From IMG/VR virus record IMGVR_UViG_3300026519_000025, positions 1 through 40,409 of that record: a stretch of 40,409 nucleotides of DNA; one strand, written 5' to 3'. Within the stretch, counting starts at the first letter, position 1; every line of letters starts with the position of its first letter. This DNA comes from a virus. Both the position numbers and the translations under genes were made by a program. The notes beneath the pieces are model-generated. The model was not told the origin of the DNA. It ran no database searches and was given only the letters and a program-made list of their open reading frames with translations. Positions 1-40,409 of this stretch are shown here, piece by piece.

Positions 1-68
1 AGGCTATTCAGCTCGGTCGTCAGGTAGTTGACGGCCGCAGAATAAGCGTTCCACTGTAACGTAGGCAT
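1..68 (-). CDS. Partial small virion-associated protein (N-terminus only)
   Basis: The reading frame starts with ATG at 68 and runs off the left edge, giving 22 residues (MPTLQWNAYSAAVNYLTTEL followed by NS). A good ribosome site (GAGGA) lies about 9 bases upstream, and the stop of the preceding gene overlaps the start by one base (TGATG). From memory, an opening of the form W-x-x-Y...LTTELNSL occurs in short phage proteins encoded beside tail appendage genes; function is unknown. The rest lies outside the window. Confidence 0.6.
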   Translation of the reverse strand, partial: MPTLQWNAYSAAVNYLTTELNS

Positions 69-508
69 CAGTAATTCCTCGCTGTATCAACATCTCCAGG
101 CCGCACCTCACCGAGACCCAGCTCCTCAGCCCGGGAGATCATTCGTATCGCAGCCCCTTTTAGCACCGCGCCCTGCGAGGGCGTGAGCACACCGGCAGAC
201 ACCAGCTCATCTATCGTCGCTCGGGTGACAGGATCTCCGAGATCAATGCCGGTCGTGTTCAGCTCTCGGAGGAACCATTTCAGCCGGCTGTCCGAAGCAC
301 TCGCTGCCTCAATCGCATCAAGGATCGCAGCACCAGCCGCGGGCCCAGCCTCCCGCATGATCCCCAGGGCGCCAACTCGGAATGGCTGCACCACGGCCCT
401 GTCATCCGCCATCAGCGAGGCCGCAGCCTGCTCCGCACTCATCGCCACATAGCCCCGACCCAGGGGATCCTGCTGTAGCTCGTCTCTCAGTCTCGCATAA
501 TCCATCAC
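68..508 (-). CDS. Hypothetical phage protein of the DPLGRGY type
   Basis: A 146-residue soluble, mostly helical protein. The N-terminus reads MMDYARLRDELQQDPLGRGY, a signature I recall from phage proteins of unknown function encoded next to tail fibre or lysis genes. There are no Cys motifs, signal peptide or membrane segments. It overlaps its upstream neighbour by 4 bases and its stop overlaps the next ATG, so it is translated as part of a tightly packed minus-strand operon. Function unknown; a structural or assembly role is inferred only from position. Either of the two initial Met codons could be the start. Confidence 0.75.
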   Translation of the reverse strand: MMDYARLRDELQQDPLGRGYVAMSAEQAAASLMADDRAVVQPFRVGALGIMREAGPAAGAAILDAIEAASASDSRLKWFLRELNTTGIDLGDPVTRATIDELVSAGVLTPSQGAVLKGAAIRMISRAEELGLGEVRPGDVDTARNY

Positions 509-756
509 CCATGCCTCCTATAGCCTCTATCCCACTCGATCGCCTTCCGGCAGTGCCGCTCATCGACCAGCGCCAACAGGCGGCAGACCGCCCGGCATAG
601 CTTACACATCTGGTAGTGTTTGCCGAGTACGCTGCTGATCGTCTCGTCTGGGTGGCCAAACCCCTTAATACCAAACAGCCAGTTGAGCGGCCACTTCAGC
701 AACACGTTGGCGAGCTGGTCCAGGGCAATCAAGATGTCAAACAACCAACGTTTCAC
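505..756 (-). CDS. Small phage protein of the MKRWL...HPDETISS family
   Basis: An 83-residue protein with a GTG start at 756. The N-terminal part (MKRWLFDILIALDQLANVLL, then WPLNWLFG) is amphipathic or membrane-associating. It is followed by HPDETISSVLG and a Cys-containing segment (CKLCRAVC, then HCRKAIEWDRGYRRHG). I recall this pattern from a widespread small phage family, usually hypothetical and sometimes mislabelled as a UvrD helicase. It has no helicase motifs. The GTG overlaps the TGA of the 27-residue gene upstream (GTGA). A role near lysis or virion completion is a guess from where the family usually sits. Confidence 0.7.
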   Translation of the reverse strand: MKRWLFDILIALDQLANVLLKWPLNWLFGIKGFGHPDETISSVLGKHYQMCKLCRAVCRLLALVDERHCRKAIEWDRGYRRHG

Positions 757-836
757 AGGTACCTTCCAATATGTATTCCAACAATGAAGCCTATGATAAA
801 GCAGAAAGCAGCTATTGCAAAACCGTCATACATCAT
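753..836 (-). CDS. 27-residue single-span membrane protein
   Basis: This very short frame codes for MMYDGFAIAAFCFIIGFIVG followed by IHIGRYL: one hydrophobic helix with a positively charged C-terminus. Its ATG overlaps the stop of the upstream gene as ATGA, and its TGA overlaps the GTG of the downstream gene as GTGA. Exact 4-base junctions on both sides argue that it is a real coupled gene. Tiny single-span proteins are common in phage lysis cassettes, but nothing here proves that role. Confidence 0.6.
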   Translation of the reverse strand: MMYDGFAIAAFCFIIGFIVGIHIGRYL

Positions 837-1273
837 GTAGCTCGATAGAACCCAGCAGCGTTTATCTGTGCTGTAACGTCACTGCCGTCAGTGGTTATTG
901 CGAAGTCATGATGCGTAAGCGGAATGCGTGTGCTATCTGTGCCGCCTTCATCATAGAAGATAATCAGCTTCGTCAGCGTGTTATTCGTTGTTCCACCAAG
1001 AGCTGTCCAGGTCTGATCGGGGATGTCCACATCTACACGATTGTTGATATTGTCAACTGTTATAGTTCCAGTAATACCGGTTTTACGGACGTAGTTTGTC
1101 GCCGTAGCCTCAGTGTTGCCAACAGCTCCTAGCAGTGCAGCAATATCTGCATGATCTATTAAGTCAGCTTCTAATTCATTTGCCTGTAGCAGCAATACTC
1201 CCAAGTTTGATGCACCATCGCGAACCTTCTCAGCAACTGCACCCTTTGCAATGTTAAATACCCCATCAGCCAT
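833..1273 (-). CDS. Phage structural-type protein (MADGVFNIAKGxVAE family)
   Basis: A 146-residue protein. The N-terminus, MADGVFNIAKGAVAEKVRDG, matches a phage family I recognise from its MA(D/N)GVFN(I/V)AKGRVAE opening. The C-terminal half is beta-rich and Asn/Thr-rich (VDVDIPDQTWTALGGTTNNT, then LIIFYDEGGTDSTRIPLTHH), as expected for a virion surface or adaptor component. It overlaps the upstream coiled-coil gene by 8 bases. The exact role is unknown; a head or tail decoration role is inferred. Confidence 0.7.
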   Translation of the reverse strand: MADGVFNIAKGAVAEKVRDGASNLGVLLLQANELEADLIDHADIAALLGAVGNTEATATNYVRKTGITGTITVDNINNRVDVDIPDQTWTALGGTTNNTLTKLIIFYDEGGTDSTRIPLTHHDFAITTDGSDVTAQINAAGFYRAT

Positions 1274-1742
1274 TTGCCAGTAATCCGCTCATCTTACGAC
1301 GAACGGCCTCCAGTTCGTGATTGACAGAAGCAAGCTTACGCTCAGCATCGGCAGTTTCTTTCTCGATTCTTCTCATGAACGCATTGTGCTCATGTTCCAG
1401 AGATTGCCGAGCGTTTGCAGCTGTCTTCTTCATTTCATTTAACTCTTGGGCATGCTGCTGTCGAGCTTTTTCAAGTTCTGCATTGAGCTCTCTGATCCGC
1501 GCCTCCGTCTGCTGCTCTTCTGCAATTCGTTCGTCCTTTATGCGAGCTATATCAGATCGAAGAGCTGATATCGTAGCGCTGAGGCTATCACGTTCTTGCA
1601 GAAGATTAGCGATTTCCTGCTTTATGGACGATAGATCGCTCTTCGCAGCTGACGCTGTTTCTAGGATTTCAGTTATATGCTCAAGAGCTCTCCGCTCGTT
1701 CAAGAGTCGCCGAGCTATTTGAGCTGCTTCTGTTAGATCCAT
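1266..1742 (-). CDS. Coiled-coil protein of unknown function
   Basis: A 158-residue, highly charged protein that is almost wholly heptad-like (e.g. EIANLLQERDSLSATISALR, then AELEKARQQHAQELNEMKK). It is probably a long coiled coil from about residue 35 to 150. An ATG at 1760 in frame is possible, but the ATG at 1742 has a strong ribosome site (GGAGGG, 8 bases upstream) and is preferred. The frame overlaps the 3' end of the terminase-like gene by about 60 bases. No enzymatic motifs are visible. It may be an assembly or scaffold factor; that is inference only. Confidence 0.65.
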   Translation of the reverse strand: MDLTEAAQIARRLLNERRALEHITEILETASAAKSDLSSIKQEIANLLQERDSLSATISALRSDIARIKDERIAEEQQTEARIRELNAELEKARQQHAQELNEMKKTAANARQSLEHEHNAFMRRIEKETADAERKLASVNHELEAVRRKMSGLLANG

Positions 1743-2205
1743 TTGAAGATCCCTCCACATTTACGTTTACATTTAGTTGCATAGCCAACAATCGCTGGGC
1801 TACGTCTTCGGCACTCTCTTGCTCATCCAACCCGCGTTGTGCGGCCTGTTCGAAGAATAGCTTGGCAGCCTTGAGACGTGTTCCCGCTGGCTGTGCTTCA
1901 TCTAGTCCATCACGCAGAGCCGCGACCGCTTTTCCGTATAGTGCGTCAAACTCCGCAGAGACGTTCTCCTGGTGCTGCTTCTTTATCTCAGAAACCAATG
2001 GATCACCGAGGATCCTGCTAACCGTTGATTCGGTCATGTTGAAGATTCGAGCTAGGTCTTTGTTGGACACTCCATCGAGGTGTGCCTTCACTAACTCAAT
2101 ATGCCGGGGACTCAATCGACGAAGCGGCTTTGCGCCATTGGGAAGGCGAGTTCCTAGCTCTTTTTCTTCTTGGTACTCGATGGGATTATACATAAGGCTA
2201 GCCAT
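1681..2205 (-). CDS. Helix-turn-helix protein, probable terminase small subunit
   Basis: A 174-residue protein from the ATG at 2205; the ATG at 2193 is an alternative and neither has a clear ribosome site. Residues 33-67 form a helix-turn-helix (SPRHIELVKAHLDGVSNKDL, then ARIFNMTESTVSRIL), followed by a helical oligomerisation region and a Ser/Asn-rich acidic tail. Small terminases combine a DNA-binding HTH with a helical oligomerisation segment and load viral DNA for packaging. The large subunit (37086-38657) is the first recognisable packaging gene on the other side of the window edge. The frame stays open further upstream to 2472, but that part is low-complexity Arg/Pro/Ser and looks non-coding. 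Confidence 0.6.
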   Translation of the reverse strand: MASLMYNPIEYQEEKELGTRLPNGAKPLRRLSPRHIELVKAHLDGVSNKDLARIFNMTESTVSRILGDPLVSEIKKQHQENVSAEFDALYGKAVAALRDGLDEAQPAGTRLKAAKLFFEQAAQRGLDEQESAEDVAQRLLAMQLNVNVNVEGSSNGSNRSSSNSSATLERAESS

Positions 2206-2695
2206 TGCGCTCGCTACGCTCGCGCGGGAGGGGCGCTCGCTGCGCTCGCGCTGTTGTGGTGGAGAGGGCGGTGGTTCTTTCGAATGGCATAGCGCCGGGG
2301 TGGCTTCGCAAGAGGGCGGTGGTGGCGCGATGCCGCTGAGTGCGTGGTTCCCCGTGTCGAGGGTTCTGCATGCGTGTGGATGGGATGGCGGCCCTCGGTG
2401 GGGGCGGATGTGCCCCGCCGCCTGCGGTTCCCGGAGGGGCCAGCGGTCCTCGCCGCCGCCTTCCCCCAGCACGAATACCCGCGTGCGCCACTAACCGACC
2501 AAAATTTGAACAAAGTATGTAGCTCCCAATCACCGGTTTTTGCTCCCTTGCTTGCGCTTTACATAACCTCTGTGGACACGCCCACGCTTGTCAATGCATA
2601 TGTTCAAGTACTGCCCTCGCGACAACCCCCAGCGGGAGCTGGGCCCACTCACCCGGCGAACCCGCCCGCCCGCTCGAGCACACTGGTAAAAGCTC
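2206..2695. other. GC-rich non-coding stretch followed by an AT-richer gap
   Basis: No convincing gene is seen here. Positions 2206-2490 are much richer in G and C than the flanking genes and open in several frames at once, which is typical of spurious ORFs. They contain near-identical direct repeats (GCGCTCGCTACGCTCGCGC at 2207 and a one-base variant about 27 bases on) and two copies of AGAGGGCGGTGG. Positions 2491-2695 hold one TTTGAACAAAG motif and nothing else that I can support. The stretch lies upstream of the terminase-like gene, so an origin, packaging or promoter role is possible but unproven. Confidence 0.45.
2505..2515 (+). repeat. TTTGAACAAAG motif, copy 1
   Basis: Exact copy of the 11-base core TTTGAACAAAG preceded by AAAA. 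The core contains the dyad TTTG-AA-CAAA. It lies in a gene-free stretch upstream of the minus-strand terminase-like gene. One of six copies in the window. Confidence 0.6.
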
Positions 2696-2875
2696 TTAGG
2701 CATCCCGCTCGGCCTCCCAGATCTCCCTCACGGCGCGGGCAAACGATTTTGCACTCTCATCTAACTGCCCCTCAAACGCTAGCGTGCCATCGTCTGTTTC
2801 ATAGAGCTTGCCAACCGCCTCCCCAGCGCCGTTGCATAGCACGATAACAAACCGGCGGCGTGTGTCACAACTCAT
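2696..2875 (-). CDS. 59-residue acidic protein of unknown function
   Basis: The ATG at 2875 overlaps the stop of the upstream zinc-ribbon gene as ATGA. The product begins MSCDTRRRFVIVLCNGAGEA, continues with VGKLYETDDGTLAFEGQLDE, and ends SAKSFARAVREIWEAERDA. The fold looks beta-beta-alpha: two strands with a turn at ETDDG, then a C-terminal helix. I do not recognise a family. The tight coupling to the upstream gene and sensible amino-acid composition support a real gene. The two form a small operon pointing toward the late block. Confidence 0.6.
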   Translation of the reverse strand: MSCDTRRRFVIVLCNGAGEAVGKLYETDDGTLAFEGQLDESAKSFARAVREIWEAERDA

Positions 2876-3090
2876 GACTTGGTAGCCCCCTCAACTGGTG
2901 GAGGGGAGGAGGACTGGGCGGCGTCAACACCAGAAGAGGGGGCTTCATCTCTAAAACAGTGCGGGCATGCATGCCACCGGGGGGCGCGAAACACGCGCTT
3001 GCACCGCAAGCAAACGCGGGCGGGCAAATCCACAACAGGGCGCGCTCCTACTGCCAACATCTCACTAACAACAGACCGAACCGAATTCAT
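2872..3090 (-). CDS. Zinc-ribbon protein, 72 residues
   Basis: The product has a CLRCKRVF...ACPHCF pattern at about residues 28-45, that is, two CxxC knuckles about 11 residues apart, as in rubredoxin-like zinc ribbons. The C-terminus is a low-complexity Ser/Pro tail. No other domain is seen. It is the first gene of a two-gene minus-strand operon. A sigma-70-type promoter (3097-3125) is placed so that the predicted first transcribed base is the A of the ATG, implying a leaderless mRNA. It probably binds nucleic acid or protein, but no specific role can be assigned. Confidence 0.65.
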   Translation of the reverse strand: MNSVRSVVSEMLAVGARPVVDLPARVCLRCKRVFRAPRWHACPHCFRDEAPSSGVDAAQSSSPPPVEGATKS

Positions 3091-3096
3091 GCCCCG

Positions 3097-3125
3097 ATCG
3101 TATCACACGTTTTTTGTTGAGTCAA
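3097..3125 (-). promoter_or_regulatory. Sigma-70-type promoter with predicted leaderless start
   Basis: Reading the minus strand, TTGACT (3125-3120) and TACGAT (3102-3097) are separated by exactly 17 bases. The predicted start site, 7 bases past the -10 box, falls on the first base of the zinc-ribbon gene's ATG (3090). It would drive the 3090-2696 operon and possibly the minus-strand late block beyond it. Confidence 0.6.
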
Positions 3126-3222
3126 CCACATCAGTGGGCTTTCAGTTTCTTGGTCTGTTGGAGAGGGAGGTTAGGTGGCGTGAGGGTAGCCGCTGGGGGG
3201 TGGTGGGGCGGCGCGCCGAAGT

Positions 3223-3430
3223 TGGCACGAAACTTGCATGGCGCGAGAACCGGGATTGCGGCACAGGTTCTGCATGGAAAAAGTTGGCACGGTTCTTGCA
3301 CATATTGCGTGCCCCGCGATTGGCACGATTTTTGCACGGCAGGATTCGTGCCAACATTGTGCATGCAGCGATCATGCCAACGTGCTTGGTACAGTTTTTG
3401 CATATCGAGCATGTCGGCATGAAACATGCA
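3223..3430 (+). repeat. Cluster of sigma-54-like -24/-12 elements
   Basis: A 16-base unit TGGCACG-N4-TTGCA recurs. Exact copies are at 3223-3238, 3285-3300 and 3321-3336. Variants are at 3259-3274 (CGGCACAGGTTCTGCA), 3387-3402 (TGGTACAGTTTTTGCA) and 3415-3430 (CGGCATGAAACATGCA). Minus-strand variants lie at 3338-3353 (TGGCACGAATCCTGCC) and 3364-3379 (TGGCATGATCGCTGCA). The unit matches the consensus for RpoN (sigma-54) promoters. The cluster sits between divergent genes. It may be real promoters, decoy sites, or binding sites of another protein that happen to resemble RpoN sites. Confidence 0.6.
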
Positions 3431-3454
3431 TGTGAATCGGCGCGCTAAAACATG

Positions 3455-3483
3455 TTGCGTTTGTTGTTGGAATGTGTTATGTT
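3455..3483 (+). promoter_or_regulatory. Candidate sigma-70 promoter for the 3614 gene
   Basis: TTGCGT (3455-3460) and TATGTT (3478-3483) are separated by 17 bases. The predicted start near 3490 would give a leader of about 120 bases containing the hairpin and boxA-like element at 3512-3541. The -35 and -10 boxes are each imperfect, so this is a moderate call. Confidence 0.4.
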
Positions 3484-3511
3484 GTGCGTGTTGTCGCGGG
3501 GTGCGGCAACA

Positions 3512-3541
3512 CCGGGGGTGTGCCCCCGGCGCTCTTTAACA
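3512..3541 (+). promoter_or_regulatory. Leader hairpin followed directly by boxA-like antitermination site
   Basis: A perfect 7-bp stem (CCGGGGG, loop TGTG, CCCCCGG, 3512-3529) is followed at once by CGCTCTTTAACA (3530-3541). The latter matches the E. coli rRNA leader boxA (TGCTCTTTAACA) in 11 of 12 bases and the phage lambda boxA core (CGCTCTTA). boxA RNA is bound by NusB/NusE to make RNA polymerase terminator-resistant. A strong terminator lies about 480 bases downstream (4020-4049), where such resistance would matter. A second near-palindrome (CAATCCGGCATGCCGGGATTG, split about its centre) follows at 3540-3560. Confidence 0.55.
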
Positions 3542-3613
3542 ATCCGGCATGCCGGGATTGTGCGCGTGGTGCGTATGATGTTGGCATGCCATTACATAAT
3601 GGAGGAAAACACA

Positions 3614-4006
3614 ATGGCAACATATACACGTGTTCCAGACGGCGAAAAAATCAACCGGACAACGAATGTCGATGGATCAATCGTGACCGTAACGGGCGGC
3701 ATTCGGCGGAAAGCCGGAGCTCCACAATACCGGTTCGAGTGGGTATTGGATTTCAATGGTGTGACGAATGACGAACTGTTACAGCTTGCGGCCCGGACCG
3801 TTGCAATCGCGTACCAACGCGTGTGGCGCGATTTGGCCACAGATGTGGAGCGTATGTCGTGGGAGCCTCCCACAGTTCGTGAGTATCTGGACACCGAACG
3901 CCGGCGTGGTAGCGTTGGCGGAATCGCGTCAATCCAAAAGCAACTTTCTGAATGCAAAACAGAGAAGGAAAAAATCGCAAAGCTCAAAGAGCTTGGAATC
4001 CTCTGA
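3614..4006 (+). CDS. First plus-strand gene; hypothetical protein with conserved KxLKELGIL tail
   Basis: A 130-residue soluble protein. The start is set by ATG 3614 with GGAGG 11-12 bases upstream; the frame is open further upstream but without a ribosome site. The N-terminus is polar. The middle (YRFEWVLDFNGVTNDELLQL, then AARTVAIAYQRVWRDL) looks like beta strands plus a helix. The C-terminus (TEKEKIAKLKELGIL) resembles the end of the 9955-10308 product (TESEKKALLKEIGLL), so the two may be distant paralogues. It is the only gene between the boxA-like leader and the terminator at 4020. Function unknown; it may be a DNA-binding or control protein of early infection, which is inference from position. 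Confidence 0.7.
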   Translation: MATYTRVPDGEKINRTTNVDGSIVTVTGGIRRKAGAPQYRFEWVLDFNGVTNDELLQLAARTVAIAYQRVWRDLATDVERMSWEPPTVREYLDTERRRGSVGGIASIQKQLSECKTEKEKIAKLKELGIL

Positions 4007-4019
4007 CATACCAACCATT

Positions 4020-4049
4020 GGGGTGCGGGAAACCGCACCCCATTTTTTT
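4020..4049 (+). terminator. Strong intrinsic terminator
   Basis: A perfect 9-bp stem, GGGGTGCGG / CCGCACCCC (4020-4028 and 4033-4041), with a GAAA tetraloop, is followed by A and seven T residues (4043-4049). It lies 14 bases after the stop of the 3614 gene. It is the clearest rho-independent terminator in the window. Confidence 0.9.
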
Positions 4050-4173
4050 GCCCGGCAGTTCCGACCTACTAGCAGCAACTAACCAAAACCCCTCCCGCCA
4101 GCACAAATGGGCATAATCGCGAGAGAAAAAATTTCGCGGGAAGTTTTTTCTATGGAGTGTGCACGCATGGGCA

Positions 4174-4207
4174 TGGCATGAAAATTGCATATGCAAAAAA
4201 CGTGCCA
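4174..4207. repeat. Head-to-head pair of the sigma-54-like element
   Basis: TGGCATGAAAATTGCA (4174-4189, plus strand) and TGGCACGTTTTTTGCA (4207-4192, minus strand; exact TGGCACG-N4-TTGCA) face each other across a 2-base gap. Together they form a large dyad. They lie upstream of the TTGACA array and downstream of the terminator. The arrangement suits either convergent promoters or an operator for a dimeric protein. Confidence 0.55.
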
Positions 4208-4249
4208 ACAACCGGTTTGGCCTCCCCGCCCAACAACACACCGGTGGGT

Positions 4250-4428
4250 TTGACATTTCCAAGAAAACATGATACGTGCATGCCGGTGCATGCCGGGTTG
4301 ACAACCCAAATGAAATATGGTAGGCCCGTGTTGGGTGTGCATCCGTGGGCTTGACAAACGGGAGGCATTTATGTTATTGGACAACACACACCAATGTGTT
4401 TGACAAACGGTCCGACTTGTGATATGGT
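4250..4428 (+). promoter_or_regulatory. Tandem array of four TTGACA elements (early promoter region)
   Basis: Perfect -35 boxes TTGACA occur at 4250, 4298, 4351 and 4400, spaced 48, 53 and 49 bases. At 17 bases downstream the hexamers are TACGTG, TAGGCC, TTATTG and TATGGT. Only the last (4423-4428) is a good -10, so 4400-4428 is the best promoter and the others are weak or regulatory. It points at the 4582 gene and the run of small early genes. Confidence 0.55.
4277..4296 (+). repeat. Perfect tandem 10-base direct repeat
   Basis: TGCATGCCGG occurs twice head to tail (4277-4286, 4287-4296), between the first and second TTGACA elements. It may be a binding site; nothing else is known. Confidence 0.5.
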
Positions 4429-4581
4429 TCACGGATGGTGTGTATTGATGGGTTGGTAAATTGTTTTATGGTATTCATTTATTGTCCGGGTGTGTTTTTT
4501 TTTTTTTTTTTTTTTTTTTTAAGAGAACACCCCAAAACAATTTGCATGCACACCAACACACATAAGCACAAGAGGAAACAA
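4429..4581 (+). other. Leader with 26-base T tract
   Basis: The stretch between the last promoter element and the 4582 start contains no gene. It includes 26 consecutive T residues (4495-4520) with no preceding stable hairpin. A frame reads through it as poly-Phe, but it lacks a ribosome site and is not believed. The tract could be real, a sequencing or assembly artefact, or a slippage-prone leader. Confidence 0.5.
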
Positions 4582-5265
4582 ATGCGCAAAGGTTTTGTTC
4601 ACAATGGCAATTGTTGTCGCAATTGTAGCTACTGCGGTGGAGATGGAGAAGAACAACAAAAACAGCCATCCCCCAGCCACGTCCGAAGGGTAAGAGTGGA
4701 GCTGGAGAAGTGGAAAGCAGGAGAGAGGAAGTTCCCCCCCAAGTTTGTGTGGGCGAACTCCCAGCCCCCGCAAGCGTTTATTAGGCTGTACAATGAGTTC
4801 GGCCTTCAAGCACAAGCATTCCATGCACAGAGACAGCCGGGCCGCCCCAGGCAGCGAATGGCCACTGCCCGCCCCAGGCCTTACCAGCCGAAGCTCCCAA
4901 TGAACCTCATGCAGTTGCAGAGAAAGCGCTTCACAGCACGCGCACAATCGAGCAAGCAGCGCCTTGCCAGGCTGCGTGCTGGGTTGTTGCTTTGGAAGCA
5001 AGGACACAAACCCTCCCCACCTCGGTTTGCAGGTAAGCCCACTCCAGCAGTCTCAGCGCTGTTCGCTGAGTTTGGTTTAGATCCATGGCAGTTCTGCCTA
5101 CCCGGCAGGCCAGACGTGCCGGATCACTTCGAGAGTGATCTCCATGAGTTCGCCTCGACGTGTGAGAGGATAGAAGCTACCCTCGAGCGTGCATCTCCCA
5201 TACAGCGGGAAGGTCAGAAGCCCAGCCAAGAAAACACGGAGGAACAACCACATGCAAACGACTGA
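4582..5265 (+). CDS. Basic protein with duplicated WKxGxxxxPP...EFGL module
   Basis: A 227-residue basic protein starting at ATG 4582 with AGAGGA 6 bases upstream. The N-terminus has a Cys cluster (CCRNCSYC, about residues 11-18) that could bind metal. Two copies of a module follow: L-x2-WKAGERKFPPKF...LYNEFGL...PGRP and L-x2-WKQGHKPSPPRF...LFAEFGL...PGRP. Each ends with PGRP, resembling an AT-hook core. The tail is acidic. DNA binding is likely from composition, but no family is recognised. It is the first gene after the TTGACA array and overlaps the next gene by 14 bases, so it is probably an early regulator or host-interaction protein (inference). Confidence 0.7.
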   Translation: MRKGFVHNGNCCRNCSYCGGDGEEQQKQPSPSHVRRVRVELEKWKAGERKFPPKFVWANSQPPQAFIRLYNEFGLQAQAFHAQRQPGRPRQRMATARPRPYQPKLPMNLMQLQRKRFTARAQSSKQRLARLRAGLLLWKQGHKPSPPRFAGKPTPAVSALFAEFGLDPWQFCLPGRPDVPDHFESDLHEFASTCERIEATLERASPIQREGQKPSQENTEEQPHAND

Positions 5266-5707
5266 TCCGTTTGAAGAACTAGCACAAGCCAGCTCCGCTG
5301 GCAAGCCCCTTGAGCATTCACAGCCACAGCAGCAGGCACCCGCCCCAAGCCGTGAGGCGACCATCTACCAACCAACGAAGGCCGACCTAGAGCTATCCAG
5401 GCAAGAGCTGCTAGCCCAGCTCCCAAACGAGACCAACCCCCTTCGCCAAGCGTTTCTCGAAGCGCGCCTTCGTTCGTTGGGGCAGCACGCAAGCACTTCC
5501 CCTCCCACGGCAAAACAGCAAGAGCCATGCAACCAAAGATCACTCCGCGAGATCCAATCACAGCTTGCCAAGCTAGAGCGCCAGCTCGATACTCACCGAG
5601 AGCATACGCTTGCAGAACTCGATCGGTTTGAACGCCAGGTACGCAAGCGCATTCATAAGATCGCATCACTCATCTCTAATGACAACACCAACGAAACCCG
5701 GGGTTGA
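5252..5707 (+). CDS. Coiled-coil hypothetical protein
   Basis: A 151-residue protein; ATG 5252 has GGAGG about 10 bases upstream and is inside the end of the previous gene. The N-terminal half is Gln/Pro/Ala-rich and probably disordered. The C-terminal third (SLREIQSQLAKLERQLDTHR, then TLAELDRFERQVRKRIHKIA) is a strong coiled coil. There are no enzymatic motifs. Translational coupling to the 4582 gene suggests the two act together. Function unknown. Confidence 0.7.
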   Translation: MQTTDPFEELAQASSAGKPLEHSQPQQQAPAPSREATIYQPTKADLELSRQELLAQLPNETNPLRQAFLEARLRSLGQHASTSPPTAKQQEPCNQRSLREIQSQLAKLERQLDTHREHTLAELDRFERQVRKRIHKIASLISNDNTNETRG

Positions 5708-5732
5708 TAAGACGTTTCATATGTGTTAAAAT
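5704..5732 (+). promoter_or_regulatory. Sigma-70-type promoter
   Basis: TTGATA (5704-5709) and TAAAAT (5727-5732) lie 17 bases apart, matching the consensus in 5/6 and 5/6 positions. It overlaps the stop codon of the preceding gene and points at the 5793 gene and the small-gene run. The predicted start is near 5739, at the foot of the leader hairpins. Confidence 0.7.
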
Positions 5733-5738
5733 GGGCGC

Positions 5739-5785
5739 GTGGCTAGCCGTTGGGGCAAAGCCACTTTCCCCAAACCAACGGAGGG
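5739..5785 (+). promoter_or_regulatory. Structured leader able to mask the ribosome site of the 5793 gene
   Basis: Three alternative pairings share one short leader: GTGGC/GCCAC (5739-5743/5760-5764), TTGGGG/CCCCAA (5750-5755/5768-5773) and CCGTTGG/CCAACGG (5747-5753/5775-5781). The last includes the first bases of the GGAGGG ribosome site (5780-5785). Mutually exclusive stems of this kind could switch translation on and off. No known riboswitch class is recognised. Confidence 0.4.
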
Positions 5786-5792
5786 CATTGCT

Positions 5793-5987
5793 ATGGAAAA
5801 ACCGGTCTATATCCAGCGCCTAGAGGCAATGGGCGCCAAATATACTCCCATAGACGGGATTGACGCTTGGACACTTCCCTGCGGAGCCATTGACTATATG
5901 GCCCATTGGGAGGGAACGACATATGTCCAAGGATGGACTGAAACATGCGGAGTGCGTGAGTGCCCTTACTGCGGCGAGGGGGACTAA
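5793..5987 (+). CDS. Small CxxC protein, 64 residues
   Basis: ATG 5793 has GGAGGG 7-8 bases upstream. The product begins MEKPVYIQRLEAMGAKYTPI and ends with a CGVRECPYCGEGD segment, giving one CxxC and nearby Cys residues that could ligate a metal. Its frame is also open upstream without a ribosome site, so the shorter form is chosen. It is the first gene after the 5704-5732 promoter. No family is recognised. Confidence 0.65.
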   Translation: MEKPVYIQRLEAMGAKYTPIDGIDAWTLPCGAIDYMAHWEGTTYVQGWTETCGVRECPYCGEGD

Positions 5988-6046
5988 TGTCCCCTTGTAT
6001 GTCTTGAACGTCTCAAATGTTATAAACTTTATAAAGGAGGAAACAA

Positions 6047-6358
6047 ATGGATGTAGTTCTTGAGTTCTACCACGGAGACCTATGCGCAACAGGACCAGTT
6101 ATTAGGGCCGAGATCGTAACCTCGGCCCATGAGGCTACTAAGGTAGCACAGGAAATGGCCAACTATGATTGGCCATTCTCCTGGGGAGTCGCTAGCCTCG
6201 AGTATCTCCAGGCAACGGCTCAGAAGGATAGAGTGCCGTATCCGGAGGCACCTGAGCTCTTATCCATCGGCAGGGCAGTCGAGACTGCCCTAATCAACGC
6301 AGGCCGGCCAAAAGCGGCTGGTGAAGGATGCGTCCTTATTAAGGGGGCAAGACGTTAG
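6047..6358 (+). CDS. Hypothetical protein, 103 residues
   Basis: ATG 6047 has an ideal ribosome site (AAAGGAGG, 6-7 bases upstream). The sequence is soluble and alpha/beta (MDVVLEFYHGDLCATGPVIR...ALINAGRPKAAGEGCVLIKG). No motif or family is recognised. It is a member of the early small-gene run, between two genes that each have their own strong ribosome sites. Confidence 0.7.
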   Translation: MDVVLEFYHGDLCATGPVIRAEIVTSAHEATKVAQEMANYDWPFSWGVASLEYLQATAQKDRVPYPEAPELLSIGRAVETALINAGRPKAAGEGCVLIKGARR

Positions 6359-6412
6359 CTCATCTTCACTCACACTTACAACCTATTACCAACAACAAAG
6401 GAGGAAAACACA

Positions 6413-6586
6413 GTGAATAAGAAGCAAAAATGGCCAGAACCAACGGTCGAGGAGCCCTCAATGGAGGATCTCGAGGAGATGATCTTCGATGGAGACTGCT
6501 GGGCAACAGACGGCTGCCCAATAGAGCCAGACGGAACTTGCCCTCACGGTCATCCCAGTTGGCTACTTCGCCTGGGATTAATCTAA
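6413..6586 (+). CDS. Small conserved protein with DGC...CPHGHPSWLLRLGLI motif
   Basis: A 57-residue protein with a GTG start at 6413 preceded by AAAGGAGG. The C-terminal half carries DGDCWATDGCPIEPDGTCPH followed by GHPSWLLRLGLI. I recognise this pattern from small proteins of phages and bacteria (DGC.VEPDG.C.HGHPSWLL). The three Cys and two His could bind a metal. Its biochemical function is not known to me. Confidence 0.7.
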   Translation: MNKKQKWPEPTVEEPSMEDLEEMIFDGDCWATDGCPIEPDGTCPHGHPSWLLRLGLI

Positions 6587-6596
6587 CATAATAAAT

Positions 6597-6607
6597 TTTG
6601 AACAAAG
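6597..6607 (+). repeat. TTTGAACAAAG motif, copy 2
   Basis: The core TTTGAACAAAG is preceded by ATAAAT and followed by AGG. It lies just upstream of the ribosome site of the 6626 gene, between two genes. Confidence 0.65.
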
Positions 6608-6625
6608 AGGAAAACGGAGGAAACA

Positions 6626-6811
6626 ATGAACACAGAACTATTACAAGAACTAGCTATTATGGCTATAGAGTTCTTTGATTATGATGAGAACTTACTTGAA
6701 ACCCTGGGATGCTCGGAGAGTGATCTTCGAGATATTTATAAAGACTTATTGAGCAAAGAATATAAAATAACAGCAGAAAAAACAAACAAGATCAACGGAG
6801 GAAACGCATGA
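6626..6811 (+). CDS. Small acidic helical protein, 61 residues
   Basis: ATG 6626 with GGAGG 6 bases upstream. The sequence MNTELLQELAIMAIEFFDYD is followed by ENLLETLGCSESDLRDIYKD; it is acidic and helical. Its end overlaps the next start as ATGA. No family is recognised. It is preceded directly by motif copy 2, which may control it. Confidence 0.65.
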   Translation: MNTELLQELAIMAIEFFDYDENLLETLGCSESDLRDIYKDLLSKEYKITAEKTNKINGGNA

Positions 6812-6999
6812 ACGCTCTTATAACCCCACTTCCCAACGGCGTTGCTATTCGCTTCTACAATCACTGGAAAGAACTGGTTGAGGACAAAACAGTTCTTATA
6901 ACCCAGTTCTCCCACCCGGTTAAGGATGTCGATCCAGCACTCCGGGAGCAAGACCCGGAGGCAATCCTTGATTGGTTTAGGAACAAGGGATACGTCTAA
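6808..6999 (+). CDS. Small hypothetical protein, 63 residues
   Basis: ATG 6808 overlaps the previous stop by 4 bases, and GGAGG lies about 6 bases upstream. The product (MNALITPLPNGVAIRFYNHW, then KELVEDKTVLITQFSHPVKD) looks like a compact alpha/beta domain ending in a helix with Trp-Phe-Arg. Function unknown. Confidence 0.65.
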   Translation: MNALITPLPNGVAIRFYNHWKELVEDKTVLITQFSHPVKDVDPALREQDPEAILDWFRNKGYV

Positions 7000-7034
7000 C
7001 ATACACACCTATCAATAAATCGGAGAAGACATAA

Positions 7035-7343
7035 ATGAAAAAACAAAACAGAAAACGCCTAGACATGGCAATAAAGGCTGCAGAGGAACTTACTCAAACA
7101 TGCCCCGACTCACTTCATAAGCGAAGGGCCGTCATAGCCAGCATTGGAGTTATTCTTGAGGAAGTCGGGCTTGGAATGCAAAAAGATGCCCAGAGCGCCG
7201 CTAGTGATTGGTTTGAGCCTACCGAGATCGAGCACCTTGCAAGCAAGTTGTTTAAGGAGATCACTAATTTAATCTACTGTCTATTAATGTGCGCAGATAT
7301 AGGACAGTTAGGGCAAGATCATGATAAACATCGCACACATTGA
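7035..7343 (+). CDS. Hypothetical helical protein, 102 residues
   Basis: ATG 7035 has CGGAGAAG upstream. The protein is mainly helical, with a basic N-terminus (MKKQNRKRLDMAIKAAEELT) and Cys residues in the C-terminal part (LIYCLLMCADIG). No motif is recognised. Its end overlaps the next gene by 23 bases. Confidence 0.65.
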   Translation: MKKQNRKRLDMAIKAAEELTQTCPDSLHKRRAVIASIGVILEEVGLGMQKDAQSAASDWFEPTEIEHLASKLFKEITNLIYCLLMCADIGQLGQDHDKHRTH

Positions 7344-7515
7344 TGAGGAGTGGGAGGCTAGGCAACTAGCCTCCCTTCTCCAACGTGGTGACTGGCATAA
7401 CCACTGGCGGCTGCAGAACTACATCTACCGCCGCAATATATGGGAGAGCCAGCTAGAGAAAGATCCAACTTACGGAACGCTGTGCCCAGAAGCGGACTTT
7501 TTACCAAAGGCATGA
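7321..7515 (+). CDS. Small hypothetical protein, 64 residues, Trp-rich
   Basis: ATG 7321 lies inside the previous gene and has a weak ribosome site. The product (MINIAHIDEEWEARQLASLL, then QRGDWHNHWRLQNYIYRRN) is rich in Trp and Arg. Its stop overlaps ATG 7512 of the next frame as ATGA. No family is recognised. Confidence 0.6.
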   Translation: MINIAHIDEEWEARQLASLLQRGDWHNHWRLQNYIYRRNIWESQLEKDPTYGTLCPEADFLPKA

Positions 7516-7535
7516 TAGATAGAGGACTTAAATAT

Positions 7536-8570
7536 ATGGAGAAAAAGAAGATAACAGCAATAAAGGGGTTTGACCAGAACTGGAAGTGTCGAGATTTCCA
7601 GTTCGAGGTCGGGAAGACTTACAAACACAATAGGCCAATAAGAGTCTGCGATTCTGGGTTTCATGCCGTAGAGTATCCATTGGATGTCTTCATACACTAC
7701 GATCCTGCTAACAGTAAGTATGCGATCGTTGAACTAAGCGGAGAGATCGATACACAAGAACAAGACTCAAAAATCGCAGCGTCACGCATTGCAATAAAAG
7801 AAGAGATAGACATTTATGGAATTGCAAAGCGCGCCGTAGATTGGATCATATCAAAAGCAACGCGCGTGGAATCTGCCACAGAGACCCGGAGTGTCGCGAT
7901 CAATACTGAATACCAAAACGCCGCGACAAATATCGGAAAACATAGCGCTGCAATCAGTACCAAAGACCGAAGCGCCGCAACTAACACAGGGACCCGGAGC
8001 GTTGCGGCTAATACTGGAGATTGGAGCACAGCGGCCAATACGGAATACAGGAGCATCGCGGCCAATACTGGGGACTGGAGCGCTGCGATCAATACCGGAC
8101 CTCAAAGCGTTGCAAGTAGTACTGGGGTCGAAAGCGCTGCAGTTAATGCTGGGAACCATAGTGTCGCGGTCAATATCGGATACCGAAGCGCTTCGATCAA
8201 TACAGGGTACCAAAGCATAGCAATCAATACCGGAGATGAGAGTGCCGCAACTAATAGCGGGGGCTGGAGCGTCGCGACCAATACCGGATGCAGGAGCACT
8301 GCGACCAATACCGGAGACAAGAGCGCCTCAGTCAATACCGGAGACGAGAGCGTTGCAGAAGTATCAGGAAAAGGATCTGTTGCCCTAAATGTCGGATATC
8401 AAGGAAAGGCAAAAGCTTCTAAAGGCTGCGCAATTGTCTTGTGTTACTACGATAACAATGGAGACCTGATCCATATCAGGGCCAGTAAAGTAGGAGAGAA
8501 CGGCATAAAACCGGATACATGCTATTGGTTAAACTCAAAAGGAGAGTTTGTGGAAGCCAATGATGATTAA
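7536..8570 (+). CDS. DUF7666-type protein with nonapeptide-repeat beta-solenoid
   Basis: A 344-residue protein from ATG 7536, which has AGAGGA upstream. ATG 7512, coupled to the previous stop, would add 8 residues. Residues about 5-115 match what I recall of the DUF7666 domain: KGFDQNWKCRDFQFEVGKTY...DSGFHAVEYPLDVFIHY...VELSGEID. Residues 123-293 are 19 perfect-length nine-residue repeats of consensus NTGxxSxAx, which should form a beta-roll or solenoid. A short globular tail (CAIVLCYYDNNGDLIHIRAS...) follows. The biochemical role of DUF7666 is unknown to me; the repeat part may be a binding surface. Confidence 0.8.
   Translation: MEKKKITAIKGFDQNWKCRDFQFEVGKTYKHNRPIRVCDSGFHAVEYPLDVFIHYDPANSKYAIVELSGEIDTQEQDSKIAASRIAIKEEIDIYGIAKRAVDWIISKATRVESATETRSVAINTEYQNAATNIGKHSAAISTKDRSAATNTGTRSVAANTGDWSTAANTEYRSIAANTGDWSAAINTGPQSVASSTGVESAAVNAGNHSVAVNIGYRSASINTGYQSIAINTGDESAATNSGGWSVATNTGCRSTATNTGDKSASVNTGDESVAEVSGKGSVALNVGYQGKAKASKGCAIVLCYYDNNGDLIHIRASKVGENGIKPDTCYWLNSKGEFVEANDD
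7902..8414 (+). repeat. 27-base coding tandem repeat, 19 units
   Basis: Nineteen 27-base units encode nine-residue repeats such as NTGDWSAAI, NTGYQSIAI and NTGDESAAT. The unit length is constant but the nucleotides are diverged, so this is an old, selected protein repeat rather than a recent expansion. Confidence 0.85.
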
Positions 8571-8588
8571 CACTACAAGAGGGCCAAC

Positions 8589-8861
8589 ATGATCAAAGAC
8601 AAACTGTTACAGAACAAATGCTCGCGCCGGGGCTGTGTAAAGACCGCCCACCTCAGTGGCCTTTGCAAAGAGCACTACTGGGAGACCGTAGGTAATACAA
8701 CAGCCTTGGTCCTAATGGGCCGTATTATCAACGAGCTGACCGAAACAGCCAATGCCTACGGTCCCAAGCTTCTCTGTGACCTCCGTAGAGAGCTGGCCGA
8801 TGCGATTAACAGGGTTGACAAGAACCTTGCAGAATGGGGAGTTGGTAGAGATCACTACTAA
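8589..8861 (+). CDS. Small zinc-knuckle protein, 90 residues
   Basis: ATG 8589 follows the previous gene by 18 bases; the ribosome site is GAGGGCC. The N-terminus has CSRRGC...SGLCKEHY, that is, Cys-x4-Cys...Cys-x2-His, a metal-binding pattern common in small phage proteins. The rest is a single helical segment (TALVLMGRIINELTETANAY...). Function unknown; DNA or protein binding is inferred. Confidence 0.7.
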   Translation: MIKDKLLQNKCSRRGCVKTAHLSGLCKEHYWETVGNTTALVLMGRIINELTETANAYGPKLLCDLRRELADAINRVDKNLAEWGVGRDHY

Positions 8862-9005
8862 AATCTACCACAAACTGAAAAACAAAACATCTTGCCAAGA
8901 ACTACTAAAAAGATTACCAGCCGCCTAGACAGCGATCCTATCAGGCACAAAGAAAAATGCCAGAAGTGCGGAAAACAATTCACAGCAAGCGTAAGGAGAA
9001 CTAAA

Positions 9006-9269
9006 ATGCCAGTAGTTCATTGTAAAAAAGCGCCTTATGATGTCTACATTGGCCGCCCGTCGAAGTGGGGCAATCCCTTCGTCATAGGAAGGGACGGAAC
9101 ACGGGAAGAGGTCATAAAGAAATATAAAGCCTGGATAAAAACACAGCCTCATCTCATGGCATCACTGCATGAATTGAAAGGCAAGACCCTCGGCTGTTGG
9201 TGCGCACCAAGGCCTTGCCACGGTGATGTGCTGGAAGAACTCGCAAGAAACGCACCGGAGATTAGCTGA
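9006..9269 (+). CDS. DUF4326 protein
   Basis: An 87-residue protein. ATG 9006 has AAGGAG 8 bases upstream and is preferred over a TTG at 8892 in the same frame, which lacks a ribosome site but would add a CQKCGKQF segment. The body matches DUF4326: HCKKAPYDVYIGRPSKWGNP...YKAWI...LHELKGKTLGCWCAPRPCHGD. The conserved Cys, His, Trp and Asp residues suggest a metal or nucleotide site. The family is widespread in phages and bacteria with no established function that I know. Confidence 0.85.
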   Translation: MPVVHCKKAPYDVYIGRPSKWGNPFVIGRDGTREEVIKKYKAWIKTQPHLMASLHELKGKTLGCWCAPRPCHGDVLEELARNAPEIS

Positions 9270-9335
9270 TTTCGCAAAACTTAGCAAAATCAGAAATTCT
9301 ACAATATAACCGAAAAATAGCCTCAATCATGGGGG

Positions 9336-9364
9336 TTGACAAGGCGGTTAACATGGGGTACAAT
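9336..9364 (+). promoter_or_regulatory. Near-consensus sigma-70 promoter
   Basis: TTGACA (9336-9341) and TACAAT (9359-9364) are separated by exactly 17 bases, matching 6/6 and 5/6. It lies in a gene-free gap (9270-9407) and drives the 9408 gene and onward. Motif copy 3 falls in the transcribed leader. It is the best promoter in the window. Confidence 0.85.
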
Positions 9365-9387
9365 GTGTTTGCACTAACCGAACAATT

Positions 9388-9398
9388 TTTGAACAAAG
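9388..9398 (+). repeat. TTTGAACAAAG motif, copy 3
   Basis: The core TTTGAACAAAG is preceded by AACAATT and followed by AGGAAAACA-ATG. The 3' end of the motif thus merges with the ribosome site of the 9408 gene, about 17 bases after the predicted start of transcription. Confidence 0.65.
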
Positions 9399-9407
9399 AG
9401 GAAAACA

Positions 9408-9626
9408 ATGACAACACATCTTATGCTATCTCATATAAAAAACATAAAGGCAGCTATCTGTCGAGGGGCTGTCTGGGTTATTCGGACACACACAAAGGAT
9501 GGAACGCCTTTGTGGTCTTCCGAATACCTATCTAGAAAAGAAATAGAGGATCGTCTGACTCGCAACCTCCCAGCTGACGTGCGGGAGGACATTCTTGCCT
9601 ACCTAAAAAGGTGGAATCCCCGATGA
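9408..9626 (+). CDS. Small hypothetical protein, 72 residues
   Basis: ATG 9408 has GAGG about 8 bases upstream. The product is MTTHLMLSHIKNIKAAICRG...LSRKEIEDRLTRNLPADVRE...YLKRWNPR. A frame starting at 9329 overlaps it, but that start lies upstream of the promoter's -10 box and lacks a ribosome site. The stop overlaps the next ATG by 4 bases. No family is recognised. Confidence 0.65.
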   Translation: MTTHLMLSHIKNIKAAICRGAVWVIRTHTKDGTPLWSSEYLSRKEIEDRLTRNLPADVREDILAYLKRWNPR

Positions 9627-9958
9627 ACCTGCGCGGCCTTAGATGGAACCCAGACGACCTAACATGGCGCTTAATTCTAGAGCGCAACGGGCGACCCGTT
9701 GATTTAGGAGACTATAAAAATCTCTACAGAGCGCTGCAGGCTCGCGACCTAGCTCTAAGCATCGACAAAACACTAGCATTGCCAGAGCAGAAGCGCGGAC
9801 CGGGCCGTCCACGTAAGAACAAACGCCAGTCGGTGCGTGTGCCGACTAGCGTGCATGAAGTCGCAGTCCAAGCAGCCCTGGCTGCTGGGCTCGATCCAAG
9901 GGGGCTTCGACCGAGGCCCAGAAAACGTAACCAAAAGCAAGGAGAAACCAAAAGATGA
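9623..9958 (+). CDS. AT-hook DNA-binding protein
   Basis: A 111-residue basic protein; ATG 9623 is coupled to the previous stop (ATGA). The N-terminal region (MNLRGLRWNPDDLTWRLILE...) recalls the beta-rich AP2/integrase-type DNA-binding fold, but this is uncertain. A clear AT-hook (RGPGRPRKNKR, about residues 58-68) and a basic tail follow. DNA binding to AT-rich minor grooves is expected. Its end overlaps the following gene by 4 bases. It is a likely nucleoid-like or regulatory protein. Confidence 0.7.
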   Translation: MNLRGLRWNPDDLTWRLILERNGRPVDLGDYKNLYRALQARDLALSIDKTLALPEQKRGPGRPRKNKRQSVRVPTSVHEVAVQAALAAGLDPRGLRPRPRKRNQKQGETKR

Positions 9959-10308
9959 CTGCACAGAAGGTAACTGCAAAAATTCAGAAACCCGCAGAAG
10001 GTGTGTCCGGCGATCCTGTCACCATCGAGTACGACTTTGGGGACAACCTGAAGGAGATGTGTGACAAGTTTGGTGAGGATGTGGTCTACAATCGGGCCAA
10101 GGCCAGCTTCACCATCGACCTACAGGCCGCTATCCGCCGGCACATTCAGGCAGGCAAGAAGCCCAAGGAAATTCAGGCCGCGCTTGCCAATTGGAAGCCT
10201 GGCTTAAAGCAGCCTGGTAAGAGCGCTGCGGAGAAAATCCGCGACATGCTGAAGGGAAAGACCGAATCAGAGAAGAAGGCTCTGCTCAAGGAAATCGGTC
10301 TGCTCTGA
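9955..10308 (+). CDS. Conserved phage protein with YDFGDNL...FGEDVV motif
   Basis: A 117-residue protein with a 4-base overlap to the AT-hook gene. The sequence pattern VTIEYDFGDNLKEMCDKFGE...LQAAIRRHIQAGKKPKEIQA...WKPG, followed by a Lys-rich linker and KKALLKEIGLL, is one I recognise from hypothetical proteins encoded among replication genes of phages and plasmids. Its basic C-terminal part could bind nucleic acid. The tail resembles that of the 3614 product. Function not established. Confidence 0.75.
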   Translation: MTAQKVTAKIQKPAEGVSGDPVTIEYDFGDNLKEMCDKFGEDVVYNRAKASFTIDLQAAIRRHIQAGKKPKEIQAALANWKPGLKQPGKSAAEKIRDMLKGKTESEKKALLKEIGLL

Positions 10309-10329
10309 CGAGCAACACCAACAACGAAC

Positions 10330-10352
10330 GGGAGGGGCGCTTGGCCCCTCCC
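10330..10352 (+). terminator. Strong hairpin without a full U tract
   Basis: A perfect 9-bp GC-rich stem, GGGAGGGGC / GCCCCTCCC, with loop GCTTG, is followed by ATTCTCAATAAAGG. There is only a short T run, so it may act as a weak terminator, an attenuator or an mRNA-stabilising structure rather than a full terminator. Confidence 0.5.
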
Positions 10353-10376
10353 ATTCTCAATAAAGGAGAAACAACC

Positions 10377-10700
10377 ATGGAAAAAACAAGCCTAACAGCA
10401 CGTGAGCAGGTTCTGCTCGGTATAAGCAAGGGGCTACTCGACGTAATCGACAAGATCGATGGAATAGGCCACCTAGCATATGCTATGGTGGAACTAACAA
10501 AAAGTGAACTCTCTAGGCCCGGCGGCCAGCCGGATATTTGCCTAAAGCTCCTGGAAACCATATGCATACTTACTCGTGACACAGATGATGTAAACGCCTT
10601 CCGTGAGGCAGTCAGAGAATTGCTAACCAGAGTAGTTAAAGGTCTCAAAGAAGAGGAAAAACAAAATGCAAGAAACGAAGATCGTAAACCTAACGCTTGA
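10377..10700 (+). CDS. Hypothetical helical protein, 107 residues
   Basis: ATG 10377 has AAAGGAG about 10 bases upstream; an in-frame upstream extension would run through the hairpin and is rejected. The product is all-helical (LTAREQVLLGISKGLLDVID...AFREAVRELLTRVVKGLKEE) with a charged tail. No family is recognised. It overlaps the next gene by 35 bases. Confidence 0.65.
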   Translation: MEKTSLTAREQVLLGISKGLLDVIDKIDGIGHLAYAMVELTKSELSRPGGQPDICLKLLETICILTRDTDDVNAFREAVRELLTRVVKGLKEEEKQNARNEDRKPNA

Positions 10701-10929
10701 AATTCCTAGCATGGGAATTTGTGTAGAAACAGATATAAGCATAACCTACAACATCGAACCCCCGGCTAGAGGAAAGCGTGATAGCTTGGGAGTTCCGATT
10801 GAACCTGATGAGCCTCCGGAGGTGACAATTCTGGACCTACCGGCGTGGTTGGAGCAAAGTGGCATGTCTGATCAGATAGTTCAGCAGCTAGAAGAAGCCC
10901 TTGCGGAGGAGCACTATGGACTCACATAA
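10666..10929 (+). CDS. Hypothetical acidic protein, 87 residues
   Basis: ATG 10666 has AGAGG upstream inside the previous gene. The N-terminal half is beta-rich (VNLTLEIPSMGICVETDISI). The C-terminal half is acidic and helical (DLPAWLEQSGMSDQIVQQLE). No family is recognised. It overlaps the next gene by 14 bases. Confidence 0.65.
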   Translation: MQETKIVNLTLEIPSMGICVETDISITYNIEPPARGKRDSLGVPIEPDEPPEVTILDLPAWLEQSGMSDQIVQQLEEALAEEHYGLT

Positions 10930-11230
10930 GCCAAAAGTGTTCGTGGTTAACATGAGTGGTCACGACTATAGCGCAGCAGAGCGGTTTGGTGATCTGGTAT
11001 TCATAACAAGAGGCCCCATAGATCGCTATGATACAACAGCTATGTACATGGCTGTGGTAGAGGCAATGAAGACCAGCAAACCAGATGACTACATCCTAGT
11101 AACCTCACTAAACGCACTATGTGGCTTAGCCTGTGCTGTGTTTGCGAGGATGCATGGGAAGTTAAACTTTCTACTATACCGAAAGGGCACATACATCGAA
11201 CGTAGACACGATATAGATGCCCTCATATAA
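10916..11230 (+). CDS. Conserved phage protein with VVNxSGHDYSxAERFG motif
   Basis: A 104-residue protein. ATG 10916 has GGAGG 5-6 bases upstream and is preferred to a start at 10901. The sequence PKVFVVNMSGHDYSAAERFG, then LVFITRGPIDRYDTTAMYMA, then DDYILVTSLNALCGLACAVF matches a family I have seen in many phage genomes, always annotated as hypothetical. The alternating hydrophobic strands and helices suggest a Rossmann-like alpha/beta fold. Function unknown. Confidence 0.75.
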   Translation: MDSHKPKVFVVNMSGHDYSAAERFGDLVFITRGPIDRYDTTAMYMAVVEAMKTSKPDDYILVTSLNALCGLACAVFARMHGKLNFLLYRKGTYIERRHDIDALI

Positions 11231-11257
11231 ACACAACCACAAAGAGGAGAAAAAACG

Positions 11258-11521
11258 ATGGATGTTGGATACTTGATACTCGAGAGGATAGAAAAGACGG
11301 ACTCATTTGAGGAGTTTGTATTCACGATGTCGGATCTTATAATAAAACTATCCAACAGCAATGAAGAAACAATGATCGCCCATCGTGAGTCGCTGATAAA
11401 GTGCGTAGCTGGCCTAATGATAGGCATCGCCCCAGTTGCAGCACACACAAACTGGGATGCTTGCAAGAAGCTGCTACGGAAAACTTATGAAGACTCAAAA
11501 GCACAAGGACCAATACAATGA
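11258..11521 (+). CDS. Hypothetical helical protein, 87 residues
   Basis: ATG 11258 has AGAGGAG about 9 bases upstream. It is a helical protein (MDVGYLILERIEKTDSFEEF...) with no recognised motif. The stop overlaps the start of the nuclease gene as ATGA, so the two are co-translated; it may be a partner of the nuclease, which is inference. Confidence 0.65.
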   Translation: MDVGYLILERIEKTDSFEEFVFTMSDLIIKLSNSNEETMIAHRESLIKCVAGLMIGIAPVAAHTNWDACKKLLRKTYEDSKAQGPIQ

Positions 11522-12501
11522 AATACATAGACAACACAATGATATCAACCTATCGTAGATGTCCCCGTGAGTTCTACCTCCGACATGTAAAGCATTGGAG
11601 GCCGGAGGGAACCGCACTACCGCTTGTCTTCGGCTTAGCCTGGCATGACGCATTAGACATCGTTTGGGGTCTGGCTAGCAGTGGGCTATCAGATATAGAA
11701 CTTCGCGAGGCTGCTTGGGAACGCTTCTGTGAAACGTGGGAGGCGGAAGGTCTCCCACCCTCTGACCAACTAACCATGGAGCAGCAAGAGCTGCTATCCC
11801 CACGAACGCCGGGCAACGCGCGCGAGATGCTAGCTGCCTACATCGAGGAACGAAGAAACCAGCTTCGCAGGTTTAGAATCCTAGACATAGAAAAGCCCTT
11901 CGCAGTTCCTATCTTCAACACAGAAGGGCCTGGTAGCGTCCTCTACGTTGGTCGGCGGGACAAGCTGTTCTCCCCACCCAGTGGTGGAGTCTATGTAGGC
12001 GAGCATAAAACAACGACCATGTACTCCAAGCGTGGAGGCTTCCGACAGTCATACCTGGATAGCTTCTCTCCAAACAGTCAGGTGGATGGCTATCTATTCG
12101 CAACCAACATGGAGCTTGCCGCTGAAGGCAAACGTGTTAGCGGCGTATGGGTAGACGTAGCACTGGTCCACAAAAGTGAGCGTGTGTTCAAGTGGCTACC
12201 AATTGATCGATCGTTGGCAATGCTTGATAGCTGGCTTGTCGAAACTCGCATCTGGGTTGAGAGGATTCTTGTGGAGATTGCCAGCAACAAGGTAAATGGT
12301 GACGCGGTCCCCTTGACAGGCTTTCCGAAGAATACTGACAGCTGCTTCCGGTATAATAAGGAGTGCCCATACAAAGACCTGTGCCGTATGCGTCCTGATG
12401 TTAACAAGCTGGACGAACCTCCGCCGGGCTTCGTATACGACCCTTGGAGTCCGTTTGACGTGCTGGAACTTGAAAAACTGGAGGAAACAAAGAATGCCTA
12501 A
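11518..12501 (+). CDS. PD-(D/E)XK nuclease, RecB/Cas4-like
   Basis: A 327-residue protein. The nuclease motifs are in order: His43 (AWHDAL), Asp148 (GRRDKLF), Glu162-x-Lys164 (VGEHKTT) and a QxxxY motif (Gln188...Tyr192). One Cys near the N-terminus (TYRRCPREFYL, Cys15) and three near the C-terminus (SCFRYNKECPYKDLC) are arranged as the iron-sulfur cluster ligands of AddB/Cas4-type nucleases. It likely processes DNA ends in recombination or replication. It overlaps the next gene, a Sak4-like ATPase, by 8 bases; this pairing is common in phage recombination modules. Confidence 0.9.
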   Translation: MKYIDNTMISTYRRCPREFYLRHVKHWRPEGTALPLVFGLAWHDALDIVWGLASSGLSDIELREAAWERFCETWEAEGLPPSDQLTMEQQELLSPRTPGNAREMLAAYIEERRNQLRRFRILDIEKPFAVPIFNTEGPGSVLYVGRRDKLFSPPSGGVYVGEHKTTTMYSKRGGFRQSYLDSFSPNSQVDGYLFATNMELAAEGKRVSGVWVDVALVHKSERVFKWLPIDRSLAMLDSWLVETRIWVERILVEIASNKVNGDAVPLTGFPKNTDSCFRYNKECPYKDLCRMRPDVNKLDEPPPGFVYDPWSPFDVLELEKLEETKNA

Positions 12502-13279
12502 CGCAAAAGACCTAAAAACAAGCAACAAACATCTATTCTTCATCCTAGGACCAACTGGCAGCGGGAAGACCACCCAATTCCTAACACTGCCTGGGCGCAA
12601 GTTCATGTACCTATTCGACCCTAATGCGGTAAACAGTATAGCGGGGCATGATGTGGACTTTGAGCAATTCCTCCCAGATCGCCTAAACCTCGCTGTTTCC
12701 TCGCTGAAGAAGGGTCTGGGCGATAGGCCATCCCGCGCTGTGACTAACAATGCATACATCGAATGGGAGCGTGACTTTGAAAAGCGTCTTTCGGAAGGCT
12801 TCTTCAACACCTACGACGCCATCGCATTCGATAGCTGCACAACCCTCCTGGACATGATAATGGACCGTGTGCTAACAATCAATGGTAGACCTGGTCAGTG
12901 GCCTAATCAGGACGACTATGGACCGCAGATGAATACATTTACCAACATTGTACGCACTGCTACCAGTCTTGGCAAGACCGTCTGGTTCACCGGTCATGTT
13001 GAGCCACGAAAGGATGAAATAACTGGACGCTTGTTCAACAGTCCCCTGCTAACAGGTCGCCTTAAGAGCAAGCTCCCCCTTCTGTTTAGTGACATCTACA
13101 TAGCCGAGGCAACCAGCGATCGCGAGGGAAGAGTAAAGTACACCTTACAAACTGTGCCAGATAAGATGAATCCCCTTGCCCGATGCTCGCTGAGAGGACT
13201 TGCACCATGGCAGGATGTTACACTAAACATGAACAAACCACTAGAGGGGCAAGGACTGGGCAAGTTCTTAACCAAATGA
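12494..13279 (+). CDS. Sak4-like RecA-fold ATPase (single-strand annealing/recombination)
   Basis: A 261-residue protein; ATG 12494 has GAGGAAA upstream within the nuclease gene. Walker A is GPTGSGKTT at residues 19-27. A Walker B-like strand follows at YDAIAFDSCTTLLDM. A long middle segment has WFTGHVEP. The size and motifs fit the phage Sak4/AAA_24 ATPases, which load onto ssDNA with a cognate SSB. The neighbours (Cas4-like nuclease, DUF669 ssDNA-binding protein) support the call. A general RecA-like ATPase is the alternative. Confidence 0.85.
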   Translation: MPNAKDLKTSNKHLFFILGPTGSGKTTQFLTLPGRKFMYLFDPNAVNSIAGHDVDFEQFLPDRLNLAVSSLKKGLGDRPSRAVTNNAYIEWERDFEKRLSEGFFNTYDAIAFDSCTTLLDMIMDRVLTINGRPGQWPNQDDYGPQMNTFTNIVRTATSLGKTVWFTGHVEPRKDEITGRLFNSPLLTGRLKSKLPLLFSDIYIAEATSDREGRVKYTLQTVPDKMNPLARCSLRGLAPWQDVTLNMNKPLEGQGLGKFLTK

Positions 13280-13292
13280 TGGAGACAAAGCT

Positions 13293-13562
13293 ATGAGCAA
13301 GAACAGAAAGTGGTGGCAACCGAAGAACGAAAAGCCGGGCTTCCTCGGTGTGCTTCACGCAGTAAAGAACATACCAGTTGAAGCGCTGCGACGCCTCCTA
13401 AACAGCATCGGCGCAAATCCAATGATCGGCGGAAAGGATCTTGCACGAAGAATCATTGACATGTTAGTGATTCTTCTCGGAATCCTATCCCTCGTGTGGT
13501 TTATTAGCATGCTCTCCGGAAATCCGATTGGAGGGCCTGTGCGGGTTTGGCTAACAGAATAA
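13293..13562 (+). CDS. Small membrane protein, 89 residues
   Basis: The ATG at 13293 is preceded by GGAGACAAAGCT. The N-terminal 55 residues are soluble and basic. A single membrane segment lies at about residues 57-75 (MLVILLGILSLVWFISMLSG). It is a predicted tail-anchored-like single-span protein. No family is recognised. Motif copy 4 starts just after its stop. Confidence 0.65.
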   Translation: MSKNRKWWQPKNEKPGFLGVLHAVKNIPVEALRRLLNSIGANPMIGGKDLARRIIDMLVILLGILSLVWFISMLSGNPIGGPVRVWLTE

Positions 13563-13564
13563 TT

Positions 13565-13575
13565 TTTGAACAAAG
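13565..13575 (+). repeat. TTTGAACAAAG motif, copy 4
   Basis: The core TTTGAACAAAG is preceded by AATT and followed by AGGAGGAC. Unlike copies 2 and 3, no start codon follows at ribosome-site distance; the next gene begins about 78 bases later. The motif is therefore not simply part of a ribosome site. Confidence 0.65.
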
Positions 13576-13596
13576 AGGAGGACAAGCAGCCACAAC

Positions 13597-13626
13597 TTGG
13601 CCTGGCCAGCCATAAGTGTATACAAT
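13597..13626 (+). promoter_or_regulatory. Candidate promoter for the ssDNA-binding gene
   Basis: TACAAT (13621-13626) is a good -10 box, preceded at 18 bases by the weak -35 TTGGCC (13597-13602). The spacer begins with half of a CTGGCCAG palindrome (13602-13609), which could be an operator. It lies 27 bases upstream of ATG 13653. Confidence 0.45.
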
Positions 13627-13652
13627 AGTAAACAACCAACGGAGATAAACAA

Positions 13653-14054
13653 ATGCCATTTGTAGACATGAATCTTGACGATGTGAAAGAAGCCACAGTA
13701 GCACCGGAGGGCTACTATGAGCTCGTGGTTAGTGAGGCTTCCTTGGAAACTTCCAAGAGTGGCAAGCCCATGATCCGTGTTATCCTGGACTTCGAGGGAC
13801 GCCCCGAGTATCGTAGTGTATGGCACTTCATCTCACTCCCCTCCGAGGATGATGAGCCGGATAGTGCAAACTTCAAGCGTCTCATGCTGAAGCGCTTCCT
13901 GGTTCACTTCAACATCCCATGCGATGGGGGGTTCAACACGGAAGACTTCCTCGGCGCGCGGGCAGAGTGCTTCGTCAATCAGGAGCCGATTGAAGGTTCT
14001 GATGATGTTCGGAACTCGCTGCAACTGCCTCGGTTGCCGAGTGAGGATTCCTAA
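13653..14054 (+). CDS. DUF669-like single-stranded-DNA-binding protein
   Basis: A 133-residue protein; ATG 13653 with CGGAG upstream. The fold is beta-rich and OB-like: EGYYELVVSEASLETSKSGK...IRVILDFEGRPEYRSVWHFI...FLGARAECFVNQEP. It ends in an acidic Ser/Asp/Glu tail (LPSEDS) as in SSB-type proteins. The DUF669 family contains phage SSB-like proteins of this size. It is transcribed ahead of the ParB-methyltransferase and polymerase genes and followed by a terminator. It probably coats ssDNA during replication and partners the Sak4-like ATPase. Confidence 0.8.
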   Translation: MPFVDMNLDDVKEATVAPEGYYELVVSEASLETSKSGKPMIRVILDFEGRPEYRSVWHFISLPSEDDEPDSANFKRLMLKRFLVHFNIPCDGGFNTEDFLGARAECFVNQEPIEGSDDVRNSLQLPRLPSEDS

Positions 14055-14071
14055 CACAACCAACAAACAAG

Positions 14072-14100
14072 TGAAGGCAGCCCCAAAAGGGCTGCCTTCA
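14072..14100 (+). terminator. Intrinsic terminator or attenuator
   Basis: A perfect 12-bp stem, TGAAGGCAGCCC / GGGCTGCCTTCA (14072-14083 and 14089-14100), with loop CAAAA, is followed by TTTACTCCC. The stem is strong but the U tract is short, so partial termination between the SSB-like gene and the next operon is likely. Confidence 0.7.
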
Positions 14101-14121
14101 TTTACTCCCAGGAGACAAATC

Positions 14122-14340
14122 ATGCAGGAACCTAAGCTTGAACGAATCCATATAACATTGGATCAAGAAACACACAGGAGGGTTATTGAAACTCTGCCAT
14201 ACGGAATTCGCAGTGAGGTAATGCGTTGTTTGCTGCGGAAGTTGGTCGATCAAATAGATAATGAGGGTGGCCAGCTTCTCGGAGCTATTCTATGCAACAC
14301 CTTTCAATTTGTGAAAACGGAAGGAAGTGGCAATGTCTAA
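14122..14340 (+). CDS. Ribbon-helix-helix-type protein, 72 residues
   Basis: ATG 14122 with AGGAGA about 8 bases upstream. The N-terminal strand (LERIHITLDQ) and two helices (ETHRRVIETLP and GIRSEVMRCLLRKLVDQI) fit the ribbon-helix-helix DNA-binding fold, which acts as a dimer. It is a candidate phage repressor or regulator and might bind the dyad motifs in this window (inference). It overlaps the next gene by 8 bases. Confidence 0.65.
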   Translation: MQEPKLERIHITLDQETHRRVIETLPYGIRSEVMRCLLRKLVDQIDNEGGQLLGAILCNTFQFVKTEGSGNV

Positions 14341-14563
14341 ACAACTAACAGACATCATAAAGCCAATGAGCGAGTGCTCATTTGAGGAAGTTCTCGAACG
14401 TGTCAGGCAGATGCGACGACAAAAGTACATTGCAAAGCCAGCCACAAAGCGCCGTGTTGCAAAAAGCAACAAGCGGAAGTTCGATCTAGAAAAGAAAAAA
14501 ATGCAACAACTTGCTAGCATGCTAACCAAAGAAGAGCTCGACAAACTGATGGGGGAACTCTAA
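14333..14563 (+). CDS. Small basic protein, 76 residues
   Basis: ATG 14333 has AAGGAAG upstream. The product (MSKQLTDIIKPMSECSFEEV...) has a very basic middle (KPATKRRVAKSNKRKF) and a helical end (QQLASMLTKEELDKLMGEL). Its stop TAA overlaps the next ATG by one base. It may bind nucleic acid; no family is recognised. Confidence 0.65.
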   Translation: MSKQLTDIIKPMSECSFEEVLERVRQMRRQKYIAKPATKRRVAKSNKRKFDLEKKKMQQLASMLTKEELDKLMGEL

Positions 14564-15927
14564 TGGCATTGAAACAAGTCAAGCTAACAGACATAACCGT
14601 TTCTGAGCGGTTTCGGAAAGACCTAGGAAACATTGAAGACCTAATGGCCTCAATTGAAGAGAAGGGCATTCTGCAACCGGTGACTGTTGACCAAGACCTA
14701 AACCTTCTCGCCGGAGGCAGACGCTACGAGGCAGCGCGCCGATTGGGCCTTGAGAAAATCCCAGTCCTCGTGAGAAAGACAGAAGATGAACTCGACGCTC
14801 GTGAGGTTGAGCTTCTAGAGAATGTCATGCGAAAGGATATGACATGGAGCGAGAGGGCTCTCCTAGTAAAACGCATTGCAACACTGTACAAAGAAAAAAC
14901 AGGAACAGACTACGGAAAGCGCACAGCAATCGCTAAAATGCTAGACAAAAGCAAAGGCTGGATAACCAGGCAGCTACAGCTGGCTGATGCTCTTGAAGCT
15001 ATACCAGAACTAGCTGAGGAAAAAACTGAAGACGATGCCTTCAAGCAGCTTCAGCGTGCAGCTGAGGATATTGAAGTTGAACAACGTCGCGAGCAACATC
15101 GAGAGCAGATTGCTTCAAAGTTTGGCATCGACCTCTCAGATCTATCTGGTATCGATCCAGAACAGTTCCTCAACGATAGCGCAAGTGGTGAGCACGAGCG
15201 AACTGCCATTGACTGGCTAGCGATAGCAGAGGCGAACTACTATGTATGCGATGTGTTTGAGGGGCTTAAATCACTAGAGCCCGGAAGCTTCCAACTGCTG
15301 GAAGTTGACCCTCCCTACGGAATCGACCTGGCAACAGTTCGCCAAGAACGAAACGAACACGAACTGGATCGCTATAATGAAGTATCCAGCGATGAATATC
15401 CAGAGTTTCTCTCAAAGCTCTGCCAACTGTGCTACCGTGCTGCAGCAGAAAATAGTTGGATGATCTTCTGGTTCGGTCCAACTTGGCACTGCCAGGTTCG
15501 AGAAGCCATCTTGGCTGCCGGCTTCAAACTGGACGACATACCAGGTATCTGGGCTAAGCCCTCCGGGCAAACCAACCGCCCAGATCTATACCTCGCCAGA
15601 TCATACGAACCATTCTTAATAGCTCGCAAGGGCTCGCCGACAATTGTCAAGAAGGGGAGATCAAACATCTTCTCCTACCCAGTCGTACCACCGAGTGAGC
15701 GCTACCACTCAACTCAACGCCCCATTGATCTAATGGTTGACATACTTGAAACCTTCGGATACCCAGGCACTCAGGTGCTGATACCATTCCTTGGTAGTGG
15801 TGTAACACTACGGGCTTGCTATAAACTCGACATGATGGGAATTGGCTGCGACCTTGATCAACGAAATAAGGACCGATTCATGCTTCAAATCGAAAAAGAC
15901 ATATCGGAGGGACTTTATAATGAGTGA
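14563..15927 (+). CDS. ParB-like domain fused to DNA methyltransferase
   Basis: A 454-residue, two-domain protein. Residues 1-140 form a ParB/Srx-type N-terminal domain with GGRRYEAARR at 51-60 and the ELLENVMRKDMTWSE signature, followed by a helix-turn-helix region (KSKGWITRQLQLA). Residues about 225-454 form a SAM-dependent methyltransferase with DPPYGI at 249-254 and FLGSG at 409-413. Motif IV comes before motif I, as in the beta class of N6-adenine/N4-cytosine enzymes. Phage ParB-methyltransferase fusions are known. It probably methylates phage DNA against host restriction or marks it for replication control. Confidence 0.88.
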   Translation: MALKQVKLTDITVSERFRKDLGNIEDLMASIEEKGILQPVTVDQDLNLLAGGRRYEAARRLGLEKIPVLVRKTEDELDAREVELLENVMRKDMTWSERALLVKRIATLYKEKTGTDYGKRTAIAKMLDKSKGWITRQLQLADALEAIPELAEEKTEDDAFKQLQRAAEDIEVEQRREQHREQIASKFGIDLSDLSGIDPEQFLNDSASGEHERTAIDWLAIAEANYYVCDVFEGLKSLEPGSFQLLEVDPPYGIDLATVRQERNEHELDRYNEVSSDEYPEFLSKLCQLCYRAAAENSWMIFWFGPTWHCQVREAILAAGFKLDDIPGIWAKPSGQTNRPDLYLARSYEPFLIARKGSPTIVKKGRSNIFSYPVVPPSERYHSTQRPIDLMVDILETFGYPGTQVLIPFLGSGVTLRACYKLDMMGIGCDLDQRNKDRFMLQIEKDISEGLYNE

Positions 15928-16306
15928 ATTAAAAGTGGTAAAACCAATGATCTTCTTAGTTGGTGCCGCAGAAGGGCCTGACGACATTAGAAAGCAAAAC
16001 CTAACAAACCTACGCTTAACGTATGTAGCCTTAACAAGTGCGGATAACATAGTCCACTGTGAAATCCTCGTAGACGCCGCCGCACAGCGCCTTGGCGACT
16101 GGCGTGCACGGGCTGTAAAGAGCCGCTTCTACCTCGAGCGCTCCGACCTAGTCGTGGTGGTAGATACGCAGCAATCTCGCATGTCAGAGGAAGTGCAGCT
16201 CTGCGTACAATGGGCTGACAGTATGCGAAAGCCTGTTCTCTTACTTCCCCCATACACACAAGCAATTCCACCGGAGGACGATCATGTTTGGACTGGAGAA
16301 AACTAA
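15920..16306 (+). CDS. Hypothetical alpha/beta protein, possibly nucleoside deoxyribosyltransferase-like
   Basis: A 128-residue protein; ATG 15920 has GGAGGG upstream. The pattern is an N-terminal strand (MIFLVGAAEGPDDIR), a middle helix ending with SRFYLERSDLVVVVDTQQ, and a segment SEEVQLCVQWADSMRKPVLL. This broadly resembles DUF4406 and nucleoside 2-deoxyribosyltransferases, in which a Glu in S-x-x-x-E lies before a helix. The match is weak, and no catalytic residue can be assigned with certainty. It is coupled to the methyltransferase (8-base overlap) and the next gene. Confidence 0.6.
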   Translation: MSELKVVKPMIFLVGAAEGPDDIRKQNLTNLRLTYVALTSADNIVHCEILVDAAAQRLGDWRARAVKSRFYLERSDLVVVVDTQQSRMSEEVQLCVQWADSMRKPVLLLPPYTQAIPPEDDHVWTGEN

Positions 16307-17291
16307 AAAAACAGTAGGTCCAGTCGGACAGATTGATGCCAAGATAGCCCTTGTCGGCGAGGCTCCCGGTGTGTGGGAGCTGCGCGCTGGCAAGCCCTTC
16401 GTCGGACCGGCTGGAAGCATCCTAGACGCCTGCCTGCAAAACGCGGGAATAGTTCGTAGGGACTGCTATATAACCAACGTGATAAAAGAACACCCTCCAA
16501 AAAATAACATAACCCCCTGGTTCAACGATAGAACAGGGTTCACACAAAAGGGGCAGGAATATGTGGAGGCACTGCGAGAAGAGCTAGAAAAAACAAAAGC
16601 AAACGTGTTTGTAGCGCTAGGTAAGGTAGCAATGTGCGCACTAACTGGCCGTAAAGATATAATAACCCGCCGCGGCTATGTAATGGAATCCACCCTGTTG
16701 CCTAGACGTAAGGTCTTGCCAACAATTCATCCAAGTGCGTGCCTACGCGGTCAGTATGTGTATCGCTACTACATTGCATCCGACCTGAAGAAAGCGCTGG
16801 TCGAGAGCGACTTCCCAGAAATTCGCTACCCAGAGCGAACTCTCATTGCAGATCCAGGGATAACACTGCAACAAGCGCTGGAAAACCTTGACTTCATAGC
16901 TTCACACAAGCGTGTGGCGTTTGATATAGAAGTAATCGAATTCCAGGTCTCGTGCATATCATTTGCAACAAGCCCCGACTGGTCATTCTCACTCCCACTT
17001 CACAGGCGTTGGACTGAGGTTGAGGAAGCACAACTCTGGCAACGAATTGCTGCTATCCTAGAAGACCCGGAGATTGAGAAGATTGGCCAAAACAGCCTGG
17101 CATTCGACTGCTGGTTCCTCGCAACAACATGCGGCATTATAGTGCGAGGCACACACTTTGACACAATGATTGGGCATTCTATCATATACCCAGAAATGCA
17201 GAAGGGCCTAGGCTTCCTCGCTAGCATCTACACACACGAACGCTATTGGAAAGACATGGCAGACTTCAAGAGCATCAAGAAGGAGGACTAG
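16284..17291 (+). CDS. UDG-like domain fused to the first half of a polA 3'-5' exonuclease (interrupted polymerase gene, part 1)
   Basis: A 335-residue product. Residues 1-175 match family 4-like uracil-DNA glycosylases: GEAPG at 25-29, PFVGPAG at 38-44 and HPSA at 149-152. The Cys ligands of the iron-sulfur cluster are not evident (NVIKEHPPKN where family 4 has a Cys). Residues about 205-335 begin the 3'-5' exonuclease: Exo I Asp214-x-Glu216 (FDIEV) and Exo II Asn270...Asp275 (NSLAFD). Exo III is absent; it lies at the start of the 17700 product in the same frame. UDG-exo-pol is the layout I recall for SPO1-type phage polymerases. The TAG at 17289-17291 ends the frame prematurely. Confidence 0.88.
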   Translation: MFGLEKTKKTVGPVGQIDAKIALVGEAPGVWELRAGKPFVGPAGSILDACLQNAGIVRRDCYITNVIKEHPPKNNITPWFNDRTGFTQKGQEYVEALREELEKTKANVFVALGKVAMCALTGRKDIITRRGYVMESTLLPRRKVLPTIHPSACLRGQYVYRYYIASDLKKALVESDFPEIRYPERTLIADPGITLQQALENLDFIASHKRVAFDIEVIEFQVSCISFATSPDWSFSLPLHRRWTEVEEAQLWQRIAAILEDPEIEKIGQNSLAFDCWFLATTCGIIVRGTHFDTMIGHSIIYPEMQKGLGFLASIYTHERYWKDMADFKSIKKED

Positions 17292-17292
17292 C

Positions 17293-17556
17293 ATGCAATA
17301 CCAAGAAACGCACGGCAAGAGCTACGCTGTCAACTCAATCTGTCGCTTGTGCAGCAAGCCAATCGACCTACACCACACAATAGTACCACTGGTTGATACG
17401 TATGTACACTACAACTGTGCGGTGTTTAGCAAGTACGATAAACTAATAAACATCGCAGGCTCGCTGGTTGAGGCTATTGAACAGGGCGAGGATATTGACC
17501 TTGACGAGCTGAGAGAAGACTTATTGCTGGCCCTCGCAGCTATCGATGGCAACTAA
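17293..17556 (+). CDS. Zinc-binding ORF inside the polymerase interruption
   Basis: An 87-residue protein; ATG 17293 uses the GGAGG at the end of the preceding gene. It has CRLCSKPIDLHHTIVPLVDT followed by YVHYNC, that is, Cys-x2-Cys...His-His...His-x2-Cys, a metal-binding module that faintly resembles HNH or LIM-type fingers. An acidic helical tail follows. In some phages an ORF in a polymerase intron encodes an HNH homing endonuclease, but this one lacks a clear HNH catalytic Asn-His arrangement. It may be a remnant or an unrelated small regulatory protein. Confidence 0.65.
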   Translation: MQYQETHGKSYAVNSICRLCSKPIDLHHTIVPLVDTYVHYNCAVFSKYDKLINIAGSLVEAIEQGEDIDLDELREDLLLALAAIDGN

Positions 17557-17567
17557 CGAAATGTCGG

Positions 17568-17620
17568 GCGATTTGGGCGCGCGTTTCCCCAACCATATGG
17601 GGTACCATTACCCAAATCGC
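17568..17620 (+). ncRNA. Nested stable RNA hairpin in the polymerase interruption
   Basis: A perfect 10-bp outer stem, GCGATTTGGG / CCCAAATCGC (17568-17577 and 17611-17620), encloses a 5-bp hairpin CCCCA-ACCATA-TGGGG (17587-17602). A further GGCGG/CCGCC pairing is possible at about 17646-17672. No tested RNA family is recognised, and I see no group I P7 signature. It could be part of an intron, a regulatory element before the polymerase start, or an RNA gene. Confidence 0.5.
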
Positions 17621-17699
17621 AATCGTTGATCAGCGGGCGTGTATGGGCGGGAAAATGGCCATAAAAACCGCCGCAAAAACCAAAAATGAGGATACCAAC

Positions 17700-19202
17700 A
17701 TGGAACAAAAAACCCTAACATATAACGCTCTCGATAGTGCTATAACATTCGAGATCTTCCAAGCCTTCTGGCATGATCTTGAGGAACAAGGCTACAATGA
17801 TACATATAAACTAACAACAGACATAATCCCTCCCCTAACATTTATGATGCACAGGGGTATATGTGTTAACAGAGATGCACTCGAACAGGCTCGCAGGGAT
17901 GTTGAGAGAAAAATTGAGGAAAAGCAGCAGGAACTAAATGAAGCAGCTGGCCGGTATTTAAATCCACTAAGCTCGAAGGACTGTCAAGCTTACTTCTATA
18001 TAGAACTCGGCATTAAACCATTCACAAAAACAAACGCAAAGGGTCAGCAAACAATAACCTGCGACGACAAGGCAATGCAACGGCTAGCCGTCGGCACTGC
18101 TAACCGCCCGCCAATCCCAGCCGCGAAGCTTGTGCAAGAACTGCGAGCGTTGCACAAACTGAAGGGAACATACCTAGACATCGAATTTGACAGGGATGGC
18201 CGCTTTCGTTGTTCTGTAAATCCTCGCGGCACTGTTACTGGACGCATAAGCACATCGAAAACAATCTACGGCACTGGCATGAACATGCAGAACTTGCCAT
18301 TGGAGTTCAAGCGATTCCTAATCGCTGACCCAGGCTTTGTTATGATCGAGGTTGACAAGGCGGGAGCAGAGTGGGTTGTGGTTGCGTATCTAAGCGGCGA
18401 CCCTAACATGATTCGTATTGTTGAGGAAGGCCTCGACCCACACGCCGCAACGGCAAATCTAATGTTCAACGTGCCTATAGAGCTGATTCAAGAGGAAAAT
18501 AAACTAATCGGCCACGAGACCGATCCCGGGCGGATTGCAAAGCTTCGGGAGAAGCTTCCCGGGCTTGAGGTTGCACGCTTCCTGCCACGAAACATGAGCT
18601 TGCGGCAAGCCGGCAAGAAATCAAATCACGGACTAAACTATGGCGAAGGCCCGCGAATGTTCGCGCTGCAAAACGAAATACCTGAGTTCGAGGCTAAGCG
18701 GTTAGTCGATCTATACCATGCAGCCTACCCAAACATTCGTAACGTATGGCACCGCCGCATTCAAAATGAGATGCGCTCTGGACGCGTGTTGATTAACTTC
18801 TTTGGACGAAAGCGTAGGTTTCTTGACAAACTAGGCGATCAACTGTTCAAGGCCGCCTACGCCCACGAGCCGCAGTCAACTGTGAGTGATAACCTAAACG
18901 TTGGCATGGTTCATATCTACAATGACCGATCACCTGAGATGCTAGACCTTGAACTGCTTGCCCAGGTTCATGACTCACTATTATCTCAGTATCCACTGGC
19001 AGACATCGGCCGCCTTGCAGCGTGCATTGCTAAGCAGTGCAAGCATATGAACATACCTATAACAATACGCGGTCGAACATTTACAATTAAGACGGATGTG
19101 AAGGTGGGCCTAAACTGGCATGACATGCATGAGCTTCCGAGAACCACAAATGTTGGAGAGCTCAAGCGTGCTTTACAGAAGCTGCCGGAGATTGCGCGGT
19201 GA
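17700..19202 (+). CDS. DNA polymerase family A, C-terminal exo III and polymerase domains (part 2)
   Basis: A 500-residue product from ATG 17700 with GAGGAT upstream; ATG 17643 adds a low-complexity leader. It begins with Exo III (Tyr8...Asp12, YNALD). TGRIS is at about 180-184. Motif A carries Asp219 and Glu224 (VDKAGAEW). Motif B is Arg302...Lys306...His310-Gly with NYG (RQAGKKSNHGLNYG). Motif C is His424-Asp425-Ser426 (VHDSL). The position equivalent to E. coli Phe762 is His, and the usual Glu of motif C is Ser. It is the replicative polymerase but lacks Exo I and II, which are in the 16284 product. Confidence 0.92.
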   Translation: MEQKTLTYNALDSAITFEIFQAFWHDLEEQGYNDTYKLTTDIIPPLTFMMHRGICVNRDALEQARRDVERKIEEKQQELNEAAGRYLNPLSSKDCQAYFYIELGIKPFTKTNAKGQQTITCDDKAMQRLAVGTANRPPIPAAKLVQELRALHKLKGTYLDIEFDRDGRFRCSVNPRGTVTGRISTSKTIYGTGMNMQNLPLEFKRFLIADPGFVMIEVDKAGAEWVVVAYLSGDPNMIRIVEEGLDPHAATANLMFNVPIELIQEENKLIGHETDPGRIAKLREKLPGLEVARFLPRNMSLRQAGKKSNHGLNYGEGPRMFALQNEIPEFEAKRLVDLYHAAYPNIRNVWHRRIQNEMRSGRVLINFFGRKRRFLDKLGDQLFKAAYAHEPQSTVSDNLNVGMVHIYNDRSPEMLDLELLAQVHDSLLSQYPLADIGRLAACIAKQCKHMNIPITIRGRTFTIKTDVKVGLNWHDMHELPRTTNVGELKRALQKLPEIAR

Positions 19203-20395
19203 CTAGGAAGCTAACCGATTGGATAAATGCGTATAAAGAATACACAAAGAACACAGAACCACCAACTTCATACCACGTATGGACCGGTATGGCGTTAGTT
19301 GCTGGGGCTCTGCAAAGGAAGGTCTTCCTAAAGTGGGGCTTTGAGACAATCTATCCAAACCTCTACGTTGTGCTGGTCGGACCAAGCGGTAAGTGTCGCA
19401 AAGGCACAGCAATGGGGATTGGGCGAGATATATTCAAGCAGATTGGTCTACCACTCATAAGCGAGTCAATAACTAGGGAGGGACTCATTAGAAGAATGAA
19501 AAACTCAGTAGCAACATACCAACTACCTGATGGATCAATAAAGTTCCACTGCTCAGTTATGTGTATGAGCCCAGAGCTAACGGTGTTTCTTCGAAAAGGT
19601 GACATCGGCTTTTTAGCAGACCTAACAGACTGGTATGACTCAAATGATGAGTGGACATACGAAACAAAAAATGCAGGAACTGACCAAATTGAGGGGATGT
19701 GCTTCACACTGTTAGGAGCAACTGCGGCTGATTGGCTACAGAGTATCCTGCCCTCAGAAGCAATTGGCGGGGGGTTCACGTCTCGGATACTCTTTATCGT
19801 GGAAGAAAACAAGCGGCAAACAGTGACCCTCCCAACCATGACAAAAGAAGAACTTCACCTCCGCCAGCTGCTAATCCACGACCTAGAGCAGATAAGCATA
19901 ATGACTGGCCCATTTGAGCTCGATGATGCTGCAATGAAGGCCTACGATCATTGGTATACAGTGCAAGAGGCTAAAATAAAAAGCAACACCCCACCAATAT
20001 CTGATCCGAAGTTTGCTGGTTATTGTGATAGAAGGGCAACGCATGTACGCAAGCTGTCAATAATAATCTCAGCTAGCCGCCGAGACAGCCGCATTATAAC
20101 TGAAGATGACTTCAATACAGCGGTTCGTATGCTAGTGCAGGCGGAGCAGAAAATGCCCGGCGTGTTCTCTGCCGTTGGGGACTCCCCATACAGCGCGTTG
20201 TTGGATAAAGTTCTTAAGTTCCTCCAAGCCGTCGGCTCGTGCTCAAGAGCAGACCTAATGACTCGATTCTACCGGGACATGGACACACGCGCACTTGAGG
20301 CGGTGGAGACTATCCTCTCGCATATGAAGGTTATAAGAATCGAGGTAAACCCAGAAACAAGGGAGATCTATTACCACTTTACGGGGAAGCGCTAA
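19199..20395 (+). CDS. DUF3987-like replicative helicase/primase-associated ATPase
   Basis: A 398-residue protein with a GTG start overlapping the polymerase stop (GTGA). It has a P-loop-like GPSGKCRKGT at 61-70, preceded by hydrophobic strand YVVLV, then SVMCMSPELTVFLRKGDIGF, then YETKNAG and MCFTLLGATAADWLQSILP. This matches the DUF3987 family, whose members are helicase-like ATPases encoded with phage primases and polymerases. The C-terminal 80 residues look like a winged helix (LLDKVLKFLQAVGSCSRADL). It probably unwinds DNA at the fork. It ends 17 bases inside the convergent late gene. Confidence 0.8.
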   Translation: MTRKLTDWINAYKEYTKNTEPPTSYHVWTGMALVAGALQRKVFLKWGFETIYPNLYVVLVGPSGKCRKGTAMGIGRDIFKQIGLPLISESITREGLIRRMKNSVATYQLPDGSIKFHCSVMCMSPELTVFLRKGDIGFLADLTDWYDSNDEWTYETKNAGTDQIEGMCFTLLGATAADWLQSILPSEAIGGGFTSRILFIVEENKRQTVTLPTMTKEELHLRQLLIHDLEQISIMTGPFELDDAAMKAYDHWYTVQEAKIKSNTPPISDPKFAGYCDRRATHVRKLSIIISASRRDSRIITEDDFNTAVRMLVQAEQKMPGVFSAVGDSPYSALLDKVLKFLQAVGSCSRADLMTRFYRDMDTRALEAVETILSHMKVIRIEVNPETREIYYHFTGKR

Positions 20396-23366
20396 GATAC
20401 TGATTAGGACTCAGAGTTGTACCGGTGATACTCTTAACGTAGTTAATAGTCTCTGCTGGCAGTGGCTTCTTCTGTATGTTACCAATGCCGAAGTTGTATA
20501 TAGCAAGTGCTTTGTCAACATCACCTCCAGCTTGTGACAAGGCAGTCTTGAAATGCAGTGCTGCACCGCGCACGGCTTGGATTGGATCTCTTGGATCAAT
20601 GCTAACACCATAGCGATCCTTTATGTCCTTTATTGCAATAGGTGTTAACTGCATCAATCCAACAGCTCCAGCTGGGCTAACCTCGTTTGGTCGGAAAGAG
20701 CTTTCTTGAAATGCTATCTTTCCAAGGATGCCGGGTGGAAGGCCTAGACGCCTCTCCTCAGCATCCATCTGCTTAGCTACACGAATAGCTTGCTTACGTG
20801 GTATTTTATTAGTATATGTACTATCACGCCAGAGCTGCATTGTTTGCTGCACAGGGTTGGTAGTTGCAGCACCCGCATCTGGAATGATCCCCTTACTAAT
20901 ATCACGGCGAAGCTGTTCAAGTGATTCCTCAAGAGGAGTTGTCTCTTCAGACTTCTGACCAAGCACAGTAGCTGTAGGACCGGCAAGCCATGCTATCGCC
21001 TTATCTGCAATCTGCTGTTTCTTAATTGGGCTGGCCTTTGACAGAGGTGTTAACAATACCTGAAGAACCTCCGGCTCCTCCATAGCCCTGATGAGAAGAT
21101 CCTTTGCAGAGTCATTCGTTAAATACTGTAGTAACTCTTGAGCCTTTCGTGAACCAAAGTGTGCAGTCAACAACGATGCGCCGCTTGTCTTATGCCCAAG
21201 CTTAGCCCCCAACCTAACAGCTGGCACCTTAATTGCCATCTCCAACAGTGTCCCAGGAAGATCACTTATAACACCGCCCGGGGCAGGCTTTGCAGCCCTG
21301 GCTCTCTCTATCTTGATAAGCTCTCCGGCGATTCTCTTGATACGTTGCACATCACTTGGCGGCAAAAACACCTTAAACGCAGCCATGTTGTCTTGCAGCG
21401 TTCGTAGAATCTCACTACCAGAAAGCATCCGAAAGCCATCAACATCTGGTGCGCCTTTGAAGCTTTTGTTTATAATGTACTCTTTAATCGCAGTCCGCAC
21501 GCCAGCCATTGCTTCCCGGTTGCCAGACACAAGGCGGAGAAGTTCTCGCATCGACGCACGCGGGTTGGGTGAGTTCTCAATAACTCGCTTGATCTCTTGC
21601 CCAACAGGAGCATCAAGCCATAAAGAAGCTGCAGACACACGCTTGCGAATTGGGCTTGTAGGTATTGGCTTGCGAGAACCTAGTAGAAAGTCTGCAATCT
21701 TCTTCCCCTTTACCGAATCTTCAATAGCGGCTCGAATCTCTGGAAACTCATCCAACAACTCAGCATTACGCTGGAGAAAACGCTTGGCATTTGCTACGAC
21801 AAGGTTACCTTCTGTGTCAAGAGCTTGATTCAGGAACCCTTGCTTAACCACATCAGCAACTTGCTTGCGAACCTTCGGTTCTGCAGCTAGAACTTGCCGA
21901 ACAGCCGCTGCACCACGAGCGCCTGTCATTTTTTCAAGGCGTTGTAGTGTATCCAGAGGTAGAAATGAGACATCCGCAGTTTTCTGATAACCAAGCAGCT
22001 CACCAACGAAGCCTCTGGTAAAGCGCTCGTTTAGATTTCTAGAGAACTCAATAGCAGTCCTTGCGGCATCCCCCGCATCTGAGGCCTCTAGCGCCCTAAC
22101 AATGGCATCATTAACACGAGACAGAATTCGGATCTTGTTAAAGTTTGGCGCCTTCTTAGCCTGCTCATTAGCGATGTCTTGCATTATTCTCTTCCTAAGC
22201 TCTATAACATTCCGTGTCTGCGGTGTCAGTGAGCCTGGTGAGAAGGTTCTGTTCTTATCAAACTTACCGATAATCTTCTCCAAATATCTGGGAACATCCT
22301 CAGGCTTACTCTCTGGAGTGCGCTTTGCCAGGATAGCCATAAACTCATCCTGGATAGGTGTTGGATCAATCCGTCTGTTTGGTATCTTATTCCACAGCCT
22401 GGTCTCCACTGTACGCGCTTTCTCAAGAGCCGTCTGCAACTTGCTCCGAACAACCAAATTGGCCTCACGGCTTGTAAGCTTTGGCTGCAGCTTGTTAAGG
22501 CCACGCTTAACCTCGGTTAGTGCAGCGCTGACGAGATTGTTCAGGTATAGCTTAACAGCTCGCGGATTGCCTCCCCGCAGAAGCAGTTCCTTGGCCTTCT
22601 CAGTAGCCTGGTGCTCTCGCTGTGCTATTCGTGCAGCAAGCTTCGGATCTGCCTGCTCGGCTGCCTTCTGCAAGCGAATAATTCCAATATCCCCAGCACG
22701 CTCCGCTGGCGGTAGGTCAAGAATATCTGCAAGCATGTCATCAAGGTTCTCATCAGCTGGGCGTTCGGAGAGTTTCTCAATACGTGAGCTAGCACGCTTG
22801 GCTCCAAAGGGGATACTGCGCTGTCCTTGAATCAACTCTCGCCCTTGAAACACAAGAGAACCAGCAGCCCCCGGAGCCAGCCCGCCTATAAGTTCTCCAA
22901 TAGCCCTAGCCCATGGCTCGTCTGGGGCAATATCTTCCGCAATCAAACCACCAGCAGCACCACCAGCAACGGCTGCAACTTCTCGCCCAACAACAGCAGC
23001 TGGCCGCTGTACCGTTTCAAGAGCAAGCTTACCCATTGGTGTAACAGCCTCAGCCCCACGCGCTGCTATTCGCGCACCAGCAGCAGCTTGCCCAGCAAGA
23101 GGAACAACTGTTGATCCGAGGTCTTGTAGAAATCGGCTTGGAAAATCTTGCCCCTCTTGCCCCGGCGGGTGGGCCATACCAAGCTCAGCCATCTTCTTCT
23201 GAACGAACTGCTTCTCTGTAAATGGATCAATGAAGATTCCGAGAAACCTAGCAATTCCCGTGTTAATCTCATTTACATAGTCAAAAAACCCCTTATCCCG
23301 AACCTCACGATTGTCCTCGATATCAGCTCGCAGCTTGCTAAGGCGTGCTTCAAGATCACTGCTCAT
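20379..23366 (-). CDS. Internal virion protein with C-terminal lytic transglycosylase domain
   Basis: A 995-residue protein. The N-terminal part has an amphipathic, Gly/Ala-rich region (TVVPLAGQAAAGARIAARGA...) like membrane-interacting segments of ejection proteins, then a long helical middle. Residues about 860-980 form a soluble lytic transglycosylase domain: catalytic Glu888 in AFQESSF, SPAGAVGLMQLTP (897-909) and a YNFG motif (887-960 region). In T7-like phages such proteins are ejected and open the peptidoglycan during DNA entry. It is last in the minus-strand block and overlaps the convergent helicase gene by 17 bases, with no clear terminator between. Confidence 0.88.
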   Translation of the reverse strand: MSSDLEARLSKLRADIEDNREVRDKGFFDYVNEINTGIARFLGIFIDPFTEKQFVQKKMAELGMAHPPGQEGQDFPSRFLQDLGSTVVPLAGQAAAGARIAARGAEAVTPMGKLALETVQRPAAVVGREVAAVAGGAAGGLIAEDIAPDEPWARAIGELIGGLAPGAAGSLVFQGRELIQGQRSIPFGAKRASSRIEKLSERPADENLDDMLADILDLPPAERAGDIGIIRLQKAAEQADPKLAARIAQREHQATEKAKELLLRGGNPRAVKLYLNNLVSAALTEVKRGLNKLQPKLTSREANLVVRSKLQTALEKARTVETRLWNKIPNRRIDPTPIQDEFMAILAKRTPESKPEDVPRYLEKIIGKFDKNRTFSPGSLTPQTRNVIELRKRIMQDIANEQAKKAPNFNKIRILSRVNDAIVRALEASDAGDAARTAIEFSRNLNERFTRGFVGELLGYQKTADVSFLPLDTLQRLEKMTGARGAAAVRQVLAAEPKVRKQVADVVKQGFLNQALDTEGNLVVANAKRFLQRNAELLDEFPEIRAAIEDSVKGKKIADFLLGSRKPIPTSPIRKRVSAASLWLDAPVGQEIKRVIENSPNPRASMRELLRLVSGNREAMAGVRTAIKEYIINKSFKGAPDVDGFRMLSGSEILRTLQDNMAAFKVFLPPSDVQRIKRIAGELIKIERARAAKPAPGGVISDLPGTLLEMAIKVPAVRLGAKLGHKTSGASLLTAHFGSRKAQELLQYLTNDSAKDLLIRAMEEPEVLQVLLTPLSKASPIKKQQIADKAIAWLAGPTATVLGQKSEETTPLEESLEQLRRDISKGIIPDAGAATTNPVQQTMQLWRDSTYTNKIPRKQAIRVAKQMDAEERRLGLPPGILGKIAFQESSFRPNEVSPAGAVGLMQLTPIAIKDIKDRYGVSIDPRDPIQAVRGAALHFKTALSQAGGDVDKALAIYNFGIGNIQKKPLPAETINYVKSITGTTLSPNQYLSASP

Positions 23367-23369
23367 AAA

Positions 23370-24734
23370 TCAGTACCCGAGTTGGTTAAGCCTTTCAGTA
23401 AGAGCTTTCTTCTCATCCTCACTTAGCATATTCACATCAATGTCTGCTAAGTCCTCAACAGGCATTACGCGGATGCGGTCAGCGAGTGTTGGCATGCTAG
23501 GTGCTTGCACCCCGAGGCGCTTAGTTGCAAACCGCCTGCGTTCGATAGCAGTCTCTCTGAGAGCACGCAGCTTCTTAGCGGCCACCTCCGGAGCGGTGAA
23601 CCACTCATTTGGCGTAGGAATCATCTGTCTATTAAGCTCCTGCTCATAGATCGGAATTCGCTCATTATTAGCAAACGCAGCTTGCAACATTCTGCTAAGT
23701 GTTGCAAGCTCAGCACGTGCCTTCGCTGTCCTGGGGAAGGTTATGCCTCCAGGCCATGGGATGTTGCCTGTTATATAGTTCCAAAGCTGCCGAGCAGCGC
23801 TGCCCAAGCCAATTGCCTTTGGCAGCTTGAAGAACACACGATCAAGCAAATCAACGGCTTCCTCATAAGCGAACGTTCTATCCAAGAGCTGCTCTCGGGT
23901 CTTAGCACTTATAGGTACATTCCTAACAACATCGCCAAAGCGGTCAGTCGCCTCATTGAGAGCGCGAACAGTTGCTGGTATTGGGTCTGGAGCCTCACCA
24001 GAGCGAACCAGTTCTGCGGCTCTGTCAAGAACAAAGCTCAGTACCTTTGGATCAGGCCTTGTGAGTGGATTACCCTGCGCGTCGGTTTCAGTTAGATGGC
24101 TAATAGCAATCCGCCTAATAGCGTTTGTTGTTTCATTCTTTAACTTACCCGTTGGGTCAAGAATGTCACTCTTACCGCCGCCCTCCGCTTGTGCGGCCCT
24201 GAGCTGCAGTGCATCCTTTGGCATACCGCCAGGTGGGCGCTTTACACTTCTTCTGATAAAGTTACCGTTTGCATCATACCAGTCAATTGGTTTCTTCTCC
24301 CCCTCACTTGCTAAGCGGAAGTTCCTTCCTGGGAATGACTTCTTCAATACTTCAGGATTGTTAATCTCATCGGCGGTTAGCTTAAGTGTGAATACAGCTC
24401 CGCTATCTTCATCAACAACCTGTGTATCGAAGCGTTCCTGCTCACCCTGCTGATCTGGGAACATCTCACGAGCAGTAGCTGCAAGCTTTATCAACTCATC
24501 CGGGTTACTCGCAAGACCGCCAGAAACAATCATACGAATGGCACTTTCAAGGGAATCCGCCTTCTGCAATGTTTGCAGCTTTTGCTGGAAGGCTTCCCTA
24601 TCACGCTGCTCTAATGCGCGTTCAAGGGCTAGGTCAGCACCCTTCTGTAACCCAGCACCTAACCCAGCGCCAAGACCGCGCCCGAGCATTTCTGGGATAC
24701 CAACAAACTCAGGTTCATTAACAACGATAGCCAT
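23370..24734 (-). CDS. Probable internal virion/ejection protein B
   Basis: A 454-residue protein; ATG 24734 with AGGAG upstream. The N-terminus is Gly/Leu-rich (MLGRGLGAGLGAGLQKGADL). A largely helical, charged body follows, with a short beta segment (SGAVFTLKLTADEINNPEVL). No enzymatic motif is seen. It sits between the transglycosylase-bearing ejection protein and a Gln-rich protein, matching the three-protein internal core of T7-like virions. Role inferred from position and composition. Confidence 0.65.
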   Translation of the reverse strand: MAIVVNEPEFVGIPEMLGRGLGAGLGAGLQKGADLALERALEQRDREAFQQKLQTLQKADSLESAIRMIVSGGLASNPDELIKLAATAREMFPDQQGEQERFDTQVVDEDSGAVFTLKLTADEINNPEVLKKSFPGRNFRLASEGEKKPIDWYDANGNFIRRSVKRPPGGMPKDALQLRAAQAEGGGKSDILDPTGKLKNETTNAIRRIAISHLTETDAQGNPLTRPDPKVLSFVLDRAAELVRSGEAPDPIPATVRALNEATDRFGDVVRNVPISAKTREQLLDRTFAYEEAVDLLDRVFFKLPKAIGLGSAARQLWNYITGNIPWPGGITFPRTAKARAELATLSRMLQAAFANNERIPIYEQELNRQMIPTPNEWFTAPEVAAKKLRALRETAIERRRFATKRLGVQAPSMPTLADRIRVMPVEDLADIDVNMLSEDEKKALTERLNQLGY

Positions 24735-24749
24735 TGTGTTAGCTCCTAG

Positions 24750-26099
24750 TTACCTCTTAGCAACAGCACGCTCATCTTTGTTGGGAGTAGCTGCCTGTCC
24801 AAGACTGTTGCCAACGCTGCCTCCAATCGCAGCACCTATTGGACCACCAAAAGCAGCTCCGATACCTTGGCCAATGCCCCCCAACAGTGGTGCTAGAAGA
24901 CCTTGTCTACCACCCTTTTGTACAACAAGATTCTCCTTACGCGGGCTTATGATAGCTTGTAGCAGAAGCTGCAGCGCTTGTAATTGGTTCTGATCTGCTG
25001 CAGCTTGCAATTGCTGAGCTTCCAACCCAAGCTGCTCATTCCTGATAGCCTGCTCAAACTGACGTGCATCGATATCTGCATTTGCGAGGACACGCTGTAG
25101 GTCAAGACCAACTAACTTAACTGCCTGCTCAAATGGGATGTTAGCTACTTGAACAATAGTAGCTAAGTCTGCAATAGTCTGCCTGTTTATACCAGTCTGT
25201 TGTTCAAGAGCTGCCAGCGCTGTTTGCCTGTCCAAGGCAAGGGCCTGCTGCCCAAGCTCACCAGCGGCTAGCTGCTGTTGGCCAAGTGTTCTAGCTATCT
25301 GATCTGCAACCTGCGCATCTGCGACTCGCTCTTGTGCTTGTCGTACTAGGTCAGCTTGCTCAAGTTGAATTCCAACCTGTTGCCTGTTTCGAGCTTCCTG
25401 CGCTGCTTGGAATGCAAGATCTGCGCGAGCCTGTGTAAGTGCTCGAATCAATTCTCTCTGCGCTAACATGTCTGCCCGCTCACGGTCAGAGCCAAAGAAC
25501 TGTGCCGCATATTGTCGAGCAATCATTGGTAGGACTTGCTCATTAAACTGCTGCAACGCCGGCTCCTGAACAGCCTTCTGGAAGAACTCTTCAAATTGCT
25601 GCGGTGTGCCCGACAGCATTTGCTCAAGTGCCTGCTGAGCTTCTGGGCTAAGGGTCTGAGCCTGTTGCTGCTGTGCGAAGGCAGCTCCAGCGGCAACGTT
25701 AGCTTCTGGACTTACTTGCAAGGCCCGCTCACGTGCGCCTTGCCCAGCCTGCTGTTGAAAGAGTGTAGATAGCTGAGACAGCAAATCAACTTGTTGCTGC
25801 ACAGCCTCTCCAGTTGCGAGCCTTCTTGCCTGCTCTGCAAGAGCTGCTAACGAGGTTCCTTGCGCTGGGCTCTGCGATATTTGTGGAATAGCGCCAACTC
25901 GCTCAGACACAGGCACATCAACTGGTGAGAATGAAACAACCTGCCGTTGGTCTGCCCGAGCTAGCAATCGTGGGAGGAGCTCTTGATTAAACTGCCGCTG
26001 CTGCTCAGGCGTTAGCAGAGATAGCTCACGAACCTCAGTCTTAGCCGGCTTGCCAAGCAATGCCTCCTTTGCGCCCTTGAATAACTTCTTGTGAAACAT
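24750..26099 (-). CDS. Gln/Ala-rich coiled-coil virion protein
   Basis: A 449-residue protein; ATG 26099 with GGGGG upstream. Gln, Ala and Leu dominate, e.g. LATGEAVQQQVDLLSQLSTL and ADLVRQAQERVADAQVADQI, predicting long helical bundles. The C-terminus has a Gly-rich stretch (GGIGQGIGAAFGGPIGAAIG) that may insert into or associate with membranes. This suits an ejection or internal core protein of a short-tailed phage. No enzyme motifs. Confidence 0.65.
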   Translation of the reverse strand: MFHKKLFKGAKEALLGKPAKTEVRELSLLTPEQQRQFNQELLPRLLARADQRQVVSFSPVDVPVSERVGAIPQISQSPAQGTSLAALAEQARRLATGEAVQQQVDLLSQLSTLFQQQAGQGARERALQVSPEANVAAGAAFAQQQQAQTLSPEAQQALEQMLSGTPQQFEEFFQKAVQEPALQQFNEQVLPMIARQYAAQFFGSDRERADMLAQRELIRALTQARADLAFQAAQEARNRQQVGIQLEQADLVRQAQERVADAQVADQIARTLGQQQLAAGELGQQALALDRQTALAALEQQTGINRQTIADLATIVQVANIPFEQAVKLVGLDLQRVLANADIDARQFEQAIRNEQLGLEAQQLQAAADQNQLQALQLLLQAIISPRKENLVVQKGGRQGLLAPLLGGIGQGIGAAFGGPIGAAIGGSVGNSLGQAATPNKDERAVAKR

Positions 26100-26123
26100 G
26101 CCACACCCCCTAACGGGTTAAAT

Positions 26124-26134
26124 TTTGAACAAAG
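26124..26134 (+). repeat. TTTGAACAAAG motif, copy 5
   Basis: The core TTTGAACAAAG is read on the plus strand, preceded by AAT and followed by TTACC, in the gap between two minus-strand genes. It is thus antisense to local transcription. It ends one base before the stop codon of the 27901 gene. Confidence 0.6.
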
Positions 26135-27901
26135 TTACCATTCACTCTCAAGCTTATATTCAAACAACAACCAGCCCAGCTGAAAGCCTGAACCAACTCC
26201 ACGCAATCGAAATCTGATTGAATCTCCAACTAGCTGAGACCACTTCCGTACTTGTTGCATACCTGTCGTGCTGATAGCCGACCCAAGAACAGTCCATGTA
26301 ACTCCCCGATCTGTGCTACACTCCAGGATAACACCAGAGCCAGCCAATAGTAAGTCAACGCTATCTAGTCTAACCTTATAGTGACTATTCTCAAAGTCCT
26401 TTGTCTGCATCTCATACACGATAGCAACACCAGCATCTGTATTGGCTGAATAGTCATACTCATAAACAACCCTGTTGCTGGGATCACACAAGAGTGTGGT
26501 TGGTGAATTACTCTGCAACAGGGTTGAATCCCAAGAGTAGTTCTGATCATCCCAAGTCCCAACTAGCCCATCCCACGTTTTATCACTTATTCTCTGATAG
26601 AATCCAAAGCCTATTATATCATGAGACACCTCACGAAACCACAGAGAATCCTCTGACAAACTATACCTGAGGATATAGCGAAGCTGCCCAGACAATCCTC
26701 CAGCATATACAACCCAAATCTCGTCTAGCTCCTCTATATAGATGGCGAATATCCTATGCTTAAACGCTGGATTTATATCGCTGGTTGTTGTGAACATCTT
26801 GTTAATAAACTTATCTGTTAGCGGCTCGAAAGAGAAGTCGCCACGATACTTATAAACATTCGCATTACCGATGAATATATGGTAGTCACCCAAGTCTATA
26901 ACAGCATCATGCGAGACTGGACCCTCACCAGCAACTGTGTCCGTAAAGTTAAACAATCTGTCAGCAGAGCCTACATACTCAATCCTAACAAGTGAGCGCT
27001 CTTTGTACACTATAAAATAAGGTCCAAGCTGTGCGCCAGTTACTATGTAGTCTTCACTGGATAGCAAATCTTGGTAACCAGCATTTCCTGTGGACCAATT
27101 AGTTGGATTGGCCGTGTCCGACCAGCGAACACGCTGGGGATAGTCAGTACCGCCCTCAGATGTTCCCAGCAACAAAACGTGGTTGTTGAAAATGCCTAGC
27201 GCCTTACACACAGTGTTACCACCACTGGGTAAGTTTGGTATATCTATACACGACACTCCATCAAAGCGCTTAGGCTTATCAACCCCATTTGTAAACAGCA
27301 TCCAGTTGTTGGGTGTGTAGACAACTATACTGATCTGCTTATCTAGTGATCCAGACAAGGCTACCGATTTAACAACGGCGGCACCAACTGGAACAGACCT
27401 GCCAACTGGGATTGCATTAGCTATCGTTAGAACACCCGCAGCAACAGCAGTGACTTGTGTCTGATGTTGGGTTCCGTTGTCTAGTGCTATCCCGATATAA
27501 TCGTTGACAGAAAAGCCAGCCTCCGACGCAACATCAATGCTAGTAGATCCAGCAGACTCTCCTACACTGGCAGTTGTACTCGTCCCATCGCTTACATATT
27601 GCCACTCACCAGCGTTCCATACATAGAATGTAGAATCCGTAATGAGGGTTAGCTGACTGGTGTTATCTGTTTTGTAGAACTGAAATGCAGCTCTAGGTGC
27701 GCCACGAACCTGCTGACCAAACGTTGTGTAGCCGGTGTCTATCTGCACAAACCCCTGTCGATATTGCAGATTCTTCACATACGATAGCTCATTGTCTGCT
27801 ATATCAAATGGCGGCTTGTTATCATTGAGCCCACCAGAGAACACTGCAATACGCTTCTGCTGCCATTGCTCCAGGTTTGCACTCTCGTCTGGTCTAGCCA
27901 T
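26135..27901 (-). CDS. Tail hub/nozzle-type structural protein, beta-rich
   Basis: A 588-residue protein; the ATG overlaps the preceding stop (TAATG). The N-terminus (RIAVFSGGLNDNKPPFDIAD) and the beta-strand-rich body (FGQQVRGAPRAAFQFYKTDN..., VYTPNNWMLFTNGVDKPKRF, YRGDFSFEPLTDKFINKMFT) recall large podoviral tail hub or nozzle proteins with a beta-propeller-like fold. No Cys or enzyme motifs. It lies between a fibre-tip-domain gene and the internal virion protein genes. The exact tail part is inferred. Confidence 0.65.
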   Translation of the reverse strand: MARPDESANLEQWQQKRIAVFSGGLNDNKPPFDIADNELSYVKNLQYRQGFVQIDTGYTTFGQQVRGAPRAAFQFYKTDNTSQLTLITDSTFYVWNAGEWQYVSDGTSTTASVGESAGSTSIDVASEAGFSVNDYIGIALDNGTQHQTQVTAVAAGVLTIANAIPVGRSVPVGAAVVKSVALSGSLDKQISIVVYTPNNWMLFTNGVDKPKRFDGVSCIDIPNLPSGGNTVCKALGIFNNHVLLLGTSEGGTDYPQRVRWSDTANPTNWSTGNAGYQDLLSSEDYIVTGAQLGPYFIVYKERSLVRIEYVGSADRLFNFTDTVAGEGPVSHDAVIDLGDYHIFIGNANVYKYRGDFSFEPLTDKFINKMFTTTSDINPAFKHRIFAIYIEELDEIWVVYAGGLSGQLRYILRYSLSEDSLWFREVSHDIIGFGFYQRISDKTWDGLVGTWDDQNYSWDSTLLQSNSPTTLLCDPSNRVVYEYDYSANTDAGVAIVYEMQTKDFENSHYKVRLDSVDLLLAGSGVILECSTDRGVTWTVLGSAISTTGMQQVRKWSQLVGDSIRFRLRGVGSGFQLGWLLFEYKLESEW

Positions 27902-28203
27902 TAGCTTACAATAGCCCTATCAGTAACACGACGCCAATTTGTGCCATCGCTAAACGCTGGCACAGGCCCCCCAGCTTCATCAGACACATATACAAGCCTT
28001 CTAGCGTTATTTACTGCACTGGGGAGGGTTGCAACAGTGTAGCTAGGAAGCACTGTATTATCAGCATTATGATTTACTGCATCGTAGATCAAGTCACGCA
28101 ATGTTATAAGATCGCGCAATAGTGCCTCCAGCGTTGTGTATAGCTCCTGACCACGCTTTATTGTGAGGACTGGATAGCCGTGAGGAAGTTTCTTGTTAGC
28201 CAC
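27901..28203 (-). CDS. Small protein with phage tail-associated YTVATLPSA domain
   Basis: A 100-residue protein with a GTG start overlapping the upstream TAG (TAGTG). The first half is helical. The second half contains SYTVATLPSAVNNARRLVYV and then FSDGTNWRRVTDRAIVS, a domain I recognise at the ends of many phage tail and fibre proteins. It probably sits on or trims a virion appendage. It is followed directly by the tail hub candidate. Confidence 0.7.
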   Translation of the reverse strand: MANKKLPHGYPVLTIKRGQELYTTLEALLRDLITLRDLIYDAVNHNADNTVLPSYTVATLPSAVNNARRLVYVSDEAGGPVPAFSDGTNWRRVTDRAIVS

Positions 28204-28616
28204 TATCGTCCAACCTTTGTTCCAAAGTACAATCCAACAATACCAGCTACAACATGAGTGTCTAGTGGTGTCAGCGTAAGGCCACGCAATTCACGCCACA
28301 CGACAACGTCCTTGCCTTCTGTCAGAAACAAGAACCCTGGATTAAATTCAGTGTAGCCAACCGTAACTGACACATCCGGAAAGAATAGTACAGCCAACTT
28401 CGGCAGTACAATTACAGAGAACACAGTCATCAACGCAATCCAGCGCCTGGTTATTTGGAATGTTCTGTTTGTCACCTCCCTGGCTTGCTGCTGACCAACT
28501 TGCTGCTGCTTCATAGCAGCGAGCATCGCTTGATTACGCTCTCGTGCGAGGGAGAGCATTCCGCTTAGAAGAGTGCTTCCGAGCATTGTTAGGATTTCAA
28601 GTGGGAAGCCGTTCAT
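28203..28616 (-). CDS. Multi-span membrane protein, holin candidate
   Basis: A 137-residue protein with hydrophobic segments at about residues 5-23 (weak), 59-78 (WIALMTVFSVIVLPKLAVLF) and 120-134 (VVAGIVGLYFG). The motif PDVSVTVGY...LTLTPLDTHVVAGIVGLYF is one I recall from membrane proteins of short-tailed marine-type phages, sometimes called holins. A central Gln-rich cytosolic helix follows the first segment. A role in lysis is plausible because no other holin is obvious, but it could be a virion membrane protein. Confidence 0.6.
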   Translation of the reverse strand: MNGFPLEILTMLGSTLLSGMLSLARERNQAMLAAMKQQQVGQQQAREVTNRTFQITRRWIALMTVFSVIVLPKLAVLFFPDVSVTVGYTEFNPGFLFLTEGKDVVVWRELRGLTLTPLDTHVVAGIVGLYFGTKVGR

Positions 28617-28661
28617 AGTTAGTTATACCATATCGCTAATAGGATCTTATAGTGAATACCG

Positions 28662-30359
28662 CTAAGGTGCTATCTTCCTGTAATAATACGTTGAGTCAGA
28701 AGTTCCACTATTATACAACTGAACATTTGTTCCATCTGATATTATTACGCCTGAGTAGAATGGGCCAGTGCCAACAAATGAGTTAGATATTTTCAACCTA
28801 AGGACTGGAACGGGGGCAGCACTACTATTTAGTGTAACTACATAAATCCCAGCAGGTATTGTGTAAGAGAACCCAGCAGTAATAGTCCAATACCCAGGAG
28901 CTGCTGGCTCTGTAGTATTGGGCGCAAGCATATCCATGCCGTTGTAGTACAACGCCTGAGCATTCAACGAACCTGCGCCTTTGTTCCCTCCTGAGGGATT
29001 GCCAATCCAGACGCCGTTATTAGTGAAATTAAACCCTCCGGCTGCAAATTCCAAAACTCCTGTATTGTTTGTAGTCCCATTAAAAAGACCAATAGCCCAC
29101 CGAGATGCTGTATTGCCTTTATAGATAAAAAATTTAGGGTTGTTAGCGCCATAATCAGTTGGAGTTAACGAAATAACATCTCTCGCTGCCGTTGAATTAA
29201 AACCACCAAAGGTACTGACGCCGTTGTTGTCAATGGTTAAGACTTTTGTCCAAGTGATTCCTGTTCCGCCAGTCCCTGATGGAGCTACTAAGAAATTTAT
29301 CGCTCCGGCAGAGTCAAAAGAGATCATTTGTGCATAATTATTTGCTTGGTAGTAATAGGCTCCATTGTAGTAATAGTTTTGCCCAACAGTAGTAGTGGCG
29401 CTTCCATCATTCCAGAGGGTGCCCAACGCTCCAAACTCTATTGCTGTTCCTAAAGAACCCCAATTATAAAAAGTTGAGTTACCTATACTTATATTTCCAT
29501 CATTATTGATAGTCAGCGCAGTCATCCAACTTATCGCGTTTCCTGCTATGCCAGAGGGAGCGACATCAAACTTGATAGCACCATTATTGTCTAGTTGGAT
29601 CTTGGAAGCATACCGATTAGATGCATACCTCCACCCTAAATTGTAATAAGCATTGTTAATAAATTCTGCATACCCAGTACCATCGTCCCAAAACGCAAGG
29701 TTAGGGCCTATCTGAAGAGCAGTGCCAGAAACCCATGCATCAAGAGCCGTAACCCCAAACCCGACATGTTGTCCGTCGAAGACGTGCCTTGCAGTCCCTC
29801 CAATTGTCCACGTTATACTATCATTCGCAGCCGCCTGTGCATACGTATTTCCATCTACGTCGAAGATAAGCTGATTCCCATTAAGATCTACCGTCTGCAG
29901 CTTCCTCTGCGCATTCGCAACAAGGTCATCAAGATTGGTCTTATCAGACGCAGACATGAAACCTGCAGCACTACCAGTGGCCGCTGCGTGCAGTGAGCCT
30001 CCACTACGATTACCGTGGCTAGCATCTGTGAAGTTTGTGCCTGCAATCGACCCGGCATTGGTCAATTGTAACACATTCCCACCGCTGTCCTTATAGAACA
30101 GCTCTGTGACACCACCAACGTCCTTTGTGTAAGCAAATCCAGTGTTGGTAGCAGTTATCGGATCGCCCGCCTGCTCAAGCAGTGTAACTTTCTTGTGTGC
30201 ACCATCATTAGCATCCCCAGCCCATGAGTGGTCCACAGAAAGCCGCTCGCGAACATCTATCTTAACCTCACGAATTCGTGAGGCTCCAAGCTTAGCACTC
30301 TCTGAATTAGGAGGCAAAGCCTCATAAGCAGAATCCCAAGTTCTTGAAAAGGCCATCAT
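28662..30359 (-). CDS. Tail fibre/appendage protein
   Basis: A 565-residue protein; ATG 30359 overlaps the preceding stop (ATGA). The N-terminus (FSRTWDSAYEALPPNSESAK, then LGASRIREVKIDVRERLSVD) and the following GDANDGAHKKVTLL segment match phage fibre or appendage N-terminal domains that I recognise. The body holds imperfect repeats (e.g. LTINNDGNISIGNSTFYNWG against LTIDNNGVSTFGGF) and Asn/Gly/Tyr-rich beta structure. The last 90 residues may be the receptor-binding tip. It determines host attachment (inference). Confidence 0.8.
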   Translation of the reverse strand: MMAFSRTWDSAYEALPPNSESAKLGASRIREVKIDVRERLSVDHSWAGDANDGAHKKVTLLEQAGDPITATNTGFAYTKDVGGVTELFYKDSGGNVLQLTNAGSIAGTNFTDASHGNRSGGSLHAAATGSAAGFMSASDKTNLDDLVANAQRKLQTVDLNGNQLIFDVDGNTYAQAAANDSITWTIGGTARHVFDGQHVGFGVTALDAWVSGTALQIGPNLAFWDDGTGYAEFINNAYYNLGWRYASNRYASKIQLDNNGAIKFDVAPSGIAGNAISWMTALTINNDGNISIGNSTFYNWGSLGTAIEFGALGTLWNDGSATTTVGQNYYYNGAYYYQANNYAQMISFDSAGAINFLVAPSGTGGTGITWTKVLTIDNNGVSTFGGFNSTAARDVISLTPTDYGANNPKFFIYKGNTASRWAIGLFNGTTNNTGVLEFAAGGFNFTNNGVWIGNPSGGNKGAGSLNAQALYYNGMDMLAPNTTEPAAPGYWTITAGFSYTIPAGIYVVTLNSSAAPVPVLRLKISNSFVGTGPFYSGVIISDGTNVQLYNSGTSDSTYYYRKIAP

Positions 30360-30589
30360 CGTTTCTCCAACATTCTACGATAGCGCTCGCGTTCCCAGAG
30401 ATCAACAATCCTATCAACACGATCAAGTCGCTTGTCAATAGCAGCAAGCTGTGCGTCTAGTGATGCAAGCTTTGCATTAACATTCCACAGGATACCAGCA
30501 ACAGCCCCAACGGTCATTATGCTAACTGTCGTTAAGAGTCTCAGCAAAAAGCCAGCAGCGCTGTCACTTATAGGCTTTGTCAAATTCAT
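30356..30589 (-). CDS. Membrane-anchored coiled-coil protein, XhlA/spanin-like
   Basis: A 77-residue protein. ATG 30589 shares a base with the preceding stop (TAATG) and has AGAGG upstream; a longer upstream start is rejected. There is one membrane segment (LLRLLTTVSIMTVGAVAGIL, about residues 15-35) and a C-terminal coiled coil (KLASLDAQLAAIDKRLDRVD). This layout resembles XhlA-type hemolysin/holin-accessory proteins. Function by homology is unproven; a part in lysis or ejection is possible. Confidence 0.65.
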   Translation of the reverse strand: MNLTKPISDSAAGFLLRLLTTVSIMTVGAVAGILWNVNAKLASLDAQLAAIDKRLDRVDRIVDLWERERYRRMLEKR

Positions 30590-31290
30590 TACAGACCTCT
30601 TGTAAATGGATCTTTCCAATAATCAACGGGGCCAATTGATATGTCATTAGAGTTCACAAGATCAAGGTCTGGCTCATCAGATTCTTCAGCCACGGCATCT
30701 CTCAGAGACCTAAGATAATCCCGTTCCCAGTTGTCTGCAGCCTCTGGACGACCAAGGCTCTTGTTTATGTACACTAGCGCTGCGTAGATTAGCAAATCAT
30801 CCTTATTTTCTAACTCAGACACAGCTGAGCCATTGCTATCAGAGAACTCCGCAGGCCATTTACTGTAACGGAGCTCGATCCTGTAAGCAGCGTCAGGAAT
30901 CTTCCACAGCTCAATTGTATTCTTGAATCTGGTATATATAGATGGAATTCCTATGATATATCGCTCAGGCTCGGGAATTTGTTTGTCAAACTTTGTATAT
31001 ACAAGCTTCTGCAAACGACGAGCTCGTGAGCTGTTATTCGGATCTATAATCCTAACTGTCAGCAGGTCTCGAATATCCGTTGGCAGGTTATAGATCTTAT
31101 CCGTGCTTGGTGTGCCAGTTATGGTTAGTGGTTCAGAGAGTTTCACAAACAGCTCATCCCACAGGCGCACACGAGCTATACGCTTCTGTGCAAGATTGAG
31201 TGCTCGGGTTAGGCGGCTATCTTGGTCAGTTCGCCCACCTAGCGCTGTGCGAATCTCGCTCTTCAGTTCATTTAGTGTAAGTGTTCCCAT
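30589..31290 (-). CDS. Head-tail adaptor protein candidate
   Basis: A 233-residue protein; TGGAG upstream of ATG 31290. The N-terminal helical part (LTLNELKSEIRTALGGRTDQ, then LTRALNLAQKRIARVRLWDE) and the beta region (YNLPTDIRDLLTVRIIDPNN, then YRIELRYSKWPAEF) match the phage adaptor (gp6/tail tubular A-like) family by pattern. It would join the portal ring to the tail. It lies just downstream of the capsid and small genes, where adaptors usually are. Confidence 0.7.
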   Translation of the reverse strand: MGTLTLNELKSEIRTALGGRTDQDSRLTRALNLAQKRIARVRLWDELFVKLSEPLTITGTPSTDKIYNLPTDIRDLLTVRIIDPNNSSRARRLQKLVYTKFDKQIPEPERYIIGIPSIYTRFKNTIELWKIPDAAYRIELRYSKWPAEFSDSNGSAVSELENKDDLLIYAALVYINKSLGRPEAADNWERDYLRSLRDAVAEESDEPDLDLVNSNDISIGPVDYWKDPFTRGL

Positions 31291-31313
31291 AAACGCTCCA
31301 GATGATAAAGGAT

Positions 31314-31337
31314 GGGAGGGCCAGAGTAGGCCCTCCC
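31314..31337 (-). terminator. Hairpin between capsid and adaptor genes
   Basis: A perfect 9-bp stem, GGGAGGGCC / GGCCCTCCC, with a 6-base loop. On the minus strand it is followed by ATCCTTTATC, a weak T run. It may partly terminate or protect the abundant capsid mRNA from 3' decay, tuning capsid against tail gene expression. Confidence 0.55.
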
Positions 31338-31347
31338 AAGCCTCATA

Positions 31348-31443
31348 TCACCGTGTGCCTATGGCTACGAAGTTCGCAGCCCCTACATTAACGTCAGCCG
31401 CGTTATATACCGTTGTGACGTTTCTAACACACGATCGTGACAT
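31348..31443 (-). CDS. 31-residue small protein after the decoration gene
   Basis: The frame reads MSRSCVRNVTTVYNAADVNV followed by GAANFVAIGTR from ATG 31443 to TGA 31350-31348. Its composition looks coding, and it fills most of the 175-base gap between two structural genes. No good ribosome site is visible, so it may be translated weakly or not at all. It could be a tiny virion protein. Confidence 0.4.
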   Translation of the reverse strand: MSRSCVRNVTTVYNAADVNVGAANFVAIGTR

Positions 31444-31465
31444 AGTCAGCCACGACAACAACCCC

Positions 31466-31930
31466 TTAGAATGGGAAGTCACAGACGATCATGCTGGCAG
31501 AAGCGTCGTCTGCATAAGCGCAAATGTGATCGGTCACAAGGGCCGAGACATCTAGCGTCCCATCGGTTGCACCAACTGGAGTCAGGGCATTGCCGTCTGC
31601 GCCAGCAGTCAGTGCAATGGTCAGTGTAGCTGGACCCTTAATCTGAATCCAGCCGTAGCTGCCATTTGCAATAGCTGCTTGCAGCACGCCCGCACCGATG
31701 TTGACTGAGTCACTGAGGTCAGACGTGACTACACCGGCAGCCATCCCGGCAGCCTGGTAGTAGTAAGCCACACGACCGGCGACTGCAGCAACATTACCAA
31801 CTCCAGCATTGTACTGCACCCACTTGTAGCACTTATTGCCTTCCCACCGAAGGGTTCCGACACCTTCCAGATCACTCGTGGAGGTGTCGGTAAGGCGAGT
31901 GATGAAAACTTTCTTCTGTCCACCAGCCAT
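31466..31930 (-). CDS. Capsid decoration/head protein candidate
   Basis: A 154-residue beta-rich protein, encoded 11 bases after the capsid gene and with a clear ribosome site (AGGAGG). It is Gly/Ala/Val-rich with alternating strands (AAVAGRVAYYYQAAGMAAGV, then IQIKGPATLTIALTAGADGN). There are no membrane segments or catalytic motifs. Its position directly behind the major capsid protein, and the hairpin after it, suggest an abundantly made head protein. Role inferred from position. Confidence 0.6.
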   Translation of the reverse strand: MAGGQKKVFITRLTDTSTSDLEGVGTLRWEGNKCYKWVQYNAGVGNVAAVAGRVAYYYQAAGMAAGVVTSDLSDSVNIGAGVLQAAIANGSYGWIQIKGPATLTIALTAGADGNALTPVGATDGTLDVSALVTDHICAYADDASASMIVCDFPF

Positions 31931-31941
31931 GATACACCTCC

Positions 31942-32904
31942 TTAAGCAGTGTCAATATTGTAGATAACACCCTGGCAGCGTCGGCGGGACACTACCAACT
32001 CTCCAGCCAAGATGATCTGAGCTGCACGATCATTGACCTGATCGGGAATCGGCTTCCACTCGGTCATATCAAAGTTCAGCATCGGATCATACACAAAGGT
32101 CAGGAAATTGGTGTTCAAGAAGTACATCCGATTCGTGATCGAAGGTGACCAGATCATCGGAATACCCTTGAATGTCTGATTCTGGAACCCAACATCTGCC
32201 AGCTTTGTGTTCATGACACGGTAGTGGGTGAGTACATTGTCTTCATAGTACTCATACACGGACTGGCTAGTCAAGATGATGTCTGGAGAGTCCATCTTCA
32301 GATTATTCATAGTATTGTTCAGCATTGTCCTCATATTGGAAATGCCGAACGTGGCGAATGACTTCCCAGTCATGTTAATGGTCTGATTCCTCCACCAGCT
32401 ATAGGCAGAAGAGTCAATACCTCCGACTGTGCCAGTAGTTGGATCATCAGCCACTAGGTCCTGAAGACCAGACATCTGCTTACCAGTACCAGTTCCAGCA
32501 AGACGAGTCTCTAGCTCGTTAATCAGAGCGTTCCTCGTGTTCTCAAACTTGGCATTCATTAAGCTGATAATCTGGCTCTTACCCCGGTTCTGCTGATCGT
32601 CAACACCAAAGCGGACAATGCTAGCCACCAGGTATTTCCAATCATACTTGGCTATGGTCAAGAACTCAAAGTCATTTAGACTAACAGCATCTCCCTTACC
32701 AATCCAGGAAATGTTATCGTTCTTGTCGTACTGTAAGGGCTCACTGATAAAACGACCACCGGACACTTCACGAAGCTTGCCCTTGTCCTTCAGCCAGAAC
32801 CAGAACGGCATGGCATCAAAGACATTATCTCGGACAGTGTCCTTCATCTGCTGCCAAGTGGTCGTGTAGAGATTATCAAGAGCCTCAGTCAGGGTTAAAG
32901 GCAT
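31942..32904 (-). CDS. Major capsid protein, HK97-fold candidate
   Basis: A 320-residue protein, preceded by the scaffold candidate. It has a capsid-like N-terminal helix (LTEALDNLYTTTWQQMKDTV) and an E-loop-like region (VSGGRFISEPLQYDKNDNIS). A P-domain segment (SPDIILTSQSVYEYYEDNVL) and a C-terminal part ending in a typical beta hairpin (ELVVSRRRCQGVIYNIDTA) follow. Size and order (portal, scaffold, capsid) fit. It forms the procapsid shell. Confidence 0.85.
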   Translation of the reverse strand: MPLTLTEALDNLYTTTWQQMKDTVRDNVFDAMPFWFWLKDKGKLREVSGGRFISEPLQYDKNDNISWIGKGDAVSLNDFEFLTIAKYDWKYLVASIVRFGVDDQQNRGKSQIISLMNAKFENTRNALINELETRLAGTGTGKQMSGLQDLVADDPTTGTVGGIDSSAYSWWRNQTINMTGKSFATFGISNMRTMLNNTMNNLKMDSPDIILTSQSVYEYYEDNVLTHYRVMNTKLADVGFQNQTFKGIPMIWSPSITNRMYFLNTNFLTFVYDPMLNFDMTEWKPIPDQVNDRAAQIILAGELVVSRRRCQGVIYNIDTA

Positions 32905-32916
32905 GGTTCAATCTCC

Positions 32917-33663
32917 TTACACGTTTTCGTTAGACAGCGCTGCTTCAAGGTCAGCCATGGTTTGCTCCCACGCGGCCTCAGCAGCATCCTTTGCGGACAT
33001 TTTAGTAGACTTCGCTGTACGTCCGGAAGTCGGGGTTAGCCCCCCGAAGGCTTGTCGCTTTTTCCCCACTTCGCTAGGGTTGTACTTCTCATCGAGCTCC
33101 CGAGCTTTCTTCGGATTCTCAGCACGAGCAAGCTTATATGCCCGCTCAATTGAGATGCCGGGAGTTTCCTTCACGATTGCTCTCAACTCATCCTGCCAGT
33201 CCCAGAAGTCCTTGTGTTGAGCTGCGAATTCCTTAATGGTAGTCTTTGTGTCAACCTCCTGCACACCAGTCCTGATCTCATTTATCTGCTTAGCGATCTC
33301 TTCAATCTGAGACTTAAACTGCTTACTCAGAACGTTTGTTATATGCTGGGCGAACTCCGCACGAGAGAGGACTTCTAAGTCATTTCCAATATCCTCTTGC
33401 TCATCCTCATCATCGCTGTTGTTGTCCATTGATTGCTGGACGGCGGTTTGCTGGATTGTTTGCTGGAGGGATTGCATTCCCTGCGCAAGCGTGCCAACAG
33501 TGTTAACTAGTTGATTAAACTGCTCGACACTTACGCCTTGGCTGCCCTCAGCACCATCCCCACCGACATTGTCATCAGTGCTCCCAGGCGTACCTCCGTC
33601 AGCGTTGTCAGCGCCGTCAATGAAGTTAAGCTTGTACCGCAAGAAACGATTTCTGTTAATCAT
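32917..33663 (-). CDS. Scaffold-like coiled-coil protein
   Basis: A 248-residue acidic protein. The N-terminal third is disordered and Gly/Asp-rich. A Gln-rich helix (FNQLVNTVGTLAQGMQSLQQ, then TIQQTAVQQS) and a second helical part follow. The C-terminal 40 residues are basic then helical. Charge and position between portal and capsid fit a scaffolding protein that is lost from the mature head. It overlaps the upstream gene by 8 bases. An alternative is a minor capsid protein. Confidence 0.7.
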   Translation of the reverse strand: MINRNRFLRYKLNFIDGADNADGGTPGSTDDNVGGDGAEGSQGVSVEQFNQLVNTVGTLAQGMQSLQQTIQQTAVQQSMDNNSDDEDEQEDIGNDLEVLSRAEFAQHITNVLSKQFKSQIEEIAKQINEIRTGVQEVDTKTTIKEFAAQHKDFWDWQDELRAIVKETPGISIERAYKLARAENPKKARELDEKYNPSEVGKKRQAFGGLTPTSGRTAKSTKMSAKDAAEAAWEQTMADLEAALSNENV

Positions 33664-33913
33664 CTAAATCTCCTTCGCTGTTTCGTCTTGCTGCATTAAG
33701 TGCTGCAGCTCGTTGTTTAAGAACCTCTCGATAGATTGCTATCTCAAGGGCTTCAATCTTCGCTGCTGTTACCAGGTGGGGTTTGTCAACCGAAATGCTA
33801 GGTGATCCCACCCGAGGCATTTTTATTGTTATAGTTGCATACTCCAGTTTGTCTGAGACTTCGCCCTCAGATTCCTGATAGACCTTTTTTATCTCATCTG
33901 CCAGTGTTTCCAT
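33656..33913 (-). CDS. Small hypothetical protein before the scaffold gene
   Basis: An 85-residue protein. ATG 33913 with AAGGGGG upstream is preferred to an upstream TTG at 33931. It is acidic and helical (METLADEIKKVYQESEGEVS), then beta-rich (YATITIKMPRVGSPSISVDK), with a basic C-terminal helix. No family is recognised. Motif copy 6 lies directly upstream of its ribosome site. It may be an assembly factor. Confidence 0.65.
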   Translation of the reverse strand: METLADEIKKVYQESEGEVSDKLEYATITIKMPRVGSPSISVDKPHLVTAAKIEALEIAIYREVLKQRAAALNAARRNSEGDLDD

Positions 33914-33921
33914 AATGCCCC

Positions 33922-33932
33922 CTTTGTTCAAA
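33922..33932 (-). repeat. TTTGAACAAAG motif, copy 6
   Basis: The core TTTGAACAAAG is read on the minus strand, preceded by ATAAAT and followed by GGGGGC. It merges with the ribosome site of the 33913 gene, in the same relation as copies 2 and 3 on the plus strand. Confidence 0.65.
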
Positions 33933-33942
33933 ATTTATCCGG

Positions 33943-34173
33943 TTAGTCCAAAATGTTCGCTCTAACACCCTTCTGCGCACAAACTTCAAGAAGCTGTTTA
34001 CGATTCTTTATATATATCGGCTCGCGATCCAGATGCTCCCACCATCCAGCGGGGAACATATGCACAGCTGGGGCTATTGGCGCCGACCTGCGGAGCAGGT
34101 TACCACACTCAGCACAGCGATCAAGCCCTTCTTCGTTCAAGCGAAAGCATGCCTTGCACTGCACGTAAATCAT
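33943..34173 (-). CDS. Zinc-ribbon protein between portal and scaffold genes
   Basis: A 76-residue protein. CKACFRLNEEGLDRCAECGN (residues 6-25) has two CxxC pairs about 12 residues apart, a zinc ribbon. A Trp/His-rich part (MFPAGWWEHLDREPIYIKNR) follows. The ATG overlaps the portal gene stop (ATGA). Small zinc-ribbon proteins near capsid genes are found in several phages, but their role is unclear. It may be a chaperone-like assembly factor or a regulator. Confidence 0.7.
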   Translation of the reverse strand: MIYVQCKACFRLNEEGLDRCAECGNLLRRSAPIAPAVHMFPAGWWEHLDREPIYIKNRKQLLEVCAQKGVRANILD

Positions 34174-35846
34174 TGCACAAGCCCCTGTCTCTGCCCTTCA
34201 GCAAATAGTGCCTCTAGATCATTTATATCAATAGGCTGTTCTTGGCTACCCGGACCAGCTACCGGAGCCTGCATCATATCATCAAAGGCGACGTTGCCGA
34301 GTTCGTTTAGGAAGTACCTGGTCAGACCATCGGGCCGTATTAAGGGATTATCCTTCAACAACTGGTATGCCTGAACAGCAAGCTCCCGCCTGCTTTGCCT
34401 TGTTTCCGGAAGTCCAGTGTCGGGATCAACGCTAACCTCATAGCGACCACTCTTGAGCATCGTGCCTGAGAACCGAACCCACACAGGCGCTCCATCAGGG
34501 CCCGCCACGTCGATGATGGTTTCCTCATCCCAGTTTTCAAAGATCACCGAGTTCATGTCGTTTACAACTTTAACCAACATATCCGCCATTACATCGCGAC
34601 GCTCATCTACACGAATGTTAGCAGCTTGCTTTACAACACTAACCTCAGCAGCAGTCGGCTTTCGACTGCCGGGAACGAACTCACCAGCTTCATTACGAGA
34701 GAAGCCTAAGTTCTCGCGTACGTCACGATAGACTTGTTCTTCAGCAACTAACAATGATTGCGGAATTTCGCCGGCTTCCATAACCCTAATGGCAGCCGCT
34801 GGCGGTACTTTGGTAAATAGAACAGCAGGGGAGTCTTCGTCTAATAGCTTAGCGGCCTCCTCCACGGTCATGCCGCCTTCTTCAACAAGAATACGAATCA
34901 TTGAGATTCTTCGGTGCTTCATGATCTGTGTACGAATCTCGTTGATCTCCAACTGTTGCGGTTCGAGAATCTTGGAATCAGGAACTCCCCAGAAGACCTC
35001 ATCATCCGGGTTAAAGATAGCTGAGTAGAATGGTAAGCCTCCATCTATCTGCAGGCCATCTGCGTCGAATAGAAGGACTTTGTCACTAGCGTAAGGTGCT
35101 AGGATGATCACGCTTTCTGTTTTCTTATCCCTAATTTCTATCAGATCAACAAGATCATCCTGAACATTCGTTGTTATAGTGCCAAAGTCTGCACTACTTC
35201 TGCTGCTGGGCTTTAGATCCTTGGTGTTGGACAATCGAGGATCTTCGCGCACATCGTCTAGCGGCCTGCGAATCCAATGAGCAGCCCAGCGGGCACTTTC
35301 CAGGTCTGCTACACCAGCTGGCACAATGAAGTTTCCAGCATGAACACGCATGAACCACGGCATGTTTGGGAAGACTGTGGAGTTGTACTCCAAACGATAC
35401 TTGCCAGAACGTAGAGGCTCTTGTGTACCTAGCTGATCTGGCGTGGGCGTGAATTCTGCTCCAAAGCCTAACTTACCAATGCCAGTCCCAAAGAGGAAGG
35501 TCTCATGAACAATCTGCTTCATGTGCTTCTTAATGTTCATCTGCTGAAGCATCTTGTTATCCACACGCTCAAGGATTGTTGCACGAGCTAGTCCATCAGG
35601 TCCTGGACGCTTTGACGTCACGCTTACGCGGGGGTTTCTAAAATATACACGAGGCACAGTTGAGCGGAGCATCTTGAAGAACAGATTAGTTGGCAGGATG
35701 TGACCTGACCACTCGCCCCGATAGTATTTCCTCCAAGTGTCCCAACGCTGCTCATGCGCATAGCGCTTGCGGAACTCAACACCCTGCTTGATTTGTGTGA
35801 GCCACCAGCTCACATCTGGCTTTCCTCGAGTGTAGCCGCTAGGCAT
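34170..35846 (-). CDS. Portal protein
   Basis: A 558-residue protein encoded after the terminase and ATP-grasp genes. It has the portal-like N-terminal region (VSWWLTQIKQGVEFRKRYAH, then WRKYYRGEWSGHILPTNLFF), a helical core (VDNKMLQQMNIKKHMKQIVH, then ETFLFGTGIGKLGFGAEF) and a wing/crown region with a long C-terminal helix. It forms the dodecameric entrance of the head to which terminase docks. It overlaps the ATP-grasp gene by 8 bases. Confidence 0.82.
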   Translation of the reverse strand: MPSGYTRGKPDVSWWLTQIKQGVEFRKRYAHEQRWDTWRKYYRGEWSGHILPTNLFFKMLRSTVPRVYFRNPRVSVTSKRPGPDGLARATILERVDNKMLQQMNIKKHMKQIVHETFLFGTGIGKLGFGAEFTPTPDQLGTQEPLRSGKYRLEYNSTVFPNMPWFMRVHAGNFIVPAGVADLESARWAAHWIRRPLDDVREDPRLSNTKDLKPSSRSSADFGTITTNVQDDLVDLIEIRDKKTESVIILAPYASDKVLLFDADGLQIDGGLPFYSAIFNPDDEVFWGVPDSKILEPQQLEINEIRTQIMKHRRISMIRILVEEGGMTVEEAAKLLDEDSPAVLFTKVPPAAAIRVMEAGEIPQSLLVAEEQVYRDVRENLGFSRNEAGEFVPGSRKPTAAEVSVVKQAANIRVDERRDVMADMLVKVVNDMNSVIFENWDEETIIDVAGPDGAPVWVRFSGTMLKSGRYEVSVDPDTGLPETRQSRRELAVQAYQLLKDNPLIRPDGLTRYFLNELGNVAFDDMMQAPVAGPGSQEQPIDINDLEALFAEGQRQGLVQ

Positions 35847-37089
35847 TAAGATACCCCCAGTTTTCTAACTTACGCATATCGTTAGGAACGCGAGCACCAA
35901 TATCACGACGATATTGGACGTCTTGGATGCCAAGATTACCAATTGTTCGATAAGCTCGTCTGCGAGCCTCATCAACAGTGCGACCTCGCGCAGTGGCCTT
36001 GCACACAACTCCATCTGATGCTGCATACTGATATTGGCCGCCATTTAGCATTATATCTGTTAGGAATAAATGCTTCAAGTTTTGCTTGTCAATACCAAGA
36101 ATCGGCATTCCGGCATCATCACCGCTTGGATCACTATGTGGCCAGGGAGCAACGCTTAATCTAACGGCTATAAGCTTCTCAGTGGTTGGTAAATCCATCT
36201 CACGCTTCAACCCCGTTGCAACATCAAATAGAAGATCACCAAGAGGTTCCCGAAGCCCCTCCACAAGGGCTTCAATCGCATCATACCCGAAACGGGGGGT
36301 TATTTCAAGCACATGCACGCCCACATCATTGACTATAGAGTTCAGATCCACAGGACCGCGGTATCCAATCTTCCGCAAGAATGGAGTCAGCTTTTTAACC
36401 GTATGCTCAACAAGATCACTCTTTCGCACAGGCACAACCACGTTGCCCATACAGCCTGTGTTTGGGCCAAGATTACCCGGCAGGAAACGCTTCTCCTCAA
36501 AGGTGTGGTTGAACGGAAGAATCCAATCACGACCATTAAACCAGCCTTCAGTTGAGACTTCCACACCATCAACAATTTGCTGGACAATTAGGTGTTGGTT
36601 CTTGTCGTAGGTTGAGAGTGCCCACTCAAAGATCTCAGGACTGCGAACCATGAGTGTCTTCGCTGTTGAAATGTTGCCACTTGGCTTTATAACATAGCCA
36701 GGATCCTCCCAGGCACTAAGCAACAAGCGAGCCTCCTCCGGGCTGTTGAATGCTTGTGTCTCTGGAACACGTAAGCCAACACGCTTGAACAGATCCAGGC
36801 TCTTAGCCCTGTCCAGCTCGAGCATGTCGGCTATTAGTGAGCAACCAAGTGTTGGGATGCCCATGCGCTTGAATGTTTTCTCATAGCTGCCAAAGCCTAC
36901 CATATCGCACAGCACAAGGTCGGCCTTTAGAAGTTCTGGCCGCCATGAGTTAACGCGACGAACAAGCCCACGCCCGGCCCGATCAAAGCGCTTGTCTTGA
37001 ATAAACACAGAAACGCTATGGCCCTCTAGCTCCAGTCGATGAGCAATCCCAAGGCCATCGCCGGTTTTTGATAGCATTAGGATTCTCAC
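35839..37089 (-). CDS. PurD-like ATP-grasp enzyme inside the packaging cluster
   Basis: A 416-residue protein with a GTG start overlapping the terminase stop (GTGA). The N-terminus is a Rossmann-type domain (MRILMLSKTGDGLGIAHRLE). ATP-grasp features follow: Lys135 in YVIKPSG, a lid motif NLGPNTGCMG (206-215) like the PurD GxNTGGMG, and Glu262/Arg266 in LEITPRFG. These match carboxylate-amine ligases of the phosphoribosylamine-glycine ligase type. The PurD N-terminal signature GREHA is absent, so the substrate is uncertain. No purine genes are near. It is coupled to terminase and portal, so a virion- or DNA-modifying ligase is possible. Confidence 0.8.
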   Translation of the reverse strand: MRILMLSKTGDGLGIAHRLELEGHSVSVFIQDKRFDRAGRGLVRRVNSWRPELLKADLVLCDMVGFGSYEKTFKRMGIPTLGCSLIADMLELDRAKSLDLFKRVGLRVPETQAFNSPEEARLLLSAWEDPGYVIKPSGNISTAKTLMVRSPEIFEWALSTYDKNQHLIVQQIVDGVEVSTEGWFNGRDWILPFNHTFEEKRFLPGNLGPNTGCMGNVVVPVRKSDLVEHTVKKLTPFLRKIGYRGPVDLNSIVNDVGVHVLEITPRFGYDAIEALVEGLREPLGDLLFDVATGLKREMDLPTTEKLIAVRLSVAPWPHSDPSGDDAGMPILGIDKQNLKHLFLTDIMLNGGQYQYAASDGVVCKATARGRTVDEARRRAYRTIGNLGIQDVQYRRDIGARVPNDMRKLENWGYLNA

Positions 37090-38657
37090 AAAACCTGCTC
37101 CGCGATTGGCAGCTTATTGCGCTTGCTATTCATTTCGTCTAGAATGCCCTCCAAGCAGAATGGATCACGCTGTGTTGGGCGCAGCCCAGCACTGGTCACA
37201 TCCCCCAACAGAGTTGCACGAGTCATAGCAACGGTTGCCATGGCAGCTGCAAGCACACAGTCGTCATGACAACCTTCCTGAGCCTGTAGCTTGCCGCTGT
37301 CTGTCTCGATGAATGAAGAGAGCTCACTCATCAACGTTGGGCTATGTACCACGAGACCATCGAGCAGAGCACGCCGCAGGCTAGCAATTATCATGGGCCT
37401 GCTGCGACTGGTCGTCGAGACGCCGATGTCCAGCAGGCTCTCGTCAAATGGGTTGGCGTTGGGGCGCTTGAAGGCTCTGTGGATTAGGTTACGGGGGTAG
37501 ATCTTTGTCAACTCATGAACAGTTACCAAGCCGTGGTTATTGCTCTCCACTGACAGCAAGGCCTTGTTGAACATGTTTCCAAGTTCTGCCAACTTGTGCG
37601 CGAACAGGTGAGGGGCGACTCGATCATTGACGAACTCCCCAACCTGCTCGTTGAGCTCGAGGCAGATAATCTCAGCTGCTGCGTTGTCCCTCCCGGTGCC
37701 ACCACTCGGATCCGCCCCGATTACGTACGTATAGTTTATGTTTGGGTGTCCCTCAAGAATGCACAACCCAGGCGCACGGCGCTGCCACCGCTCAGTTGGC
37801 TGATAGGTAACAGCGGAGAAGACAGAGTTACCACTAGCCTGGAAACACTCGTCGAGAGTCATTGGGTATTCTTGCTTGAACTTGGACAGATCATAGTCCA
37901 TTTCCTCAAGCTTATCCCTCCTCCATGCTAGCTGGCCAGCACTAAGTCCGAAGCGCTCAATCAGTTCTGGCTCCTCCCACTCTGGACGGAGGTTCTCCAT
38001 TAGTGCAGCAGATTGATCATCTGTCAGTTTATAGCAATACTCCGGAAAGATGTGCCAAGGTAGGAAGTGGCACGTAAAGCGGCTTCGACCCGCAGCCGCC
38101 CGCATGACACGGTTGTGGTAGTCATTCCCAACACCATTGCCAGTGCTCTCGATCATTATCTCCCCACTCTTAGGAACTGCCTGAAACAGACCAGCAAGCA
38201 GCTCTTCAGGCTTCGGCCAATATGCATACTCAGAGCAATGAAGATGGCTGATAGTATCGCCACGCCCAAACATACGCGAACCAGCCGTGCCGATATAGAA
38301 CATGGCTCCAGTTTTCTCGAAGATAATCTCATTTTTTGACGCGTTCTTGATACGCGGCTTCGGCCCACGGATGTTTTCGAGTATGAAGTGGACCTTCTTA
38401 AGCATTCTCTGTGTGCTTGGGATGTCATGGGATATGACAACACAACGAGCGTTGGGCTGCGTTAGGCACACAGCAGCGAATCGTGCGAGCACGTAGGAAG
38501 AGACACCCTCCTGCCGCGCCTTTGGAACGATATCCCTGCCAGTAAGTCCGTCATCAAGAATGCGCTGGGCAACGTTGAGCTTGAAGGGGACTGCATTCAG
38601 CTCTTTATCAACAATCTGAAAGAGCTCCTCAATTATCAACCGCTCGGGTGTGGCCAC
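37086..38657 (-). CDS. terL: Terminase large subunit (ATPase-nuclease)
   Basis: A 523-residue protein. A Walker A-like KARQEGVSS lies at 46-54, and a Walker B-like strand with acidic residues at ISHLHCSEYAYW (136-147; Ser142-Glu143). The RNase H-fold nuclease acids are Asp316 (IGADPSGGTG), Glu371 (SVESNNHG) and Asp465-Asp466 (GCHDDCVLA). Order and length fit a phage TerL that pumps and cuts DNA. It is coupled to the ATP-grasp gene by a 4-base overlap. The small subunit candidate lies at 1681-2205. Confidence 0.93.
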   Translation of the reverse strand: MATPERLIIEELFQIVDKELNAVPFKLNVAQRILDDGLTGRDIVPKARQEGVSSYVLARFAAVCLTQPNARCVVISHDIPSTQRMLKKVHFILENIRGPKPRIKNASKNEIIFEKTGAMFYIGTAGSRMFGRGDTISHLHCSEYAYWPKPEELLAGLFQAVPKSGEIMIESTGNGVGNDYHNRVMRAAAGRSRFTCHFLPWHIFPEYCYKLTDDQSAALMENLRPEWEEPELIERFGLSAGQLAWRRDKLEEMDYDLSKFKQEYPMTLDECFQASGNSVFSAVTYQPTERWQRRAPGLCILEGHPNINYTYVIGADPSGGTGRDNAAAEIICLELNEQVGEFVNDRVAPHLFAHKLAELGNMFNKALLSVESNNHGLVTVHELTKIYPRNLIHRAFKRPNANPFDESLLDIGVSTTSRSRPMIIASLRRALLDGLVVHSPTLMSELSSFIETDSGKLQAQEGCHDDCVLAAAMATVAMTRATLLGDVTSAGLRPTQRDPFCLEGILDEMNSKRNKLPIAEQVL

Positions 38658-38666
38658 ACTTCCACC

Positions 38667-38951
38667 TTAAATTGGAGAGAACATCACATAGGCAACACCG
38701 CCTATTCCAGTTACAGTCACACTCAGGTTTGTTGTGAACGCTATCTCACCAGCAAGCGGAACGCTTCGCATTTGATCAGCCCCATCGGCCTTCAGTGTTA
38801 GCAGCTCGCTGGCGCTGTCCTCAAGCAGGACGCTAACGTTATTGGTTCCATCAGTTGTGATAATAATCTGGCCAAGAACACCAGCTCCGGTGTGCACTGC
38901 AGTCTTGCCGTCAGCAGTTGTAACTTTTACAACACTGTATCGTCTGTGCAT
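38667..38951 (-). CDS. Small beta-rich virion-associated protein
   Basis: A 94-residue protein. ATG 38951 has AGGAG about 9 bases upstream; an in-frame ATG farther upstream overlaps the previous gene and lacks a ribosome site. It is all-beta (YSVVKVTTADGKTAVHTGAG, then GQIIITTDGTNNVSVLLEDS) with no known motif. It lies between the appendage gene and terL, 9 bases before terL. Structural role inferred. Confidence 0.65.
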   Translation of the reverse strand: MHRRYSVVKVTTADGKTAVHTGAGVLGQIIITTDGTNNVSVLLEDSASELLTLKADGADQMRSVPLAGEIAFTTNLSVTVTGIGGVAYVMFSPI

Positions 38952-38961
38952 AGTGATTCTC

Positions 38962-40409
38962 CTATTCAGCGAAGGATTCGTCAAAGCGGGCTGCCCGGCG
39001 ATCTGGAGCCACACCACCAACAGGGGTTATTGGTAGGGCCTGCTCACTGCTAACAGCCAGGCCAGTTGATGCCTGCTTGAACCGGTTAAGGGGGAAGCTA
39101 GCAGAGGTCTCCACAGCCTGCCCAACGAAGACTAATCTAACTGGACGAATTGGAAGGGCCTGTTCGCTAGATAGCGCTTGGCCGACACCACGAAGTTTTT
39201 GCCTTCCAAGAGGCTGGGCAGCGGAGCTATCACCCGGCTGACCAACAGCGAGTGTGCGGTTGATTGTGATAGCCTGGGCGATGTCTGTTTCAAGGACTTG
39301 GTTGAGCGCCTTGGCCTTTGAGCCCAGGGTCGCAAAAGCGCTGTCTGTTTCGAGGGCTTGACCAACTTGTACTGTTTGCCCACCCCCCGCCGCCGCCGCA
39401 GGACCTACCGCCATCCACCCAAGCATTCGCTGGGTCGAAGCAACCGCCGCCCAGTTGAGCGTATAGCCATCGGCATCGAATGACGTGACATCAGCAGCGC
39501 TCAAGGTACCACTAATATAGTCCTCATGGAGCACAGAGTACGTTATGCTGTACCTTGTGTCCTCGCTGTAACTCGTCGGCCTGTTGACAAGCGCAATGGC
39601 AGAATCCGTTGTCACATCAGAAGCGCCCAGGAAGCCCCAGTCCGGTCTACCATAACTAGCCTCAGTCAAATCCCTGCCATCAGCCTGAAACAGTATAGCA
39701 GCAGGCTGAAAACCAACACCAGTTATCGACTGCGCACCCGTCACTGTAGGAAATGCCTGGTTGCCAACCTTGAATTGAGGCCCCTTGATCGCAACATAGA
39801 AGTGTGAAGCCTGGGCCGTACCCCCAACAGTCTTAGTGAAATCTACCCCTGCAGGCTGGAACGTAGCAGTCAGTTCATACACCGACGAGGTCGTCGTGCC
39901 AGTAGTTGCGTCACCGGGCAGCACGGACACGACTCCGGTCTTCCACCCACCGCGGTCATGCGTCCCATCCGATCTCTCAGATTGCCCGATACTATGAGCC
40001 GCGATCCCATCAAAGAACCCCATCGAGGACCGGACCTTAGAGTAACCCGTATCGAGCGCAGCCGTGTTCAACGAGGCCAACAGTAGAGCGTCAGGTTGAA
40101 AGCCTAGGTTCAGTGTATGTGTGTTTCCGGTAGGAAACACGAACGACCCTACCGCAACATTAGAAATGTCAGTTCCCCCAAGGGCCAAATAAGTAAATGT
40201 CTCGCTCTGAGAATGCGTGGTAAAGTCTATGGTAAAGCCGGTTGTGGTAAATGCCGTTATAGCCGCCTTCAATACAATGCCCGTACCTTGGTGCTCCATC
40301 AGGACACAACTGTCAGACGTCAGACGGCCTACACGCCCCCATGCGGCATCGTTGGTCGATATCCCTCTGGCCGAGTTGTTTGTGCCATCGTATGCACCGA
40401 TAGACTCTG
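38962..40409 (-). CDS. Large tail/appendage protein, N-terminus cut by the window edge
   Basis: The frame stays open from 40299 to the right edge, so the true start is outside the window; the visible start at 40299 is only an internal Met. The upstream part reads AYDGTNNSARGISTNDAAWG, a Gly/Asn-rich repeat style known from phage appendages. The body is beta-rich (FTIDFTTHSQSETFTYLALG). The C-terminal about 130 residues hold repeats of the form VGQALETDSA/VGQALSSEQA/VGQAVETSAS, each about 30 residues, ending PVGGVAPDRRAARFDESFAE. It is probably a fibre- or decoration-type virion protein. Confidence 0.7.
   Translation of the reverse strand, partial: ESIGAYDGTNNSARGISTNDAAWGRVGRLTSDSCVLMEHQGTGIVLKAAITAFTTTGFTIDFTTHSQSETFTYLALGGTDISNVAVGSFVFPTGNTHTLNLGFQPDALLLASLNTAALDTGYSKVRSSMGFFDGIAAHSIGQSERSDGTHDRGGWKTGVVSVLPGDATTGTTTSSVYELTATFQPAGVDFTKTVGGTAQASHFYVAIKGPQFKVGNQAFPTVTGAQSITGVGFQPAAILFQADGRDLTEASYGRPDWGFLGASDVTTDSAIALVNRPTSYSEDTRYSITYSVLHEDYISGTLSAADVTSFDADGYTLNWAAVASTQRMLGWMAVGPAAAAGGGQTVQVGQALETDSAFATLGSKAKALNQVLETDIAQAITINRTLAVGQPGDSSAAQPLGRQKLRGVGQALSSEQALPIRPVRLVFVGQAVETSASFPLNRFKQASTGLAVSSEQALPITPVGGVAPDRRAARFDESFAE

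Follow-up and report, generated by a model that had tools for sequence, protein, structure and literature searches.

Dividing an enzyme between separate genes is a known kind of phage gene organization, and the polymerase described here belongs to this class of genes-in-pieces. In the OM43 phages MEP401 and MEP402 the family A DNA polymerase is divided between two ORFs that enclose a small unknown ORF, an arrangement kept in most related genomes, and the authors left the choice between an intron and a split gene undecided (PMC10580990). In the Aeromonas phages 25 and 44RR, gene 43 (a family B polymerase) occurs as 43A and 43B, which are separated by an endonuclease gene in phage 25 and by an untranslated spacer in 44RR, and the 43A and 43B products of phage 25 co-purify and are active (PMC2988022). 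The same source describes NrdA of phage Aeh1, which is split by the HNH homing endonuclease gene mobE with the enzyme staying functional, and T-even phages in which the start codon of mobE and the stop codon before it overlap as UAAUGA (PMC2988022).

The locus examined here lies in the IMG/VR virus record IMGVR_UViG_3300026519_000025, the whole 40,409 bases of which were analysed (hereafter the window), and consists of a SPO1-type family A DNA polymerase encoded as two cistrons, N and C. It resembles MEP401 and MEP402 in having a family A polymerase in two ORFs with a small ORF between, but the break in those phages falls within the polymerase domain (N- versus C-terminal parts of PF00476), whereas here it passes through the exonuclease site (PMC10580990). 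Gene 43 of Aeromonas phages 25 and 44RR is likewise a two-part polymerase, but of family B and in few phages, and no swapping set of small genes comparable to that reported below is described for it (PMC2988022). Aeh1 NrdA is a different enzyme in which the endonuclease itself marks the break, whereas a recognised HNH gene was found at the break in only 2 of our 29 contigs (PMC2988022). The unsplit SPO1-type polymerases (OP947158, Mel-JY34 and the L036 clade) share domain order, motifs and gene neighbourhood with the window, and differ from it in their one continuous frame. Our search of the open-access literature returned no description of the split in this clade.

Both cistrons are on the plus strand. 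The N subunit (335 aa; 16284-17291; assigned by Pfam, AF2 and profile) comprises a family 4-like uracil-DNA glycosylase (UDG) domain at residues 14-156 (16323-16751; Pfam UDG E 3.5e-22, with structure match) and a 3'-5' exonuclease domain (DNA_pol_A_exo1 E 6e-8) that runs past Exo II. As the initial annotation had stated, this ORF carries Exo I (Asp214-Ile-Glu216; 16923-16931) and Exo II (Asn270 to Asp275; 17091-17108) and then stops, the TAG at 17289-17291 directly following the residues KKED. Also as stated there, the second ORF is in the same frame and opens at Exo III: the C subunit (500 aa; 17700-19202) consists of the Exo III helix (Tyr8-Asn-Ala-Leu-Asp12; 17721-17735) and a full family A polymerase domain (Pfam DNA_pol_A E 1e-44). 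UDG-like, exonuclease and polymerase domains are thus present in the SPO1-type order by Pfam, PHROG 17 and structures. Profile positions 198-298 of the N subunit align to Klenow chain 17-125, and Tyr8 and Asp12 of the C subunit fall on Klenow Tyr497 and Asp501 in the established Klenow numbering. AF2 models of each subunit alone were confident: N gave a pLDDT of 90 and a pTM of 0.84, with values below 50 only at the last 6 residues, while C gave a pLDDT of 89.7 with the chain opening directly with the Exo III helix. In Foldseek the N model matched UDG structures and the C model KlenTaq/Klenow (E 1e-23 to 1e-20). A primase/helicase-like gene (DUF3987; 19199-20395, plus strand; PHROG 14296 DNA primase E 8e-55) overlaps the C stop, and the same gene order after the polymerase is found in OP947158 and Mel-JY34.

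Other elements of the window were recorded alongside the polymerase. Upstream of it, 14563-15927 encodes a ParB-type N-terminal domain fused to an N6/N4 DNA methyltransferase, which is kept in relatives, and 7440-8570 encodes a protein of 376 aa that contains a series of 9-residue repeats (27-nt units of xxSxAxNTG type; PHROG 4433 / 27197). An intergenic repeat, CTAAC-N8-ATTTTGAACAAAG, lies mostly just 5' of ORFs (2488-2516, 6580-6608, 9371-9399, 13548-13576, 26107-26135, and on the minus strand near 33931) and looks like a phage-specific promoter.

Relatives were gathered from IMG/VR and GTDB genomes. The N part alone, used as query against viral contigs, gave zero matches, whereas an alignment query did retrieve relatives; the genome-collection search gave one MAG contig only, and the split clade is known from metagenomic contigs alone. 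We found 28 further distinct contigs broken at the same place within a few residues (29 with the window). In these contigs N typically ends in ..YWKDxxxFxxIK[EDG][EDN][SDA], the tail varying in length by some residues in a few of them (e.g. L018), and C begins M...[FL]xYxALD; the C subunits of L037, L038, L039 and L045 were sequenced in part only. The two ORFs jointly match one protein in about 20 unsplit relatives, with a seam that loses no residue, and the alignment to uninterrupted relatives proposed in the initial annotation places the N tail and C head at the same 27-residue spacing as in unsplit OP947158. A recent disruption, pseudogene or assembly error might have been suspected in a single metagenome-derived virus record, and a sequencing error had been named as a possible source of the TAG. 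However, the same break recurs in the 28 other contigs, and dN/dS in pairs with measurable dS is 0.035-0.072 on both N and C, which is strong purifying selection on both sides of the junction, so that the chance of such an accident is practically negligible.

The distance from N stop to C start varied from -4 to 952 nt across the split contigs. Four of them (L029, L030, L031 and L033) have no gap, N and C either overlapping (TAATG, GTGA) or being separated by 5 nt, and these TAATG junctions resemble the UAAUGA overlap at T-even mobE (PMC2988022). All other split contigs carry 164-952 nt of unrelated, swapping small genes between N and C. This bears directly on whether the roughly 405-nt interval of the window is a self-splicing intron of group I, group II or another type, the first of three readings offered by the initial annotation. 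In favour of it, group I introns are known from SPO1-type phage polA genes, and the interval, whose length is divisible by 3, would join at a natural seam. The divisibility is chance: among 25 relatives whose gap exceeds 20 nt the frame is kept in 6, versus one third expected. The suggested covariance search found nothing: no Rfam match appeared in 17200-17760 even at E 10, nor at gathering score in 13 relatives, and no conserved catalytic RNA core of a group I or II intron was seen in the window or in those 13. Furthermore, the gap contents are unrelated among contigs, C has a start codon and Shine-Dalgarno of its own, and the gapless relatives, with no more than 5 nt between cistrons, still have a stop and a restart and therefore cannot be explained by an intron. 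We regard an intron as extremely unlikely.

The similar sequences flanking the interval, AAGAAGGAGGAC and AAAAATGAGGAT, had been taken for a possible duplication but are two ribosome-binding sites instead. The former is the Shine-Dalgarno site of an ORF within the gap (ATG 17293), AAGGAGGA (17280-17287, plus strand) lying inside the last N codons that encode KKED; the latter is that of the C gene, with GAGGA at 17688-17692 (plus strand), 7 nt 5' of ATG 17700. The gap ORF (17293-17556, plus strand, in another frame than the polymerase ORFs) encodes 87 aa with a CxxC...HH...HYNC pattern that is possibly zinc-binding. It had no Pfam match, no HNH match, a best PHROG E of 0.011 and zero tblastn matches among phages or viral contigs. 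Neither this ORF nor the 143 non-coding nt that follow it (17557-17699, plus strand) had been remarked on in the initial annotation. The non-coding stretch holds a 61-nt hairpin with a 10-bp stem, 17568-17577 pairing with 17611-17620 (GCGATTTGGG/CCCAAATCGC), which is more stable than shuffled sequence (z = -3.3) and is a possible processing or attenuation signal; such a spacer before the C gene differs from the mostly coding gaps of relatives. A conserved RNA element over the entire 17557-17699 was considered and set aside, the stretch as a whole being unremarkable (z = -0.87), with no Rfam match and no relatives for covariation. A second of the original readings, a small mobile insertion with target duplication, likewise did not hold for this window, where no significant repeat of the N-gene tail turned up within the gap (17/36; shuffled 95% limit 20) and the supposed duplication is the pair of ribosome-binding sites.

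In the split contigs generally, gaps, where present, are mostly coding. The first ORF usually begins no more than 3 nt from the N stop, and an AAGGA/AGGGA-type Shine-Dalgarno lies within the last N codons in 21 of the 29 N genes. A small 'WYY..GPF..CPTCED' protein is the cargo in about 15 contigs and a second small protein family in 8. L023 carries a phrog_15166 protein and L046 a look-alike (judged by eye), Cys-rich proteins occupy the gaps of L026 and L045, and singleton cargo also occurs, the window's own 87-aa ORF being one example. HNH endonucleases of two unrelated types are found in the gaps of L019 (PHROG 3377 E 6e-31) and L062 (Pfam HNH_3 E 1e-5). Close pairs illustrate the turnover: L020 and L023 share 95% identity until 4 nt short of the N stop, so that the swap has an exact left border there, are unrelated over the next 300 and 420 nt or so, and then return to 95% identity, while L046 differs from L052 by an extra 182-aa gene placed exactly at the N stop. 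Cargo must have been gained and lost repeatedly, since gapless contigs occur at scattered positions within the split clade.

The tail of the N gene recurs in L019, where the HNH ORF (L019:2087-2709) closes with SVKFNDIKENS; this repeat of the tail matches at 26/36 nt, more than in any of 300 shuffles, and L019 is the only contig that has one. We suggest that this may be the trace of an endonuclease cassette whose insertion close to the 3' terminus of N brought a replacement end with it. Insertion of a homing endonuclease is a plausible cause of the original fission, and one that we would place somewhat below even chances.

Conservation across the junction bears on what the two halves do. Without exception the N subunits (28/28) have the Asp/Glu of Exo I and the Asn/Asp of Exo II. 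The Exo III Tyr/Asp are invariant in 23/23 C subunits, where they are the sole invariant columns among the first 38 residues. Each half thus retains residues that serve no purpose unless the other half is present, and the best reading is therefore a two-subunit polymerase whose exonuclease site is shared between chains. Two polypeptides most likely make up the proofreading site; association of N with C is inferred from this co-conservation, and expression of both cistrons and exonuclease activity are presumed with it. Alternatively the halves might act apart, C as a proofreading-deficient polymerase and N as a separate UDG/nuclease, unjoined. That N and C each fold confidently alone in AF2 would suit such independence, as would the UDG motif 2 His, kept in just 20/28 N subunits, which indicates that parts of N can vary. 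Against it, the Exo III residues have no role in polymerisation and yet are all that is held invariant at the start of C, the Exo I and II residues of N are equally fixed, and the split clade is nested in a family that has both parts as one protein. We consider separate action unlikely.

It could also be imagined that N and C are fused as protein in vivo by programmed frameshifting, ribosome hopping or protein trans-splicing. Ribosome hopping over 50 nt is known from T4 gene 60, phage MIJ3 PolB provides an example of a split intein polymerase, and in the gapless relatives stop and start overlap in different frames, where a frameshift could join them. Yet gaps reach 952 nt without a common flanking signal, the cistrons have ribosome-binding sites of their own, and no intein motifs were found at the N ends or the C start: in the window N ends in KKED and C starts MEQKTLTYNALD, with nothing past polymerase sequence and hence no split-intein parts. 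Fusion at the protein level is, in our view, highly improbable.

In a tree of N plus C all split rows formed one clade (SH-aLRT 98 with 26 rows, 100 with 24 rows). Its sister clade (14 sampled rows, Desulfofustis phage OP947158 among them) is unsplit: a single frame runs through ...YYKDEGKKWFKLGGSDDDFWIYNAKD... at the corresponding place. Because there is a single split clade with an unsplit sister, the split arose once in this group and was kept. The third of the original readings, a fixed gene split giving a two-subunit polymerase, is the only one supported, by the 29 contigs, the tree and the selection on both halves. The same linker is also broken in Caulobacter phage Kuura and in contig L093, which branch elsewhere and whose gap contents differ too. 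A placement of Kuura inside the split clade was rejected (AU test p 0.00017; p 0.009 with a second Kuura relative), with its long branch a reason for caution, and the Kuura lineage appears to have split at this linker independently. The Kuura-type gap of L093 (L093:2882-3934) contains an ORF that by eye resembles RNase H and is not in Kuura itself.

Further breaks were seen in distant relatives: before motif A in Vibrio phage VS-ABTNL-3 (L015:5138-6991) and in L066:4976-6629, and after Exo III in MW202554 (L010:1727-4364), where the gap ORF is by eye like an NrdR zinc ribbon. The small ORFs in these three gaps differ from one another. A frame break a short way past Exo III is also seen in L084:4001-6357, a relative belonging to the unsplit clade (HSPs 23-403 and 414-820 lie in different frames); it may be due to a sequencing error or represent an additional split. 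Lastly, the C subunit of L044 (L044:5651-8111) is 820 aa and contains an apparent intein in motif B (GKK/CMPGDTEVLTPSGW ... VTGN/SNHGLNY), which would place a second kind of mobile element in the same polymerase at another site.

Taken together, we think it very probable that the locus reflects an inherited fission of the polymerase gene into N and C, which reassemble as a two-subunit proofreading polymerase, with the junction serving as a cargo site. An ancestral single UDG-exonuclease-polymerase gene of SPO1 type would have broken in the Exo II-Exo III linker, and a large phage clade would have inherited the split from the ancestor in which it was fixed. One message would then yield N (UDG with Exo I/II) and C (Exo III with polymerase) through separate ribosome-binding sites or translational coupling. 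The two would reassemble non-covalently, and we infer that docking of the C subunit's Exo III helix on N would be needed to complete the exonuclease site. From then on the stop/start junction would have acted like an ordinary intergenic site, gaining, exchanging and losing small genes, HNH endonucleases among them; the window's own cargo is the 87-aa ORF and the hairpin-bearing spacer. Although speculative, and in our estimation rather doubtful, the split might even be functional and not merely tolerated: C alone would be non-proofreading, docking of N would turn on proofreading and uracil sensing, and some gap proteins ('WYY..GPF..CPTCED') would regulate assembly.

What is new here is that an ancient clade-wide break passes through the active site of the exonuclease, in a clade that has gapless members and an unsplit sister, with what seems an independent repeat and with replacement of cargo; gapless relatives, an unsplit sister clade and cargo turnover are not reported for MEP401/MEP402 in the available portion of that work (PMC10580990). 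As a comparative case the split clade is clear: an essential replication enzyme has become permanently two-part by way of its own proofreading active site, at a linker broken at least twice, with the junction of the split clade then used as a cargo site. It may offer an answer for split phage polymerases that have been left as a 'possible intron', such as those of the OM43 phages, though these are broken elsewhere. It also makes testable the ideas that two polypeptides can together form a 3'-5' exonuclease in trans, and that splitting lets a phage tune its proofreading.
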